Below, one piece after another: positions 1 to 64,000 of a stretch of DNA of 64,000 bases. The stretch's first letter is position 1. Each line of letters starts with the position of its first letter. The notes beneath the pieces were generated by a model. The model saw nothing but the letters and a program-made list of their open reading frames with translations, was not told the DNA's origin and did not search any database. The stretch lies in contig JAIMBJ010000002.1 in NCBI GenBank assembly GCA_023511455.1, positions 62,001 through 126,000 of the forward strand, in the 5' to 3' direction. This DNA comes from Bacillota bacterium (GTDB lineage: Bacteria > Armatimonadota > HRBIN16). The position numbers were made by a program, and so were the translations under genes.

Positions 1-247
1 GCTCGTCCTCGCCGTCCGGCACCACCTGCCAGTCCGCATCCAGAATGCCGAACTTCTTGGTGGTCAGCGCGGACTGCACCTGCGCGTCGGTGAGCATCTC
101 GTCGTACACCCGCTCGCCGCGCGTGCGTAACAGGTCGTCTTCGTCCACAGCGGTGCCTGAACGAAAAGCGGCGGTGATTTCCACCGCCGCCTGCTCTCTA
201 TCCAGCCCGCGCCGCCGCACGCGACGCCACCACGATGAGATGTCCAA
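1..247 (-). CDS. Phage portal protein, Mu gp29/DUF935-like, N-terminal part (runs off window)
   Basis: The minus strand encodes about 82 residues before the left edge. The start is probably TTG at 247, because AGGAGG lies 8 bases upstream and no ATG fits. The residues around YDEMLTDAQVQSALTTKK, followed by ILDADWQVVPDG, match the N-terminal pattern of Mu-like portal proteins (DUF935), in which a helical segment precedes a conserved W-x-V-x-P strand. A portal forms the dodecameric DNA channel at one head vertex. The gene points left, away from the other head genes at 7058-11534, and is separated from them by host-type genes. Assignment rests on pattern recognition of a fragment, so it is moderately sure. 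Confidence 0.6.
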   Translation of the reverse strand, partial: MDISSWWRRVRRRGLDREQAAVEITAAFRSGTAVDEDDLLRTRGERVYDEMLTDAQVQSALTTKKFGILDADWQVVPDGEDE

Positions 248-371
248 TCTCTTCACCTCCTGCACGATTTTTGCTGGCACCCTGTCCCCCCGCGAACGCC
301 GCGACAAGTACTCCCTCGCCTGTGGTTCAAGAAAGGAGGTAGGCAACACTACCGGCTGTGCCTAAACGGTA

Positions 372-1775
372 CTATTGCCCCCGGATTCGTTCTATCGCCT
401 GAACGAGCGCTCTCCTGACCGACCCAACCGTCTCTTGGTCGGCTCTCTGCTCCAGTTCTGGCAGTATCCTGATCGTGCCCGAACTCTCAATCGCTTTGGC
501 AGCCGAGTAACGCACGTTCGCGTCCGGGTGCTTCAATAGATTCATCAGCGCCGCCTCAGCGCGCGCATCCCTTAAATAGCCCAGTGCATCGGCGACAGCG
601 GCGAGAAATTCGCTCTCTTGCTGCAAATCCGCAGCGGCTATCAGGGCATCCACCGCCTCCGGGCTACCAATCTGTCCCAGCGCTATCGCTGCAGTGCCAC
701 GCAACGACCATAAACGCGCGTGATGCATCAGGTCCTTCAGTAGTGGAACGGCCTCCTTGACTCGCCACTCCCCCAGTAGTTGAGCAGCAACTCCCTGTAC
801 ATCAACACCACGGTCGCTGCTCGGGGGAGCCGCCAGCGCACGCAGCAAATAGGGTATTGCTGTCGGTCCTACGCACTCCCGCAAGATTTCCCGCTGCTCG
901 AACTTGCCGCCAAGGTCAGCCATTGAGTAAATGATATCCTCGATCGCCTGTGGTAAACTCTTTCCTTCCGTGCGCATTTGCCAGTATACCAAAACCGGGT
1001 CAGGTTCTCGTGCCTCAAGGGGTATGAAAGCAGCCGGCACACTGGCACAACCCGCCTGGTAAGGCGTGAACCTTGCCAGCTCACGCTCCAACACAGGCAT
1101 CGCGCGTCTGTCACCAAGCCATGCAAGCGCTCGGATGAGGTGAATCACCCACGGATTGCCGTCCCACCAGGGGCGGTTGCACAGGTCAGTCAGGACAGGT
1201 ACTGACTCCTGTGCCCCAACTGCAGCCAGCGCGCGCGCTGCCTCCACCACACGCTCAACATAGTCTATCACCTCGTCCGACTTCTCCCATGGCGGCTCCG
1301 GTGACTGCACCCAGCGTATCATTTCCCGAACGTAGGCGTCTCTACCCTTCGCCCGATAACGGATGCGCTCGATGGTCAAATCGATAACATGCGCTATCTG
1401 CTTCTTGCTGGAATAGTTCACACCGCCTTGGCGATACTGCGCCGACATGCTTTGCAGGGCAGGGATCATCTCTATCCCCCCACTGTCTCCCAGTAAGCGG
1501 AGGGCGTACAGGCGGTTGAGCCCGGATATCCCTACTTGCGGGAGTGGAGGTTGCCTCTTCTCTAAACCGTAACATGTCTTTGGGTCCACATAGAAGAGCA
1601 GCTTCGCGGGTTGATTTTGGGCAAGAATGTACAGTTCAACCCATTCGCGAGGCGTCTCCGGCAGTACCAGGGCAGGCATGCGCATCCGCTGCGGCAGCTT
1701 TAGCGGGGAATCCGCCATGCCACAGTGACACGCAAGCGCAGATAACATCCACAGCATGAATGCCAGACGTTTCAT
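372..1775 (-). CDS. Secreted HEAT-repeat protein
   Basis: 467 residues. ATG 1775 is chosen because GGAGGG lies just upstream and it begins a signal peptide (MKRLAFMLW, hydrophobic core, cleavage near CGMA-DS). The C-terminal third holds helical repeats of the HEAT/PBS-lyase type, for example around RGTAAIALGQIGSPEAVDAL and the later DANVRYSAAKAI unit. Such repeats normally act as protein-binding scaffolds; no catalytic motif is visible. It follows the dockerin-like gene by 49 bases on the same strand, so the two are probably co-transcribed from the promoter at 3982-4011. Function unknown beyond an exported scaffold role, which is inference. Confidence 0.8.
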   Translation of the reverse strand: MKRLAFMLWMLSALACHCGMADSPLKLPQRMRMPALVLPETPREWVELYILAQNQPAKLLFYVDPKTCYGLEKRQPPLPQVGISGLNRLYALRLLGDSGGIEMIPALQSMSAQYRQGGVNYSSKKQIAHVIDLTIERIRYRAKGRDAYVREMIRWVQSPEPPWEKSDEVIDYVERVVEAARALAAVGAQESVPVLTDLCNRPWWDGNPWVIHLIRALAWLGDRRAMPVLERELARFTPYQAGCASVPAAFIPLEAREPDPVLVYWQMRTEGKSLPQAIEDIIYSMADLGGKFEQREILRECVGPTAIPYLLRALAAPPSSDRGVDVQGVAAQLLGEWRVKEAVPLLKDLMHHARLWSLRGTAAIALGQIGSPEAVDALIAAADLQQESEFLAAVADALGYLRDARAEAALMNLLKHPDANVRYSAAKAIESSGTIRILPELEQRADQETVGSVRRALVQAIERIRGQ

Positions 1776-1824
1776 GGTTTTCCCTCCTCCGAGAGCAAGC
1801 GTGTTACGTACGAACCGACGTCCC

Positions 1825-3934
1825 TCAATAGTCTTGCCGTCCGCCAACAGACCAGTCTTGTATGTCAAGCTCGCCAATGGTGTACGGTGAGCTACTACCA
1901 GGATCTCCCCACTCACCCCACAGCAAGGATAACATCTCGTAGTCCGCGATCACTCTATGGGTTGTGTCCTTGGTGAACCAAATCGCAATGCTATACGCGT
2001 GCTGGTGGGAACAATGGTATGTTTGTTTGTATTTGGACTCGAACCCATCATTCAGCAAGTCTCCATCGAGGTCACCGTCAAACCAGTTTTTAGAGCCGGG
2101 TTTCCAATCCGTAAAATTATTCTGACGGGTTCCCCCGATGTCTTCAACCCGAAAGCTATTCCAACCTCGCTTGAACATGTCTCTGTGCGCATACTCGTGA
2201 ATTGTGACTCGAGCCACGAGGTCTACGCCACCCGCGGTCAGCCCTGCGTTGGCCGTATATAGATTGAAGTCGTCATACACCCTCACGGTTGGGACTTCAA
2301 AGATATAAATTCTCCCACGGTATGCCTCTTCATAACGATGCTCAGGCGGCGCATAAGCCCCTTGCCAGTATAGAACTGCTAGGATGATATGCGGTCTGTC
2401 GCGTGGTAGTTCATCCAGTAATTCTCTAAAAGGCTCTGGGGCATAGTGAACCACGTATTGCCCCGCCAGATTTGGGTCAGTCTTGTTGAAGCCATAACGA
2501 TCCAGTATATGTCCCCAGTGACCGCGGCGATTGTCAAACCAGTTAGGCGGCTCGCAAGTACCCGCTATGCTGGCACCCCGAGCCGGATCTATTTGCTCGT
2601 CGTAATAGTACCGGTGAAACCCAAGGATGCATGAGGAATATTTCGTGTCCGTGATTTCTTCAGGAGGCACCGGAGGGGGTAGTGGTGTCCTCCGAAAGGT
2701 GGCGTCAGCTTTGAACGGAAACCTCCTGTGCTCTTCTTCCGTTGTAATTGGTACGAGAATATTCCTACCAGTAAATCGTCCCCAAGGGGTAGTCCAGTGT
2801 ACTTCGGAATCCGCTAGCTGCCAGCAAGTCCCCAGTCTTGCCGAGGCGACAAAGTTTATGGCGAATTGCCAGCCTGCGGCTGACGCAACAGGAGTACCGC
2901 CAATAGGATGCGCATGTGCAGAAATGTGCAACGTGGGTGTGTTTACTATCTTAAAACGGATGACAGCAGTTACCGGTTCGTCTTTACGGGACTCTACAGG
3001 CGAACTGTCCACAACCGTACACTCCACTATCACCTCCTGCTCTGTTTGCCATGGATACAGCTCTTCGGGATAATACTGAGCGCTATGCAAGTTTCCAGAG
3101 CCTGTCGCAGGAACAAGAGCCCCTCTGCCCGAACGCAGTTGCCAGTAACACACTAAGTTCTGAGGTACTTCGCGCTCTCTGTTGGGGGGAAATCGCGTGC
3201 CATCTGCCGCAACAACCTCGACAAAATCATAATCGACGGGTACTACCTTCAGCCCAATGGGGGCAGGGTCGAATACTGCATCAGCAAAGTTCTCCAGTAT
3301 CTCTGTGCCATGCTCGTCCGTCATTATGGCAGGATACCGTGCGAGAATCCTTATCGGTTCTCCTTTTGCATAGAATTTTGGCAACCTGGGGGCAGCAGTG
3401 AGCACAGTCGCTTCTGCTTCAACACGAAACATCCATGGACCTGAGTCCGGCAGGAATAAGGTGAAAAACTGCCCTGTCCAAACCTCCTTCCAATACACTA
3501 TCGGTTGTGCCTCATCCTCACGCAGCGATTCAATACGTACCCGGACAGGTTCGCCTTCCCACGCCTCAATTTGAATCCTGCCGCTAGCGGAGTACCCCTC
3601 ACTCGGTGCGGGCAGACGTGGCAGCGTGGGGTCAAACGGCTCCGCGCCCACCTGTCCAAAGTTGCGCTCCACAATGCCGAAGTCAAACAGGGTCACTTCG
3701 CCATCGCCGTCGAGGTCAGCACGCGGATCCCAATTGGGGTCGCCGGGCACGCTTCCCATCGCGCTAACTACAATCCCGAAATCAAAGAGGGTGACTTCGT
3801 TATCGCCGTCGCAGTCGCCGTTGAGCAGGGTGATGTAGAGGTCTTGGGCTTGCAGGGGGGAGACCAGCAAACACAGGCTCACCACTGCCCACGCGATAAA
3901 GGGGGGGGGTATAAAAGCGCAAATTGCAAGACAT
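1825..3934 (-). CDS. Secreted dockerin-like protein with HEYAH metallopeptidase-like motif; start frameshifted in a C9 run
   Basis: The open frame from 3885 gives 686 residues, but it starts at a GTG with no ribosome site inside a hydrophobic segment. A much better start is ATG 3934, with AAAGGGAGG nine bases upstream. It encodes MSCNLRFYTPP and joins the hydrophobic signal peptide only if the nine-base C run (3901-3909 on this strand's complement) is read as eight. The mature N-terminus has two dockerin-like calcium loops (DCDGDNEVTLFDFG and DLDGDGEVTLFDFG). Near residue 561 of the open frame lies HEYAH, fitting the HExxH zinc signature of metallopeptidases, though no third ligand can be assigned. 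Base composition is visibly more AT-rich than neighbours. A promoter sits upstream at 3982-4011. Confidence 0.75.
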
Positions 3935-3981
3935 CTTGATAAGCCTCCCTTTGCGCTCCTCTAGAACACGGGTTTGGTTAG

Positions 3982-4011
3982 AGTATACACCTTACATCAG
4001 AGGTTTGTCAA
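3982..4011 (-). promoter_or_regulatory. Sigma-70-type promoter for the dockerin-like gene
   Basis: On the minus strand TTGACA (4006-4011) and TATACT (3982-3987) are separated by 18 bases. The -10 box is about 48 bases upstream of ATG 3934, which supports that start over the GTG at 3885. Confidence 0.75.
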
Positions 4012-4047
4012 GCATTTTTCGCCGACGGGCAGAAAAAATCTAAGGGT

Positions 4048-5322
4048 TCACGCCATTGGTGCTTCGTCCCCCAGCCTTGCCACCGCCTCCTCTGGAGAAC
4101 CTACCCGCTGCGCGCCGTTTGCCTGCAGCTGCTCAATCAGCCGCAACGCCTGTCCGCCCGTGAAATCGCGCTCCTGCCAGTCGCAGTCCGCCAGCAGCAC
4201 TCGCCTGCCCGCCCCCTGCGCCTCCACCACTGCCTGCAGGTTCGCCAGATTGCCATGCCCAAACGCCACCGGCGCCACCACAATCGCCTCCGCCTTCGCC
4301 ATCGCGTCGCGCAGCAACTGCAGGCTCTCTTCCGAAATCGGGGTAAACGGCGCCTCGCTGATGACCTCTGCGCCCAGCTCCTGTGCCAGTTCCTCATCGC
4401 TGTCCAGCAGATGCACCACCCCCACCGACACATGCCACCCTGCCCGCACCAGCGCGCCCATCCACGCCGCCCCCGTGCCGCCGCCGCACACCACGTGCAC
4501 CCGCCTGCCGTTGCCTGCTCCTGCCTCCACATGCTGGCGCGGGCGGGGCAGCACATGCGGACGCCCCGTTACTGGATTCACGCGGACCCACGCCTCCAGT
4601 CCAAACACCCGCGCCAGCAAGGACGGCGTGATGACCTCCGACGGTGTGCCCTCTGCCACCAGTTGCCCTTGACGCAACACCAGCAATCGGTCGCAAAACT
4701 CCGACGCCAGGTTGATGTCGTGCAGCGCGGCAAGCACCGTCAAGCCTTCCTCACGGTTTAACTGGCGCAGCAACGACAGCGTACCCACCTGATGCGCCAC
4801 ATCCAGATGCGTCAGCGGCTCGTCTAACAACAGCAGGGAGGTCTCCTGCGCCAGACCCCGCGCCAGCACCACGCGCTGCCGTTCGCCACCGCTCAATGAG
4901 CTGAACGCCCGTTCTGATAGGGCGGCACAGTCCGTCCGCTCCATTGCCCGTTGCGCTGCCTGCACGTCCTCCGCACGCTCCTTGCCCCACCAGCCGATGT
5001 AGGGCGCGCGCCCCAGCAGCACCACCTCCCACGCGCTGAAACCGAATGCCACCTCCTCCCGCTGGGGTACAAACGCCAGCCGACGCGCCACCTCCTTCGC
5101 CCGCAGGCGCGACAACGGCTGCCCATCCAGCCATACCTCCCCTCGCGTGGGCTTCAGCACTCCACTCAGCACGCGCAACAGCGTGGACTTGCCGCTGCCG
5201 TTCGGTCCCAGCAGCCCCACAAACTCCCCGCGCTGCAGGCACAGCCCCACGCCCTTCAGCACAGTGTTCGTGCCGTAGCCTGCCCAGATGTCTTGCGCCC
5301 GAATCACCTCGTCGCCCATCAT
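4048..5322 (-). CDS. ABC transporter ATPase, siderophore/cobalamin (FecE/BtuD) type, with extra C-terminal domain
   Basis: About 424 residues; a single ABC domain needs only about 255. The first part has Walker A (GPNGSGKST), the signature LSGGERQR, Walker B (LLLLDEP) and the H-loop (ALHD), with an overall pattern like the FecE/BtuD/HmuV ATPases that drive uptake of iron-siderophores, heme or cobalamin. After about residue 270 comes an extra domain beginning with VHVVCGGGTG, rich in alternating hydrophobic strands and resembling a nucleotide-binding Rossmann fold; it is not recognised. No permease or binding protein lies nearby, so the substrate is unknown. ATG 5322 is followed by a second ATG at 5319; a GAGG precedes them. 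Divergent promoter for the next gene overlaps the upstream region. Confidence 0.85.
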   Translation of the reverse strand: MMGDEVIRAQDIWAGYGTNTVLKGVGLCLQRGEFVGLLGPNGSGKSTLLRVLSGVLKPTRGEVWLDGQPLSRLRAKEVARRLAFVPQREEVAFGFSAWEVVLLGRAPYIGWWGKERAEDVQAAQRAMERTDCAALSERAFSSLSGGERQRVVLARGLAQETSLLLLDEPLTHLDVAHQVGTLSLLRQLNREEGLTVLAALHDINLASEFCDRLLVLRQGQLVAEGTPSEVITPSLLARVFGLEAWVRVNPVTGRPHVLPRPRQHVEAGAGNGRRVHVVCGGGTGAAWMGALVRAGWHVSVGVVHLLDSDEELAQELGAEVISEAPFTPISEESLQLLRDAMAKAEAIVVAPVAFGHGNLANLQAVVEAQGAGRRVLLADCDWQERDFTGGQALRLIEQLQANGAQRVGSPEEAVARLGDEAPMA

Positions 5323-5330
5323 GGCCTCGT

Positions 5331-5359
5331 TTGACAACCGCTTCCCCTTGTGCTATGCT
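5331..5359 (+). promoter_or_regulatory. Sigma-70-type promoter for the HAF-repeat gene
   Basis: TTGACA at 5331-5336 and TATGCT at 5354-5359 are 17 bases apart. The -10 box is 32 bases upstream of ATG 5392, giving a short leader that holds the ribosome site AAAGGAGGG. Confidence 0.75.
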
Positions 5360-5391
5360 GCCGTACTTTGATGAAAGGAGGGAACACCCTG

Positions 5392-6891
5392 ATGCCACGC
5401 GCTTCAGTCCTTTACACGCTGATGTGCGCTTTCTCCTTCACACTGTGCCTCTCTGCGACCTATGCTCAGTATACCATTATCGATCTGGGCGCGATTACCG
5501 CCAACGGGCAGAGCCGCGGCTATGCCATCAATAACAAGGGGGAGGTCGCAGGCTGGTCGGACGGGCGCGCTTTCTTCTGGACGCAAGGCGTGATGATAGA
5601 CCTCGGCACGCTGGGTGGTAGCGGCAGCGAGGCGCGCGCCGTCAACGACGCCGGACAGGTGGTCGGCTGGAGCGATACCCTGCAGGCGCGTCATGCCTTC
5701 ATCTGGCGCGACCTCAACGGCAACCGTCGTGCCGATCCAGGCGAGATGGTGGACCTGCGCCCCATCCCCAGCACCTGGCAGGGCAGGGCGTACGGCATTA
5801 ATAACGCCGGGCACGTGGCAGGCTGGTCCGCCATCAACCCCGACGGCGTCTACCATGCCTTCCGCTGGAGCTACAACGCCGGCGGCTGGTGGGACTGGTT
5901 CGACCTCGGCAACATCAGCGGCAACCCGGACGAAATCAGCATCGCCAATGCCATCAACAATCGCGGGCAGGTGGTAGGTGGTTCCGGAGCGGCGGGGAGC
6001 CGTCGCGCCTTCCGCACGCAGCCGTACAGTCCCATCAACCCGCTGACCGACGCCCTGCCCTACTTGCCCGGCGGCACCACGGCGGAATCCTTCGCCGTCA
6101 ACGACCGCGGGCAGGTAGTGGGCTCGTCCAACACGCGCGTCGGAACCACTACCCTCACGCGCCCCGCCCTGTGGCAGGACAATACCGTCATCAACCTCGG
6201 CTCCCTGGGAGGCAACGCCGCCCGCGCCTTTGGCATCAACAATCTGGGACATGTGGTCGGGCATTCCTATTTGTCGGACAACACCTCGTTGCGCGCCTTT
6301 CTGTGGGTGAACGGCGTCATGACCGACCTCAATACCCTCCTGCCTGCCGGTGCGAACTGGATACTTAACGAAGCGCGCGCCATCAACGACTTCGGGCAGA
6401 TTACCGGTTACGGCGCGCACAATGGGATTACCCGCGCCTTCCTGCTGACGCCCGTGCCAACGGAGGTGACCATCTCGCTGAACGATTACACAGGCGACTA
6501 TTCGGCACTGCCCCTGCAGGTGGAGGTGCGTTCGACAGGTAGCCAGACTCTGCTCACCTTCTCGCCCGAATTGAACGCCGAAGGGAAATTCCCGCTCACC
6601 CTGACGCCGGACACTTACACCATCGCCTTCAAGGCAGACCGTTCGCTACGCCGGGTGTTCACAAACATCGCCCTGCCAGCGGGAACGCTGACCGTAACCC
6701 TGCTCAACGGCGACGCCGATGGCGACAACGAGGTCACACTGTTTGACTTCGCTCGTCTGGTGAGCGCGTTCGGCAAGCTGCAGGGAGAACCGGGCTTCGA
6801 ACCCACCGCCGACTTCGATGGCGACGGCGAAATCAGCCTGTTCGACTTTGGCATTCTGGTGCGCCACTTCGGACAGGTGGGCGACGATTGA
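5392..6891 (+). CDS. Secreted HAF-repeat protein with C-terminal dockerin-like repeats
   Basis: 499 residues from ATG 5392, chosen because AAAGGAGGG lies nine bases upstream and a signal peptide follows (cleavage near SATYA-Q). The body is built of repeated units with the pattern A-x-x-INN-x-G-x-VVG-x-S ... HAF-W, the signature of the HAF family of extracellular repeats, likely a beta-propeller-like fold. The last 60 residues contain two calcium-loop units (DADGDNEVTLFDF and DFDGDGEISLFDFG) like those at the N-terminus of the protein at 1825-3934. No cohesin partner is seen in the window. Role unknown; probably cell-surface or extracellular. Confidence 0.88.
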   Translation: MPRASVLYTLMCAFSFTLCLSATYAQYTIIDLGAITANGQSRGYAINNKGEVAGWSDGRAFFWTQGVMIDLGTLGGSGSEARAVNDAGQVVGWSDTLQARHAFIWRDLNGNRRADPGEMVDLRPIPSTWQGRAYGINNAGHVAGWSAINPDGVYHAFRWSYNAGGWWDWFDLGNISGNPDEISIANAINNRGQVVGGSGAAGSRRAFRTQPYSPINPLTDALPYLPGGTTAESFAVNDRGQVVGSSNTRVGTTTLTRPALWQDNTVINLGSLGGNAARAFGINNLGHVVGHSYLSDNTSLRAFLWVNGVMTDLNTLLPAGANWILNEARAINDFGQITGYGAHNGITRAFLLTPVPTEVTISLNDYTGDYSALPLQVEVRSTGSQTLLTFSPELNAEGKFPLTLTPDTYTIAFKADRSLRRVFTNIALPAGTLTVTLLNGDADGDNEVTLFDFARLVSAFGKLQGEPGFEPTADFDGDGEISLFDFGILVRHFGQVGDD

Positions 6892-6972
6892 CGGCTGGAA
6901 CGCGCGTAAGCGGCGGTCTCCCGTGGAGGGTGGGGCGAATATCCGCTCCCGCGCGGGGAGGGAGTTGCGGTT

Positions 6973-6994
6973 CCTCCCCCGTTCACGGGGGAGG
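6973..6994 (+). terminator. GC-rich hairpin downstream of the HAF gene
   Basis: A perfect 9-bp stem CCTCCCCCG / CGGGGGAGG with loop TTCA lies 80 bases after the HAF stop. A second, related arm (CACGGGGGAGGTCAGGAG) follows near 7021-7038, so the unit is partly duplicated. There is no following T run, so it may be a dispersed palindromic repeat serving as terminator. Confidence 0.5.
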
Positions 6995-7057
6995 TCAGGA
7001 GGGGGGCAACCCTGTCCCCGTCCACGGGGGAGGTCAGGAGTAGGGCATGATCTGCCC

Positions 7058-7366
7058 TCACTGGCTCCACACCGCCAGCTTCACTGCCGGCGCATTACCG
7101 ATTTTCAGCACCGCCACGCGCCGTACGATATAGGTTATCCCATCCCGCACGACGCTATCACCGGCATTCAGGGTCTCCTCTGGCGCCATCACTCCTGCCC
7201 ACAGTGGTCGGTTATAGTTCAGCAGGTCCTCGTCTGTGAAGAAGGCGCGCAGCAGTCCACTCGTCGCCACGAACACCACCATCCGCACCGTGCGTGTGCC
7301 GTTCACCACTACCTCCTCGCCATGCCGCCGCACCAGCGACTGCACCCGCTCTGCCCGCTTCGCCAT
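7058..7366 (-). CDS. Small phage-block protein, unknown
   Basis: 102 residues from ATG 7366 (GTG 7375 is an alternative). It begins with a basic stretch (MAKRAERVQSLVRRHGEE) followed by a beta-rich region. It is the last gene of the minus-strand phage head block, 9 bases after the previous gene. Size and place fit a head-tail joining or minor structural protein, but no family is recognised. Confidence 0.6.
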   Translation of the reverse strand: MAKRAERVQSLVRRHGEEVVVNGTRTVRMVVFVATSGLLRAFFTDEDLLNYNRPLWAGVMAPEETLNAGDSVVRDGITYIVRRVAVLKIGNAPAVKLAVWSQ

Positions 7367-7375
7367 CTGCCTCAC

Positions 7376-7795
7376 CTACCAGCCCTTCATCGCCTGCTCG
7401 GTCACCTGCCGCTCGCGGTGGCGCGTGCTGGACTGGGTGTAGACCGGTTTCAGGAAAGGCTTTAACCGCGCCCAACCGCGCTGAATCAGCCCGTAGGGGT
7501 CGCCCAAATCGGCACGCGATTGGGGGCTTTCCCCGACGCGCACGCTACCCACCTCGAACGACTCCGTCGCTCCTTCCTCGCGCAACCGCTGCGCCAGAAA
7601 CTCCCCTGCGATAATCTCCGTCGCCCCGCGACTGAGAACTGCCTCCACTGTGCTATCCGACAGGGCATCCGGCGACAGCGTGTACTCTATCACCGGAACA
7701 AGGTCGGCTATCAGCGCATCGATCTGCGGATCGAACGTGCTGGAGGACAACGACGCCGTCCGCTTGACCGCATCTCGTGTCACTACGATTGCCAT
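7376..7795 (-). CDS. Putative phage head-tail connector-type protein, unknown family
   Basis: 139 residues from ATG 7795, preceded by GGTGGG. The middle is predicted helical (FDPQIDALIADLVPVIEYTL, then the EFLAQRLREEGA segment), and the C-terminus is basic. Short helical proteins of this size next to capsid genes are often connector or completion proteins; that is a positional inference. It sits between the 67-residue gene and the final block gene with 9-10 base gaps, as expected for a tightly packed phage operon. Confidence 0.6.
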   Translation of the reverse strand: MAIVVTRDAVKRTASLSSSTFDPQIDALIADLVPVIEYTLSPDALSDSTVEAVLSRGATEIIAGEFLAQRLREEGATESFEVGSVRVGESPQSRADLGDPYGLIQRGWARLKPFLKPVYTQSSTRHRERQVTEQAMKGW

Positions 7796-7805
7796 CTCGT
7801 CCCAC

Positions 7806-8009
7806 CTACGCCTGCTGCACAGCCTGCCATTTGCGGAACACTTCGGCAATCTCATCCAGCCGCGCCGCACGATAGTCCCATACTTCGCCTTCCTGTGGCA
7901 CGACGCCGAACAGCTTCTGCAACGAACTGGCGGACACCGTGACCTTCTCGCCAGCGTCAATGTCCACCAATGTCACATTCGTACCGACCGCCTTAACGTA
8001 TGCTCTCAT
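7806..8009 (-). CDS. Small phage-block protein, unknown
   Basis: 67 residues, with an N-terminal beta segment (MRAYVKAVGTNVTLVDIDAG) and a C-terminal helix. Gaps of 12 and 10 bases to its neighbours place it in the same transcript as the head genes. No family recognised. Confidence 0.55.
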   Translation of the reverse strand: MRAYVKAVGTNVTLVDIDAGEKVTVSASSLQKLFGVVPQEGEVWDYRAARLDEIAEVFRKWQAVQQA

Positions 8010-8021
8010 GCCGTTACCCCC

Positions 8022-9080
8022 TTACAGAATCGCAAACGAGATACTCGCACGGAAGTTGCCTGCTGCTGCTCCGCCGTTGCGCACCTTGACCCGATAGTTG
8101 CGGCTGCCCATGCATTGCAGTATCGGCGATACCGCATAGTAACGGGTCACACCATCCGCCGTAGCGTCACTGCTGGAACCGTACCAAATCACGACCCAGT
8201 TGCTGCCATCTACCTGACACTCCAGCCAGCACGTAAACGGCTGGTCACCGCTGAAGTACGCCTGCACATGCGTCTGCTCCTGATACCCCGCACGGTTGGA
8301 ACCCGTACCCACCGAACCAGCTGCCAGCGACGCGAACGTATCAGTGGTTACCTGAACAGCACCAAGTGCCATGTTGGTAGGCGGCGCTATGAACGGGGTG
8401 TTGGTCAACCGCACGGGAATAGCCATGTTGTCGATATGGTGTCCCAGCGCACCAGGCACCACCACATCCGCCAGCTGATACGCCTGCACTCGGTGAACCT
8501 TCATCTGGCTCGTGCCCGCCAGACCCGCCAACCGCACACGGAACGGGCCGCTGGGGATACCATGCTCCCGAATGCGATACACTTCGTTGCGCACTATCTG
8601 CGAGTTGATGGTGCGGAACGACCACACCGCTTCGCCCACACCGACGTAAATGCTGGCTAAGCGATAGGAGTTGTTGGCTGCACCGACGTTGATGCCGGTC
8701 TGGTCATCCGCGACTCCACCCGCACGCAGCACCGCATCCATGTTGCTGGTAGTAGTGCCCGACGCTCGCCATTCCACCAGGTTATTATCGTCGGTGTACA
8801 GACCAATGCGGAAATCGTCGGTACCGGCACGGGCTGTCATGGTGCAGACCGCTTCAATCAAGCACGGTGGCTGGAACCACTGACGGCTCAACAACGCCTG
8901 ACCAGCGGATAGCGACAGCTCGCTGCTGCCGACCGATGGAGTGCCAGACACCTCCCAGGTGTCCGTGTTCAACGTGGCGAAATCGTCGGAGAGCCACTGC
9001 AGTACCTGCCCACCCGCCACAGGCAAAGGCATGTCGCTCCGCACCGCCTGCCATCGCCCTGTCGCATCCGTGAACCGCAT
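8022..9080 (-). CDS. Phage structural-type protein, unknown
   Basis: 352 residues, rich in Gly, Ser, Thr, Ala and beta-strand pattern, with few charged helices. This composition is typical of virion surface, fibre or decoration proteins. Residues 25-190 resemble a concanavalin-like jelly-roll segment (DDFATLNTDTWEVSGT, then alternating strands). It is followed by a part that mentions no catalytic motif. It lies within the head block, 6 bases downstream of the small membrane protein gene. The virion role is inferred from context and composition. Confidence 0.6.
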   Translation of the reverse strand: MRFTDATGRWQAVRSDMPLPVAGGQVLQWLSDDFATLNTDTWEVSGTPSVGSSELSLSAGQALLSRQWFQPPCLIEAVCTMTARAGTDDFRIGLYTDDNNLVEWRASGTTTSNMDAVLRAGGVADDQTGINVGAANNSYRLASIYVGVGEAVWSFRTINSQIVRNEVYRIREHGIPSGPFRVRLAGLAGTSQMKVHRVQAYQLADVVVPGALGHHIDNMAIPVRLTNTPFIAPPTNMALGAVQVTTDTFASLAAGSVGTGSNRAGYQEQTHVQAYFSGDQPFTCWLECQVDGSNWVVIWYGSSSDATADGVTRYYAVSPILQCMGSRNYRVKVRNGGAAAGNFRASISFAIL

Positions 9081-9086
9081 CGTCTC

Positions 9087-9332
9087 TCACTCCTTTCCAC
9101 AGGTCACTCGCCGCGAGCCGTTGAGTTTGACGCCTGCCAGGGTCTCCTTGAGTGCCTGAAGCGCCTCGGTGTTGCCCCGCACCGCCTGCTCCAGCCGCAC
9201 CAGATGTTCCCGCAGCGTCTGTTCCTGCGCCTGGATGATGCGCTCTAACGCGCGCAGAGTCAACCGGGCAAAAGCCCATTGCGCCGACACCATCGCTCCA
9301 ATCAGTGTCATCACCTGAATGCCGATGTCCAT
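9087..9332 (-). CDS. Small membrane/coiled-coil phage protein, possibly holin-like accessory
   Basis: 81 residues from ATG 9332, with GGAGG upstream. One hydrophobic segment at the N-terminus (IGIQVMTLIGAMVSAQWAFA) is followed by a long heptad-like helix (RALERIIQAQEQTLREHLVR). The architecture, one membrane helix plus a coiled coil, is shared by XhlA/holin accessory proteins and other small phage membrane proteins. It is the first gene after the hairpin behind the capsid gene. Confidence 0.6.
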   Translation of the reverse strand: MDIGIQVMTLIGAMVSAQWAFARLTLRALERIIQAQEQTLREHLVRLEQAVRGNTEALQALKETLAGVKLNGSRRVTCGKE

Positions 9333-9361
9333 CCGTGCACCTCCAAGAACTTTGCAAAAAG

Positions 9362-9390
9362 CCCCTTCTCCCGGTTCACGGGAGAAGGGG
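9362..9390 (-). terminator. Perfect hairpin after the capsid gene
   Basis: A perfect 12-bp stem CCCCTTCTCCCG / CGGGAGAAGGGG with a five-base loop (GTTCA) lies 15 bases past the capsid stop. It probably attenuates transcription after the abundant capsid message. Its core resembles the hairpin at 6973-6994. Confidence 0.65.
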
Positions 9391-9405
9391 ATGGTAGGGA
9401 AACAC

Positions 9406-10332
9406 TTAGCTGGCGTTGCTGCCGAAAGCCGTCTGCCACAAGCCGTAGCCCACGCCGTAACGCGCTCGCGCACCGTAATACACCACATCCCGCAGGAACA
9501 CGCTCTCGCTCACCGACGGGTCTTCCAGTGCGGCAAACTCCACCGGCACATCCGACCGCTCCTGCAGGATCACCGCGCGCACCGCCCGGCTGGTGTCCAG
9601 CACAAACCACTGGTTGCCTGTGATATATGGGCTGACCACCAGCCGCAACGCACCCTGCAACACGTTGCGATAGGGTGTGTTATCACCGGAACCCGCTTTG
9701 ACGACCACCACCTGCGACTCCAGCAGCTCCATCGCTGCCCAGCGCAAGCGCGGTCCCACCAGCAGCGTGTCGGGCAGGATGCCCAGCGGCACGCCCTGGT
9801 CGTCCTTGAAAAGCATCATGCTGGAAATGGCGTTCTGCAGACTGTCAGGATTCAGGGGCTGGGTGGTGGTGTTGCTCTGTGCGCCGCTATCGCCCTCCGA
9901 GTGTGCGTTCGAAAACAGGGGCTGTCCGTCGTAGCAGGGCGTGTTGAACCCGTCCAGCAGCGCCTTTACCACCAGAAAGTCCTTGTGTCGCGCGGCCTCC
10001 CGTCCCAGGTCCTGAACCCGCAGACGAATGGCGCCAATCTGTTCGTCCTCTAGCGCGCGCCGCTCTACCGCGATGGTGCTCTCCCACACCCTGTCCTGAA
10101 TGGTGTAGTTGTAGGCGCGTAACCCCTTGGGCATCCGCTCATCCACAAACTCGCGCATGGCAGGCACACTGCCCAGCCAGCCGTACCTCTGCACGGGCAG
10201 CTCGGTCGGGATGACGGTCGCAATCTGCGGGTAAATGGCATTCTCCACCTGATGCCGGTACGCCTCAAAGAAGTCCGCACGTAACCCTGCCTCCAGCAGC
10301 GCGCCCATCTCGTTGCGTGTAATCGCTGGCAT
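9406..10332 (-). CDS. Phage major head subunit, Mu gpT-like
   Basis: 308 residues. The N-terminus (MPAITRNEMGALLEAGLR-ADFFEAY) and the region around PKGLRAYNYTIQDRVWESTI are characteristic of the Mu gpT major capsid family. That family forms the icosahedral head shell with an HK97-like fold. The C-terminal part (FVLDTSRAVRAVILQERSDV) is also typical. Gene order protease/scaffold, decoration, capsid fits Mu-type head operons. The gene appears full length (Mu gpT is about 305 residues) and has no interruptions, so it is not obviously decaying. Confidence 0.85.
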   Translation of the reverse strand: MPAITRNEMGALLEAGLRADFFEAYRHQVENAIYPQIATVIPTELPVQRYGWLGSVPAMREFVDERMPKGLRAYNYTIQDRVWESTIAVERRALEDEQIGAIRLRVQDLGREAARHKDFLVVKALLDGFNTPCYDGQPLFSNAHSEGDSGAQSNTTTQPLNPDSLQNAISSMMLFKDDQGVPLGILPDTLLVGPRLRWAAMELLESQVVVVKAGSGDNTPYRNVLQGALRLVVSPYITGNQWFVLDTSRAVRAVILQERSDVPVEFAALEDPSVSESVFLRDVVYYGARARYGVGYGLWQTAFGSNAS

Positions 10333-10343
10333 CGCTCCACCTC

Positions 10344-10757
10344 CTATCGCACCGCGTTGTCAATCCGAATGCGCGCCTGCGTCGACGACAGCACCTCCAC
10401 CACATAACCCACCAGCTGGTTGTTGGTCGCTGTGGTGGTCAGCGTGTTATCGTCCGCCGCATACATGGCTTGCCCGATACTCGCCTGCGTGAAGCCACTG
10501 CCGTTGTATACGTAGGTGCCGCTCTTCCACACGCGAACCGATTTCGCGCCAGCCGCGCCGCCCGTGTTGTCCGCACTCTCAAACGCCACACCCACGAACA
10601 CATCACTGCTCGTGCCGCTGCGCGATGGATAGGCGTAACCATCACTGCGCACGCTCACCAGCGCGCCCTTGTGGATTACCGCATTCGCGCCCACTCTGTA
10701 GCTCACCAGCTCGCCCGGCTTGTCCTGCGGGTCGTACGGTCCCGTCAACGCTGGCAT
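10344..10757 (-). CDS. Phage capsid decoration-type protein (DUF2190-like)
   Basis: 137 residues. The N-terminal half, with the pattern YRVGANAVIHKGALVSVRSDGYA, looks like capsid cement/decoration proteins (DUF2190-type), which form beta-rich trimers on the head. The rest is strand-rich and ends with a TQARIRIDNAV strand. It lies 11 bases upstream of the capsid gene and 3 bases downstream of the protease/scaffold gene, the usual place for such a protein in Mu-like heads. Confidence 0.7.
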   Translation of the reverse strand: MPALTGPYDPQDKPGELVSYRVGANAVIHKGALVSVRSDGYAYPSRSGTSSDVFVGVAFESADNTGGAAGAKSVRVWKSGTYVYNGSGFTQASIGQAMYAADDNTLTTTATNNQLVGYVVEVLSSTQARIRIDNAVR

Positions 10758-10760
10758 CGT

Positions 10761-11534
10761 TCATCGCCTCCTTCCCTGCGACATGTAGCGGGCAACCTGT
10801 TCCACCGGCAGGTCGCCCCAGTACTTGCGTAAGAAAGCCTCCTGCTCCGCGCTCAGCGGCTGCTCCTCATCGCCTGCAGGTGCTACCTCCCCAAAGCGCA
10901 CCATCGGCGGCAACGCCTCCACGAAGCGGAAAAACACCTCCGCCACGCTGGCACTGCCACCCGCAAAAGTCACCGTCTGCGTGCCCTGCAGCAACAGCGT
11001 CTTTGCCATCTCGCGCACCGCAGGCGTCAGCTTGCCCGCACGCAACCACCGCTGAAGGGTCTCTTCCACCTCGCGCTCGCGCAGGGCAAACTCCGCCGCC
11101 TCCGCCCGCTGGCGTAGCGCCTCCATGTCCTGTTCCAACGCCGTCACCTCCGTCAGCAAAATCTCTCCCGAAAACGTCACTGCATGTGCGCTCAGCAAAC
11201 GCGCATCTGCCACGCGCGGCGTTGCCGTTACCGATACTTCCACGATGCGTTTGACATCGGGCGTCACCGCCACGCTGATGCCGCGGATACCCAGCCTTTT
11301 CAGCAACGCCTCCGCCTCCGGCAAAAGCGCCAGCCTGCCGAACAGCTCCTTGCCCCGCCGCCACAACCGCTTCAGCTGCCCAATCTGCCAGCCCTGCGAC
11401 AGGTGTTCGACCATCAGCGGAACAGGCGTGGTGAAGCTGTCCACCAGCGTTTGCAGCTGCTCCTCACTGACGTCTAATCCCTTGTCAGGGTAGGAACCCG
11501 CCTCAAACAGCTTCGCCTCGCGTTCCACTTCCAT
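10761..11534 (-). CDS. Phage head maturation protease/scaffold, Mu gpI-like
   Basis: 257 residues from ATG 11534, with AAGGAGG eight bases upstream; GTG 11543 is less likely. The first 150 residues show the gpI pattern: VPLMVEHLSQGW, LLPEAEALLKRLGIRGISVA, then AHAVTFSGEIL. After that a helical, charged segment (about residues 130-190) corresponds to the scaffold part. In Mu the full protein is the head protease and an internal product is the scaffold. It is the first gene of the block and has its own promoter upstream. Confidence 0.75.
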   Translation of the reverse strand: MEVEREAKLFEAGSYPDKGLDVSEEQLQTLVDSFTTPVPLMVEHLSQGWQIGQLKRLWRRGKELFGRLALLPEAEALLKRLGIRGISVAVTPDVKRIVEVSVTATPRVADARLLSAHAVTFSGEILLTEVTALEQDMEALRQRAEAAEFALREREVEETLQRWLRAGKLTPAVREMAKTLLLQGTQTVTFAGGSASVAEVFFRFVEALPPMVRFGEVAPAGDEEQPLSAEQEAFLRKYWGDLPVEQVARYMSQGRRR

Positions 11535-11555
11535 CACACTCACCTCCTTCCACCC

Positions 11556-11584
11556 TGTACAGGCGTAAGGTAGACATGTGTCAA
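11556..11584 (-). promoter_or_regulatory. Possible promoter for the phage head block
   Basis: TTGACA at 11579-11584 is perfect on the minus strand; 17 bases on lies TGTACA (11556-11561), a weak -10 box. It is 22 bases before the gpI-like start and sits at the right boundary of the phage block. Confidence 0.45.
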
Positions 11585-11771
11585 CTTATTCTGGAACAGA
11601 CGCAAGGCGTTTCATGGCTGATTCGGCTGGCTCGCCGCGAGGACGGTGGGAAGGAAAAATATTACTCTGCAGTGCTCAAGCAGCGGAGATGAACACGGTG
11701 CAGGTCCTACTTTTTACCGAATGCAAAGACAATTTCATGTCATTTTGACCGCAATCGAAGCATCTCACCAT

Positions 11772-11829
11772 TGTCACCCTGAGCGTCAGCGAAGGGTCTC
11801 TGAGATTCTTCGCTCCGCTGAGAATGACA
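11772..11829. repeat. Dispersed palindromic repeat (TGTCACCCTGAGCG...GAATGACA type)
   Basis: A 58-base element starts TGTCACCCTGAGCGTCAGCG and ends CGCTGAGAATGACA, with inverted ends (TGTCA/TGACA). Its translation gives HPERQRRVSEILRSAEND, the familiar spurious peptide of this widespread intergenic repeat. A degenerate relative lies at 37901-37949. Confidence 0.75.
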
Positions 11830-11887
11830 TCGATAATGACCATTCCCCGTCATGTGCATAACTCCTGCTGAGGTTACCGTGCGCCTA

Positions 11888-12187
11888 TTACCCGCGAGAG
11901 ATAGCGTACAGGACAAGGGCTACCCATCCCAGCACGAACAGGGCGGCAATGACCAGCAGCACCACACCGATAATTCCCAGAATGTATCCCGCCTCTGCCA
12001 TGCCGCGCCCCGCTTCGGGTGATGCGCCCCGCTCGATAGCCTGACGCTCCGCTTTGCCGAGTATCCACGCGGGTATGGCAAACAACCCCATGCTTAACAG
12101 CCCCAGTATCCCGAATACCAGCGCGAGGATAGCGCGCGAACTGGGATACTCACCCGTCTGCATCGGTTTGGGTGGTTTCACCGACAT
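11888..12187 (-). CDS. DUF4190-like membrane protein
   Basis: 99 residues from ATG 12187, with GGAGG upstream. After a Pro-rich cytoplasmic lead come two hydrophobic segments (AILALVFGILGLLSMGLFAI and the C-terminal ILGIIGVVLLVIAALFVLGW). They are separated by a charged hairpin that includes GKAERQAIERG and AGRGMAEAGYILG. This two-helix layout is the DUF4190 pattern. Function unknown. A 12-base palindrome TTTATCGATAAA at 12214-12225 lies just upstream and could be an operator. Confidence 0.75.
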   Translation of the reverse strand: MSVKPPKPMQTGEYPSSRAILALVFGILGLLSMGLFAIPAWILGKAERQAIERGASPEAGRGMAEAGYILGIIGVVLLVIAALFVLGWVALVLYAISRG

Positions 12188-12310
12188 CGAGACCGCACCT
12201 CCGGAATTGCCCTTTTATCGATAAAGACACTACACAGCCTTAACTGTTGCTCGCCAGGCAGGGAGGTTCCCTATGCGCAGGAGAGTCCCGCATCCGTTCA
12301 TCCGCGTTCT

Positions 12311-13498
12311 TCAATACCTGTGCATCGTTCCGTCTTCGCGCCGCACCAGAGGCATGAACGCCCGCTGATAGGGATACCTCGCTGCTAACTCCTCGTTGAT
12401 GTCCAGCCCGATGCCCGGGCGTTCAGGGGGATAGGCGTAACCGTCCCGAAATTCACATGCCCCCGGCATCACCTCGTATGCCTCTTCGGGAAACGTCACC
12501 CACTCCTGTACGCCGAAGTTAGGTATTACCATATCCAGATGCACCGCTGCCGCCTGCGCAATCGGTCCCAAATCCGCCGCGCCATGAAACGCCATACTCA
12601 CCCCAAACGTCTCGGCGAGTGCAGCCACCTTGCGCATCTCCGTGATGCCCCCGATATGCATCGGGGCACAGCGCAGGTAATCGATCCATCGATTCTGGAG
12701 CAAAGGCAGCGCATCGTAGCGGTTGTGCACAATCTCGCCCATCGCCAGCGGAGTGGTGGACGCCTGCCGCACCAGCGCAAAGCTCTGGATTTGCTCAGGC
12801 GGTAGTGGGTCTTCCAGGAAGAACAGCCGGTAAGGCTCCAGCTGCTTCGCCAGCCATGCCGCCTGAATGGGCGTGAGCTGCTCGTGCACGTCGTGACACA
12901 GCTCGACCGAATCACCCAGCTGCTTGCGCAGATACTCAAACAACTTCACGTGTTCCAGCATGTAGGGCGTGGGGTCAAAGTATTGAGTGGGCGGAATACC
13001 CGGGCGTGGCGACGGCTCGGTGCGCACCATGCCCGAACCGCCATAGCCTCCAATCTGTGCGCGGATAACCCTGTATCCTTTCGCCTGCAGGCGGCGCACG
13101 TTCTCCTCCACCTCTTGCGGAGTGCGCCCCCCGGCGTGTCCATAACAGAGTATCTTATCCCGCGCCGCGCCACCCAGCAGTTGATACACCGGCATTCCAG
13201 CCATTTTGCCCTTGATGTCCCACAGGGCGATGTCTATCGCGCCGATTGCCGCCGCGTACACCGGTCCTCCTCGCCAGTAGGTGTGATGGTACAGGAAATA
13301 CCAGATGTCCTCGATGCGCTGCGGGTCCATGCCGAGTAGCAGATGCGAGAGGTGCTCGATAGCGGCGGCAACTGCGAGTTCGCTACCGTTCAGTGTGCCG
13401 TCCCCAACACCGTACACCCCTTCGTCGGTCAGCACCTTCACCAGCACATAGTTGCGCCCCGGACAGGTGAGAATGACGCGCACTTCGGTGATTTTCAT
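12311..13498 (-). CDS. Enolase-superfamily dehydratase, ManD (mannonate/gluconate dehydratase) family
   Basis: 395 residues from ATG 13498, with GGAGG upstream. The fold is the MLE-type N-terminal cap plus barrel. Family marks are the YRVIRAQ strand, CHDVHEQLTPIQA and LFFLEDPLPPEQ, which match the ManD family. These enzymes remove water from D-mannonate or D-gluconate to give 2-keto-3-deoxy acids. It overlaps the preceding SDR gene by four bases (ATGA), so the two are translated together and likely act in one hexuronate or aldonate route. The true substrate cannot be read from sequence, since ManD members vary. Confidence 0.88.
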   Translation of the reverse strand: MKITEVRVILTCPGRNYVLVKVLTDEGVYGVGDGTLNGSELAVAAAIEHLSHLLLGMDPQRIEDIWYFLYHHTYWRGGPVYAAAIGAIDIALWDIKGKMAGMPVYQLLGGAARDKILCYGHAGGRTPQEVEENVRRLQAKGYRVIRAQIGGYGGSGMVRTEPSPRPGIPPTQYFDPTPYMLEHVKLFEYLRKQLGDSVELCHDVHEQLTPIQAAWLAKQLEPYRLFFLEDPLPPEQIQSFALVRQASTTPLAMGEIVHNRYDALPLLQNRWIDYLRCAPMHIGGITEMRKVAALAETFGVSMAFHGAADLGPIAQAAAVHLDMVIPNFGVQEWVTFPEEAYEVMPGACEFRDGYAYPPERPGIGLDINEELAARYPYQRAFMPLVRREDGTMHRY

Positions 13499-14385
13499 GG
13501 CGTGCCTCCTTTCAGGCGCTCTTCGGACAACAGATGGCGTGCCTGCCAGCCCAGCTCGCGTTCGATTTTTGCGGTGCTGTACAACCCATGCCTGCCTGTA
13601 ATCCCTTCCGCCAGCGGCAACCACTGCGGCAGGAAGCGGGCAATGAGCTCCCTCGTCGGCTCGGGGCGGTTGGTAACCGGTGCCACCACATAGTAGACGG
13701 CAAAGCCGGGCGCATCATCCGCTTCCAGCGAAAGCCGGAACGCCTCCGCGGCGTCCACTGAATGTACGTAGTGCCACGTGCTTACCAGATAACCCTCGTG
13801 ATTCGGGCGTTTCAGCTGTTCCAGTGGGCGAGGATGGTAGGTCTCGAACCACTCCGGTCGCCAGATGCCGCACAGGCGCAGGCAGTGTGTGCGGATACCG
13901 TACGCACTGAAAAAAGCACGCGCGGTCAGCTCGTTGACATACTTGGACAGGGAATAGTTGTCCTGTGGGTCGGCGGGTTGTTCTTCGTCTATCGGCAACC
14001 GCTGCAACGGGAATCCTTTTTCCGAAACGCGGTAAGGTCCCAAGCCGAGCGCATTGATACTGCTGGCAAGCGCGACGCGCTTCACACCGTGCGCCTGCGC
14101 AGCTTCGTACAGGTTCCACGTGCTGACCGTGTTCACCGCAAACGTTTCGGGTCCTGCGCCGGCGATAGCTCCCAAATGCGCGATGGCGTCCATCCCTTCC
14201 GTCACGCGAAAGCAGTGCTCCTTGTGGGTCAAATCCCCCTGCAGGAACGGCATGTGCCTGCGCACGTCCTCACCATCTTGCGGCAGCGGGTTTTTATCCG
14301 TCAGTATCACCTCATGCCTGTTGCACAGCGCCTGTGCCACATGCTGGGCGAGCTTTCCTGCTCCTCCCGTGATTAACACACGCAT
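13495..14385 (-). CDS. NAD-dependent epimerase/dehydratase (uronate dehydrogenase-like SDR)
   Basis: 296 residues. N-terminal Rossmann motif TGGAGKLAQ, acidic residue after the second strand (LTDKNP), AHLGAIAG, and catalytic Tyr-Lys in YSLSK mark an extended SDR. The short length and the pattern near SINALGLG resemble uronate dehydrogenases, which oxidise D-galacturonate or D-glucuronate to the aldarate lactone. Coupling to a ManD-like dehydratase supports sugar-acid metabolism, but NDP-sugar epimerase activity cannot be excluded. ATG at 14385 is preceded by GAGAGG. Confidence 0.82.
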   Translation of the reverse strand: MRVLITGGAGKLAQHVAQALCNRHEVILTDKNPLPQDGEDVRRHMPFLQGDLTHKEHCFRVTEGMDAIAHLGAIAGAGPETFAVNTVSTWNLYEAAQAHGVKRVALASSINALGLGPYRVSEKGFPLQRLPIDEEQPADPQDNYSLSKYVNELTARAFFSAYGIRTHCLRLCGIWRPEWFETYHPRPLEQLKRPNHEGYLVSTWHYVHSVDAAEAFRLSLEADDAPGFAVYYVVAPVTNRPEPTRELIARFLPQWLPLAEGITGRHGLYSTAKIERELGWQARHLLSEERLKGGTP

Positions 14386-14495
14386 CCTCTCTACAGTTCC
14401 TCCGGGCCAAGTACTTTACAGCACCTTTTCGGGTTCTGCTTATCGCTATCCTGCCGCAGGAGAACACGGTTGCCACGGGGAATAGAGACACCGCT

Positions 14496-15395
14496 ATGGC
14501 TTCCGCGAAACGATACTGGTTGCCCTCCCGGTTCGCCCTGTTATTGACCTGTGTGCCGCATCTGGGGGAGCGTCAAATCGCGCAGGTGCTGCACCGCTGG
14601 GCGCGGTCGGGCGTGTCTGTGGACGAGTTCCTGTCCACGCCGCCGCAGACTTTGCAGCAGGAATGGGGACTTTCGGCACAGGCGGCGCAGGCACTAACCG
14701 AACCCAATGCCGACTGGCGGAAGCAGTTCGGGCAGATGGACGCACTGGTGCGGCGGCACGGTGTGGAGGTGCTGACCGCACAGCATCGGCTATATCCCAT
14801 GGCGCTGGAAGCCTTTTGTGAGTTTGCGCCGCCGGTGTTGTTCGCACTTGGCAACCTGCATCTGTTGCAGGACGGCTGGCGTTTCGCGGTCGCCTGCTCG
14901 CGCGACGCACCCCATCTGGCGCTGGAGGCAGCAGACGAGATTACCCGACAGGCGACTCGCGAAGGCGGCATCCCTGTCACCGGGCACAACACGCCGCCCT
15001 ATCAACGGGTCGCCATCGCGGCGATTCGGGCGGAAAAGCCCTCGGTGACGGTGCTGGACAGGGGACTTCTGGACGCGCTGGGCGAAGGTTTGAACCGTCC
15101 ACTGTTCCCGGCGGCGAGGTTGTATGAGCTGGAGTTCCGCACCGACCGCGACCTGGTGCTGTCGCCGTTCCCCTTGCAGGCGGGCAGCCTGGGCTTGCAC
15201 AATCAGCGCAGGGACGAGCTGGTATTCGCGCTGGCGGACGTCGTGTTTGCGGTCTGGGTGCGGGCTGGAGGTGTCATGGAACGTCTCTGTCGGCGGGCGA
15301 AGGAGCGGGGCACGCGCATCGAGGTCTGGAAAGCCCCCGACGGAACCATCTCCGAAGGCGTCAAACGGCTGATAGAGGACACACCCTCGCCGTGA
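14496..15395 (+). CDS. Divergent DprA/Smf-like protein
   Basis: 299 residues. The N-terminal 75 residues are a helical HhH-like segment (VPHLGERQIAQVL). Residues 90-290 follow the order of the DprA Rossmann-like domain: YPMALEAFCEFAPPVLFALG, then a first strand, PSVTVLDRGLLDAL, DLVLSPFPLQAG, and a late ALADVVFAVWVRAG strand. Typical DprA motifs are altered: the usual G-x-R loop reads ACSRDA and the SG-x-A-x-GID segment reads TGHNTPPY. DprA loads RecA onto incoming single-stranded DNA in transformation. It precedes the restriction-modification genes by 55 bases, so a DNA-sensing role linked to them is possible but unproven. Confidence 0.7.
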   Translation: MASAKRYWLPSRFALLLTCVPHLGERQIAQVLHRWARSGVSVDEFLSTPPQTLQQEWGLSAQAAQALTEPNADWRKQFGQMDALVRRHGVEVLTAQHRLYPMALEAFCEFAPPVLFALGNLHLLQDGWRFAVACSRDAPHLALEAADEITRQATREGGIPVTGHNTPPYQRVAIAAIRAEKPSVTVLDRGLLDALGEGLNRPLFPAARLYELEFRTDRDLVLSPFPLQAGSLGLHNQRRDELVFALADVVFAVWVRAGGVMERLCRRAKERGTRIEVWKAPDGTISEGVKRLIEDTPSP

Positions 15396-15409
15396 GCAAA
15401 GCGGCAGAG

Positions 15410-15415
15410 TATAAT
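15410..15415 (+). promoter_or_regulatory. Possible -10 box for the methyltransferase gene
   Basis: TATAAT lies 36 bases upstream of ATG 15451 and just after the DprA-like stop. No good -35 box is seen at 16-18 bases, so it may be activator-dependent or spurious. Confidence 0.35.
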
Positions 15416-15450
15416 ACCGATAGAGGATCCCGCGCCAAGCAGGGGGTGTC

Positions 15451-16359
15451 ATGATGAATGCAGAGGAACCTTCAATGGAAGTAACAGGCGGTCTGGAGCG
15501 GTTCATCAACCAGATTGTGGAAGGCGACTGTCGGGAGCTGCTGCCGCAGCTGCCGGATGAGTGCGTGGACCTTATTGTGACTTCTCCCCCATATGCCGAT
15601 CAACGCAAACACGTGTACGGCGGCGTTCACCCCGATGAGTACGTGGATTGGTTCCTGCCCATCTCCGCTGAGCTGAAGCGTGTGTTGAAACCCACGGGCT
15701 CCTTCGTGCTGAATATCAAAGAGCGTGTGGTGAACGGGGAACGACATACTTATGTGATTGAACTCATCCTGAAGATGCGCGAGCAGGGGTGGCTCTGGAC
15801 AGAAGAATACATCTGGCACAAGAAGAACACTTACCCGGGAAAGTGGCCGAACCGCTTCCGCGACGCGTGGGAGCGATGCCTGCACTTCACCAAACAGAAG
15901 CAGTTCAAGATGTTTCAGGAAGCAGTGATGGTTCCAATGGGCGAGTGGCGCCACTCCCGACTGCGCAAGCTGAGCGAAAACGACCTTCGCCGAGATGTCT
16001 CGCGCGTGGGCAGTGGCTTCGGCAAGCGCGTGGCGAACTGGATTGGACGGGAGTGGGCCTACCCTACCAATGTGTTACACATGGCAACGGAATGCTACAA
16101 CCGCAACCACGCCGCCACCTTCCCCGTAGACCTGCCTGCATGGTTCATCAAGCTCTTTACGGAGCCGGGTGATGTGGTGCTGGACCCCTTCATCGGTTCC
16201 GGAACAACGGCGGTTGCCTGCGTGCGTCTGGGACGTCGCTACATCGGTTTTGAGTGGAACCCGGAGTACGTGCAGGTCGCCCGAGAAAGAATGGAAAAGG
16301 AATCCCGCCAGCCGAACCTGTATACCTTTGCCGAAGAGAGGACGCCCTATGACCCCTGA
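15451..16359 (+). CDS. DNA methyltransferase, beta class (N4-cytosine or N6-adenine)
   Basis: 302 residues. The catalytic motif TSPPY occurs near residue 47 and the AdoMet-binding DPFIGSGTT near residue 247, so the catalytic motif precedes the cofactor motif (beta-class order). SPPY is most often seen in N4-cytosine enzymes, but the base cannot be decided. It overlaps the next gene by 11 bases; that gene looks like its partner endonuclease. The methylase protects host DNA from that enzyme. Two adjacent ATGs start the gene, preceded by AGGGGG. Confidence 0.88.
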   Translation: MMNAEEPSMEVTGGLERFINQIVEGDCRELLPQLPDECVDLIVTSPPYADQRKHVYGGVHPDEYVDWFLPISAELKRVLKPTGSFVLNIKERVVNGERHTYVIELILKMREQGWLWTEEYIWHKKNTYPGKWPNRFRDAWERCLHFTKQKQFKMFQEAVMVPMGEWRHSRLRKLSENDLRRDVSRVGSGFGKRVANWIGREWAYPTNVLHMATECYNRNHAATFPVDLPAWFIKLFTEPGDVVLDPFIGSGTTAVACVRLGRRYIGFEWNPEYVQVARERMEKESRQPNLYTFAEERTPYDP

Positions 16360-17083
16360 TGAACTGGAGGAACTCATCAAGCAAAGGCTGGAACGCTTCT
16401 ACGAACGGCGGATTGCCAATCTGACGCAGGTGCAACTGTTTGATGTGCTTAAACGAAAGAACCCTTATTTGCTCCGTGCCATTGGCATCTCCTCCGCCGC
16501 GCAGCTGGTAGAAATCGTCCTGCAACAGCATATCATGGCTTCCGATGAGACACTTTTTGGCACCGAGTTTATTGAGCCTGTGGCTTTGGCGGTGAGTGGG
16601 GGTAAGAAATCGTCTGCGGAGGGAATAGACATCGAGGTTGAAGGAGAGATTTCCTATAAGGCCATTTCCGTTAAGTCCGGTCCAAACATTTTCAACTCCA
16701 GCCAGGCGAAGAAGATGAACGAGCAATTCGAGGAGCTGCGTCGGCGTTTGCAGCAATATCTTCGCCAGACGCGCAAGCAGTTTGACCCGATTCTTGGTGC
16801 TGCTTATGGCAAGCGCAACTTGCCAGCAAGGGGAAAGCGTTCTTATCGGCATGTCGCAGGACAGGCATTTTGGCAGGAGCTAACAGGCGACCCAGATTTT
16901 TACCTGAAGGTTATCCGTTTGATGAAAGACTATCCCGAACAACATCGAAGAGTTTTCGAGCAAGAAATGGACAAAGCAAAGAACCGGTTCGCGCGTGACC
17001 TTCTGAACCAATTTGCCGAAGCAGACGGAACCCTGAGCTGGGAGAAACTGCTGAAGTATAATAGCGGAGGAAACAACGAATGA
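16349..17083 (+). CDS. Type II restriction endonuclease (PmeII-like)
   Basis: 244 residues from ATG 16349, which overlaps the methylase end and has GAGAGG upstream. The central region GIDIEVEGEISYKAISVKSG has the D-x(n)-E-x-K layout of PD-(D/E)XK nucleases. The pattern around NIFNSSQAKKMNEQFEEL and FDPILGAAYGK resembles PmeII-type restriction enzymes. Recognition site unknown. Codon use and AT-richness in this gene differ from its downstream partners, in line with transfer of the restriction module. The stop overlaps the aldolase start by four bases (ATGA), which ties a nuclease to a metabolic gene. Confidence 0.75.
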   Translation: MTPDELEELIKQRLERFYERRIANLTQVQLFDVLKRKNPYLLRAIGISSAAQLVEIVLQQHIMASDETLFGTEFIEPVALAVSGGKKSSAEGIDIEVEGEISYKAISVKSGPNIFNSSQAKKMNEQFEELRRRLQQYLRQTRKQFDPILGAAYGKRNLPARGKRSYRHVAGQAFWQELTGDPDFYLKVIRLMKDYPEQHRRVFEQEMDKAKNRFARDLLNQFAEADGTLSWEKLLKYNSGGNNE

Positions 17084-17877
17084 GCATTTTGCAACAACTG
17101 GTGGAACTCTCGCACTGGCTGGGAGCCGAGCATCGGGAACTGGCGATACTGGGCGAAGGCAATACCTCCGCTCTGGCGGAAGATGGCAAAACCTTCTACG
17201 TGAAAGCCAGCGGTACGCGCCTGATGGACATCACCGAGCAGGGCTTCGTGCGCGTCGACCTGCAGAAGACACTGCACGCACTGGAACACGCCGCCGAAAC
17301 CGATGAAGCCACCCGCACGGCGTTGGAGACCAGCCGGGTAGACCCGCAGGAAAAGCAGATGCCCTCGGTAGAAACCTTCCTGCACGCCTATCTGCTATCA
17401 CTGCCGGGCATTCGCTTTGTCGGACACACCCATCCGGTAGCGGTCAACGCCCTGCTCTGCTCGCAACACGCCGAAGAACTGCTGGCGGGACGCCTGTTCC
17501 CCGACGAAATCGTGGTGTGCGGCATCGCGCCGCTGTGGGTTCCCTACACCGACCCCGGTCTGCCCCTGGCGCGCGAACTGCGCCGTCGGGTGGAAAACTA
17601 TGTGCATCAGTACGGCGTGTTGCCGAAGGTCATCCTGATGCAAAATCACGGCTTGATTACTCCCGCAGAGACACCGCAGAAAGTGATAGCCGCCACCGCC
17701 ATGGCGGTGAAAACCGTGAAGATACTTTTGGGTACAATGGCGGCAGGAGGACCGAACTTTCTCGCGCCGCACCATGTGGAACGGATTTACACCCGCCCCG
17801 ATGAGGCGTATCGGCAGGCGATTATCGCCCAGCTGCAAGCCTCGCGCGAGGACAACCGGAACGACGAAGGAAGGTGA
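17080..17877 (+). CDS. Class II aldolase/adducin-family protein
   Basis: 265 residues. The class II aldolase marks are GEGNTS near the N-terminus, the zinc-binding GHTHPVAVN, a further NHGLI histidine and the phosphate-binding KASGTRL. Members cleave sugar phosphates such as fuculose- or rhamnulose-1-phosphate to dihydroxyacetone phosphate and lactaldehyde. The start overlaps the restriction enzyme stop and the stop is followed within a few bases by the dehydrogenase, so it lies in a coupled series. Lactaldehyde would fit the aldehyde dehydrogenase at 33665-35098, but that link is speculative. Confidence 0.85.
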   Translation: MSILQQLVELSHWLGAEHRELAILGEGNTSALAEDGKTFYVKASGTRLMDITEQGFVRVDLQKTLHALEHAAETDEATRTALETSRVDPQEKQMPSVETFLHAYLLSLPGIRFVGHTHPVAVNALLCSQHAEELLAGRLFPDEIVVCGIAPLWVPYTDPGLPLARELRRRVENYVHQYGVLPKVILMQNHGLITPAETPQKVIAATAMAVKTVKILLGTMAAGGPNFLAPHHVERIYTRPDEAYRQAIIAQLQASREDNRNDEGR

Positions 17878-17882
17878 ATACA

Positions 17883-19628
17883 ATGGACAAATGGAACAGA
17901 TATCGCCATGCACAGCATCCCATCCCTCAGAAGATGCTCCGCTGGCACCTTTACGGGGCAGGGCTGGAGAACCTGGGGAAGAACGGACAGCCCGAAGAGG
18001 TGCCCGTGCCGGAACCCGGCGATGATGAACTGCTGGTGCGTATCGATGCGCTGGGGCTATGTTTTTCCGACACGAAGGTGGTCTCGCTGGGCGAGAAGCA
18101 TCCCCGGCTGGTTGGGCGTGACCTTCAAAAGGAGCCAGTGGTGCTGGGGCACGAGGTCTCCTGCACCGTGGTGAAGGTCGGCAAGAATCTGCAAGACCGT
18201 TTCCACGTCGGGCAACGGTTCATCGTGCAGGCGGACGTGTTTTACCAGGGCAAGAGCATCGCGTACGGCTACGTGTTGCCGGGCGCGATGACGCAGTACG
18301 GCATCATCGGTAAGGAGATTATCGAGGGGGATGAGGGCTGCTACCTGCTACCCATCCGGGACGAGGACGGTTACGTGGAAGCCGCGCTGGTGGAGCCGTG
18401 GGCGTGCGTGGTGGCATCCTATTCTCAGAAACGCCGCCAGCACATCCAGCATGACGGCGTGGCGCTGCTGGTGATGGGCGAGCGCATCCCGCACACCGAT
18501 TTTACGCTGGGCGATGCCATCACCGATACACATCGCCCCCGCAGGGTGGTCGCCCTCAGTGCAGGGGGACAGGTGCGTGCGGAACTGGTCCGACTGGTCG
18601 CCGAGTCGGGCATGGAGCTGGTGGAGGACGAAGCGACCGTCGATGCCGCGCGCCGACACGCCCCGGAAGGCGGCTACAACGACATCCTGTGTATTGGCGA
18701 ACTGCCCCCGGAAGCAATCGAAGGCGTGGCGGACCTGCTGGCAAAAGGCGGCGTACTGTGGATACTGCGTCGCACCCCGTTCGATCGCTGCCTGAGTCTG
18801 GACATCGGACGCATCCACTACGATAGCCTCTGGGTGGTAGGCGCGTTCAGCGACAAACTTGCCGATGCAAACGCCATCCCTCTGCGCAGTGACCTCCTCC
18901 CGGGCGGTGCCTGCTGGATTGTGGGAGGCGGAGGACCCATGGGGCAGATGCATGTGCAGCGCGCCGTGCAACATCCGAACGCGCCTGCCCTCATCGTGGC
19001 AACGGATGTGGACGCGGTACGCCTCGAAGCGGTGCGCGAGCGCTACGCCACCTCTGCCGAACGGCGGGGTATCCGCTTCGCCATCCTGAACCCCAAAGAG
19101 TTTGAACCGCAGGCATTCCACCAGAAACTGCTGGAACTCACCGACGGCAGAGGGTTCACCGACATCGTGAACATGGTACCGATAGCCGACGTGGTCGCCG
19201 ACTCCGCACGACTCCTTGCCGATGGCGGTGTGTATAACATCTTCGCAGGGGTGGCGCGCGGCGTCAAAGCCTGTCTGGATGCAAATGCTATCTGCGGGCG
19301 CAGCGTGCGCTTCTTTGGCAGCAGCGGCTCATCGCTGGCGGACATCCGCCTGACGCTGGAGCAGATGGAAAGCGGTCAATTGCAGACCCGCGCCTCGCTG
19401 GCAGCCATCGGTGGCATGAGAGCAGCGCATGAGGGCATACGGGCACTCATGGAGGCACGCTTCCCCGGCAAGACGGTCATCTTCCCGCAGATACCCGACC
19501 TGCCACTGATGTCGCTGGCGGAGCTGAAGGAGAAGTTCCCCACCGTCTACGCCAAACTGGAGGGTGGTCGCTTCTGGACGAAGGAAGCGGAAGAGGAGCT
19601 GCTACGCCTTCTGCTGCCGGAGGGGTGA
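17883..19628 (+). CDS. Zinc-type alcohol dehydrogenase family protein (sorbose-1-phosphate reductase-like)
   Basis: 581 residues from ATG 17883, with GAAGGAAGG eight bases upstream; GTG 17874, which overlaps the aldolase stop, is an alternative. The N-terminal GroES-like part has ALGLCFSDTK and VVLGHEVSCTVVKVG, with the metal-site Cys and His/Glu. A later Rossmann part includes WIVGGGGPMGQMH. The protein is about 200 residues longer than a standard medium-chain dehydrogenase, with an inserted segment (about residues 190-320) that looks like a second nucleotide-binding-like lobe. The pairing with a class II aldolase is typical of sugar-phosphate or sugar-alcohol pathways. Confidence 0.8.
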   Translation: MDKWNRYRHAQHPIPQKMLRWHLYGAGLENLGKNGQPEEVPVPEPGDDELLVRIDALGLCFSDTKVVSLGEKHPRLVGRDLQKEPVVLGHEVSCTVVKVGKNLQDRFHVGQRFIVQADVFYQGKSIAYGYVLPGAMTQYGIIGKEIIEGDEGCYLLPIRDEDGYVEAALVEPWACVVASYSQKRRQHIQHDGVALLVMGERIPHTDFTLGDAITDTHRPRRVVALSAGGQVRAELVRLVAESGMELVEDEATVDAARRHAPEGGYNDILCIGELPPEAIEGVADLLAKGGVLWILRRTPFDRCLSLDIGRIHYDSLWVVGAFSDKLADANAIPLRSDLLPGGACWIVGGGGPMGQMHVQRAVQHPNAPALIVATDVDAVRLEAVRERYATSAERRGIRFAILNPKEFEPQAFHQKLLELTDGRGFTDIVNMVPIADVVADSARLLADGGVYNIFAGVARGVKACLDANAICGRSVRFFGSSGSSLADIRLTLEQMESGQLQTRASLAAIGGMRAAHEGIRALMEARFPGKTVIFPQIPDLPLMSLAELKEKFPTVYAKLEGGRFWTKEAEEELLRLLLPEG

Positions 19629-19712
19629 TGCTTGCGGTATATGTTCGCAACGTCCTGAAGGCAATCAGGGACATCTATGAAGCAGAGGCAAGACCTCTGC
19701 CTGGAGGAGAGT

Positions 19713-19859
19713 AAGATGAAGCCAGATCTGGAGTTCTACCTGTCGCTGGACTATCCAGTGGAAATCCGCCGCCTTCCAGGCCTGGGGCGATGGATGTTCA
19801 CTACCGCTGGAGATACTCCAGATGTGAAGCACGGCTTTACGCGGTATCGGACGGCGTAA
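19713..19859 (+). pseudogene. HicB-like antitoxin remnant
   Basis: From ATG 19713 (GGAGAG upstream) the frame reads MKPDLEFYLSLDYPVEIRRL, which matches the N-terminus of HicB-type antitoxins. It then loses the usual Gly-rich Y-x-A-x-xPDLPG strand, giving WMFTTAGDTPD before stopping after 48 residues. No HicA toxin is seen. It reads as a deletion-damaged remnant that runs into the 3' end of the opposing vapC gene. Confidence 0.55.
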
Positions 19860-20256
19860 TGACCATCACGTTTGGCGGGGCTTTGAGCCTCATCTCTTTG
19901 TCCAGCGTCAACAGCGGTACGCCGTACTCTAATGCAACCTGCAGAACAATAGCATCACCTCCTTTCACTCCGATTTGCGCTCCCAATATACTGGCAGACT
20001 CCGCTACGTCCAGTGTAATGTCAGTCCAGCTTATCGATGACCATCGAACGAGTTGGTGGCAGACGGCAGCTGCAACGCCTTCGGAGCCCGTTCTTCTCCG
20101 AATAACACAGGTGACCTCCGCGAGCACCAAAACGGGACACACGGCTTCTAGCTGCGCACTGAGCATTTTTTCAAGCACAGGGTAACACTGGCTATGGAAC
20201 ACGTCGTTTGGGTCGAGAGCGCTGATGAAAACGTTGCTATCGACAACCAGCTTCAC
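19837..20256 (-). CDS. PIN-domain toxin (VapC-like)
   Basis: 139 residues from GTG 20256. The acidic PIN residues are visible: Asp in VVDSNVFISALD, Glu in LAEVT, Asp in KGGDAIVL and Asp in LTLDKEM. PIN toxins are Mg-dependent RNases that often cut tRNA or rRNA. The start overlaps the preceding gene by four bases (GTGA), the classic antitoxin-toxin coupling. All catalytic positions are present, so it is likely active. Confidence 0.85.
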   Translation of the reverse strand: MKLVVDSNVFISALDPNDVFHSQCYPVLEKMLSAQLEAVCPVLVLAEVTCVIRRRTGSEGVAAAVCHQLVRWSSISWTDITLDVAESASILGAQIGVKGGDAIVLQVALEYGVPLLTLDKEMRLKAPPNVMVITPSDTA

Positions 20257-20489
20257 CGCTCGCGCTCCAGTTGTACGTCTACGACGCTGTTGCCACCTTT
20301 GGAGTGCCTGCCTACCGCGGCGATTAAATCCGCCAGAGAAGGCGAACTGGAATCACCTGTTTCCGAACCCGGATAACGGCACAGCTGGTCTCTCGTTCTG
20401 AGATTTGCCAGCCTGGTTCTCAAATAGTACAGGTCTTTCTCGAGCCGCCTTATTTCTTTCAGTATCTGCTGTTGTTCGAAGGTGTTCAC
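20253..20489 (-). CDS. Putative antitoxin partner of the PIN toxin
   Basis: 78 residues from GTG 20489, preferred over ATG 20513 because it overlaps the stop of the upstream gene by four bases and has GGTGGTGAG upstream. The first 45 residues form a charged heptad-like helix (EQQQILKEIRRLEKDLYYL); the rest is low-complexity with a C-terminal strand-like tail. No standard VapB DNA-binding fold is recognised, but the position upstream of and coupled to vapC supports an antitoxin role. Confidence 0.65.
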   Translation of the reverse strand: MNTFEQQQILKEIRRLEKDLYYLRTRLANLRTRDQLCRYPGSETGDSSSPSLADLIAAVGRHSKGGNSVVDVQLERER

Positions 20490-20794
20490 GCCTGGCTCAC
20501 CACCCATACCCATTGTATACCCACGAACGGGATGATGTCAACCGCTAAGGGCTTCCTCGTTCGAGCACAACGTTGGTGGAAGGGTCTCCTCTTGGTCGGG
20601 AAGGCGACAGGCTTTTGCCCGTCCGATACGGCGGGTTTTGACCAGACCCTTTCGTTCGAGCGGATTCCGGAAATACCCTTCGCCCGGAATAGCGCCTTGC
20701 GCCAATCCCGCATGTCCCTGCGCACCCAAACGGTAATCTCGGGTTCCTGCGCATGGCTTGCGTCACCGGCGTCTGGCTTCCGTTTCGATGTCAT
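20486..20794 (-). CDS. Unknown protein coupled to the VapBC-like pair
   Basis: 102 residues from ATG 20794, with GGAGG nine bases upstream. Its stop overlaps the start of the next gene by four bases, and its start lies 14 bases after the stop of the ATPase tail, so it belongs to the same transcript. It is basic, with VWVRRDMRDWRKALFRAKG, and ends in an aromatic, hydrophobic tail. It could be the damaged remainder of a longer gene or a genuine small protein; no family recognised. Confidence 0.45.
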   Translation of the reverse strand: MTSKRKPDAGDASHAQEPEITVWVRRDMRDWRKALFRAKGISGIRSNERVWSKPAVSDGQKPVAFPTKRRPFHQRCARTRKPLAVDIIPFVGIQWVWVVSQA

Positions 20795-20808
20795 AGTCTC
20801 TCACCTCC

Positions 20809-21021
20809 TCATGATTCACTTCCCTCCTGCAGATACGCGGCTCTCGGGAAGCGAATCTTGACCGGCTGGCGGAAGGTCGCGTGGCTGATGACCAGATCGC
20901 CCTTCTCCAGGCGCGAGATGTTCGCCTTCACCGCCGGGTCTAAGAAGCGATAGGCAGGCAAGGACAGCTCCGCAGAGCCACTGCGCCCGATGACCATCGT
21001 GGAACTGTTGCCCGCGACGCG
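20809..21021 (-). pseudogene. C-terminal tail of a HerA-like (DUF87) ATPase
   Basis: The frame reads RVAGNSSTMVIGRSGSAELS, then LPAYRFLDPAVKANISRLEKGD and VKIRFPR, the typical end of HerA/DUF87 DNA-translocase-like ATPases. The Walker domains are missing: a TAG at 21022-21024 lies directly before, and upstream is transposase sequence in the same frame. Hence it is a truncated relic, probably cut by insertion or deletion around the transposase fragment. Confidence 0.6.
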
Positions 21022-21390
21022 CTACCCTACCTCCTGACGTCCGGACGCAGAGAATACGGCAACGTTGTCCTCGTCGGTTGCCCAATTGGCAGGGTTGTTC
21101 AGGATATATTCGCGGATGCGTTCCAGTTCCCCCGCATCTCGGATGATGTGTTTGTAATAATTACGCTGCCACAGCCGCCCGACAAACGGGGACCATCCCG
21201 ATTGTTTGACCCCGCGTGTATACAAAACCGTGGTGATGGATTTAAACGCCCCCACCACATCCCCCACCGTAGGGGCAACCCTTGTGGTTGCCCCTGTCGT
21301 TGCCGTTGCATGGGCAGGCACAAGACCTGCCCCTACGGGTGTGTCGTGTGGTTCAAACGCAGGCACGCCCCCACCGCCGTTTCCTGTCAC
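21022..21390 (-). pseudogene. REP-associated tyrosine (Y1/IS200-like) transposase, C-terminal fragment
   Basis: The 122-residue frame holds VVGAFKSITTVLYTRGVKQ, GRLWQRNYYKHIIRD and LERIREYILNNPANW, the C-terminal half of REP-associated Y1 transposases, including the region with the nucleophilic tyrosine. The N-terminal HUH motif is missing, since the fragment is cut where the DUF2961 gene ends (21387). The segment GAGLVPAHATATTGATTRVA is encoded by a palindrome pair lying inside the gene. Not expected to be active. Confidence 0.75.
21267..21338. repeat. REP-like palindrome pair inside the transposase fragment
   Basis: Two hairpins face each other: AGGGGCAACC/GGTTGCCCCT (21271-21295, loop CTTGT) and GGGCAGG/CCTGCCC (21312-21332). 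The whole unit is bounded by an 11-base inverted repeat, CCGTAGGGGCA at 21267-21277 and TGCCCCTACGG at 21328-21338. The layout is that of paired REP units. Confidence 0.75.
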
Positions 21391-22862
21391 CGCACCATGC
21401 GCCTTACGAATAGCGCGTCGATACCCAGAAAGTAGCCCTTCGAAGCGGCGTTTTTGCCCTTGTTGCGCAGGGTCAGCGTGTAGGTGCCGGGCTCCAGATA
21501 GCCCAGCTCCACCACCTGCTCGTGCAGGTAGGGACTGCGCGCGTACAGGTCAAACGTCGCGAGCGGCTTGCCGTCCAGCTCCAGATCAAAGATGCCGAAG
21601 TCGAACGAGTAGGTGGTGACGAGGAACAGCACGTGCCGCCCAGCCTGTTTCACCTCGATGGGCAGGCTCAGCGTCTGTCCCTCCGTGTCCGGCGTCCAGA
21701 ACAGCTGCGCCCCACCGCTGAACAGGGGTAGTTCCTGCCTCTCCACCCTGCCCGCGCTCACACTCACCCGTTCCAGCAGCGTTTCCGCCTCCGTGCCGTT
21801 GTTGGCGATGGTGTGGAACACGCGGGCATAGCCTTTCGGCATCGGCGGGAAGGGCTTGTGGGGTTCCAGCTGATACCAGAAGGCGACGGAGGAGAAGTCG
21901 TCCTCGCGCTCCTCGAAGCCCGATTGCAGGCTGCCGTCTGGCTTGCTGGTGGCACCCTTGTGTTCCATCTCGAAACGCAACGACTTGCGGAACGTGATGG
22001 GGTCGTTGATGTGCCAGCGAAACACGCTGGAGCGCGCCCCCACGGTCTCACCCTCCATCAGCGGCACGCCGTAGAATGGTCCGGAGTGCTGGCGAAAGCC
22101 CCACGCATCGCAGAAGTAGTCCTCCGTGCCGGTGCCTCGCAGGCTGGGCTCGTGCTCGCCGTCGATGAAGAAAAAGTCATCGCCCTCGCCCCACCACCGG
22201 CGGGCGAGCTGTCGGCAACTGAGCACCGTGCCCACATAGTGCCCGCGCCCCGCGATATCGGCGATGAGGTAGTTGCGCCCCATCACCGTGGGGAACTCCT
22301 GGCGATACATCGCGTGGAAGTAGGGCGTGTTTTTGGGCAGGCCGGGCAGCTGTCGCCAGTCGATGGTGTAAAAGAACAGCCGGACGGGCAGTCTCCCCTC
22401 ATTCGTCACGGTGATTCGCGCCGATTTGCGGAAGGGCATCACCCAGTAGCAGTTGCGTGCCCTGCCGTTGGCGGTTACTCGCACGGGCAGAGAGTCGTAA
22501 GGCACGTCCCAGCCATGCCCCAGCCCGAAGAAGTCTCCCAGCGGACACTCCACCGAAGGATGCTCCTCGCCATCCCAGTACATGCGCAGTACCAGCAAGC
22601 GCGAGTATTGCGGTTCAGCGGCAGCAACGGTGCACCAGATGTGCGTGATTTCGCCCGGTCCCTTCAGGTCGGCGAGAACCAGCGTCTCGCCCGGCTCGAT
22701 GGGACGGGCATCGCGGTTGCCGTTGCGCCAGTCGGGGTCGCTGCTGGACTCGCGCCGCGTGACCTCGTGGCGCAGCTGCGTCAGGCTCTGCAGGGAAGAC
22801 AGCTGGCTCGCTGCCGGTAAGACGCTGACCAGTAATAGCAGCAAGGCTACGGTCGCACGCAT
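21387..22862 (-). CDS. Secreted DUF2961 protein (GH172-type glycosidase)
   Basis: 491 residues with a signal peptide (MRATVALLLLLVSVLPAASQ). The family marks are plain: SSDPDWRNGNRDARPIEPGE, DLKGPGEITHIWCTV, SVECPLGDFFGLGHG and GTGTEDYFCDAWGF. DUF2961 proteins form jelly-roll trimers, and characterised members of GH172 cleave difructose dianhydride or alpha-D-arabinofuranosides. It is the last intact gene of the run that starts with folB, 27 bases after uppP, but a metabolic link with that run is not evident. Confidence 0.88.
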   Translation of the reverse strand: MRATVALLLLLVSVLPAASQLSSLQSLTQLRHEVTRRESSSDPDWRNGNRDARPIEPGETLVLADLKGPGEITHIWCTVAAAEPQYSRLLVLRMYWDGEEHPSVECPLGDFFGLGHGWDVPYDSLPVRVTANGRARNCYWVMPFRKSARITVTNEGRLPVRLFFYTIDWRQLPGLPKNTPYFHAMYRQEFPTVMGRNYLIADIAGRGHYVGTVLSCRQLARRWWGEGDDFFFIDGEHEPSLRGTGTEDYFCDAWGFRQHSGPFYGVPLMEGETVGARSSVFRWHINDPITFRKSLRFEMEHKGATSKPDGSLQSGFEEREDDFSSVAFWYQLEPHKPFPPMPKGYARVFHTIANNGTEAETLLERVSVSAGRVERQELPLFSGGAQLFWTPDTEGQTLSLPIEVKQAGRHVLFLVTTYSFDFGIFDLELDGKPLATFDLYARSPYLHEQVVELGYLEPGTYTLTLRNKGKNAASKGYFLGIDALFVRRMVR

Positions 22863-22889
22863 TTGGTTTTCCTCCTTGTCGTTCTCAGT

Positions 22890-23708
22890 TTATCCCCTCA
22901 TCCACCACACCACCAGCACCAGCAGACCCACCACCAGCCGGTACCACAGGAACAGGTTCACCGAGTGCGTGCGCAGGTAGCGCAGCAGGAAGGCGATAGA
23001 CAGATAGCCCACGATGCCCGATGTCAGCACGCCCGCCATCATCACCATCAGCTGTTCGCCAGCGGGAGGCGATGTCACCAGATGGCGAAACGTCCACAGC
23101 GTGGCTCCCAAAGTAATCGGGGCGGAAAGCAGGAACGAAAATCTCGCCGCCGCCTCGCGCGTCAAACCCAGCAGTAATCCTGCCGTAATGGTCGCCCCCG
23201 AACGGGAGACGCCCGGTATCAGCGCCAGCGCCTGCGCACAGCCAATCAGAAAACCCTCAAAGGTGCTCAGAGAATCCAGCGAACGCTCACGCCTGCCGAA
23301 ACGGTCGGCAAGGAACAGCACGATACCCATCGCTATCAACAACACGGCAATCAGCGCGATGCGCGTGCGGATACTCTGTTCAATCACGTCCTCAAACAAC
23401 GCGCCCGCCGCCGCACCCGGCACACACGCCAGCAGAATCATCCACGCCATGCGACGGTCTTCCGCATGAGGGTTCGCCGGGCGCAGTAGCGAACCGAAAA
23501 TCCGCCGCAAATCCTGCCGGAAGTAGCCGATGACCGCCACCGTCGTGCCCAGATGGAGGGCAACGTCAAACACCAGTTTCTCCTGCGGAGTGCCTTCCTC
23601 CCACCCGAACAACCAGGGGGCAATCAGCAGGTGAGCCGAGCTGGAGATGGGCAAAAACTCACCCAGCCCCTGCAGAATGCCAAGCACCACAGCCTCTAAC
23701 AGGTTCAT
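22890..23708 (-). CDS. uppP: Undecaprenyl-diphosphatase UppP (BacA)
   Basis: 272 residues with about eight hydrophobic segments. The catalytic motifs are present: GLGEFLPISSSAHLL near residue 15 (the usual Q is in LQGLGE) and PGVSRSGATI in the middle. UppP recycles undecaprenyl pyrophosphate to the monophosphate carrier for peptidoglycan and O-antigen synthesis in the inner membrane. The start overlaps the small upstream ORF by four bases (ATGA). It is close to wecA/tagO- and wecB-like genes, which also use the lipid carrier. Confidence 0.95.
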   Translation of the reverse strand: MNLLEAVVLGILQGLGEFLPISSSAHLLIAPWLFGWEEGTPQEKLVFDVALHLGTTVAVIGYFRQDLRRIFGSLLRPANPHAEDRRMAWMILLACVPGAAAGALFEDVIEQSIRTRIALIAVLLIAMGIVLFLADRFGRRERSLDSLSTFEGFLIGCAQALALIPGVSRSGATITAGLLLGLTREAAARFSFLLSAPITLGATLWTFRHLVTSPPAGEQLMVMMAGVLTSGIVGYLSIAFLLRYLRTHSVNLFLWYRLVVGLLVLVVWWMRG

Positions 23709-23854
23709 GTCTGCCCTTTTTCCTCCGAAGCAGTGAGAAACATCTGTCTTATCCCGCGCAACAGCGCATCCGCCCGTAACACCACGCCCCCCTTTGCCGG
23801 GTACAGCTTCAACCGTTCGCCCTCGAGAACGGGCAAACGCACCGGGTTTGCCAC
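23705..23854 (-). CDS. Small coupled ORF between wecB and uppP, unknown
   Basis: 49 residues from GTG 23854, with GAAGGG nine bases upstream. It fills the 159-base space between wecB and uppP and its stop overlaps the uppP start by four bases. The sequence (ANPVRLPVLEGERLKLYPAK, then GGVVLRADALLRGIRQMFL) is amphipathic and not membrane-like. It is not recognised; it could be the end of a lost gene or a genuine small protein. Confidence 0.45.
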   Translation of the reverse strand: MANPVRLPVLEGERLKLYPAKGGVVLRADALLRGIRQMFLTASEEKGQT

Positions 23855-23867
23855 AGGTAGCAACCCT

Positions 23868-25001
23868 TCATGCGCTGACCCCGAAATGCTCGAACAGCAC
23901 CTGCCGGATGCGCTGAGCCGCCTTGCCGTCCCCATACGGGTTCACCGCACGCGCCATCTGCCCGTAAGCATCCTCGTCGCTCAGTAAGCGGCTTGCCTCC
24001 TCCACAATGCGTTCGGTATCCGTGCCTATCAGCCGGGCAGTTCCGGCTTCCACCCCTTCGGGTCGCTCGGTGGTCTCACGCAGCACCAGCACCGGCTTGC
24101 CCAAACTGGGAGCCTCTTCCTGCACACCGCCTGAATCCGTGAGGATAAGGGTCGAGTGCTGCATCAGCTTCACAAACGGCGCATATTCGGGCGGGTCGGT
24201 CAGGATGACGCGATCTACCCCGCCCAGCACCTCCGTCGCCGTCTGCCGTACTAAAGGGTTGCGGTGCATGGGAAAGACCACCTGAATATCCTCAAAGCGC
24301 TCCACCAGCTGCCTGACTGCCAAACAGATACGCCACAGTGGCTCGCCCCAGTTCTCGCGACGGTGTGCGGTGAGCAGTACGGTACGCAACGGCGAAGCCA
24401 TCGCCTGCTGCAGCAGTGGGTCGGTCATCGGGTAGGGTTTTTCCGCCACCATCAGCAAAGCGTCGATGCCGGTGTTGCCGGTAACCCAGATGCTCTCGGG
24501 ATTCACGCCTTCCCGTAGAAGGTTCTCCCGCGCTTTGGGGGTAGGGGCGAAGTGGAAGTCGGCGATGGCTCCCGCCAGCCGGCGATTCATCTCTTCCGGG
24601 AAAGGGTTATACTTGTGGTATGTGCGCAAACCCGCCTCCACGTGCCCAAAAGCCACCTGATGGTAAAACGCCGCCAGCGCGGCCACGAAGGTGGTGGTGG
24701 TGTCACCCTGCGCCAGCAGCACATGCGGCTTCTGCTCCCGAAGCAGGGCGTCCAGCCCCTCCAGCACGCGCACGGTGATTTGCGTCAGCGTTTGCCCGTG
24801 TTGCATGATGTTGAGGTCATGGTGAGGCGTGATACGGAAAACCTGCAGAACCTGATCCAGCATCTCACGGTGCTGACCGGTCACCACGACCCTGACCTGC
24901 ACGTGCGGCTCATAACGCTGCAGTTCCAGTACCACCGGCGCCATCTTCACCGCATCGGGGCGCGTGCCGAACACCGTCATCACTTGCAGGGGGGACGTCA
25001 T
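23868..25001 (-). CDS. wecB: UDP-N-acetylglucosamine 2-epimerase
   Basis: 377 residues, the usual length for the non-hydrolysing enzyme. Marks: FGTRPDAVKMAPVV at the N-terminus, AQGDTTT, GHVEAGLRT and the C-terminal DSGGVQEEAP substrate-binding segment. It interconverts UDP-GlcNAc and UDP-ManNAc in the cytoplasm, feeding envelope polysaccharide. It lies 6 bases downstream of the WecA/TagO-like gene. The same neighbourhood (rpiB, glyA, deaminase, tagO-like, mnaA/wecB) is known in several Firmicutes. Confidence 0.95.
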   Translation of the reverse strand: MTSPLQVMTVFGTRPDAVKMAPVVLELQRYEPHVQVRVVVTGQHREMLDQVLQVFRITPHHDLNIMQHGQTLTQITVRVLEGLDALLREQKPHVLLAQGDTTTTFVAALAAFYHQVAFGHVEAGLRTYHKYNPFPEEMNRRLAGAIADFHFAPTPKARENLLREGVNPESIWVTGNTGIDALLMVAEKPYPMTDPLLQQAMASPLRTVLLTAHRRENWGEPLWRICLAVRQLVERFEDIQVVFPMHRNPLVRQTATEVLGGVDRVILTDPPEYAPFVKLMQHSTLILTDSGGVQEEAPSLGKPVLVLRETTERPEGVEAGTARLIGTDTERIVEEASRLLSDEDAYGQMARAVNPYGDGKAAQRIRQVLFEHFGVSA

Positions 25002-25007
25002 GGAAGG

Positions 25008-25976
25008 CTACCTCGTCATCCGGTACAGGGTGAAAGCGGCTGCGCTGAACAACAGCCCGATGCACCAGATAACGACCACAGCACGCCGGTGGCCCAACCG
25101 TCCCACCAGCCAGTGGTGAAAGTGCCTCATGTCCGCCTTATGCAGAGGCTGGCGCGCCAGCACGCGGCGTGAAACCACAAAGAAGGCATCGAAGAAGGGC
25201 ACTCCCAGCACCAGTAACGGCACCAGCACCGAGATGGTGGCAGCTACCTTGAACGTACCGACTATCGCCAGCGTTGCCAGTACAAAGCCGATGAACTGCG
25301 CACCGACAGTTCCCATGAAGATAGAGGCGGGGTTGATATTATGGCGCAGAAAGCCCACGCACGCACCAGCCAGCGCAGCGGCAGGAATGGCTATCGCCGG
25401 TTGCTTCTCCGACACCGCCATCAGGGTCAGCGTGCTGGCGGAAATGGCGGTCACACCAGCCGCCAGCCCATCCAGCCCGTCAATCGCGTCCACCGTTTTG
25501 GTGACCACAAAAACCCACAATGCGGTGGCGGGAACACTCCAGAAGCCCAGCGGCACCCAGTACTCCGGGCGATATTCGCCGGGCATCAAAGGCGCAAAGG
25601 GATGCGTGACGCCTTCAATGCGGATGCCAAACAGCGTGAGAGCCACCCCTGCCCCCAGCAAAATCAACATCTGCCACAATGGGCTGAGCTGATACCTGTC
25701 GTCGACCATGCCGAACAGCGCAATGACCGTTCCCAGCACCAGAATCGCCGTCAACGCCTTGCTCCACGTCCCCAGCCAGAGCGACATCAGCACGACCGTT
25801 ACCCAGAAAGCGAGGTAAATGGCGATTCCGCCCCAGCGCGGTGTGGGTCTGCGATGCACACGACGCTCGTCCGGCTGGTCGATCACGCCCATGCGTATGG
25901 CAAACGTCCGCACCGCAGGGGTCACCAGGGTGGCAACCATCATCGCGATGATGAAGGCAAAAAAGGCTACTCGCAC
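25008..25976 (-). CDS. Undecaprenyl-phosphate GlcNAc-1-phosphate transferase (WecA/TagO/MraY family)
   Basis: 322 residues from GTG 25976 with GAGGAGAG upstream. About ten hydrophobic segments alternate with conserved cytoplasmic loops: RRVHRRPTPRWGGIA, FGMVDDRYQLSP (two Asp), and KTVDAIDGLDGLAAG. These are the hallmarks of polyprenyl-phosphate sugar-phosphate transferases. The basic HRR in the last loop (FFVVSRRVLARQPLHKAD-MRHFHH) fits the WecA/TagO branch rather than MraY. It starts glycan assembly on the lipid carrier and overlaps the deaminase gene by 10 bases. Confidence 0.9.
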   Translation of the reverse strand: MRVAFFAFIIAMMVATLVTPAVRTFAIRMGVIDQPDERRVHRRPTPRWGGIAIYLAFWVTVVLMSLWLGTWSKALTAILVLGTVIALFGMVDDRYQLSPLWQMLILLGAGVALTLFGIRIEGVTHPFAPLMPGEYRPEYWVPLGFWSVPATALWVFVVTKTVDAIDGLDGLAAGVTAISASTLTLMAVSEKQPAIAIPAAALAGACVGFLRHNINPASIFMGTVGAQFIGFVLATLAIVGTFKVAATISVLVPLLVLGVPFFDAFFVVSRRVLARQPLHKADMRHFHHWLVGRLGHRRAVVVIWCIGLLFSAAAFTLYRMTR

Positions 25977-26446
25977 CGGCGATCTCTCCTCTTGCCGGGG
26001 AAAATGGTCTCCGCGACGCCATCGCGCAGTCGTAAAAGCTCTATCCCCGACTCCTCGAACAGCTCCATGGCAAAGGGGTCGGGATAGTCCCCTTCGAAGA
26101 CCACACGCACGACACCCGCATTGATAATCATCTTGGCACAGGCGTTGCAGGGCTGGCAGGTCACATACACCGTTGCGCCGCGCGTGGACACCCCGTTCAG
26201 CGCCGCCTGCAAAATGGCGTTCTGCTCCGCGTGCAGGGCGCGCTGGCAGTGTCCGTCCACGATTTTACAGCCCACCTCGGTGCAGTGCGCCAGTCCGTGC
26301 GGCGCCCCGTTGTAACCGGTGGTGAGAATGCGCCTGTCCAGCACAATCACCGCCCCCACCGACCGACGCGGGCAGGTAGCGCGCGTGGCGACCTCTTTGG
26401 CGATGCGCATGAAATACTCGTCCCACGATGGTCTCGTGTCCGCCAT
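25967..26446 (-). CDS. dCMP deaminase (ComEB-like cytidine/deoxycytidylate deaminase)
   Basis: 159 residues from ATG 26446 (GGGGAG upstream). Zinc-site motifs HAEQNAI and CQPCNACAKM are both present, and the N-terminal WDEYFMRIAKEVATRATCPR with GYNGAPHGLAHC is typical of dCMP deaminase. It converts dCMP to dUMP for thymidylate synthesis. It lies between glyA, which supplies the methylene-folate used in that pathway, and the WecA-like gene. Confidence 0.93.
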   Translation of the reverse strand: MADTRPSWDEYFMRIAKEVATRATCPRRSVGAVIVLDRRILTTGYNGAPHGLAHCTEVGCKIVDGHCQRALHAEQNAILQAALNGVSTRGATVYVTCQPCNACAKMIINAGVVRVVFEGDYPDPFAMELFEESGIELLRLRDGVAETIFPGKRRDRRCE

Positions 26447-26465
26447 TTTCACTCCCCACTGATTA

Positions 26466-27743
26466 TTATGCCAGTACTGGGAACTGGTCGCAGAGGGCAA
26501 GCACCTCCCGGCGCACCGCTTCCAGTCGATCCGTATCCTCCGGTGCCTCCAGCGTGCGGGCAATCAGCGCAGCAATCAGTTGCATCTCTGGCTCCGCCAT
26601 GCCGCGTGTGGTTACTGCCGGCGTACCCAGACGAATGCCGCTGGTGACGAAGGGCTTCTCGGGGTCAAAGGGTATCATGTTCCGGTTGACGGTGATATGC
26701 ACGCTATCCAGCACCACCTGCGCTTTACGACCGGTGAGCTTCTGTGGGCGCAGGTCTATCAGCATCAGGTGATTGTCCGTACCTCCGGAGACAAGCCGAA
26801 AACCACGCTGAGCCAGTCCATCCGCCAGCGCGCGGGCGTTGCGACGAATCTGCGCCTGGTACAGCTTGAACTCCGGCTGCAGGGCTTCTTTGAAACAGAC
26901 CGCCTTTGCCGCGATCATGTGCATCAGCGGCCCGCCCTGCATTCCGGGAAACACCGCCTTGTCGATCGCCTGAGCGTACTCCGCCTTGCACAGTATCATC
27001 CCCCCGCGTGGACCCCGCAGAGTCTTATGGGTGGTGGTGGTGACGAAATCAGCATAGGGGATGGGCGAGGGATGCTCGCCTGCGGCCACCAGACCCGCGA
27101 TATGCGCCATATCCACCAACAGCTTCGCACCCACCTCGTCGGCGATCTCGCGAAAGGTGGCGAAGTCGATAATGCGCGGATAGCAGCTGGCACCTGCCAC
27201 AATCAGCTTGGGGCGATGTTGCCGGGCGAGGTCGCGTACCTGGTCGTAGTCTATCTCCTCCGTATCCGGACGCACGCCGTAGTGCACCGCGCGATACAAT
27301 GTGCCCGAGAAGTTCACCGGGCTCCCGTGAGTGAGATGCCCACCCATCGACAGGTCCATCGCGAGGAAGGTATCGCCCGGCTGCAGCACCACGCTATACA
27401 CCGCCTGATTCGCCTGCGCGCCAGAATGAGGCTGTACATTGGCATGCTCCGCACCAAACAACTGCTTCGCTCGCTCGATGGCGAGGCTCTCCACCACGTC
27501 CATATTGTCGCAACCGCCATAGTAGCGCTTGGCGGGATAGCCTTCCGCATACTTGTCGGTCATCACCGAGCCCATGGCCTCCAGCACCGCTTTGCTGGCG
27601 ATATTCTCGGAGGCGATGAGTTCGAGGTGAGTATGCTGACGCTTTTTCTCGTTCTCGATGGCGGCGAATACTTCCGGGTCCACTTCCGACAGCGGAGCGG
27701 TTCGGTGGTAGTGCATCATGAGGCGACTATCCAGTAGACTCAC
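26466..27743 (-). CDS. glyA: Serine hydroxymethyltransferase
   Basis: About 425 residues. Family marks: [40 protein letters not shown] and the pyridoxal-lysine segment [14 protein letters not shown]. The enzyme converts serine and tetrahydrofolate to glycine and methylene-tetrahydrofolate. GTG 27743 has GGGAG nine bases upstream, inside the end of rpiB; ATG 27719, eight bases past the rpiB stop, would give the more usual N-terminus. Either start couples it closely to rpiB. Confidence 0.95.
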
Positions 27744-28206
27744 GTTCACTTTCTCCCTCGGTATAGCGTTTCTCCAGCATCTTTACCTTGTGTACCCGAC
27801 GGGCATGTCGCTCCTCGTCGGTAAACGAAGCGTTGAGAAATGCGCTTACGATTTCCATTGCCAGCTCGGCTCCGATAATGCGCCCACCCATACACAGCAC
27901 GTTCGCATCGTTGTGCTGGCGCGACAGCCGGGCGGTCACCGGGTCCTGGGCATGTGCGGCGCGAATGCCTTTGACCTTGTTTGCGCTGATGCTCATCCCC
28001 ACTCCCGTGCCACAAATGAGTATACCCAAATCGCACTCTCCCTGTGCTACCGCGTTAGCCACCATCATCGCGAAGTCGGGGTAATCGCATGGGGAGTCGG
28101 TGTGGGTGCCAAAGTCGCGTACGGTGATGCCTTGCTGCTGCAGGTACGAGCGTACAATGTTTTTCAGGTGGTAACCTGCGTGGTCTGCGCCTAAGCCGAT
28201 AATCAT
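27727..28206 (-). CDS. rpiB: Ribose-5-phosphate isomerase B
   Basis: 159 residues from ATG 28206 with GGGAGGG upstream. The N-terminal [18 protein letters not shown], and the catalytic-cysteine loop [16 protein letters not shown] are diagnostic of RpiB. It interconverts ribose-5-phosphate and ribulose-5-phosphate in the pentose phosphate pathway. The C-terminal tail overlaps or abuts the glyA start. Confidence 0.95.
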
Positions 28207-28267
28207 CGAAAGCCCTCCCCCCAGAAGTGCAGGTTTATTGTAACATGACAGAGGAGGATGTTGCAAC

Positions 28268-28627
28268 CTATCGTCGCCGCTGTATCCGCACACCCGTCGC
28301 CTGCGCCGGCACTTTCATCGGAGGCAACAGCTTGCGCACCGTCACCTCTACCGCCGACGCGGGAAAGTTCTGCAGGATGTCTTCGGCGATTCGCTCCGCC
28401 AACGTCTCGATAAGCCGATACTGGTTCTCCGTGCCGATGGCTAACACACGCTTCGCCACCGCCGAGTAGTTGATGGTCTTCGACAGGTCATCACTCTGGG
28501 CGGCGGAACGGGTATCGTACTCCAGCACGATGTCCACGCTGTAGCGATGCCCCACCGCCTGCTCTTCGTCAGAAGCACCATGATAGGCGTGAAAGGTAAT
28601 GCCTTCGATCAGTATAGCGTCAGGCAT
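28268..28627 (-). CDS. folB: Dihydroneopterin aldolase
   Basis: 119 residues from ATG 28627 (AAGGAGAG upstream), the usual size. IEGITFHAYHGASDEEQAVG, the SKTINYSAVAKRV stretch and LIETLAERIAEDIL match FolB, an octameric or tetrameric enzyme that makes 6-hydroxymethyl-dihydropterin in folate synthesis. It heads the run toward rpiB and glyA, 61 bases upstream of rpiB, giving a folate/one-carbon theme. Confidence 0.93.
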   Translation of the reverse strand: MPDAILIEGITFHAYHGASDEEQAVGHRYSVDIVLEYDTRSAAQSDDLSKTINYSAVAKRVLAIGTENQYRLIETLAERIAEDILQNFPASAVEVTVRKLLPPMKVPAQATGVRIQRRR

Positions 28628-28958
28628 AGTGTCTCTCCTTGCTAACCAGGGTTTCACCAGCAACCTTGAACAAAAGCACTCCGCCAGCCCAGGCACCTGC
28701 ACTGGTGCGGAACACGTTACCATATCTGTTTGGCGAGCATGGAGGGCGCCTCCTGCTTACCGCCTGCGCGCCATTGAACAGGGTGGCGCGCCGTGAGACG
28801 ATGTCGGGTTTTGCCTGCATCGTCGTATGGTTGTACTGCCCCGCAAGCGTTCACTTTCTGCAGGACACCCCACGCCAGCAGAGAACTGTTCCCCAACACG
28901 AGTCCCTGTCCTTCCCACAGACGGTTACGCGGGGAACTATCGTCAAGGAGATGACACC
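28628..28958. other. Intergenic region between divergent genes
   Basis: 331 bases between folB (minus) and the Tat-exported oxidoreductase (plus). It must carry both promoters, but no convincing -35/-10 pair is seen. Only the ribosome sites at each end are clear. No RNA structure or repeat recognised. Confidence 0.5.
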
Positions 28959-30191
28959 ATGAAAAACGACAAAACCCATCACGACCTCTCCCGACGCGAG
29001 TTTCTGCGCTGGAGCGGAACCCTGGCGGCGGGATTAGCCGCCGCACCGCTGATGGCGGGCGTTCATCAGGAAGGAACCAGAAAGGTGCGCATCGGCGTCG
29101 TTGGCGGCAACTTCGGAGCGTCGTTCTATTTCCATGAACACCCAAACTGCATTGTGGAAGCCGTCAGCGACCTCATCCCTGAGCGGCGGGAGCGACTGAT
29201 GCAGGTGTACGGCTGTGCCAAGTCGTACGAGTCGCTGGAAAAACTGATTCAGGACAAGAACGTGGAAGCGGTGGCGGTCTTCACCCCGGCACCCGACCAC
29301 GTGCGCCATGCGGTCGCGTGCCTGAAGGCGGGCAAGCACGTGATGTGCGCCGTACCTGCCTGTATGAGCGTTGCCGAAGCACAGGAACTGCTGGACAGTG
29401 TAAAGCGGACAGGGCTAACCTACATGCTGGCGGAAACCAGCTGGTATCACCAGTCGGTTATCTCTGCCCGCAAGTGGTTCCGCGAGGGCAAGTTCGGCAG
29501 TCTCTTCTACACCGAAGCGGAGTACCACCACCCGGGGCTGGAGGTTCTTTTCTGGGACGACAAGGGCAACCGTACCTGGCGCTACGGCTTCCCCCCGATG
29601 CACTATCCCACCCACTGCACCGGCTATCTGGTAGGTGTCACGGGTGAGCGAATGACGCAGGTCTCCTGCGTGGGCTGGGGGGACGACTCGCCCATCCTGA
29701 AAGATAACGTCTACAAGAACCCCTTCTGGAACGGCACGGCGTTTTTCACCACCAATCGGGGCAACGCCTTCCGTATCGGCGTGTACTGGAAGGCGGCAGT
29801 CGGCGGCTGCGAGCGAGGACAGTGGTTCGGAGATGTGATGAGCTACTACGACCCCCATCCAAACGGCACCGGTTACATCATCCGCCGTGCCAGCGAGCAG
29901 AAGGAGACAGACGACGCGGGCTTCGTGCGTACCCGACCCATGATGGAGCAGTACGAGCAGCCCCAGTGGTGGAAAACAGACATGCTGCCCGAGCCGCTGC
30001 GACATCCCAGCGGGCACGACGGCTCGCACACCTTCCTGACGCACGAGTTCGTGGACGCGCTGGTGAATCACCGTCGCCCGGAGATAGACATTTACAACGC
30101 ACTTGCGCTGACCGTGCCGGGCATTATCGCCCATCAGAGCGCGCTGCAGGGAGGAAAGCAGCTGCGCATCCCGCAGTTTGACCCGCGATAG
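28959..30191 (+). CDS. Tat-exported Gfo/Idh/MocA-family oxidoreductase
   Basis: 410 residues from ATG 28959, with AAGGAG eight bases upstream. A twin-arginine signal is clear (SRREFLRWSG followed by a hydrophobic Ala/Gly-rich stretch). The mature protein begins with a Rossmann loop (IGVVGGNFGASFYFHEHP) and has the AVFTPAPDHVRHAVACLKAG segment of the Gfo/Idh/MocA family. These enzymes oxidise or reduce sugars with tightly bound NAD(P), which explains folding before export by Tat. The substrate is probably a sugar or glycan unit; not determined. Confidence 0.9.
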   Translation: MKNDKTHHDLSRREFLRWSGTLAAGLAAAPLMAGVHQEGTRKVRIGVVGGNFGASFYFHEHPNCIVEAVSDLIPERRERLMQVYGCAKSYESLEKLIQDKNVEAVAVFTPAPDHVRHAVACLKAGKHVMCAVPACMSVAEAQELLDSVKRTGLTYMLAETSWYHQSVISARKWFREGKFGSLFYTEAEYHHPGLEVLFWDDKGNRTWRYGFPPMHYPTHCTGYLVGVTGERMTQVSCVGWGDDSPILKDNVYKNPFWNGTAFFTTNRGNAFRIGVYWKAAVGGCERGQWFGDVMSYYDPHPNGTGYIIRRASEQKETDDAGFVRTRPMMEQYEQPQWWKTDMLPEPLRHPSGHDGSHTFLTHEFVDALVNHRRPEIDIYNALALTVPGIIAHQSALQGGKQLRIPQFDPR

Positions 30192-30337
30192 CAAACAAGG
30201 CGCGGCGTTGAAGCCCGAAGTCCTGCGGTGCTATAATGACGACGGAGGTAGAAGAGGGTTGGGGCGCGGCGAAACGTAGCCTGTGGGGACAGTCTTTACG
30301 GGTCGATAGCCAGCTTGCAAAAGGTGGAGAAGTAGAG

Positions 30338-30688
30338 ATGAAAGGCGAGCGGCGACGTATATCGCAAGCAGACCTTGAAGAGGTGATTCGCAGGATTGTG
30401 CAAACGGCACAACCCGACCGGATTATTCTGTTTGGTTCTGCGGCGCGAGGGGTGTTGGAAGCAGATAGCGATTTAGACTTGCTGGTCATCAAAGGAGGCG
30501 CGTTTAACCGTAATCATTTGCTGGGGGAGATATACCGCCGACTTAGAGGCGTTCACGTCGCTGTGGACGTCCTGCTCGCAACACCGGAAGAAATCGAGCA
30601 ATACGCACGTTTCCCCTTTTTGGTCATTGCCCCTGCATTGGAAGAAGGCAAGGAGGTCTACCGTGCGGGAGAGGTTGCCCCCGACTGA
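30338..30688 (+). CDS. MNT-type nucleotidyltransferase antitoxin
   Basis: 116 residues from ATG 30338 (AGGTGGAGA upstream). The minimal nucleotidyltransferase motif is intact: G33-S34 then D45-x-D47 in LFGSAARGVLEADSDLDLLV. In HEPN/MNT modules this protein neutralises the HEPN RNase, in some cases by AMPylating it. The 3' end overlaps the start of the HEPN gene. Since that gene carries a stop codon, the antitoxin may now lack a full-length partner. Confidence 0.85.
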   Translation: MKGERRRISQADLEEVIRRIVQTAQPDRIILFGSAARGVLEADSDLDLLVIKGGAFNRNHLLGEIYRRLRGVHVAVDVLLATPEEIEQYARFPFLVIAPALEEGKEVYRAGEVAPD

Positions 30689-31088
30689 CCCCCGAGAATG
30701 GTTGAATCGTGCGAGGAGTAACCTCGCTCAGGCACGCGTCCATAGCCCCGATGTGTATCTCGAAGATTTGTGTTTCAATGCTCAGCAGGCAGCAGAAAAG
30801 GCGATCAAAGCCCTGCTGATTGCTTATGGGATTCGCTTTCCCTAGGTCCACGACATCGGTTTGCTACTAACTCTACTTGAGGACTCTGGTATTCCCGTTC
30901 CAGAGGAGGTCGCTAACTCAGTCATGCTAACGCAATATGCTGTAGCAGCACACTATCCGGGCTTGGCTCCGCCTGTGGACGAGGAAGACTACCGAAGAGC
31001 CGTGTCTCTCGCGGAAAGGGTTCTGCAATGGGTTGGCGAACAACTAGGCGACGATGAGCCTTCCAGAGAAGAAAGGGGTGTTCCATAA
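30663..31088 (+). pseudogene. HEPN-domain toxin with in-frame amber codon
   Basis: From GTG 30663 (GGAGG seven bases upstream) a 142-codon frame runs to TAA 31086-31088, interrupted once by TAG at 30843-30845. Before it lies DPREWLNRARSNLAQAR and LCFNAQQAAEKAIKALLIAY, the standard first half of a HEPN domain. After it lies VHDIGLLLTLLEDSGI and a normal C-terminal half. The interrupted position is usually Lys or Arg (FP-K/R-x-HD), so one base change (for example AAG to TAG) explains it. Both halves otherwise keep their coding pattern, so the loss is recent, or a sequencing error. Confidence 0.8.
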
Positions 31089-33661
31089 TGCTTGAGCCCT
31101 CCTTGCATCCGGTCATGCTACTGGGTATTGTCTCCCTCGCGGTGCTGGCAACCGAAGCGTCCGCCCAGAACCCGCCCCGCTACTACGCACACCATGCCGT
31201 CCACGACCAGTATGGGGTCATCGCCCCATGGTACAACGGGTTAAACGGACAGTGCGACTGGCGCGTGCGTATCGCTGCGGAAACCCTCAAACGATTCCCG
31301 TGGACCGATACCAGCAACGCTATCGCCGCTTACCCGCACTACGTCTTCACCAGTCTGTGGGCGATCGACGCGCAGGGCAACATCACGCCCCGCAACCCGG
31401 GCGACTGGATGAACGGCGACATCGGTCAGCGAGCCACCAGCGTGCTGATTGGCTTCAGCGACTACTACCGCTACACGGGAGACGCCTCCGCCATAGCGCA
31501 CCTTCACTACATGGCAGATTACGTCATCGACCACTGCCTGACGCCTTCCGACCACGACTGGCCGCGCTTCTTTATCAGCGTGCCTGTGAAGGGCAAGGCG
31601 TACGGCAACGCAGACCCCAACGGCATGATACAGCTCGACCTGTGCGGTTCCGTGGGCTATGCGCTGCTGCGGGCGTATCAGGTCACTGGCAACACCCGCT
31701 GGTGGGAGATAGCCAAACACTGGGGCGATGTGTTTGCGCAAAAATGCAACCTGACGCCGGGCGAAGACCCGTGGGGACGCTATGCCAACCCCGAATCCGC
31801 CCCATGGAAAAACAACAAGATGACCGGCGGCGTGACGATGATACTGGCGTTTCTCGACGAGCTGATTCGGCTCGGCTACACGGGGAAAAACGGCGAGATC
31901 GTGCGGGCGCGGGATGCGGGCAGGCGATACCTGCGCGAGAAGCTGCTCCCGGCGTGGCATGTGATCGACACCTGGGGCAGATATTTCTGGGACTGGGAAA
32001 ACCCGGTGCAAAACTGCCTGACCACCCCCGATGCCGCGCACTACCTGCTGGCACACAAAGAGGAGTTCCCCAACTGGCGCACCGACGTGCGCAACATCCT
32101 GACCCTCTTCCTGAACCGCTCGAGCGTCAATCCGGAATCCAACGGCGATGTCTACAGCGGCGCGTGGGCGTTCCCCGAAGCCTGTAACTGCTGTGGACGC
32201 TCGCTCTGGTATGCCCCCCTGTGCCTCGCTCCCGTGCTGGCACGTTACAGCGTGGAAGCGGACGATGCTTGGTGCCGCGAACTGGCATACCGTATGATGG
32301 TGCTGCAGACCTACGACGGGCACGAGACAGGCCTCAGCGAAGACAACATCGACGGCGGCGTCATCGTCAACGGGGACTGGCTCAATATCGCACACCCCCT
32401 GCCCCTGCGCCATATACTCTGGGCAATCTCTTGGCTGCCCGAAGAGCTGGGCGCAAACCGTGAAAACCACATCGCACGATCGACTTCAGTGGTCAACTCG
32501 GTGGTCTATGGTAAGGGGAAAATCGAATACTCCACTTTTGACGCCCCGAAAAACACAGTGGATGTGCTGCGGCTGGCGTTCTTGCCCGCTTCGGTCACTG
32601 CGGACGGGAAACCCCTGCGCCTGCGCAGAGACCTGCGCGGTAACGGCTACACCGTCAAACGCCTGCCAAACGGCGACGCCATCGTGCATATTCGGCATGA
32701 CGGCGCAACACGCATCGTGGTTACTGGCGACGACCCGCAGCAGGTGATCGAGGCAAGCCAGTTGCGCTACGAAGGAGGCTGGCAGACCCTGCCAGACGGC
32801 ACGCGCGTGACACAGAGTGCGGGCGCGGCGTTCACCGCCACTTTTGAGGGCAATCAGGTGCGCGTCATCGGCAACTTCGATGCGTTTGGCGGGCAGGCGG
32901 ACGTGTATCTGGACGGGCAGAAGCAGCTGGTGCATATCGACTGCTGGAACCCCACCGCGCGCGAGAGACAGGTGCTTTACTACAGGAACGGGCTTTCGCC
33001 CGGCAGGCATACGCTGAGGATAGTCGCTCGTGGCGCAGGCAACCCCTATTCGAAGGGAACGCGCGTCTCCGTCTCTGAGGTGCAGTTCTCAGCGGCAGAG
33101 GGTAAACACTACTTCCCGTCAGGCACAGGGCCCACACAGCCGCAGCGAATGCTTTTCGGACACACTGCTCGCGAGGACTACCGCGACTCGCGCGGCAACC
33201 GCTGGCGACCGGGCACCGAGTTCGTCATCCGGTGCGGCTCCTGCAAGGATTCGGTCGCCGAGTCGTGGTGGACATCCCCGGTTCAGGAACCGATTGCGGG
33301 CACGCAAGACCCCGAACTGTACCGCTACGGCGTGCATGGCAAGGACTTCTGGGTCGACGTGACAGTCAACCCGACCAGACGATATGACGTCCGCCTGAAG
33401 TTCGCCGCCAGAAGCGGAACGGAAGGCAACCGCTTCCACATCACCATCAACGGCGAACAGGTCGCTACCGACTTCGATGTGGTGAAGGCAGCGGGCGGAA
33501 CGAACCGCGCGACGGATTTAGTGTTCAGAAACGTAACGCCTGTTCAGGGCATTATCCGCATCCGCTTCACCGGCACGCAGGTGACAGAGGGCGAGAATAC
33601 CAGACAGCTGGAGGCTTTTGTGCAGGCCATAGAGGTAACACCGAGTATAAGGGGGAGATAG
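31088..33661 (+). CDS. Large secreted glycosidase-like protein with C-terminal carbohydrate-binding domains
   Basis: 857 residues with a signal peptide (cleavage near ATEASA-Q). The first 440 residues are helix-rich with repeated aromatic and Asp motifs (NPGDWMNGDIGQRATS, MADYVIDHCL, NNKMTGGVTMILAFLDELI, CNCCGRSLWYAPL), the look of an alpha/alpha six-barrel glycosidase such as the beta-L-arabinofuranosidase type. The C-terminal part (about residues 555-855) is beta-rich with a malectin/CBM-like domain (NRFHITINGEQVATDFDVV). The exact enzyme class is not recognised. It ends three bases from the convergent aldehyde dehydrogenase gene. Confidence 0.75.
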   Translation: MLEPSLHPVMLLGIVSLAVLATEASAQNPPRYYAHHAVHDQYGVIAPWYNGLNGQCDWRVRIAAETLKRFPWTDTSNAIAAYPHYVFTSLWAIDAQGNITPRNPGDWMNGDIGQRATSVLIGFSDYYRYTGDASAIAHLHYMADYVIDHCLTPSDHDWPRFFISVPVKGKAYGNADPNGMIQLDLCGSVGYALLRAYQVTGNTRWWEIAKHWGDVFAQKCNLTPGEDPWGRYANPESAPWKNNKMTGGVTMILAFLDELIRLGYTGKNGEIVRARDAGRRYLREKLLPAWHVIDTWGRYFWDWENPVQNCLTTPDAAHYLLAHKEEFPNWRTDVRNILTLFLNRSSVNPESNGDVYSGAWAFPEACNCCGRSLWYAPLCLAPVLARYSVEADDAWCRELAYRMMVLQTYDGHETGLSEDNIDGGVIVNGDWLNIAHPLPLRHILWAISWLPEELGANRENHIARSTSVVNSVVYGKGKIEYSTFDAPKNTVDVLRLAFLPASVTADGKPLRLRRDLRGNGYTVKRLPNGDAIVHIRHDGATRIVVTGDDPQQVIEASQLRYEGGWQTLPDGTRVTQSAGAAFTATFEGNQVRVIGNFDAFGGQADVYLDGQKQLVHIDCWNPTARERQVLYYRNGLSPGRHTLRIVARGAGNPYSKGTRVSVSEVQFSAAEGKHYFPSGTGPTQPQRMLFGHTAREDYRDSRGNRWRPGTEFVIRCGSCKDSVAESWWTSPVQEPIAGTQDPELYRYGVHGKDFWVDVTVNPTRRYDVRLKFAARSGTEGNRFHITINGEQVATDFDVVKAAGGTNRATDLVFRNVTPVQGIIRIRFTGTQVTEGENTRQLEAFVQAIEVTPSIRGR

Positions 33662-33664
33662 CAA

Positions 33665-35098
33665 CTACAGACTCACGCCGTTCAGAACCACCAGCTTCTC
33701 TACCGTCATCTCGCGGATGGCGTAGTGTGGTCCTTCGCGGGTGTTGCCGCTGGCTTTTACGCCGCCGTAGGGCATCTGGTCGGTGCGGTATGTGGGCGCC
33801 TCGTTGATTAATACACCGCCAAATCGAAGCCGGCGCACTATCTCAAACGCGGTATGGATAGACGCTGTGAACACCCCTGCCTGCAGACCATACTCGGTGG
33901 CGTTTGCCAGCTCGACCGCCTCGTCCAGCGTGCGGAAGCGCGTGATGCCCACCACCGGTCCGAACACCTCTTGGCAGAACACCTTCATCTGCGGCGTTAC
34001 ATCCGCCAGCACAGTGGGCTTGAGAATCGTGCCTTCCACTTCGCCGCCCGCTAACAGTCGCGCTCCCGACGATATCGCCTCGTCCACCCACGCCTTCACG
34101 CGGTCGCGGTCGGCAGGGGTAATCAGCGGACCGACGTGCGTCTTCTCGTCCAGCGGGTCACCCGTCACCAGCTGGCTCACTTTCTCCACAACCTTTGCTT
34201 CAAAGGCATCGGCAACCGGCTCCTGCACCAGCACGCGCTGCACGGAGATGCAGCTCTGTCCGGCGTGAGAGAAACCGTGTGTGGCGACCGCCTGCGCCGC
34301 CGCCTCCAAATCGGCGTCGGCAAACACAATGAGCGGCGAAGAGTTACCCAGTTCCAGCAGCACCTTCTTGTGCGGCACCTGCGCCTGGATGCCCCATCCC
34401 ACCTCCGCGCTGCCCGTGAAGGAGATGAGCGGCACATCCGGATGCTCCACCAGCGCGTTACCCACCTCGCCGCCAGAGCCGGGAATCACGTTCAGCCAGC
34501 CGCGCGGCAGGTCGGCCTCCAGAAACACCTCCGCCAGCTTAAGTGCGGTCATCGGCGTCGCGCTTGCCGGTTTCAGCACCACCGCGCACCCCGCTGCGAT
34601 AGCAGGCGCGACCTTGTGGCACACCAGGTTCAGCGGGAAGTTGAACGGCGTAATCGCGCCCACCACGCCAATCGGCTCGCGCACTGTGAAGGCGAATTTG
34701 CCCGCCCCCGCCGCCGCCCCCGACATCGGCACGACCTCGCCCGTCAGCGTACGCGCTTCGATGGAGGCAAAGGTCAGCGTGGCGACCGCCCGCGCCACTT
34801 CTATCCGCGCCGTTCGGATGGGCTTCCCAGCCTCGAGCGCGATAGTGCGCGCGAAATCCTCACGCCGCTGCTCGACCAGATGTGCCGCCCGCGCCAGTAT
34901 CTCGGCACGCTGATACGCTGGCAGGGGGTGTTGCATCGCCCGCTGTGCCGCCGCAATCGCCTCCATCACATGCTCCGCATCGCCTGCGGAGACCAGCCCC
35001 ACCAGCGCGCCGTCGTATGGCGAGCGCACCTCGATCCATCGTTCGGTCTCGTGCCACCTGCCGTCGAGCCACAACCCGAAACGCTGCATGGGGGTCAC
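33665..35098 (-). CDS. Aldehyde dehydrogenase (lactaldehyde/glyceraldehyde-type)
   Basis: 477 residues. Marks: PFNFPLNLVCHKVAPAIAAG, FTGSAEVG, LELGNSSPLIVFADADLE with the general-base Glu, and the catalytic Cys in GQSCISVQR. The branch with GNSSPLIV and HAGQSCISVQRV covers lactaldehyde dehydrogenases and non-phosphorylating glyceraldehyde-3-phosphate dehydrogenases. The substrate is not fixed by sequence. Its start overlaps the antiporter stop by four bases, so they are co-translated, an unusual pairing. Confidence 0.9.
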   Translation of the reverse strand: MTPMQRFGLWLDGRWHETERWIEVRSPYDGALVGLVSAGDAEHVMEAIAAAQRAMQHPLPAYQRAEILARAAHLVEQRREDFARTIALEAGKPIRTARIEVARAVATLTFASIEARTLTGEVVPMSGAAAGAGKFAFTVREPIGVVGAITPFNFPLNLVCHKVAPAIAAGCAVVLKPASATPMTALKLAEVFLEADLPRGWLNVIPGSGGEVGNALVEHPDVPLISFTGSAEVGWGIQAQVPHKKVLLELGNSSPLIVFADADLEAAAQAVATHGFSHAGQSCISVQRVLVQEPVADAFEAKVVEKVSQLVTGDPLDEKTHVGPLITPADRDRVKAWVDEAISSGARLLAGGEVEGTILKPTVLADVTPQMKVFCQEVFGPVVGITRFRTLDEAVELANATEYGLQAGVFTASIHTAFEIVRRLRFGGVLINEAPTYRTDQMPYGGVKASGNTREGPHYAIREMTVEKLVVLNGVSL

Positions 35099-36192
35099 CT
35101 CCCTTTCTGCGCCGCTTGTCTGGTCAACCAGACCTGCTTATGCCACGCCAGTATCAGCACGGTGACCAGCGTCAGCACCGCAAAAGGCAGCACAAACCAG
35201 CGCATGGCAAAGGCGTACTCGTCCAGGATGTGGTGATTGCTGGCGTGCAGTATCAGATACACCACATAGAACACATAATACGATACGAACAGACCGCCCT
35301 CCCATCGTTTAATCTGAAAGTCGCTGAAGAAGACCGGAAAACACGCCAGCGAGACCGCAATCATCACCAGCGCGTCAAAGCGGATAACCGCAGAAGCCAC
35401 GACTAATCCCGCGGGCGCAACCAGGGCACTGATACCCAGCACCGAAAGGATATTGAAGATATTGCTGCCGACGACGTTGCCCACGCTGATTTCCCGCTCG
35501 CCCCGAACACTGGCAATAATCGAGGTAGCCATCTCCGGCAACGAGGTGCCAACCGCGACCAGCGTCAACCCAATCACCAGGTCGCTTGCCCCCAGCGCGC
35601 GCGCCAGAGCAACCGCCCCCCGAATCAACCAGTCCGAGCCAACAGCCAGCCCCACCAGTCCCCCAATCACTAACCCGGCGCATTTCACGTAGAACCATGC
35701 GCCGCGCACCGTGTCGGAGCCGTCCGATGGAATAAAGTCGGGAGCATCTTTGCGGGCCACACGGGCCATCCACAAGAGATACACACCGAGCAGAGCCGCC
35801 AGCAACAAGCCATCTCCGCGCGTCAACGCACCATCTTGCCCCAGCAGATAGAACAGCAGAGCCACCGCAATCATGATGGGCACTTCCGTGCGGATAAGAC
35901 GGCTACTCACCGAAAGCGGAGCAGCCAGCGCGGAAAGCCCCAAGATGAGCAGCACATTCACAATGTTACTGCCGACGACGTTCCCGACCGAGATGTTCGC
36001 CTGTCCGCGGTAACTGGCAAGCACTGACACTGCCAGTTCCGGCGCACTCGTGCCAAAAGCCACCAGCGTCAAACCGATAATCAGTCTCGGTACACCGAGC
36101 GCCACTGCCAGGCGCGACGCCCCGCGCACCAGCCACTCTCCGCCTAAAAGCAACAGTGCTAATCCAACGACGATTAACCAGAAATGCCCCAC
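35095..36192 (-). CDS. Calcium/sodium antiporter (CaCA family, YrbG-like)
   Basis: 365 residues from GTG 36192 with GGAG six bases upstream. Ten or so hydrophobic helices contain the two alpha-repeats of the family: VAFGTSAPELAVSV with GNVVGSNIVNVLLILG, and VAVGTSLPEMATSI with GNVVGSNIFNILSVLG. These form the ion site. It exchanges sodium or protons for calcium across the inner membrane. It lies just downstream of the zinc importer genes but has its own upstream gap of 73 bases. Confidence 0.93.
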   Translation of the reverse strand: MGHFWLIVVGLALLLLGGEWLVRGASRLAVALGVPRLIIGLTLVAFGTSAPELAVSVLASYRGQANISVGNVVGSNIVNVLLILGLSALAAPLSVSSRLIRTEVPIMIAVALLFYLLGQDGALTRGDGLLLAALLGVYLLWMARVARKDAPDFIPSDGSDTVRGAWFYVKCAGLVIGGLVGLAVGSDWLIRGAVALARALGASDLVIGLTLVAVGTSLPEMATSIIASVRGEREISVGNVVGSNIFNILSVLGISALVAPAGLVVASAVIRFDALVMIAVSLACFPVFFSDFQIKRWEGGLFVSYYVFYVVYLILHASNHHILDEYAFAMRWFVLPFAVLTLVTVLILAWHKQVWLTRQAAQKGR

Positions 36193-36265
36193 CGCTTACT
36201 CCATGCCCTATCCGACGGGTTTGTTCCCCTTATTTATACCACACTTCTGGCTACCGGGCACATGT

Positions 36266-37096
36266 TTACCGCGCCGAATGGCTGAACGCCGCACTCGCCA
36301 GCCCTTCCAGTGCCGCAATCGCACTCATCAGCGCCAGTATGGTGGCGGTGGTGGGCAGGTCAAACACCACCGAGATAAGCAGCCCTGCTACCGTTGCCAG
36401 TAGCGCGTTGACGATAGCAACCACTGCTGCCGAGGCCACGTGACGGCATAGCATGAGGGCACCCATCGCAGGTAACACCAGATAGCCGAATATCAACACC
36501 AGGCCCACCAGATGGATGACTGCGCCGATGAGACCACCCAACATCAGGTAGAAGGCAAACTCCCACCAGCGGGTGCGATACCCCAGCGCCTGCGCCGTCT
36601 CCGCATCGAAAGCCACCAGCAAAAACTCTTTACGCAGCAGCAGAAACGCCACCAGCACCAGCACGCCCAGAATCCAGATTCGCCACACCTCTTCGGGAGC
36701 AACGGCAAGGATGTCGCCAGCCAGCAGGTGCTGTACCTCCTCCATCCCGTGAGCACCCTTTGACGCCAGCAACACCGTCAACGCCGAGAAGGTCAAAAAC
36801 ACTGCACCGATCACAGCCTCCCGCGAGATGCGCCGCTCACTCCACGACTGCGCGAAAAACAGCGAACCTGCCAGTGCAAACAGCGTGGCGCTGAGCAAAG
36901 GGTTCCAGCCCACCAGAAATGCCAGAGCCACTCCCGCCGCGCTCACCTGCGCCAGCGCAGCACCAACAAACACAATCCGCTTCAGCACGACGTATATACC
37001 GAGATAGCTGGCAACTATCGCCAAGACGATACCCACGCGAAGGGCGTCCTGCACCATCGGCGACTGCCACGTTTCCAGCCAATCACTCATCGCCAC
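36266..37096 (-). CDS. Zinc/manganese-type ABC importer permease (ZnuB family)
   Basis: 276 residues with about eight membrane segments. YLGIYVVLKRIVFVGAALAQVSAAGVALAFL and the later LLAGDILAV are typical of ABC-3 family permeases for Zn or Mn. It overlaps the ATPase gene by 14 bases. Together with the ATPase, binding protein and His-rich porin upstream it makes a complete metal uptake route from the outer membrane inward. Confidence 0.92.
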   Translation of the reverse strand: MAMSDWLETWQSPMVQDALRVGIVLAIVASYLGIYVVLKRIVFVGAALAQVSAAGVALAFLVGWNPLLSATLFALAGSLFFAQSWSERRISREAVIGAVFLTFSALTVLLASKGAHGMEEVQHLLAGDILAVAPEEVWRIWILGVLVLVAFLLLRKEFLLVAFDAETAQALGYRTRWWEFAFYLMLGGLIGAVIHLVGLVLIFGYLVLPAMGALMLCRHVASAAVVAIVNALLATVAGLLISVVFDLPTTATILALMSAIAALEGLASAAFSHSAR

Positions 37097-37862
37097 ACGC
37101 CTCCTCCATCTCGCGCACCGCTACGATGTAATGGTGGTCCAGCCGCTGCACACACACAGGCACGCCGTACGCCTCCTCCAGCACCTGTTCCTGCATGAGC
37201 CCCTCCGCATCGCCTGCCAGCAGCCGACCATCCAGCAACACACCCATGCGCGTGGCGTAACGCGCCACCACGTTCAGCACATGGCTCACCAGCACAATGG
37301 TCAAACCGCTTTCCGCGTGTAACCGCTCGATAAGCCCCAGAATCGCCGCTTCGGTCGGCAGGTCGAGCCCGTTGGTCGGCTCGTCCAGAACCAGCAGGTT
37401 GGGTTCCACCGCCAGCGCACGGGCAATCAGCACCCGCTGTCGCTGTCCACCCGATAACTCGCGATAGAGCTTATGGGCGGCGTCCGCCAAACCCACCTGT
37501 TGCAGGCACTGCATGGCAAAGTCGCGGTCAGCGCGTCGAGGTGAGCGGAAGACACCCGCACGCGGATACCGCCCCATCAGTACGATGTCCAGCGCGGTCA
37601 GAGGGAACAGCGGGTCCAGCATCTCCCGTTGTGGCACATACCCGATGCGCAAACCCGCTGAGCGCGTCACCTCTCCGACCAGGGGCTTCAGGATGCCCAG
37701 CAGACAGCGCAACAGGGTGGTCTTGCCGGAGCCGTTGGGCCCCACCAAACCGAAGAAATCCCCCCGAAAGATATCCAGCTGTACGTTCTCCAGCACCACC
37801 TGCCGCCCATAGCCCAGCTGCACCTTTTGAAACCGAACCAGCGGTTCATGTCTCGCGCTCAT
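37083..37862 (-). CDS. Zinc/manganese-type ABC importer ATPase (ZnuC family)
   Basis: 259 residues from ATG 37862; GTG 37871 is an alternative. Walker A GPNGSGKTT, signature LSGGQRQR, Walker B LLVLDEP and a conserved His in VLVSHV are all present, so it should be active. The family energises ZnuB-type permeases. A 211-base gap separates it from the binding-protein gene; this gap holds a dispersed-repeat-like palindrome, so the two halves of the uptake system may be regulated apart. Confidence 0.92.
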   Translation of the reverse strand: MSARHEPLVRFQKVQLGYGRQVVLENVQLDIFRGDFFGLVGPNGSGKTTLLRCLLGILKPLVGEVTRSAGLRIGYVPQREMLDPLFPLTALDIVLMGRYPRAGVFRSPRRADRDFAMQCLQQVGLADAAHKLYRELSGGQRQRVLIARALAVEPNLLVLDEPTNGLDLPTEAAILGLIERLHAESGLTIVLVSHVLNVVARYATRMGVLLDGRLLAGDAEGLMQEQVLEEAYGVPVCVQRLDHHYIVAVREMEEACGDE

Positions 37863-37900
37863 CCCATTCACGTCCCTTCTGTCGTGCCGACGGAGTAAAG

Positions 37901-37949
37901 CATCTCCGAGATTCTTTGCTCCGAAAAGAATGACAATTTTTGTCATTCT
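37901..37949. repeat. Degenerate dispersed repeat with palindrome upstream of the znuC-like gene
   Basis: CATCTCCGAGATTCTTTGCT and AGAATGACA resemble the right half of the element at 11772-11829. The end forms a 9-bp inverted repeat, AGAATGACA/TGTCATTCT with a five-base AT-rich centre (37927-37949). It could be a repeat scar or, given the metal genes, an operator for a Fur/Zur-type regulator. Confidence 0.55.
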
Positions 37950-38073
37950 GCAAATTGGTGAAGCATCCTGTGCCTCTTCCTGTCCTCAGCGAATGATAAC
38001 AAGTGCACTGACGTGCGCTGCTACATACAGGGTTTCTCCCCGGCAGCCAGGCACGCCAGTGCTTCCTGTATGG

Positions 38074-38973
38074 TTACCTTGCCTCCGCCAGCGCGGCGGC
38101 GATGCGGCTCACCATTGCGTCGATCATGCTGAAATAGTCTGTGGTGCCTTCCGCGCCCACCGCTGCAGGCAGCACCACCACCTTTGCCCCCGTCTCGCGG
38201 GCGATGGCGTCCGGGAAGCGACGCGGACGGAAGTGCTCTATCAAAATCACTTTGCACCCTGCGTTCTTCATCCGGGCAATCACCTCGCGCAGGTAGCCGG
38301 GGGAGGGTGGAATGCCGGGCTTGGGTTCTACCGTTGCCAGCTCCTGTAGCCCGAAACGTTGCAGGAAGTAAGGCAGACTCTTGTGGTAGACCACCACAGG
38401 CGTGCCTTTGTAGGGTGCCAGAACCTGCTGCCAGCGTTTCAGGTGCTCATCCACGCGCAGGACGAACGCCTCATACCGACGCTGATACTCCTGTGCGTTT
38501 GCCGGGTCTACCCGTTTCAAGCCCTCCAGGATATTCCGCGCCGCGACTTTAGCGTTAGCGGGGTCGAACAGATAATGCGGGTTGCCGTAGATGTGGATAT
38601 CTCCCATGGACGGGTCCACCCGCCCGGTGGGTACCTCCAGCTTCTTCACCCCTACCGAGCAATCCACGTAGCCGCTTGCCCCTCGCAGGATAGAGGCATT
38701 TCGCGCGGCGACCAGCAGGTCGTCCGCCCACCGGTCCAAATCCATACCCACCCGTACAAACAGCCTGGCGCGCGACAGATCCAGCGCCATGCTCGGGCGA
38801 GGGGTCACCAGATGGTAGTCATCCTGCGGACGAGCCAGCGCGCTCACCTTTACATGCGAACCACCTATCTGCTTCACGATGTCCGCCAGGTCGGTGAAAG
38901 TCGTCACCACCCGCACCTGCGCTGCCGCGGGCAGAGAGGCCAGTGTCAGCAAAGCTATCCACCACCGCTTCAT
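38074..38973 (-). CDS. Zinc/manganese-type ABC importer binding protein (ZnuA family)
   Basis: 299 residues from ATG 38973 with GGGGGTGG upstream and a signal peptide (WWIALLTLASLPAAAQ). Family pattern: VVTTFTDLADIVKQIGGSHV, the first metal His in DDYHLVTPRPS, HIYGNPHYLFDP, VVVYHKSLPYF and LIEHFRPRR. These His residues plus an acidic one bind zinc or manganese in the periplasm. The usual His-rich loop is absent here; such a loop is instead found in the neighbouring porin. Confidence 0.9.
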   Translation of the reverse strand: MKRWWIALLTLASLPAAAQVRVVTTFTDLADIVKQIGGSHVKVSALARPQDDYHLVTPRPSMALDLSRARLFVRVGMDLDRWADDLLVAARNASILRGASGYVDCSVGVKKLEVPTGRVDPSMGDIHIYGNPHYLFDPANAKVAARNILEGLKRVDPANAQEYQRRYEAFVLRVDEHLKRWQQVLAPYKGTPVVVYHKSLPYFLQRFGLQELATVEPKPGIPPSPGYLREVIARMKNAGCKVILIEHFRPRRFPDAIARETGAKVVVLPAAVGAEGTTDYFSMIDAMVSRIAAALAEAR

Positions 38974-38985
38974 GAGTGCCACCCC

Positions 38986-40248
38986 CTACTGCGTGCTTTC
39001 CAGCGGATGAGAGTGTGGCCCGAAACCGAACATGAGCTGCAACAACAGCTCGTTACGCACGCTGTCATCCGCGGGTTTCAGGTTGCGCCACTGCAGACGG
39101 ATATAAGACTGCTCGTTCAATCGGTAGGTCAAAATCGCGCTGAGCGCACGATCTGAACCCGGTACGTCGTGCTCGGCGTTCAGGTAGGCACGCTGCGACC
39201 AGTCGTAGCGCAGACCGTACTCCCAGTAGCGGTCAGGCTTGTAAGAGGCGAGCAGGTAGTAGCCCTGCCGGTTAACGCCGGTGCCCCCGTGTTCGCGCCG
39301 GTGCTGGAACCACTCACCCGCTAAGAGCAACCGCTGAGCCGCTCCATAGAAGCGACGATACTGGAAGTCCACTCCCAGCAGCCGCAGGTTGTCGCCGTTC
39401 CGCGCGCGGGTGGTCAAACCCGACAGTCCGAACTCCAGCTCGTTGTCGCGGTTGATGACCGGTGCGAGGGTCAGTCTCGCCATGCGGAGCAACTGTCCAT
39501 CGGCGCCGAGCGGTTCGGCATCGTGCTCATGTTCCTCACCGTCTTCGTCTTCCTCGCCGTTCTCATGCTCCGCATCATGATTTGCATGGTGATGGGGCAC
39601 GCCCAGCGCGGCGTGATCGTTCAGCGTGAACAGCCCGACCTGCAGCTGAACGTACAGACGCTGTGAGGGGAGCAGGTAGTTCAACACCGCTCCGTTCGAG
39701 ATGGCACCGTGTTCACCCACCAAGTTCAGCACGGACAGCGGAAGGTCTCGGTGCAGCAGCTGATGCGGATGGATGGGGTTCACCCGCCCAAAGGGCAGGC
39801 GCATCCGCCCCAGCTTCGCGCCGAAGGGCGTGTTGCCCAGCTGCACCACCGTGGCGTATGCCTCCTCTACCGAACCCGCGAAATCCTCCTCTTTGTCGAA
39901 GGCGAGGATGGCATCGAAACGGATGCTGGGATACACCCAGCTCTGGAAGGCGACTTCCAGTTCGTCGTTTTCGAAGCGGTTACGGCTGTCGTCGCGCTTG
40001 CGGTCCTGAAACAGTGCGCCGCCGTTTGCCACGACACTGATTTGCGGCAGGTTGGTTGCCGGCACGGCGGGAGCCGGCTGTTGCTCCTGTTCCTGCAAAC
40101 GCCGTTCCAGTTCTTGTAAGCGTTCGGTCAGTTGCCGGATTTGCGCTTTGAGCGCGTCGGCCTCCTCCTGCAGGGCGGGGTCTGGCGCCGCAAACGTCGT
40201 GCCCGCCACCACAACCAGCAGTGTCAGTACGATAGCGAAAACACGCAT
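38986..40248 (-). CDS. Coiled-coil outer-membrane porin with His/Asp/Glu-rich loop, zinc-uptake associated
   Basis: 420 residues from ATG 40248, with AAGGAGG upstream and a signal peptide (cleavage near TTFA-APD). Residues about 22-52 form a heptad coiled coil (LKAQIRQLTERLQELERRLQ), as in trimeric phosphate-selective-type porins. The rest alternates like a beta-barrel. A striking acidic/His segment (PHHHANHDAEHENG then EEDEDGEEHEHD, around residue 225) should face outside and bind metal. It sits 12 bases upstream of the binding-protein gene, so it probably admits zinc through the outer membrane. Confidence 0.82.
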   Translation of the reverse strand: MRVFAIVLTLLVVVAGTTFAAPDPALQEEADALKAQIRQLTERLQELERRLQEQEQQPAPAVPATNLPQISVVANGGALFQDRKRDDSRNRFENDELEVAFQSWVYPSIRFDAILAFDKEEDFAGSVEEAYATVVQLGNTPFGAKLGRMRLPFGRVNPIHPHQLLHRDLPLSVLNLVGEHGAISNGAVLNYLLPSQRLYVQLQVGLFTLNDHAALGVPHHHANHDAEHENGEEDEDGEEHEHDAEPLGADGQLLRMARLTLAPVINRDNELEFGLSGLTTRARNGDNLRLLGVDFQYRRFYGAAQRLLLAGEWFQHRREHGGTGVNRQGYYLLASYKPDRYWEYGLRYDWSQRAYLNAEHDVPGSDRALSAILTYRLNEQSYIRLQWRNLKPADDSVRNELLLQLMFGFGPHSHPLESTQ

Positions 40249-40336
40249 GAGTTGTACACCTCCTTTGAGCGTAAGGGAATCACCAGTCATTGCGCCGCCG
40301 CGCAACGACGACGCGCCTGAATCGTGCGAACGGCGT

Positions 40337-40639
40337 CTACATCAAAGGAGGTGCACGGGGGGAGTAACATACCGCGAACAAGTGGTAGGGGAGCGAGGCA
40401 ACTTGCAAAGGCTGTTCGGCATCCGCCTGTGGCAACGGCGCCTGCGGAGACGCTGCAAGTTGCGTCGTACTGATGGACTCCCACTGGCACGCGACACACG
40501 AGACGTTGCACAACTGCCCACCGCACTGGACGCTGGTTTCCTGACGAGGCGCGCGCACAAAGTGGTGGTGCGCAAACGGCAACACCACCACCCATGCTAT
40601 CCAGAACAGAGCGAATATCGCCAGCCTCGTGCGTTGCAT
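40337..40639 (-). CDS. Small exported Cys/His-rich protein, unknown
   Basis: 100 residues from ATG 40639. One hydrophobic segment (LAIFALFWIAWVVVLPFA) is followed by HHHF and a cysteine cluster (C-x4-C-x3-C-x2-C) around VQCGGQLCNVSCVAC. It is the first gene of the metal-uptake series, 88 bases before the porin. The His and Cys sites suggest metal handling or sensing at the periplasmic side. It resembles DUF2946-type proteins in size and layout only. Confidence 0.6.
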   Translation of the reverse strand: MQRTRLAIFALFWIAWVVVLPFAHHHFVRAPRQETSVQCGGQLCNVSCVACQWESISTTQLAASPQAPLPQADAEQPLQVASLPYHLFAVCYSPRAPPLM

Positions 40640-40656
40640 GGGCAATTGTCCCCGCG

Positions 40657-40662
40657 ATTATA
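40657..40662 (-). promoter_or_regulatory. -10 box of a promoter for the metal-uptake operon
   Basis: TATAAT on the minus strand, 18 bases before ATG 40639. The -35 region is poor: TTGTGT at 19 bases. A weak -35 may mean dependence on a regulator. No clear Zur or Fur box could be assigned. Confidence 0.45.
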
Positions 40663-40774
40663 TTACCACACGTTTCCCGGCTACACAATGTTTGGCAAGG
40701 TGGAAAGACTGTGATTCACCGGATAGTCTGCCGATAATGAAAACAGGCAATCGTAAGGGGGGAGGCAGGCACTC

Positions 40775-41437
40775 ATGAGCCGATGGCAGGTCTGTATCGG
40801 GTTCTGCGCGGTAGCGGGTATCTTTCTTATACTGGCAGGCTGTGGTGGAGGTTTGCTCAGCACCAGCAAAACGATGTCGAACCCACTCGGACTGCAAGGC
40901 AGGAGCCTCAACGCAAACGCACAGGTGATACTTGATGGTCTCACCGCGCGCTTCTCCGTGCAGCGGCAGGGCATCCTGCAGTTTACCCTCGACGATATAG
41001 AGTCCCCGGGCAACCCTTATGAGGGCATGAGCAGGATGGAGATTACTCAGCAGGCAAGATTGCTACTCTCTATCAACTCTTCCAGCGTTCCTCCTGCCAC
41101 CTTCATCCTGCGCAACGTAGACCTGCGCATCGTAGTACGAGCGTCAGAGGGTACCTCCCGGGCTTCGCCACCCGTGGAACTCCGTTACACGGGTTTGCTC
41201 ACTCTGGACCGCCAACCAGACGGCAGCTACCTGGCAAGGGAAGCGTTATCGCTCAGGAGCGACCTCGACCGATTCGACGGCTCCGCGTTGATAGCCATTC
41301 TCACAGCAGGAAGCGACAACACGGTGACCGCCGACGTCTTCCTGACCGCCGAGACCAGCTCACCCAACATCCCCTCTGATAGCACCGTAAGTTTTACCCT
41401 GCAGCTAGGCAACAGCAGCGCGCTCGTCAGATGGTAG
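40775..41437 (+). CDS. Lipoprotein, unknown
   Basis: 220 residues. The lipobox LAGC lies at the end of a hydrophobic signal (ILAGCGGG), so the protein is anchored to a membrane. The rest is strand-rich (LDGLTARFSVQRQGILQFTL, then PPATFILRNVDLRIVV), like a single immunoglobulin-like or lipocalin-like domain. It contains no Cys other than that of the lipobox and has no recognised family. It precedes ribulokinase by 86 bases but shares no evident function. Confidence 0.75.
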   Translation: MSRWQVCIGFCAVAGIFLILAGCGGGLLSTSKTMSNPLGLQGRSLNANAQVILDGLTARFSVQRQGILQFTLDDIESPGNPYEGMSRMEITQQARLLLSINSSSVPPATFILRNVDLRIVVRASEGTSRASPPVELRYTGLLTLDRQPDGSYLAREALSLRSDLDRFDGSALIAILTAGSDNTVTADVFLTAETSSPNIPSDSTVSFTLQLGNSSALVRW

Positions 41438-41523
41438 AGCGTCGCTCCCCCCACCAAAAGGAACCCCTGCCACACCTGTCGAAGCTCCTTCTGACAAGCG
41501 AAGACCGTCGGGAGGGGCACGCG

Positions 41524-43221
41524 ATGCAACCCAAATACGTGATTGGGCTGGACTACGGTACCAACTCGGTACGCACCCTCGTGGTGCGGGTACACGATGG
41601 ATATGAGGCGGGCACGCACGTCTTCGATTATCCACACGGCGATTCGGGCATCCTGCTGGACAGCTCCGACCCCAACCTCGCCCGCCAGCACCCGGCAGAC
41701 TACCTGCAGGGCGCAGAGGTGTCGGTGCGTGCCGCGCTGGAAGACGCCCGCCGCAATGACCCCGACTTCTCTCCGGAGCGCATCATCGGTATCGGCGTGG
41801 ACACCACCGGCAGCACGCCTCTGCCCGTAGACGAAAACGGCGTGCCGCTCGCCTTCCATGAGCGGTTCAAGGACAACCTGAACGCCATGGCATGGCTGTG
41901 GAAAGACCATACCTCCACTCAGGAGGCGGTCACCATTACCGAAACCGCCGCGAAGATGCGCCCGCAGTATCTGGCTAAGTGCGGCAACTCCTACTCCTCC
42001 GAGTGGTTCTGGGCGAAGGTGTGGCACTGCCTCCAAACCGACCCCGATGTGTTCGACGCCGCTTACACCTGGGTGGAGTGCGCCGACTGGATACCCGCCG
42101 TGCTGACCGGCAACGACCATCCCTCGCGGATCCTGCGGGGCGTATGTGCTGCTGGGCACAAGGCGCTGTATAACCCGCAATGGGGCGGCTTGCCCGACAA
42201 GGAGTTCCTCGCGGCACTGCACCCGAAGCTGGCAGAACTGCGCGACCGCCTGTACGATGTCGCCTACACCTCCGACCATCCTGCCGGTCGCCTTACGGAG
42301 GAGTGGGCGCAGAAGCTGGGCTTGCCGGCGGGTATTCCGGTGGCAGTCGGGGCATTCGATGCTCATCTGGGCGGCGTTGGCGCAGGTATCAAGCCGGGCA
42401 CGCTGGTCAAGATTATCGGCACCTCCTGCTGTGACATGATGGTGGTGCCCAACACCGAGCCTCTGGCGGATATTCCGGGCACTACCGGCATCGTAGACGG
42501 TTCCATACTGCCCGGCTACTTCGGAATCGAGCTGGGGCAGAGCGCGTTCGGCGACATCTATAACTGGTTTGTGAACTACATCGAACCGGGAGGGCCCGAT
42601 TTGGGTTCGCACGAAGCGCTGACCGTGAAAGCGCAGCAACTGAAACCAGGGCAGTCGGGCTTGCTGGCGCTGGACTGGAACAACGGCAACCGCTCGATCC
42701 TGGGCGACCAGCGGCTGGTGGGTCTGCTTGTCGGGCAAACACTCCACACCACGCCCGAAGAGGTCTACCGTGCGCTCATCGAAGCCACCTGCTTCGGCTC
42801 GCTGGTGATTATGAACCAGCTGGAGAAGTACGGTGTGGCGATTCGGGACGTCATCGCCTGCGGAGGCGTCGCGGAGAAGAACCCCCTGGTGCTGCAGATA
42901 CTGGCGGACGTGAGCGGGCGCACCATTCGGCTGGCACGCTCATCGCAAACCTGCGCGCTGGGCGCGGCGATTGCAGGCGCGGTGGTTGCTGGTAAGGAGG
43001 CGGGCGGTTATGCCTCCTTTGAAGAGGCGCAGGCGGCGATGTGCGGGCTGAAAGATGTGGTCTACGAGCCAAACCCGCAGGCGCACGCGGTGTACCGCGA
43101 GCTGTTCGCGCTGTATAAAGACCTGCACGACGCCTTCGGCACGCGCGAGTGGCAGGGCAACCTGCACCACGTGATGAAGCGACTGATCGACATCCGCACC
43201 GCGGCGAGGCAGGGTGCTTAG
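41524..43221 (+). CDS. araB: Ribulokinase
   Basis: 565 residues from ATG 41524 with GGGAGGGG upstream. FGGY-kinase marks: IGLDYGTNSVRTLVV, GIGVDTTGSTPLP, the long AraB-type central region (WKDHTSTQEAV, YSSEWFWAKVWH), VGAFDAHLGGVGAG and the late IACGGVAEKNPLVLQI. It phosphorylates L-ribulose (and some related ketopentoses) to ribulose-5-phosphate. No araA or araD is nearby. An inverted repeat follows the stop. Confidence 0.93.
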   Translation: MQPKYVIGLDYGTNSVRTLVVRVHDGYEAGTHVFDYPHGDSGILLDSSDPNLARQHPADYLQGAEVSVRAALEDARRNDPDFSPERIIGIGVDTTGSTPLPVDENGVPLAFHERFKDNLNAMAWLWKDHTSTQEAVTITETAAKMRPQYLAKCGNSYSSEWFWAKVWHCLQTDPDVFDAAYTWVECADWIPAVLTGNDHPSRILRGVCAAGHKALYNPQWGGLPDKEFLAALHPKLAELRDRLYDVAYTSDHPAGRLTEEWAQKLGLPAGIPVAVGAFDAHLGGVGAGIKPGTLVKIIGTSCCDMMVVPNTEPLADIPGTTGIVDGSILPGYFGIELGQSAFGDIYNWFVNYIEPGGPDLGSHEALTVKAQQLKPGQSGLLALDWNNGNRSILGDQRLVGLLVGQTLHTTPEEVYRALIEATCFGSLVIMNQLEKYGVAIRDVIACGGVAEKNPLVLQILADVSGRTIRLARSSQTCALGAAIAGAVVAGKEAGGYASFEEAQAAMCGLKDVVYEPNPQAHAVYRELFALYKDLHDAFGTREWQGNLHHVMKRLIDIRTAARQGA

Positions 43222-43242
43222 CGAAATCGCGCAAGAGCCTTT

Positions 43243-43297
43243 ACCACAGAGGGCACAGAGTGCAGCGGGTAACACCGTTCTCCGTGCTCTCTGTGGT
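43243..43297. repeat. Inverted repeat between convergent genes, probable bidirectional terminator
   Basis: ACCACAGAGGGCACAGAG (43243-43260) pairs with CTCCGTGCTCTCTGTGGT (43280-43297) at 16 of 18 positions, with a 19-base loop. It lies between the ends of ribulokinase and the convergent sugar-binding protein. The motif resembles a dispersed ACCACAGAG...CTCTGTGGT element found between genes in many bacteria. Confidence 0.7.
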
Positions 43298-43306
43298 GAT
43301 TTCCCA

Positions 43307-44272
43307 TCATAAGGGCTCGCCGCCTTTGTCCACGTTCTCCTTGGTGAAGATGCGCGTGCCCAGCGTGATGTTCTTGGGAACCTGCTCACCCTTAAGTATC
43401 TTCAGTGCGACCTCTATCGCCTCCTTGCCGCCGGTCGGATACTCGAAGGTAGCTGTCAGGATGCCCTCTCTCACGTAGCGCACCCCCTCATGGGGCAGGG
43501 CGTCGATACCGATGAACTTGATGGTTTTCTCGCGCCCTTTACCCTCCTGTCGCGCGGCAAGGTATGCCCCGTGCGCACTGGGGTCGTTGTGGGCATACAC
43601 AGCGTCGATCTGCGGGAAGCGCGCCAGCGCAGACTGCATCTCCCGCTGCGCAATCGGCTCCAGCCACTGGCAGTCGGCGTCGAAGATAATCTCGATCTGC
43701 GAGCCGGCGATGCCTTCCATAAAGCCCTTGTGCCGCTCCTGTCCGGGTGTGGAGGTCATCAATCCCTTCAGCTCCACCACCTTGCCCTTGCCGCCCAGCA
43801 GCTTCACCAGATACTTGCCCGCCTCGCGACCGATTTTCACGTTGTCTGCCCCGATGAAGCAGGTATACTGGTCACCTTCCACCTTGCGGTCCAGCACGAT
43901 GACGGGAATGCCTTTTTGATACGCCTCTGCCACCGGCTTGGTGAGCGGACGCGCCTCCTTCGGGCTGATGATGAGCAGGTCCACACCCATCTGGATGAAC
44001 TCGCGCACCTGCGCCTGCTGCACTTCCGTCTTGTTCTGGGCGTCCTTGAAGATGACCTCAATCTCGTCAGCGTGCTGTTTGGCAGCCTCTTCGATGTCCT
44101 TGTTCATCTGCACACGCCAGGGCTCGCCCAGATTGCACTGCGACATGCCGATAACCCACTTCTTCTTGCCCGCTGTTTCCGGCGCCTGCCCCGTCTGCTC
44201 CTGCTTCTTCCCGCATCCCACGCACACCAGCAGCGCGACAAAAGCCAGTGCGACTGCAATGCGTTTCATCAC
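43307..44272 (-). CDS. Sugar ABC importer substrate-binding lipoprotein (ribose/galactofuranose YtfQ-like)
   Basis: 321 residues with a lipoprotein-type signal (VCVGCGKK). The mature part has the periplasmic-binding fold I pattern: GMSQCNLGEPWRVQMNKD, GVDLLIISPKEARPLTKPV, GIPVIVLDRKV and AHNDPSAHGAYLA. The first motif closely recalls YtfQ, the galactofuranose-binding protein. The start overlaps the permease stop by four bases. It should deliver a furanose or pentose sugar, consistent with nearby ribulokinase. Confidence 0.9.
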   Translation of the reverse strand: MMKRIAVALAFVALLVCVGCGKKQEQTGQAPETAGKKKWVIGMSQCNLGEPWRVQMNKDIEEAAKQHADEIEVIFKDAQNKTEVQQAQVREFIQMGVDLLIISPKEARPLTKPVAEAYQKGIPVIVLDRKVEGDQYTCFIGADNVKIGREAGKYLVKLLGGKGKVVELKGLMTSTPGQERHKGFMEGIAGSQIEIIFDADCQWLEPIAQREMQSALARFPQIDAVYAHNDPSAHGAYLAARQEGKGREKTIKFIGIDALPHEGVRYVREGILTATFEYPTGGKEAIEVALKILKGEQVPKNITLGTRIFTKENVDKGGEPL

Positions 44273-45276
44273 GACCTCCCTCTCTTTTGCTGAATGAGTA
44301 CGGCAATGGTGATGATAATGCCCTGAATCACCATGCGCGGCGCGAGCTCCACCGCGTTCAGGCTGAGGATTTTATTGATATACGCCATGATGAGCACGCC
44401 GATGAGAGTGAACATCATCCCACCGCGTCCGCCCATCAGGCTGGTTCCGCCGATGACCACCGCCGCGATGGCGTCCAGCTCATAGGTCATGCCCGCTTCG
44501 GTGTCGCCCAAATCCTGCCGACAGGCGTTGAGCACGCCCGCCATCGCCGCGAACATACTGCACAGCGCGTAGGTGAGTACCTTCACCGCACCCACCCGGA
44601 TACCGCTGAGGCGCGCTGCCTCCTCGTTCCCGCCAATGGCGTAGAGCCACCTGCCGTAAGAAGTGTAGCGCACCAGCGCCGCCATCACCAGAATGCACGC
44701 CAGAAAAATCAACGTGGAGGGCTGGATGCCGATGCCCGGCAGCGCCGAGGTCATCCACAGGAAAAAGGGCGGAGTGCCTTCCTGCATGGCATACCAGGGT
44801 TGTCCGCCAGGCTGTACCTTGATGCCTCCAGCCACCAGCTTGGCAGCGCCACGCGCGGCGGTCATCATCGCCAGCGTCGCCACAAACGGCTGCATCTTGA
44901 AACGGGCAATCAGCGTGCCGTTAATAACTCCGCAAGCCAGCCCGGTGACCACTACCACCCCAATGGCAGGCGCCACACTCCAGCCGTAGCCGATGGTCAG
45001 CAGGGAAAAAAGCACCGCACTGAACCCCAGCACCGAGCCGACCGAAAGGTCAATTCCGCCTGTCAGTATGACCAGCGTCATGCCCGTTGCCAGCAAGCCG
45101 TACTCGGAATATTCGTAAAGGATAGCAAGTTGCGTTTGCCACGACAGGAATATCGGCATTCCGGTGTCCAGCGCACGCGGGCTGAAGATGATGCCCAGCA
45201 CGAAAACCACCACGAACGCAATCACGCCGCGATAGTCATTCAGTTTTTCCAGAAAGCGGTGCAGTCTGCTGTCCAT
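44269..45276 (-). CDS. Sugar ABC importer permease (RbsC/YtfT family)
   Basis: 335 residues with about ten membrane helices. GGIDLSVGSVLGFSAV, GLACGVINGTLIARFKMQPFVATLAMMTAARG and GGTSLMGGRGG are typical of the BPD-transp-2 permease family. No ATPase gene is adjacent: upstream is a 243-base gap with no coding signal and then the beta-helix protein. The importer therefore depends on a shared ATPase elsewhere. Confidence 0.92.
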   Translation of the reverse strand: MDSRLHRFLEKLNDYRGVIAFVVVFVLGIIFSPRALDTGMPIFLSWQTQLAILYEYSEYGLLATGMTLVILTGGIDLSVGSVLGFSAVLFSLLTIGYGWSVAPAIGVVVVTGLACGVINGTLIARFKMQPFVATLAMMTAARGAAKLVAGGIKVQPGGQPWYAMQEGTPPFFLWMTSALPGIGIQPSTLIFLACILVMAALVRYTSYGRWLYAIGGNEEAARLSGIRVGAVKVLTYALCSMFAAMAGVLNACRQDLGDTEAGMTYELDAIAAVVIGGTSLMGGRGGMMFTLIGVLIMAYINKILSLNAVELAPRMVIQGIIITIAVLIQQKRGRS

Positions 45277-45519
45277 TGTGAAACGGTTTCCTCACGGCTT
45301 CCCAGCGGCATTCGGTTCTCTGTTCGTAAACGCGTGGTGTTTCTCCTGCAGACTGTGCAGAGGGCAAGTGGAGGGCGAACCTCTGGGCGAGCCGAAAAAC
45401 ATGCCGAACGGCGCAGCCGGAGCCTCGCCCCCAGCACTGTAATCAATGATGCAAGTTGCAAACCCCTGCGCGGTGACGTCCGCGCCTTCCAGTCGCCGGG
45501 GCAGGCGACCTGCCTCCGC

Positions 45520-47595
45520 TCACCTGCCCACCGGAAACGCAGGGGGGGCGAGCGGCGCGCCTCCCTTCCGCTTGTTCGTCAGCCTGCCCGCCCTGGCGAT
45601 GTCTATCGGCTGAAAACCGATTTGCGATGCGGGTGAACCAGGCTTCAGCCGAAAATCGCCCTTGTCGGGGGCAGCAAACAGCGGATCGGCAATCAACGAA
45701 TGCACGTCCTGCCCCTTTGCCCGCCATTGCTCCAGGGTGAGGTTGGTGAACTGCACCTCGCCGCCGCCCTCGCGCCAGTAGAGGTTGTAGTCCAGTTTGT
45801 ACTGATTATCTCCCCAGTTGCCATGCAGCAACGGCCCCTCGCGCCAGTAGAGGATATTGCGCTCGAAGGTGAAGGAGAGATGCTCCTCCGGACGCGACCG
45901 CTGGATTTGTCCCTCACGCCCGAAGGCGAAGATATTATTGCGCACCATGTTCTCCTTGCCGTAGTGCTGGTGGAAGCCGCCTGTCTTGGTGCGATACACC
46001 ACGTTGTTTTCCGCAAGGATACGGGTGGTGCCTTCATCGAAGTAGATGCCCCAGCCGCCGTAGGACAGGCTCTCGACGTCGTGAATCAGGTTGTGGTGCA
46101 ACACCGTGCCCTCGTGGAAGCCCAGCGTATAGATACCACCCATATCCGATAGCACGCCCTGCCCGAGATGGTGGATATGGTTGTAGGCGACGGTGTTGTG
46201 GTGCGCCAGAGCCTCGCCATACCCCCACGTCCAGCCAATAGACACGCCCGTATAGTAGAAGTCGGCGATTTCGTTATGCTCGATGCGATTGTAGGGTGAC
46301 TGTCCAATCCAAACCCCGACCGCTGCGGGATGAAGCCTGCCGCCATGTGCGATGAGATTGTCGCGGATGACGTGGTGGCTGGCGACCTCTTCCTCGTTCT
46401 GGCGGATGGCCATCTCGCCGATTTTGATGCCACCTGCCCCGAGGTCTGTCATCTCGCACCGCTCCACCCGGTTGCGTTGGCAACCCCGTCCGAACTCGAA
46501 AGCCCACGCCCCCGTGTGGGTCACCCGACAGTCTTCGAAGGCACAGTCCCGTGCTCCCTCCGCGTGGATGGCGGCGTTCAGTATCGCTTCCGCCTGCGGA
46601 AAGCTGTAGCCCTCCGCAGGGGTCACCCATTGGGTATGGGCGAAGGTCAAGCCGCGGAAGACCAGATGCTGCACCCACTGGCGCGCGTCCACGTTGCCCT
46701 TCAGCACCAGCAGCTGCTCGGTTTTCGGCGCGACCACCAGGCTCTTCTCAACCGTCTCGCCCGGCTTGGGCAGGTAGGTTAACACGCCTCTGCCCCGGTC
46801 CAGATACCATTCGCCCGGCTCGCTCAACGCCTCCCGCACGTTTTCCACCAAGTAGCGATGCCCCTTGTGCAGGATGGACCACCACTGGTCATGAGAAGTC
46901 GTACCCGTGAAGGTCACGACGTTTTTCTCAGTGTCCACCTGTGCGATGCGCAGCCGCGCCATCGTCCACAGCTGCGTTGCCAGCACCTCCACATCGTTCA
47001 ACCGGTACCAGTCGGGGCGGATGTCGCCCTTCTGAAACACGAAGCTATTGGAACCCTTTCCTGCCACCGGCGGCAGCTCCTCGGCAATCGTGTAATAACC
47101 GTTCTTGGGCAGGCGCGGACGGTAGCGACGCTCCCCGTTGACCCACAGCTGGATGAAGTTCCACTCGCCACGCTGCACCTCCGGCAGCTGCAGTTGCCAG
47201 CGACCGTCGGGCGTCACCACCCAGCCCTTCAGCACAACGCCCCCGCTGATGACCGGCTTCTCGCGCGGATAGGCGGCGTACACCGTCGGCGACTCCGCCG
47301 TGCCCGAATCTTCTGCGGTGAACACCAGCGGCTCGCTCAGGATGTAGGTTCCCTTGCGCACCATCACCACGACCGGTCGGTCAAGCCTCTGCGTGCGGCG
47401 CAGTTCTCGCACCGCCTGCTGTGCCCGCTTCAGCGTGGCGAAGGGCCCGTCGGTACGCTGCCGATTCGGTGCAGGCAACTTGCCCGACCAGCTATCGTTG
47501 CCGTTCGTGGCAACGTAGAAGTCGGCTTTAGGCTGTGCGCCCGCCACAGCCAGCATCGCCCCCAGAAAACAAACCGGCATCATCATTTTCCACAT
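45520..47595 (-). CDS. Secreted right-handed parallel beta-helix protein
   Basis: 691 residues from ATG 47595, with a signal peptide ending near AVAGA-QP. An N-terminal ADFYVATNGNDSWSGKLP and GPFATLKRAQQAVREL lead-in is typical of the polysaccharide lyase-like beta-helix family. The central region repeats short strand turns (NRIEHNEIADFYYTGVSIG, HHNLIHDVESLSYGGWGIYF). Such proteins often cleave pectin, alginate or other uronate-containing glycans; here no catalytic residue can be assigned. It fits the sugar-acid genes elsewhere in the window. Confidence 0.85.
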   Translation of the reverse strand: MWKMMMPVCFLGAMLAVAGAQPKADFYVATNGNDSWSGKLPAPNRQRTDGPFATLKRAQQAVRELRRTQRLDRPVVVMVRKGTYILSEPLVFTAEDSGTAESPTVYAAYPREKPVISGGVVLKGWVVTPDGRWQLQLPEVQRGEWNFIQLWVNGERRYRPRLPKNGYYTIAEELPPVAGKGSNSFVFQKGDIRPDWYRLNDVEVLATQLWTMARLRIAQVDTEKNVVTFTGTTSHDQWWSILHKGHRYLVENVREALSEPGEWYLDRGRGVLTYLPKPGETVEKSLVVAPKTEQLLVLKGNVDARQWVQHLVFRGLTFAHTQWVTPAEGYSFPQAEAILNAAIHAEGARDCAFEDCRVTHTGAWAFEFGRGCQRNRVERCEMTDLGAGGIKIGEMAIRQNEEEVASHHVIRDNLIAHGGRLHPAAVGVWIGQSPYNRIEHNEIADFYYTGVSIGWTWGYGEALAHHNTVAYNHIHHLGQGVLSDMGGIYTLGFHEGTVLHHNLIHDVESLSYGGWGIYFDEGTTRILAENNVVYRTKTGGFHQHYGKENMVRNNIFAFGREGQIQRSRPEEHLSFTFERNILYWREGPLLHGNWGDNQYKLDYNLYWREGGGEVQFTNLTLEQWRAKGQDVHSLIADPLFAAPDKGDFRLKPGSPASQIGFQPIDIARAGRLTNKRKGGAPLAPPAFPVGR

Positions 47596-47680
47596 AGCCT
47601 CTGCTCCCTTTCCCGCGTTGTGTCTGCACCTTGATTCCCGCCTTCGGTAGCGATTCCTGCCATGAACCCGCGAGGCAATG

Positions 47681-48430
47681 CTATCTGCCCGCACCATCTT
47701 CCACAACGTGTCTGAACCGTTTCGCTTCCCGTAGCACGCGCGCGGTGGCGCGGGGATATCGCTCCGGCGTGGGAGTAGCCTTTTCCGCGCGCACCAGCAG
47801 GTTCACGATGTCCGAGTGCGGCACACCGACCTCGATGACCTGCGGTTCGCCTCCCCCCAGGTGCAGGATATGCTCTCTCGCTTGGTCGATTTCGCTGCGC
47901 TGTGAGGGTCGCTTCATCCAGATCGCCACCCCGCCCGTGCGCACAAAAGGCAACGTCCACTCCGCCAGCGCCCACAGGTGCGCCACTGCCCGCGCCGTGA
48001 CCATGTCGAACTGTTCGCGCCACTGCGGCTTGCGGGCTGCTTCCTCCGCGCGAGCATGGATGAACTCTACCCCGTCGATGCCCAGCTCGGCGCAGAGCGG
48101 ACGCAGGAACAGGAAGGGGTCGTGGCGCGAGTCGAGCAGAGCCAGACGGATTTGCGGAAAGGCTATCTTGAGCGGCAAGCCGGGAAAACCCGCACCCGTG
48201 CCCACGTCCAGCACCCATGCGCCCGCAATGGGTTGCCACGCGGCAACCAGCGTGAGCGAGTCCAGAAAATGGCGCACCACCACCTCATCCGGCGGTACGG
48301 AGGTCAGGTTCATTTGCGCATTGGCTTCGTCAAGGCGATGGGCATATGTCTCGAATTGCTGCAGCTGCCCGTCGTCCAGCGTGAGCCCCAAAGCCTGCGC
48401 ACCGGTTTTCAGAAGCGACACCTGCTCCAT
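47681..48430 (-). CDS. rsmG: 16S rRNA (guanine-527-N7)-methyltransferase RsmG
   Basis: 249 residues from ATG 48430, ten bases after the upstream gene's stop; an ATG at 48478 would overlap that gene and has a badly spaced ribosome site. Marks: NLTSV, VVVRHFLDSL, the AdoMet site WVLDVGTGAGFPGLPLKI, LLDSRHDPFLFL and TARAVA. The enzyme methylates G527 in the 530 loop of 16S rRNA. Its place at the end of the ahcY-containing run fits a methylation theme, since AhcY removes the AdoHcy product. Confidence 0.93.
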   Translation of the reverse strand: MEQVSLLKTGAQALGLTLDDGQLQQFETYAHRLDEANAQMNLTSVPPDEVVVRHFLDSLTLVAAWQPIAGAWVLDVGTGAGFPGLPLKIAFPQIRLALLDSRHDPFLFLRPLCAELGIDGVEFIHARAEEAARKPQWREQFDMVTARAVAHLWALAEWTLPFVRTGGVAIWMKRPSQRSEIDQAREHILHLGGGEPQVIEVGVPHSDIVNLLVRAEKATPTPERYPRATARVLREAKRFRHVVEDGAGR

Positions 48431-48440
48431 TCGGGGTGGC

Positions 48441-49415
48441 TCACGACCAGTTGCTGCAGATTCGCAGGATGTGTCCATACTCCGCGGGACCGGGCTGGGG
48501 CTGGTTCAGCACTTGCTCTTCCGCCAGCTTGCGCGCGATGCGCTCCGCGAAGGGACGGTCTCCCGCCCCCAGTGCTGCCATACCCCACCAGACCAGCACG
48601 CTCACTTCACCCCCCTCCAGTGCGTCCTGCCACTGCGTCTGAAACTGCTGGCGCAGACGCCCGAACAGCTCCTTGCGCCGAGGTGCAGGCGGCAGCCAAG
48701 CAACAGCCATCAGCTGCGCCATCACGTCGGGATACCAGCGTTCGAGGCGGGCCTCCATTGTGCCGTTTTCGTTCATCGCGAAGGCGTAGTAGCCCTTCTC
48801 CTCGTGGAAGAGTATGGTATCAATGGCGCGAAGAACCCGCCCGGCCAACCGCTGAAAAGTGTCCGCCTCACCCTTGCGATTCATCAGCAGTGCCAGCGCG
48901 GCGGCGGACTGCCACCCGCGATACACCTCTACGTTGTCCATCAGGTATTTCACGCGATAGGTGGGCTTTGCCCACGTCAAGCCATCGTCCTGCAGGGTCA
49001 GGCGTATTGCCCCTGTCGCTTTGACGGCAGCCGTATAGAGCGCATCCAGCAGCTGCCGGTCGCGCGAGACCTCCACGTAGCGGTGCAACGCCTCCAGAAA
49101 GGTCGCGGCGTAGGAGTCGGTGGAGTCGCAATCGCCTGTAGGTTGCAGATTGCCATCCTGCAGGCGGTAATCGCTTATCGTACCGTTGGGGTTCTGGTGT
49201 GCAGCGTACCACCGCAGCCACTTTGCCACCGCCACCCGGTGCGACGCATCGCGCGTGCGTGGGTATGCGGCTGCCAGACCAATGGCCGCCAGGTTGGCGA
49301 AATAGGGGATGAGTGAGTTAACAGGCTGGTCAGCGGGCGCCATTAGGATGGCACCGTCCGCGCGCTGCCGTTGCAGAATGGCTGCCGCCGCCTGCTTTAA
49401 AGCCGATTTGAACAT
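48441..49415 (-). CDS. Alpha/alpha-barrel glycosidase-like protein, unknown
   Basis: 324 residues; ATG 49415 lies six bases after the ahcY stop, whereas ATG 49439 would overlap ahcY. No signal peptide, so cytoplasmic. Helix pairs with aromatic motifs (NSLIPYFANLAAIGLAAAYP, WLRWYAAHQNPNGTISDYRL, DSTDSYAATFLEALHRYV, WYPDVMAQLMAVAWLP) resemble six-hairpin glycosidases. Candidate catalytic acids cannot be named. Its position between ahcY and rsmG may be a chance addition to a housekeeping run or reflect glycan synthesis with the upstream nucleotidyltransferases. Confidence 0.7.
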   Translation of the reverse strand: MFKSALKQAAAAILQRQRADGAILMAPADQPVNSLIPYFANLAAIGLAAAYPRTRDASHRVAVAKWLRWYAAHQNPNGTISDYRLQDGNLQPTGDCDSTDSYAATFLEALHRYVEVSRDRQLLDALYTAAVKATGAIRLTLQDDGLTWAKPTYRVKYLMDNVEVYRGWQSAAALALLMNRKGEADTFQRLAGRVLRAIDTILFHEEKGYYAFAMNENGTMEARLERWYPDVMAQLMAVAWLPPAPRRKELFGRLRQQFQTQWQDALEGGEVSVLVWWGMAALGAGDRPFAERIARKLAEEQVLNQPQPGPAEYGHILRICSNWS

Positions 49416-49420
49416 CTTCT

Positions 49421-50692
<1,272 letters not shown>

Positions 50693-50699
50693 TCATCCA

Positions 50700-51752
50700 T
50701 CAAGTGCCAACGTAATTGTTTTTGCGCACGGGGTCGACGATGACGCCGTCGAACACCGCCGCATTAGACTTCACGCGACAGCCCTTACCCACCACACAGC
50801 GCACCAGCATGGTGTCGCGCATCACCACCGCGCCTTCCCACAGGATGCTCTCCTGTACGGTGGCGTTGTCCTCCACCACGCAATTGTCGCCCAGCACCGT
50901 GTATTCCAACACCTTCGCGCCCGGACCGATTTCGCAGTTGTTGCCGATGATGACGGGGTAGCCGATTTCGGCGGTGGGGTCGATCTTCACGTTACTGCCT
51001 ATCCACACGTATTTGCGCGTTTCGGGGTAGGGTATGCGCAGCGCAACCCTGCCCTGCATGGCGTCCACGTGTGTCTGCTGGTAGGTGCGCAGGTTGCCCA
51101 CGTCCTTCCAGTACGACGAGGTGAGGAACCCGTAGAACGGTCGGCGCTGCTCCAGCAACAGCGGCAGCAGGTTAGCACCGAAACCGTAGGTGACGCCACG
51201 CGGGATCAGGTCGAATATCTCCGGCTCGAACACATACACGCCGGTGTTGGCAGCGTTGGAGAAGATGACCTCGCCGCGCGGTTTCTCCAGGAACCGGGTG
51301 ATGCGTCCCCGCTCGTTCAGCAGGGCGATGCCGTACTCCGAGGGGTCATCGACCAGCGAGAGGGCGATGGTGGCGATGGCGTGCTTCTCCTTGTGATAGC
51401 GCAACAGTCGAGTAAGGTCCAAATCCGTGATGTCGTCCCCGCCGATAACCAAGAAGGTGTCGTCAAAGAAGTGTTCACATCGTTTGACGCTACCGGCATC
51501 CCCCCACAGGCGGTCTTCTTTGGAGTAGTGGATGCGCACACCCCACTGAGAACCGTCCCTGAAGTGGTTCTCTATCTGCTCGCCGAGATAGTGCAGATTC
51601 ACCATGATTTCATGGAAGCCGTGTCGCTTCAGCAGCTCCACGATGTGCTCCATCACCGGTCGGTTCACGATGGGCACCATCGGTTTGGGCACGTTGCGGG
51701 TCAGCGGGTCGAGACGCGAACCCACGCCCGCCGCCAGAATCATTGCTTTCAT
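50700..51752 (-). CDS. Sugar nucleotidyltransferase with beta-helix tail (mannose-1-phosphate guanylyltransferase-like)
   Basis: 350 residues. The N-terminal LAAGVGSRLDPLTRNVPKPM motif binds the nucleotide and metal; VIGGDDITDLDL follows. The C-terminal 100 residues are hexapeptide repeats (GSNVKIDPTAEIGYPVIIGN) forming a left-handed beta-helix. It makes an NDP-sugar for glycan synthesis. The stop/start overlap with the aminotransferase gene is four bases. The exact nucleotide and sugar cannot be decided. Confidence 0.88.
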   Translation of the reverse strand: MKAMILAAGVGSRLDPLTRNVPKPMVPIVNRPVMEHIVELLKRHGFHEIMVNLHYLGEQIENHFRDGSQWGVRIHYSKEDRLWGDAGSVKRCEHFFDDTFLVIGGDDITDLDLTRLLRYHKEKHAIATIALSLVDDPSEYGIALLNERGRITRFLEKPRGEVIFSNAANTGVYVFEPEIFDLIPRGVTYGFGANLLPLLLEQRRPFYGFLTSSYWKDVGNLRTYQQTHVDAMQGRVALRIPYPETRKYVWIGSNVKIDPTAEIGYPVIIGNNCEIGPGAKVLEYTVLGDNCVVEDNATVQESILWEGAVVMRDTMLVRCVVGKGCRVKSNAAVFDGVIVDPVRKNNYVGT

Positions 51753-52876
51753 GACGGGTTTTCCTCCTCGAATTGCCGCACCATCGCAGCCACGTAATCG
51801 ATCTGTTCCACACTCAGTTCGGGATGCACTGGCAGGGAGAGTACCTCTTCCGCAGCGCGTTCCGCATGGGGAAAGTCACCGCGTTTATACCCCAGATGCC
51901 GGTATGCCTCCTGCAGGTGCAAAGGCAACGGGTAGTACACAGCGGTAGCGATGCCATGTTCCTTCAGGTACGCCTGCAAGGCATCTCGCTGCCGGTGCCG
52001 AATAGTGAACTGGTGATAGGTGTGCAGATTGCCCGGCGCGGTAACCGGCAACACGGCTTCAGTGCCCTGCAGCAATTCCATGTACCGACGGGCGTTCTGG
52101 CGGCGGCGTTCGTTCCAGACCTCCAGATGGGGCAGCTTCACCCGCAGTATTGCCGCCTGTATTTCGTCGAGACGGCTGCAGTAGCCGGGCACCTGGTAGA
52201 AATACGCCCCACCTTCCGCACCATGCACGCGAAGTTGTCTCACCCGCCGGGCGATCTCCTCATCGCTGCACAGCACAATGCCGCCGTCTCCAAATGCCCC
52301 CAGATTCTTGGTCGGATAGAAACTCAAAGCGGTGGCGTGACCAACTGCGGCGACCGGCATGCCGTTCTGCTGCGCACCGATAGCCTGCGCCGAGTCGTTA
52401 ATCAGGTACAGTCCGTGCTCCTGTGCAATACGCCATAGCGCCTGCCGGTCGGTCATCTGCCCGAACAGGTCCACAGGCAATAATGCGCGGGTGCGCGGCG
52501 TGATGGCGCGTTCTATCGCGTTCACATCGATATTATAGGTGTCGGGGTCGATGTCTACATACACCGGCTTCGCTCCCAGACGCACGATCACCTCGGTAGT
52601 GGCTCCAAAAGTGAAAGGGGTGGTAATCACCTCATCGCCCGGGCCAATACCCACCGCCGCCAGAGACAGCTCCAGTGCATCGGTGCCGGACGCCACCCCG
52701 ATACCAAAGCGTGCCCCGCACAGCGTGGCTATCTCCTCTTCCAGATACTGCACGTTCTCACCTAATATGAACCGCCCGCTCTCCAGCACCCGGGCAACAG
52801 CAGTATCTATCTCCTCACACAGGGCACGATACTGCGCTTGAAGGTCTACCAGCGGAACATGGATCGTCTTGCTCAC
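51749..52876 (-). CDS. DegT/DnrJ/EryC1/StrS-family sugar aminotransferase
   Basis: 375 residues from GTG 52876 (GAGAGGAAAG upstream); GTG 52927, overlapping the preceding gene, is an alternative. Marks: IHVPLVDLQAQYRAL, SGTDALELSLAAVGIGPGDE, and the pyridoxal-lysine segment FYPTKNLGAFGDGG. These enzymes transfer an amino group to NDP-keto-sugars such as 4-keto or 3-keto hexoses for surface glycans. It sits between two nucleotidyltransferases, so the operon makes an amino sugar nucleotide, inference from neighbours. Confidence 0.9.
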   Translation of the reverse strand: MSKTIHVPLVDLQAQYRALCEEIDTAVARVLESGRFILGENVQYLEEEIATLCGARFGIGVASGTDALELSLAAVGIGPGDEVITTPFTFGATTEVIVRLGAKPVYVDIDPDTYNIDVNAIERAITPRTRALLPVDLFGQMTDRQALWRIAQEHGLYLINDSAQAIGAQQNGMPVAAVGHATALSFYPTKNLGAFGDGGIVLCSDEEIARRVRQLRVHGAEGGAYFYQVPGYCSRLDEIQAAILRVKLPHLEVWNERRRQNARRYMELLQGTEAVLPVTAPGNLHTYHQFTIRHRQRDALQAYLKEHGIATAVYYPLPLHLQEAYRHLGYKRGDFPHAERAAEEVLSLPVHPELSVEQIDYVAAMVRQFEEENPS

Positions 52877-52923
52877 GCTACTTTCCTCTCCAGTGGCATC
52901 GCAGGTTTGGTTCAGTAGAGTAA

Positions 52924-54027
52924 TCACCAGCTCGTCCCCAATCGACTTTCGCGCTCGATACGGCTACCCGCTGCGATGACCGCATCGCTGATGCGGCTAC
53001 CTGCGGCAACAGACACATCGCAATCGCAAATCACGCGCGTCAGGTCGGTCCCCTCGCCGAGATGCACTCTCTCCAGCAACACGCAATCCTCCAACACGCA
53101 CCCCCGTTCGATATGACAGCCTGCACCAATGACCACCGTACCACGCAGGTGTACGCCGTCCTCAACCACTGCACCTTCCCCGATGTGTGCCAGTGCTCCC
53201 GAATCGAGAGTCGCACACACCTGCGCGCCTTCCATGCACCACAAGCCCTCCCTCAGCGGCGCACCGGGCAGGGGAACGCGCACCCGCCCACGCAGCAGGT
53301 CGTTGGTGACCTTCCAGTACTGTGTGGGACCGGCCACATCGACCCAGTAGCCCTCGGCAGGCGCGCCATACAAGCCTTCTCCCTGCGCAATCATGCGCGG
53401 ATAGATTTCGCGCTCTATCGACACCATTCTGCCTTCGGGAATGCTCTCGATCACCTCCGGCTCCAGCACATAGAATCCCGCGTTGATGTAATCCCAGCCG
53501 GTCTGCTCTACATTCGGGTTGGCTGCCAGCGCCTTCTTCTGCTCCTCTGTTGGCTCTCGCCACGCCAGAACCCTGCCTTCGCTGTCCAGGTCCAGCACGC
53601 CGTAAGGGTTGGGGCTGGGCACAGCCTTCAGGGCAATGGTGGCGCGCGCTCCACGCTGTCGGTGAAGGTCTATGATCGCGCTCAGGTCGAAGTCGGTCAC
53701 AATGTCGCCGTTGAATACAGCAACCGTTTCCTGTCTCCAGAGGCTCTTTGCCGCATTGCGGATGGCGCCTGCCGTGCCCAGAGGCTGGTCCTCCTGCGCG
53801 TAGCGCATCTTCACGCCGAAGCGGCTGCCATCCCCAAAATGCTTTTCAATCGCCTCAGCCATGTAGTTGGTGGCGAATACAATCTCATCCACGCCATGCG
53901 TCTTCAACAATGCAACCTGATACTCCAGCAGCGGGCGGTTCAAGATGGGCATGAGAGGTTTCGGACGGGTGTAAGTCAGCGGACGGAAGCGCGTTCCGAA
54001 CCCACCGGCGATAATGATTCCCTGCAT
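52924..54027 (-). CDS. Sugar nucleotidyltransferase with beta-helix tail
   Basis: 367 residues from ATG 54027, with GAGGAGG upstream. IIAGGFGTRFRPLTYTRPKP is the nucleotide-binding signature, followed by VFNGDIVTDFDLSAII and later a hexapeptide-repeat region (AHIGEGAVVEDGVHLRGTVV). It resembles mannose-1-phosphate guanylyltransferase or glucose-1-phosphate thymidylyltransferase-like proteins of cell-surface glycan clusters. As the first gene after the promoter at 54082-54111 it heads the operon down to rsmG. Confidence 0.88.
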   Translation of the reverse strand: MQGIIIAGGFGTRFRPLTYTRPKPLMPILNRPLLEYQVALLKTHGVDEIVFATNYMAEAIEKHFGDGSRFGVKMRYAQEDQPLGTAGAIRNAAKSLWRQETVAVFNGDIVTDFDLSAIIDLHRQRGARATIALKAVPSPNPYGVLDLDSEGRVLAWREPTEEQKKALAANPNVEQTGWDYINAGFYVLEPEVIESIPEGRMVSIEREIYPRMIAQGEGLYGAPAEGYWVDVAGPTQYWKVTNDLLRGRVRVPLPGAPLREGLWCMEGAQVCATLDSGALAHIGEGAVVEDGVHLRGTVVIGAGCHIERGCVLEDCVLLERVHLGEGTDLTRVICDCDVSVAAGSRISDAVIAAGSRIERESRLGTSW

Positions 54028-54081
54028 TCCATCACCTCCTCAAACCAAAAATGCTGAAGCCTTGCACAGAACACCCGACAC

Positions 54082-54111
54082 ATTATACTCACTGGCGAAG
54101 GTATTTGTAAA
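54082..54111 (-). promoter_or_regulatory. Sigma-70-type promoter for the nucleotide-sugar/ahcY operon
   Basis: TTTACA (54106-54111) and TATAAT (54082-54087) on the minus strand are 18 bases apart. The -10 box lies 54 bases before ATG 54027. Confidence 0.7.
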
Positions 54112-54199
54112 GGTAATGGGAACCTGACCGAGAACCAGTCTGCGATGGTGATGCCACTTGCTACGCACGCCTGCCGATGCACGCCAAAAACAATGACAG

Positions 54200-54220
54200 G
54201 GGCGGGCTTGTCGCCCGCCC
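54200..54220 (-). terminator. Hairpin terminator of the porin/ABC operon
   Basis: GGGCGGGC/GCCCGCCC with loop TTGTC gives a perfect 8-bp GC stem 28 bases after the outer-membrane barrel stop. It is followed on the minus strand by a short T-rich tract (TGTTTTTGG), as expected for an intrinsic terminator. Confidence 0.7.
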
Positions 54221-54247
54221 TAAGCAATCGTGCAGGCACCAAAGGCG

Positions 54248-55660
54248 TCAGAACCGATAGTTCGCCTCGATGAAAAATAGCCCGCCGTCGTCGCCAGCAG
54301 GATAGACCGAACGGACAACGCCTCTGCCCTGAACCCAGCTTTTATAGACCGATAGCTGCAGGTTGTCATCGACACGGTAGTTCAGGGAGATGTCGAACAC
54401 ATCCGCGAGGTCGCGATTGCCCCCGGACGGTCTGCCTGCGATGCCGAAGGTGGCGTTGTCGAAGGCGCCGCCTCCGGCGTACCACAGGTCTTCGCTGCGC
54501 TGCAGACGCAGGCGATGGAAATCCGCTCGAAGAGACCAGCGTGGATGCGGCGTCAACATCACCTGTATAAAGGTATCTTCCAGGTTCATCGTGTTGTAGA
54601 ACGGGGTCAGGGCGTACAGGCGTGGCGTGAAAGTACCGGGGAAGAAGGTCTTGTGTGTATCGTCCGCGTTATCGCCATCGCCGGAACCGAGGTAGTAGCC
54701 GACACGCACCCAGGGTTTCCACATAGTTGGGAACTGGAAACCCGCTTCTGCCGCCAGCGCGTATGCGGAGTGGCTCAAACGCCCCCACTCCCCGCCCTGC
54801 AGTGCTGCCCACAACAACAGGTCAGCCCGACCGGCGGCGCTGTTCCAATCCTGCACCCAGTGTCCGCCCAGTGTCCACACGCGCACTTCGTCGGTATCTG
54901 CCTGTCGTGCAGCCAGTGGGCGGTTGTCCACCTTCAGCACATCGCGCGAGTCGCGAAACCATCCCCAGAAGAGACGCCAGTCGTAATTGGTACCGCCTTT
55001 CTCGTGGGCGCGCGCATACGCCAGATAGAGCTGGTTCACCCGGGTCAGTGTCGGGTTGCCGTTCAGGTCGAAAGCGCCTTGCGTGGGATAAGCAGCAAAC
55101 GCCACCCAGCGCGATGAGTCACTCCCCAGCTGAACCAATACCCCATCGAACGAGCGAGTCACAGGGGCGAAACCGAACGGACCGATGAGACGGTTACTGA
55201 TTCGGTTCGTGTGCAACCAGTTCAATCCCGCGTCTTTGACAGTGACCTCGCGCCCATCGGCATACTCCATCCGCCCCAATTGAACGGTTCCCCAATCCCG
55301 TTTCCACTGGATGCTCAACTGTTTCAGGAACAGGCTTGCGCGGTTATCACCGTTGACCGCTCGTAAAGTTCCGCCGAGTCCCAGCTGTCCCGCGGGGGGC
55401 GGCGCAACAGCGTTCGGTAGGCTGAACAGCGACGCTTGCGCCAGCTCGGCAGTCCACACAGAGTTCCCTGAGCTGCCGCTCAGTGCAAGGCGCAGTAGAG
55501 AATGGGCATAGGTGTAGTCGGAGTCGAACCCCTGCACATTGAACCACTGCCAGTCCTCCACACGAAAGCGCCAGCTGCCCTGAATGGTGGGTTGCTGGGC
55601 GGTCGCCGCCACCATCAGCAGGCTAACCGCGGCGACAGCGAAACAGGTGACTTTTCTCAT
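54248..55660 (-). CDS. Outer-membrane beta-barrel protein (alginate-export-like porin)
   Basis: 470 residues from ATG 55660, with AAGGAGG nine bases upstream and a signal peptide (AAVSLLMVAATAQ). Alternating strands run through the protein, and it ends ANYRF, a C-terminal Phe typical of outer-membrane barrels. The pattern SFDGVLVQLGSDSSRWVAFAA and WVRVGYYLGSGDGDNADDTH recalls the alginate_exp (PF13372) group. It is the last gene of the six-gene operon, 46 bases after the ABC permease, so it may admit the same substrate across the outer membrane. Confidence 0.78.
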   Translation of the reverse strand: MRKVTCFAVAAVSLLMVAATAQQPTIQGSWRFRVEDWQWFNVQGFDSDYTYAHSLLRLALSGSSGNSVWTAELAQASLFSLPNAVAPPPAGQLGLGGTLRAVNGDNRASLFLKQLSIQWKRDWGTVQLGRMEYADGREVTVKDAGLNWLHTNRISNRLIGPFGFAPVTRSFDGVLVQLGSDSSRWVAFAAYPTQGAFDLNGNPTLTRVNQLYLAYARAHEKGGTNYDWRLFWGWFRDSRDVLKVDNRPLAARQADTDEVRVWTLGGHWVQDWNSAAGRADLLLWAALQGGEWGRLSHSAYALAAEAGFQFPTMWKPWVRVGYYLGSGDGDNADDTHKTFFPGTFTPRLYALTPFYNTMNLEDTFIQVMLTPHPRWSLRADFHRLRLQRSEDLWYAGGGAFDNATFGIAGRPSGGNRDLADVFDISLNYRVDDNLQLSVYKSWVQGRGVVRSVYPAGDDGGLFFIEANYRF

Positions 55661-55706
55661 CGACACATGCCTCCTTTTCACACTGATATTGGTTATGTCT
55701 ATCCGA

Positions 55707-56507
55707 TTATCCTGCTTCCGATTGTAGATGGGGGGTCAGGCGACGCGACAACCACCGTGCGGCTGCATCGAAACAATAGCCCAGCCCACCGATAACCAGG
55801 ATCACCGCCATCATCTCGCTGTAGGCGAGACGGTCGCGCGTGTCCAGAATGTAATAACCTAGACCTGCGCTAACCCCCAGCATCTCCGCTGGAACCAGCA
55901 CAATCCATGCGATGCCCACCGCCAGCCGAAAGCCAGTCAATACATGGGTTAACACCGCAGGCAAATACACCAGACGCACCAGTTCCCAGCGGCGCGCGCC
56001 CATACTGCGAACTGCCAGTATCCACTGCTTATCGATGTGCGAGATGCCTGCCCGTGTGTTCAGCATCATGGGGAACACCGTCGCGATGCCAATCAGAAAA
56101 TAAGCTGGCGCGTCGCCCACACCGAATACCATGATGGCGATGGGCATCCACGCCAGTGGGGAAATCATGCGCAGCAGCTGCAACACCAGGGTGCTGGCGC
56201 GTTCCAGCCAGCCCACTGTGCCCAGCAACACGCCCAGCGGCACCCCGACTGCGCTTCCGATGGCCAGCCCGAGTATCACGCGCTTCAGGCTGACTGCGAT
56301 GTGTGGCGTCAACGCGCCAGTGCTGAGCAGGTCCCACAAACTGCGGAAGGTGGGCAGGGGAGCAAACGATGCCAGAACGCCTTCCGCCCCGCGCGATAAG
56401 CTCCACACCTGCCACCCCATCAGCAACACGCCAATCCCAGCCAGCGGCAACAGCTTCCGATGCCATCGGGCGGAAGGTAGAGCGGCGGAATGCATCGCAG
56501 TGGTCAC
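55707..56507 (-). CDS. ABC importer permease, nitrate/sulfonate/taurine family
   Basis: 266 residues with six hydrophobic segments. The EAA-like loop is clear in RSMGARRWELVRLVYLPAVL, and SLKRVILGLAIGSAVGVPLG is typical of SsuC/TauC-type permeases. It overlaps the binding-protein gene by four bases. The family handles anions such as sulfonates, nitrate, taurine or aromatic acids. Confidence 0.9.
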   Translation of the reverse strand: MTTAMHSAALPSARWHRKLLPLAGIGVLLMGWQVWSLSRGAEGVLASFAPLPTFRSLWDLLSTGALTPHIAVSLKRVILGLAIGSAVGVPLGVLLGTVGWLERASTLVLQLLRMISPLAWMPIAIMVFGVGDAPAYFLIGIATVFPMMLNTRAGISHIDKQWILAVRSMGARRWELVRLVYLPAVLTHVLTGFRLAVGIAWIVLVPAEMLGVSAGLGYYILDTRDRLAYSEMMAVILVIGGLGYCFDAAARWLSRRLTPHLQSEAG

Positions 56508-57664
56508 GGCTCGAACGCCTCCGTTCGGGTGAGTTGCCTGGGCAACCCGAAACTGGATGTCCCGCCCGCGGCGGCAATCGCCTTGCGCACGAAACGGTCA
56601 TCGACTAAATCCCGCGCCACCTGCTCGGGCTTGAGCGTGCGCAGGAAGTCGCGGTTGCCCTCCACCTGCGTGCGCTGCAACAGGCGCACCAGCAACGCCG
56701 TATACGAAGGGAAGGGATACGGCTGAAAGTCGATGCGCGGCACCCGCCACGCTTTGTGCCGGATGGCACCCTCGTGCTGGTAGAAAACGGGGTCGTACTG
56801 CACCAGCACGCGCAGCAGCACTGCTTGCGGGTGAGGCGTGTATTTGCCTGCCTCTCGCGACAGCAGGCGGGCGGTTTCTATCCGATTCTGGCGGATCCAC
56901 TGCTGCGCTTTCACGACGGCATTCACCACCGCCTGCGTCCAATCGGGTCGCTGTTGCAGGTCGTCCTCGTGCATCAACACGACGCAGCAGGCATGGTCGC
57001 GCCACACATCCCCAGACAGCCGCAGCACCCGCCCGACGCGGTTGGTTTCCGCGGCGGCGTTAAAGGGTTCTGCCACAATATAGCCAGCGATGGAGCGGTT
57101 CGCCAGGGCAGAGACCATCTCAGGGGGCGGCATCACCACCAGCCCCACTTCGTTCTCGCGCAGCTTTTTCCCCTGTGGACGCAGCACAGGCTGCAGCCCC
57201 TCTCGGCGCAACAGCTCCTGGAGTATCACGTTGTGGATGGAGTAGTAAAACGGAATGGCTACCTGCTGTCCACCCAGTTGCTGCAGGGAGCGAATCTGCG
57301 GCTGCACCGTGATGGCGGAGCCGTTGGTGTGATTCCATGCCACCACCTTCGCGGGGAACCGATTTCCGTAACGCAGCAGGATAGCCGTAGGCATCAGGAT
57401 ATGCACCACGTTCACCTGCCGCGCGATGAAAGCTTCCACCAGATTCGGCCAGGCGCGGAACAGGCGGGGTTGTTCCGCAGTAAGCCCTTCCGCTTCGAAC
57501 ATTTTGCGTGCATGTGCCACCAGCAGGGGCGCGGCGTCGGTGATGGGCAGGTAGCCGATACGCACCGGCTGTTCCTTAGCACGCTGGGATGCCGAGGGTG
57601 TCTGCGCCAGTAACGCGCCAATCGCCGCCATCGAGAAAGCCTGACAACAGTTCAAATGACCCAA
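56504..57664 (-). CDS. ABC importer binding protein, nitrate/sulfonate/taurine (NMT1-like) family
   Basis: 386 residues. Marks: VRIGYLPITDAAPLLVAHAR, the switch AEGLTAEQPRLFRAWPNLVEAFIARQ, VAWNHTNGSAITV and the GGQQVAIPFYYSIHNVILQ segment, which is close to NrtA/SsuA-type proteins. Only a weak N-terminal hydrophobic signal (FSMAAIGALLAQTPSA) is present, with a Cys pair before it, so it may be a lipoprotein or poorly predicted. It overlaps the ATPase gene by 13 bases. Confidence 0.88.
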   Translation of the reverse strand: MGHLNCCQAFSMAAIGALLAQTPSASQRAKEQPVRIGYLPITDAAPLLVAHARKMFEAEGLTAEQPRLFRAWPNLVEAFIARQVNVVHILMPTAILLRYGNRFPAKVVAWNHTNGSAITVQPQIRSLQQLGGQQVAIPFYYSIHNVILQELLRREGLQPVLRPQGKKLRENEVGLVVMPPPEMVSALANRSIAGYIVAEPFNAAAETNRVGRVLRLSGDVWRDHACCVVLMHEDDLQQRPDWTQAVVNAVVKAQQWIRQNRIETARLLSREAGKYTPHPQAVLLRVLVQYDPVFYQHEGAIRHKAWRVPRIDFQPYPFPSYTALLVRLLQRTQVEGNRDFLRTLKPEQVARDLVDDRFVRKAIAAAGGTSSFGLPRQLTRTEAFEP

Positions 57665-58461
57665 TCCGCAACCTCCTTCGCCTCTTCACGTAGTGTACTG
57701 TGTCTGGCGAGATGCTCGACAATCGTGGTATGAAGATGTATCATCTGGGGGTCTCGATACTGCCTCGGATGCGGCACGTTGATGTGCCACTGCTGCTCGA
57801 TGCGCCCTGGACGTGCGCTCATGAGCAGTACCCTGTCTGCCAGAAACAGCGCCTCGTCGATATCGTGAGTGACCAGCAGGCAGGTCGTGTTCTGCCGGTG
57901 CACCAGCTGCAGCAGGGTGCCTTGCAGATGGTGGCGGGTGTGGGCATCCAGCGCGGCGAACGGCTCGTCCAGCAGCAACAGGGAGGGGTTCCGCACCAAC
58001 GCCCGCGCCAGCGCAACCCGTTGCGCCATGCCGCCGCTCAGCTGGTGGGGATAGTGGCGTGCGAACGCCTCCAGCCCCACAGCACACAGCACGCTCTCTA
58101 CCCTGCGACGCAACACCGCGGCGGGTAACTTCTCCCGCTGCATCTGCAACCCCAGAGCGACGTTCGACCACACTTTGCGCCAGGGTAGCAGACAGGGGTC
58201 TTGGAACACGACCGCCACGTCAGGGTGTGGCTCGCGCAGCGGGTTTCCGTTCAGAAGCACCTCCCCCGCGTCTGCGGGCTGCAGTCCAGCGATGGTGAGC
58301 AGCAGCGACGATTTGCCACAGCCACTGGGACCCAGCAGGCACACAATCTCTCCCTGCCGCACTTCGAAGGAGATATGCTCGAACGCAACGAGTGCCGCGT
58401 CGCGCGTGCGGTACACTTTCGTCAGGTCTGCGACCCGCAGCAGGGGCTGGGCGTTGCTCAT
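57652..58461 (-). CDS. ABC importer ATPase, nitrate/sulfonate/taurine family (SsuB/TauB-like)
   Basis: 269 residues. Walker A GPSGCGKSS, the Q-loop VVFQDPCLLPWRKVWSNV, signature LSGGMAQR, Walker B LLLLDEPFAALDAHTR and the H-loop VTHD are present. The LLPW and FAALDA wording is typical of SsuB/TauB-type ATPases. It overlaps the upstream enzyme gene and the downstream binding protein, so enzyme and importer are made together. Confidence 0.92.
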   Translation of the reverse strand: MSNAQPLLRVADLTKVYRTRDAALVAFEHISFEVRQGEIVCLLGPSGCGKSSLLLTIAGLQPADAGEVLLNGNPLREPHPDVAVVFQDPCLLPWRKVWSNVALGLQMQREKLPAAVLRRRVESVLCAVGLEAFARHYPHQLSGGMAQRVALARALVRNPSLLLLDEPFAALDAHTRHHLQGTLLQLVHRQNTTCLLVTHDIDEALFLADRVLLMSARPGRIEQQWHINVPHPRQYRDPQMIHLHTTIVEHLARHSTLREEAKEVADWVI

Positions 58462-59525
58462 CGCGCTGCAGGCTCCTTCTGGGACTGTTTGAGTTGCAAC
58501 GCCAGCTGGGTGGTGCTTGGCGTCAGCACCGGCAGGAAGGTAACTTCGCGCAGGCGTCGCGCGGTGCCGCTGTCGCGGAAGTACGCCGCACCACCCGCCG
58601 CTTCCAGTTCAAGCTGCGCCGCCTTCACAGCCAGATCCACCCACTGGATGCGTGTTTGAAACAGCCGACGCAGGTCGGACTGTCCGTATCGTCTCTGCTG
58701 CGCAAGCCGTTGCGTGCGGCGTTGTAGCCGATGCCACTGTCGGCAGGCGGTCTCCACCCGCTGTTCCAGAATCGCCTTCGCACCCTGCATTTTCGCCGAT
58801 GCTTCCTGCAATGCCCGCCGCGTTATGCCCATCGGCAGCCCGCACTGTAACAGCAGAAAGCGCGGACGAACGCTTTGGAGAAAGTCGTGCGCGTTGTCGC
58901 TGAGCAGCCAGCGTCGGGGGAGCCGCACGGAACGCAGCGTCAACGACGCGGTCTCGGAGCTCTGCAAGCCCAGCAGCTGAAACGTCTCGCTCCGTTCCAC
59001 TCCCTGCGCCTCCGCGGGTACCGCCGCCACGATTGCCTGCCGTTCGTCCACCTGCGCTGCCACAGCCACTACAAAACGATTGACCCGCAAATTCGACGCC
59101 CACGGGAGATGACCGTCCAGCTGAATCTCATCCTCATGCAACACCGCCCGCGTGCGCAGTGGCTCCAGACCGCCGAGATACTTCATGGCGTTGGATAGTC
59201 CCGTCGCTCCCGCGCGGCGGGCGGTTAACAGGTCAGGCAGCAGGGTGTCGCGCAGGTCGGTGTTGGGCGTGTGCAGCAGGTACTCGATGAACACCCGCTG
59301 GCACCAGAACAGAAACGCTGTGGTGAGACACTCTGCGGAGACCTCGGCAATGGCTTGCACCGCTTCCCACAAGGTGTCGCCCTCGCCACCCATTTCTCGG
59401 GGCACGCCGTGGTGCAGGTAGCGTTGCTCCGCCAGTAGCTGCAGTGCGTGGTGGGCATCCCCATGCCCTTCGTTCATCGCGAGCGCGGATGCCGCTAGCT
59501 GCTCGCGTATCGTTTGTGCTGCCAC
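58458..59525 (-). CDS. Acyl-CoA-dehydrogenase-like flavoprotein (SfnB/DszC-type candidate)
   Basis: 355 residues. The N-terminal helical half (LLAEQRYLHHGVPREMGGEG, VSAECLTTAFLFWCQRVF) and the middle beta-domain (LDGHLPWASNLRVNRFVVAV) follow the acyl-CoA dehydrogenase fold, including the W/P-W/G motif. The catalytic Glu of true dehydrogenases is not evident. Members such as SfnB and DszC are flavin-dependent oxygenases of sulfur compounds, and the coupling to a sulfonate-type importer points that way, as inference. It overlaps the ATPase gene by four bases. Confidence 0.78.
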   Translation of the reverse strand: MAAQTIREQLAASALAMNEGHGDAHHALQLLAEQRYLHHGVPREMGGEGDTLWEAVQAIAEVSAECLTTAFLFWCQRVFIEYLLHTPNTDLRDTLLPDLLTARRAGATGLSNAMKYLGGLEPLRTRAVLHEDEIQLDGHLPWASNLRVNRFVVAVAAQVDERQAIVAAVPAEAQGVERSETFQLLGLQSSETASLTLRSVRLPRRWLLSDNAHDFLQSVRPRFLLLQCGLPMGITRRALQEASAKMQGAKAILEQRVETACRQWHRLQRRTQRLAQQRRYGQSDLRRLFQTRIQWVDLAVKAAQLELEAAGGAAYFRDSGTARRLREVTFLPVLTPSTTQLALQLKQSQKEPAAR

Positions 59526-59536
59526 GGTATGCCTCC

Positions 59537-60049
59537 TTATCGCACGTTCTGGATGGTGGTCAGGTGGTCTACAGGCGCACCGACTACCTCGCGAGCCTTC
59601 AGCACTGTTTGCTCGTCGGGGCTGTCATACAGGCACAGGCACTTGCTCATGTCCTCGCAGACGTAGGTGCGCTCGAACTTCACCTCAGGCACCTGAGCAT
59701 ACAGCGGCGACTTTTCCGCCTTGCGCTTCAGATAGGCTTCCATCGTTAACCCCGCAGGCAGGTTCCACTCTACGAGGTAGTTCGCTCGCGCTTTGCGCTG
59801 GCGTACGGTCTCCAAATCCTGCCCGACCAGCCGCACCTGCTTCACCAGCTCTGCCTGCAAGCCGCTGCGGGCAAACGCCTCGCGTGCCGCCTGTTCATCT
59901 GACGCCAGCAACACCACATACAGGCGGTTGTCCTGTGCGCTCGCCTGGGCTTCCAGCAGCTCGGCGCGCGTTTCCACTGCCTGAAGTCGCTGTTCGAGTA
60001 GCGCACGCTCTACACCATTGCAACTGCTCTCGATGAGGTACAGGTTCAT
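59537..60049 (-). CDS. Tandem DUF4242-like small protein (ferredoxin-like fold)
   Basis: 170 residues from ATG 60049, with GGAGG eight bases upstream. Two similar halves can be seen: MNLYLIESS...RLYVVLLASDEQAAREAFARSGL and, later, NYLVEWNLP...CLCLYDSPDEQTVLKAREVVG. Each has the strand-helix-strand pattern of DUF4242, a ferredoxin-like fold whose members have been linked to nickel binding. The first half has lost the Cys/His features of the second. As first gene after the promoter it leads the operon; role unknown. Confidence 0.72.
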   Translation of the reverse strand: MNLYLIESSCNGVERALLEQRLQAVETRAELLEAQASAQDNRLYVVLLASDEQAAREAFARSGLQAELVKQVRLVGQDLETVRQRKARANYLVEWNLPAGLTMEAYLKRKAEKSPLYAQVPEVKFERTYVCEDMSKCLCLYDSPDEQTVLKAREVVGAPVDHLTTIQNVR

Positions 60050-60079
60050 TGCAAACGCCTCCTGCATTAGTTTACTATG

Positions 60080-60108
60080 ATGATACCTTTAGTCAGGATA
60101 AATGTCAA
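60080..60108 (-). promoter_or_regulatory. Strong sigma-70-type promoter for the six-gene operon
   Basis: TTGACA (60103-60108) and TATCAT (60080-60085) on the minus strand are exactly 17 bases apart. The -10 box lies 30 bases before ATG 60049. Confidence 0.82.
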
Positions 60109-60213
60109 GGGTGATAGAGACCTTCTGTGGTGCATTTTTTGCCTTGCCCCTCCGCTCGAAGGTGAAGTATAATCAGGATGCATGCTCCAAACGGCTTCAG
60201 GAGCGTACGCAAA

Positions 60214-60528
60214 ATGCGGGTGGGCGCGTTAAGGCTGGATAGACGCAAGCTGGAACGCCTCTGTCGTAAGTGGCGCATCGTCAAGCTGGAGGCGTTCGGC
60301 TCGGTACTGAGGTCAGACTTCCACAGTGAAAGCGACGTCGACCTGCTGGTTACTTTCGCTCCAGATGCCAGATGGTCGCTGATGCAACTATATGAGGCGG
60401 AGCAAGAGTTTGCCGCGCTTTTCGGACGCCGCGTGCAGCTTGTCCCCAGAAGCGGCATCGAGCGCAGCGCGAACTACATCCGGCGCCAAGCGATACTGGA
60501 TAGTGCCGAGGTCATCTATGCCGCATGA
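60214..60528 (+). CDS. MNT-type nucleotidyltransferase antitoxin (MntA-like)
   Basis: 104 residues from ATG 60214 (CAGGAG upstream). The motif G29-S30 then D41-x-D43 (EAFGSVLRSDFHSESDVDLLV) is intact. It pairs with the HepT-like gene that follows and overlaps it by 11 bases. In HepT/MntA systems the nucleotidyltransferase adds AMP to the toxin, blocking it. Unlike the module at 30338-31088, both genes here are intact. Confidence 0.87.
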   Translation: MRVGALRLDRRKLERLCRKWRIVKLEAFGSVLRSDFHSESDVDLLVTFAPDARWSLMQLYEAEQEFAALFGRRVQLVPRSGIERSANYIRRQAILDSAEVIYAA

Positions 60529-60868
60529 CCCCGCAGCGGCGATGCTGGATATGTTGATTGCAGCACAACGGGCTGTCAGCCGTCTGGGTGCAAGTACGGA
60601 GGAAGAGTTCCTTGCCGACGAAGATGCCCAGTGGTTCATGTTCAGCCAGATTGTCATCATTGGGGAGGCGGCCAATCGTGTGGATATGGCCACACGTGCC
60701 CAGCACCCGGAAATCCCATGGGCTGCAGCTGTTTCCATGCGCAACCGTGTCGTACACGGTTATGACGCGATAGATTGGCGTATTGTGTACGCTACCGTAA
60801 AACACGACCTTCCCTCCCTTATCGAAGCTCTCAAGGCAATCGTCCCTCCAGAACAACAGTCACCCTGA
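60518..60868 (+). CDS. HepT-like HEPN toxin (DUF86)
   Basis: 116 residues from ATG 60518. Helical DUF86 pattern: MLDMLIAAQRAVSRLG, FMFSQIVIIGEAANRV. The RNase motif R75-x4-H80-x-Y82 (RNRVVHGY) is complete, so the toxin should be active and also carries the Tyr that MntA-type partners AMPylate. Coupled to the upstream antitoxin. Confidence 0.87.
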   Translation: MPHDPAAAMLDMLIAAQRAVSRLGASTEEEFLADEDAQWFMFSQIVIIGEAANRVDMATRAQHPEIPWAAAVSMRNRVVHGYDAIDWRIVYATVKHDLPSLIEALKAIVPPEQQSP

Positions 60869-60895
60869 GTGACGTTGGCGTACCTCCTCCCAACC

Positions 60896-60925
60896 TTGCC
60901 CCCCTGCTCGCGCGTGCAGTATAAT
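60896..60925 (+). promoter_or_regulatory. Promoter for valS
   Basis: TTGCCC (60896-60901) and TATAAT (60920-60925) are 18 bases apart. The -10 box is 39 bases before ATG 60965. The leader is too short for a T-box, and none is seen. Confidence 0.6.
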
Positions 60926-60964
60926 CTGTAAGGCAGAAGTTTTTTCACAGGAGACGGCAAGCGC

Positions 60965-63634
60965 ATGGCGGATGCGACCAATATCCCGAAAGTGTACGAC
61001 CCCACGCAAGTGGAGGAGAAATGGTATCGCTACTGGAGCGAGAAAAACTACTTTGCACCCAATCCCGCGCCTGGAAAACCCGTATACTGTATCACCATTC
61101 CCCCACCGAACGTCACTGGCTCCCTGCATATCGGGCACGCGCTGTGCTACACCATCCACGATACCCTCATCCGCTGGCGCAGGATGCAGGGCTACAACAC
61201 CCTGTGCGTGCCCGGCACCGACCACGCGGGCATCGCCACCCAGAACGTGGTGGAGAAGCAATTGCGCCGCGAGGGGCTGACGCGCCACGACCTCGGCAGA
61301 GAGAAGTTCTTAGAGCGCGTGTGGGACTGGGTGCGCGAATACGGCGGGGTCATCCTCACCCAGTTCCAGCGGCTGGGATGTTCCTTCGACTGGAGCCGCA
61401 CCCGATTCACGATGGACGAAGGCTATGTGAACGCCATTATGGAATGCTTCGTGCGCTGGTGGGAGGACGGGCATATCTACCGGGGCAAGCGCGTTATCAA
61501 CTGGTGTCCCCGCTGCCTGACCGCCCTCTCCGATATCGAAGTGGAGCATGAAGACCAGCCGTCGCAGCTCTACTACATCCGCTACCCGTTCAAAGATGGT
61601 TCCGGACATGTGGTGGTCGCGACCACTCGCCCTGAGACGATGCTGGGCGACACCGCCGTTGCCGCCAACCCCGCCGACGAGCGATACCAGCACCTGTTCG
61701 GCAAGACCATCCTCCTGCCGCTGGTGGGCAGGGAAATCCCCTTCATCGCCGACGATTACGCCAAACCCGAGTTCGGCACCGGCGCGGTAAAGGTCACGCC
61801 AGCACACGATGCCAACGACTTCGAGTGTGGATTGCGCCATAACCTGCCGCAGGTGGTGGTCATCGACGAACACGGGCGCATGACCGATGAGGCAGGTGAG
61901 CGATACGCTGGTCTGGACCGCTACGAGGCACGCGAGAAGGTGCTGCAAGACCTGCAGGAGCAGGGGCTGCTGGAGAAGGTAGAGGACTATGTGGTGCCCG
62001 TGGCAACCTGCGCCCGCTGCGATACGGTCATCGAACCGTTGCTATCGGAGCAGTGGTTCGTGCGCATGAAAGCCATTGCCCAGCCCGCTATCGACGCGGT
62101 GAAAGAAGGGCGCATCCGCTTCATCCCTGACCGCTATGCCCGTACCTATCTGGACTGGATGGAGAACATCAAGGACTGGTGCATCTCGCGCCAGCTGTGG
62201 TGGGGACACCGCATCCCCGTGTGGACTACCGAAGACGGGGAGTACATCGTCGCGCGGTCGGAAGAAGAGGCACGGCAGAAGGCGGATGGCAAATCCATCC
62301 GTCAGGACGAAGACGTGCTGGATACCTGGTTTTCCTCTGCGCTGTGGCCCCACGCCGTGCTGGGCTGGCCCGAGCAGACCGGCGACCTGAAAACTTACTA
62401 TCCCACCTCCGTGCTGATTACCGCGCGTGACATCATCTACCTGTGGGTGGCGCGCATGATAATGACGGGGCTGTACTTCATGAACGACGTGCCCTTCCGC
62501 GATGTGTACATCTATGCCACCGTGCTGGACGAGCAGGGGCGGCGCATGAGTAAGTCGCTGGGAACGGGTGTAGACCCGCTGGACCTGATTGAGATGTATG
62601 GGGCAGATGCGCTGCGCTTCGCCCTGCTGGTGCGCACCGCGAAGGGACAGGATATCCGCTTCGCCAGCATCCAGCATGGCAGGCACAGTCAGGTAGAAGA
62701 GGCACGTAACTTCTGCAACAAAATCTGGAACGCTTCCCGCTTTGTCTTGATGAATCTGGACGAGGGGTTCCGCCAGCGGTTCGACGGTTCGTTGCCTGCA
62801 GACGAGCAGATGAACGATATCGACCGCTGGATACTGAGCCGTCTGAACCACACCATCCGCACGGTCAACAGCGCGCTGGAAAGCTACGACATGGACGACG
62901 CCGCCAAAGCCATCTACTCGTTCCTGTGGGATGAGTATTGCGACTGGTATATCGAGATGTGCAAACCGCGCCTGAACGCAGGGGGCACTGAGCGGGAGGT
63001 CGCCCAGCGTGTGTTGAGCGTGGTGCTGGAGCATACCCTGCGCCTGCTGCATCCCTTTATGCCTTACATCACGGAAGAAATCTGGCAGAGCCTGCCGCAT
63101 GAAGGCGAAAGCATCATGGTCGCCCCCTTCCCGACAGAGCAGCTGCAGTGGAACGCGCCGGAGGCAGAAGCACGTATGCAACGATTGATAGAGGCGGTGC
63201 GTACCATCCGTGCCCTGCGTACGGAGATAGGCTTTGACATTTCGCTGAAGGCGAATGTGTTTGTCGTGCCGTCGTCGCCGCACGCAGCTGCACTCCTGCA
63301 GGAGTACGAACCAGTGATTCGCACCCTGCAACGGGTGGAGCCGATGACCGTCGTGGAGAGCCTGCCGGAGGGCGTCAAAGCGGTTGCTACGCACTGTGAA
63401 CTGGCGGACGTGTACCTGCAGCTGGAGGCGGTAGACTTGGAGAAGGAGCGGCAGCGCATTCAGAAGGAGCTGGCTTCGCTGGAAAAAGAGCTGCTGCGAG
63501 TCAAAGGCAGGCTGAACAACGAGCAGTTCCTGCAGCGCGCGCCGCGCGAGGTGGTGGAGAAGGAGCAGGCGATTCATTCCGAGCTGCTCGAGAAGCAGGC
63601 GAAGCTGCTGGAGCGTCTGAAGCGTCTCGAGTAG
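60965..63634 (+). CDS. valS: Valyl-tRNA synthetase
   Basis: 889 residues from ATG 60965 (AGGAGA upstream). Class I marks: PPPNVTGSLHIGHAL with HIGH at residues 55-58, the editing-domain YPFKDGSGHVVVATTRPETM and DTWFSSALWPHA. The KMSKS loop reads RMSKS (527-531), followed by LGTGVDPLD rather than the more common GNVIDP. The C-terminal 80 residues form a heptad coiled coil (LEKERQRIQKELASLEKELL), as in bacterial ValRS. It charges tRNA-Val. No interruptions. Confidence 0.97.
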   Translation: MADATNIPKVYDPTQVEEKWYRYWSEKNYFAPNPAPGKPVYCITIPPPNVTGSLHIGHALCYTIHDTLIRWRRMQGYNTLCVPGTDHAGIATQNVVEKQLRREGLTRHDLGREKFLERVWDWVREYGGVILTQFQRLGCSFDWSRTRFTMDEGYVNAIMECFVRWWEDGHIYRGKRVINWCPRCLTALSDIEVEHEDQPSQLYYIRYPFKDGSGHVVVATTRPETMLGDTAVAANPADERYQHLFGKTILLPLVGREIPFIADDYAKPEFGTGAVKVTPAHDANDFECGLRHNLPQVVVIDEHGRMTDEAGERYAGLDRYEAREKVLQDLQEQGLLEKVEDYVVPVATCARCDTVIEPLLSEQWFVRMKAIAQPAIDAVKEGRIRFIPDRYARTYLDWMENIKDWCISRQLWWGHRIPVWTTEDGEYIVARSEEEARQKADGKSIRQDEDVLDTWFSSALWPHAVLGWPEQTGDLKTYYPTSVLITARDIIYLWVARMIMTGLYFMNDVPFRDVYIYATVLDEQGRRMSKSLGTGVDPLDLIEMYGADALRFALLVRTAKGQDIRFASIQHGRHSQVEEARNFCNKIWNASRFVLMNLDEGFRQRFDGSLPADEQMNDIDRWILSRLNHTIRTVNSALESYDMDDAAKAIYSFLWDEYCDWYIEMCKPRLNAGGTEREVAQRVLSVVLEHTLRLLHPFMPYITEEIWQSLPHEGESIMVAPFPTEQLQWNAPEAEARMQRLIEAVRTIRALRTEIGFDISLKANVFVVPSSPHAAALLQEYEPVIRTLQRVEPMTVVESLPEGVKAVATHCELADVYLQLEAVDLEKERQRIQKELASLEKELLRVKGRLNNEQFLQRAPREVVEKEQAIHSELLEKQAKLLERLKRLE

Positions 63635-63726
63635 AGCTGGAGTGGCGTGGACGGCGGTAACCCCAGCTGGGGTGCTGTCGTCTATATTTGCGCAGAAAAC
63701 CAAAAGGCGGATAAAAGGAGTGTGGA

Positions 63727-64000
63727 ATGCTCGGCAGAGGGATACTGTTGCTTGGTTTACTGTGGTATGGCGCCGGTTTTGCGATGGCGCAATCGCAGGA
63801 TATTAACGATTACGTGCAGACCCGTCTGCACGACCTGCGTGCTACCGTCAAACAGCAGGCTGCCAACCAGCGCGAGCTGGAAAAGATAAATAAAGATTTC
63901 GCCAACTCATACCGCATCAAACAGATGACCGCCCGCTATAAAGAGCCGTCCAGGATGCGGCTGGAGAGCAAAGTGGGCGTGGTCAATGTGGTGTACATCA
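63727..64000 (+). CDS. Secreted protein, N-terminal part (runs off window)
   Basis: 91 residues to the right edge, from ATG 63727 with AAAGGAG six bases upstream. A signal peptide (LLLGLLWYGAGFAMA-Q) is followed by a helical segment (TRLHDLRATVKQQAANQREL) and then RIKQMTARYKEPSRMRLESK ending in a VVNVVYI strand. The last part resembles outer-membrane lipoprotein-sorting/DUF1571-type lipid-carrier folds, but too little is present to be sure. Confidence 0.55.
   Translation, partial: MLGRGILLLGLLWYGAGFAMAQSQDINDYVQTRLHDLRATVKQQAANQRELEKINKDFANSYRIKQMTARYKEPSRMRLESKVGVVNVVYI

Follow-up and report, generated by a model that had tools for sequence, protein, structure and literature searches.

The window is a stretch of 64,000 nucleotides from the genome designated G000 (completeness 99%). 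At positions 54248–60108 it carries six co-directional genes on the minus strand, as the sequence-only reading had claimed. They occur in the order DUF4242 protein, acyl-CoA-dehydrogenase-like protein (ACAD), ABC transporter ATPase, substrate-binding protein (SBP), permease and Alginate_exp barrel, and each has a Pfam match. The genes and the associated signals are as follows, in the direction of transcription.

60080–60108, minus strand: sigma-70-type promoter, TTGACA-17-TATCAT, 11 of 12 matches.
60080–60095, minus strand: conserved box TGACTAAAGGTATCAT overlapping the -10 element, a candidate regulator site by its conservation in the genus.
59537–60049, minus strand: DUF4242 (SCO4226-like, srpF-type) protein; PF14026 in the C-terminal half (E=4e-23).
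58458–59525, minus strand: ACAD-fold flavoprotein-like enzyme lacking the dehydrogenase glutamate; Acyl-CoA_dh_N (1e-7), AlphaFold2 and Foldseek.
57652–58461, minus strand: ABC transporter ATPase; PF00005 (E=5e-34), with Walker A, signature and Walker B motifs.
56504–57664, minus strand: NMT1_2/NrtA-like SBP with a TTG start; PF13379 (E=2e-48).
55707–56507, minus strand: ABC transporter permease with a GTG start; PF00528 (BPD_transp_1, E=5e-27).
54248–55681, minus strand: Alginate_exp-family outer-membrane barrel; PF13372 (E=5e-16).
54186–54220, minus strand: possible weak terminator, an 8-bp GC hairpin followed by a distant T-run.

The overlaps of 4–13 bases described earlier are present at three of the five junctions (ACAD/ATPase, 4 nt; ATPase/SBP, 13 nt; SBP/permease, 4 nt), whereas 11 nt (DUF4242–ACAD) and 25 nt (permease–barrel) separate the genes at the remaining two. 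The strong promoter claimed upstream was found, and most of its sequence is shared by the five genus members that were compared (the window and four others). As for the claimed terminator, an imperfect hairpin (54220–54200) lies 3' of the barrel gene and a T-run begins ~9 bases further on, but the signal is weak and was not called by a terminator scanner. The earlier observation was thus partly confirmed. The gene order is kept in relatives, including the barrel 3' of the permease in G003, G005 and G007; the arrangement is therefore not due to chance, and the operon is a real, intact unit. No Rfam element, riboswitches included, was detected in the window.

The specified bases of TGACTAAAGGTATCAT are identical in every genus copy; a search for the exact box gave a single occurrence in the window, and of 170 loci only the genus copies have it upstream. 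Written as TGACTA-NN-GGTATCAT, the box overlaps the -10 element in the window (60080–60095) and in the genus loci L100–L103. It presumably resembles Rrf2-type sites and might be the operator for a sulfur regulator. Two overlapping open reading frames at 60178–60868 (plus strand) diverge from the operon; judged by sequence, they resemble a pair of nucleotidyltransferase (MNT) and HEPN-type genes, which is a common toxin–antitoxin-like arrangement.

The start of the DUF4242 protein (MNLYL, at 60049) is conserved in the genus, while the longest open reading frame would begin at 60067. The protein belongs to the PF14026 family (81.8 bits; gathering score, 28.5) and contains one such domain, confined to residues 97–171. 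Its halves gave no significant alignment with each other (hhalign probability 0.8%, E=0.07), and the tandem, duplicated DUF4242 proposed earlier is not borne out. The gene is the single PF14026 gene of G000. Identity with the nickel-binding protein SCO4226 was rejected because the equivalog score was 20.5 bits against a cut-off of 125 bits. A C-x-C motif is invariant in all 11 of the DUF4242 homologues.

The AlphaFold2 model of the ACAD has a pLDDT of 94.2, and its fold is clear, with TM-scores of 0.76–0.89 to acyl-CoA dehydrogenases in Foldseek. Alignment to isovaleryl-CoA dehydrogenase agrees with the earlier remark that there is no clear catalytic glutamate: the family profile has no Glu at the corresponding position, and a C-terminal TPSxTQ replaces the usual motif. 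The conserved residues are instead G-L-S-N-x-x-K, E121, W142 and N145. SfnB and DszC belong to the same superfamily, but the scores lie far below the curated cut-offs (SfnB, 40.6 against 430.9 bits; DszC, 15.3 against 850 bits). The enzyme is carried by six of ten genus members.

The SBP model (pLDDT 88.2) has 3un6, NrtA and CmpA as its nearest solved structures, ahead of SsuA and TauA; 3un6 is the nearest solved SBP both by sequence (~23–30% identity) and by fold. Against curated models, the SBP reached 99.7 bits for the SsuA family (cut-off 163.5) and 30.6 bits for the taurine SBP (cut-off 490), and its identity to SsuA proteins is ~20%. The NrtA/CmpA-like fold of the model is consistent with the binding of a small anion, which we consider a likelier substrate than a sulfonate. 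The models of SaoA, SaoP and SaoX matched below cut-off, and the SaoAPX transporter, which is treated in the literature alongside metal and metalloid resistance, was rejected. The barrel is somewhat more plausible as an import channel than in another role. Because the window barrel and a barrel fragment from Acetobacter gave no BLAST alignment, their common family is an annotation match only.

The ACAD–ATPase–SBP–permease set was found in Pseudomonadota, Cyanobacteriota, Deinococcota, Thermomicrobiota and Actinomycetota. A scan of genome contigs with the SBP returned 468 relatives, of which the best 80 comprise three close ones (71–96%) and others at 57–65% from Pseudomonadota and Cyanobacteriota; at these 80 loci the ATPase and permease adjoin the SBP in nearly all cases and the ACAD in most. 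Plasmid records extend the set to Thermomicrobium, Deinococcus and Pseudonocardia. Among 398 sampled Pseudomonadota genomes, 17 contain a total of 18 window-type SBP genes, and comparison of positions placed an ACAD gene within ~3 kb of 16 of them. Co-occurrence of DUF4242 with the importer, the check proposed in the sequence-only reading, was found in several phyla, together with the enzyme.

The small partner gene differs among these loci. It encodes DUF4242 in the window genus, pANL, Kovacikia, T. roseum and Pseudonocardia, a CMD/AhpD-like protein in most Pseudomonadota and Deinococcus, and OsmC in several cyanobacteria and others. On the ACAD tree the partner label needs 7 changes (minimum possible, 3; shuffled mean, 23.6), and the partner has therefore been swapped several times. 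Invariant cysteines are also found in the CMD proteins (H-x-C-x2-C in 73–77 of 77) and in OsmC (one Cys in 29 of 29). That three unrelated cysteine proteins occupy the same slot interchangeably suggests a common mechanistic step, and we tentatively regard DUF4242 as a thiol or sulfur partner of the enzyme.

Synechococcus elongatus PCC 7942 carries the five genes from DUF4242 to permease (SYNPCC7942_RS13435 to RS13455, srp genes) on its plasmid pANL, 3' of cysK and gamma-glutamyltransferase and with srpI, cyd, epsC and a second cysK nearby. The DUF4242–ACAD–ATPase–SBP–permease order and strand are identical to those of the window and form one transcription unit, and the SBP, DUF4242 and ACAD proteins are 58%, 52% and 46% identical, respectively. 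The pANL unit has no adjoining outer-membrane barrel gene and is preceded by cysK and gamma-glutamyltransferase, whereas the window operon stands alone and includes the barrel. The original report of this cluster is said to be that of Nicholson and Laudenbach in 1995. A sulfur metabolism cluster on pANL is named in PMC9239245.

In Staphylococcus aureus, SAOUHSC_00135 is annotated as srpF, 00136 and 00138 as transporter parts and 00139 as acyl-CoA dehydrogenase, and in strain USA300 a DUF4242 gene lies 5' of ssuB. From gene order, we take SAOUHSC_00135–00139 to be NWMN_0115–0119, and 3un6 to be SAOUHSC_00137. NWMN_0115–0119 are marked as part of the CymR regulon (a ‘sulfonate’ ABC operon). Compared by annotation apart from the SBP, this operon contains DUF4242, ATPase, SBP, permease and ACAD genes like the window, but the ACAD gene comes last and the SBP is 3un6, the distant relative described above. 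We found no proven substrate in the literature for either the pANL genes or the CymR-regulated operon of S. aureus. Since the pANL homologues reside in a sulfur cluster and the S. aureus counterpart belongs to the CymR regulon, the window operon is very probably a sulfur-acquisition system, and by analogy it would be induced by sulfur limitation. The system is not unique to the window; it is a widespread sulfur-scavenging family.

A sister clade of the ACAD, 23–28% identical to the window enzyme, is linked to cyanase. In the 398 Pseudomonadota genomes, the sister ACAD was found in 17 and cyanase in 70; cyanase was present in 13 of the 17 genomes with the sister ACAD and in 57 of the 381 others (Fisher p=7.5e-8). 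When positions were compared, the two genes were no more than ~10.5 kb apart in ten genomes (G107, G122, G129, G145, G253, G269, G310, G327, G422 and G444). Sulfurtransferase and rubredoxin/FAD reductase genes are further neighbours of this clade. Directly 3' of the cyanase gene of Caballeronia (L107), an MBL-fold protein (14306–15007) matches NCBIfam models of sulfur dioxygenase and hydroxyacylglutathione hydrolase. In G422 (L160), genes for ATPase, SBP, permease, OsmC, ACAD, sulfurtransferase, cyanase and FAD reductase stand in one row, L113 contains an OsmC–sulfurtransferase–ACAD–cyanase cluster, and Marinobacter (L106) has a related cyanase cluster. The OsmC–ACAD–cyanase loci of Marinobacter, Acetobacter (L096), Caballeronia and G422 combine an ABC importer, an ACAD and a cysteine-bearing small protein as the window does; they differ in that OsmC replaces DUF4242 and in the addition of cyanase, FAD reductase and/or sulfurtransferase.

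By sequence similarity, the SBP links the window clade to the cyanase clade. In Marinobacter, the SBP of the cyanase locus shares 45% identity with that of the window, compared with ~20% for SsuA, and it belongs to the window's SBP group, as does that of G422. SBPs at two sulfurtransferase loci (L098 and L109) are 45–46% identical. In Elainella (L012), the SBP is 63% identical and the ACAD groups at 100/99 with that of the L113 cluster. Several cyanase loci have a different, NrtA-like SBP (~27%). Cyanase was found in the flanks of none of the 80 loci with a window-type SBP (the best 80 of 468 relatives), and the cyanase gene of G015 (L114) has no adjoining ACAD gene.

Two of the records call for comment. 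L113 (G093:C87), from a bin assigned to the phylum Armatimonadota, is a short contig with TetR, OsmC, sulfurtransferase, ACAD and cyanase genes followed by rhodopsin-like and fasciclin-like genes, and the contig may be mis-binned. L108 (NZ_CP119140.1), a Neisseria gonorrhoeae record of 2.17 Mb, is catalogued as a plasmid but looks like a chromosome; it has a sister-clade ACAD gene with an adjoining FAD-reductase match and no importer nearby.

The whole G000 genome contains no member of the sulfite reductase family (NIR_SIR), no flavin reductase (PF01613), no cyanase and no luciferase-family protein (PF00296), the last in accord with the earlier statement that SsuD is absent. Without sulfite reductase, this organism would gain little from a sulfonate pathway with sulfite as its end product, and the combined absence of genes for sulfite reductase, flavin reductase and luciferase-family enzymes fits better with sulfur released below the level of sulfite. 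Sulfide- or persulfide-level sulfur could be used directly, and the bacterium may depend on reduced sulfur.

One branch of the family is sulfur-controlled and the other is cyanase-linked, and a substrate yielding both sulfur and cyanate is therefore indicated. The earlier reading had left open an organosulfur compound or another anion; sulfonates are disfavoured by the evidence, which instead suggests a small anion containing sulfur, with thiocyanate (SCN-) the likeliest candidate, an assignment by analogy that we consider evenly balanced. A cysR mutant of S. elongatus is reportedly unable to use thiocyanate as sole sulfur source. We infer the ligand, the reaction and the roles of the DUF4242 partner and the barrel in the following scheme. 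The anion would pass the outer membrane through the barrel, be captured by the NrtA/CmpA-like SBP and be carried into the cytoplasm by the ABC transporter. There, the ACAD-fold flavoenzyme and its cysteine-bearing DUF4242 partner would split the S–C bond oxidatively; the sulfur, at the sulfide or persulfide level, would be transferred to a thiol and used to make cysteine, and cyanate would be released. The absence of cyanase from G000 and from the flanks of the 80 window-type SBP loci, in contrast to the sister clade, counts against thiocyanate, as does the different SBP of several cyanase loci. The cyanate output may be small at the scale of sulfur demand, which would explain the missing G000 cyanase. 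Substrates may also have diverged, since the window ACAD is so distant from the cyanase-linked clade.

The overall logic would hold equally for a different sulfur-containing substrate, for example thiosulfate, an organic thiocyanate or isothiocyanate, or a small anion derived from a thiol. The sulfur control of homologues, the thiol-type partner proteins and the neighbouring sulfurtransferase genes are compatible with more than one compound, but the cyanase linkage would be unexpected for thiosulfate, and isothiocyanate, being neutral, would have no use for an anion-binding protein of the NrtA type; we regard this alternative as unlikely. A sulfonate or sulfone system, in which an imported sulfonate is attacked by an SfnB/DszC-type two-component flavin monooxygenase releasing sulfite, is rather improbable. 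The importer architecture is that of Ssu and Tau systems, the homologues are under sulfur regulation, and weak matches to SfnB (40.6 bits), DszC (15.3 bits) and the SsuA subfamily (99.7 bits) exist. All three scores are, however, far below cut-off, the SBP is distant from SsuA in sequence and nearer NrtA/CmpA in fold, G000 lacks an SsuD-family enzyme, a flavin reductase to supply FMNH2 and a sulfite reductase to use sulfite, and the cyanase linkage of the relatives is left unexplained. Import of nitrate, cyanate or a related nitrogen anion, with the ACAD acting in nitrogen use, is more improbable still: the SBP is NrtA/CmpA-like, and cyanase and sigma-54 type regulators occur close to the sister clade, but the homologues of known regulation are sulfur-controlled and the loci of the window clade show neither cyanase nor any nitrogen gene in their vicinity. 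Sulfonate, taurine and nitrate were rejected as first choices on cut-off scores, identity, neighbours and the missing sulfite reductase. SCO4226-type nickel handling, suggested by the naming of PF14026 after a nickel-binding protein, and ordinary acyl-CoA oxidation, suggested by the clear ACAD fold, are scarcely credible given the low equivalog score, the missing dehydrogenase Glu and a conserved gene set without a metal or fatty-acid gene.

Thiocyanate is the substrate of two known routes, thiocyanate hydrolase and copper thiocyanate dehydrogenase, which have been described for energy metabolism and not for sulfur assimilation (PMC5328954). The proposed thiocyanate reaction would share its cyanate product with the dehydrogenase route, while the enzymes are unrelated. 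In the literature, we found no described DUF4242–ABC or thiocyanate–ACAD system. The earlier interpretation is supported as to a sulfur or anion-use pathway served by a dedicated importer and outer-membrane barrel; the pathway is not wholly undescribed, given the pANL cluster and the CymR regulon. It is conceivable, though we lean slightly against it, that the family as a whole performs cross-phylum thiocyanate-sulfur assimilation, in which an SCN- ABC importer, an ACAD-fold flavin desulfurase and an interchangeable cysteine protein would yield persulfide-level sulfur and cyanate. If true, thiocyanate would have a third biochemical route, found in S. elongatus, in many Pseudomonadota and possibly also in S. 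aureus, and a supply of sulfur from thiocyanate in heterotrophs and cyanobacteria would lie outside the two routes of PMC5328954. One chemically specific hypothesis would cover the pANL genes, the S. aureus operon, DUF4242 and a large unnamed ACAD family and make them all testable.
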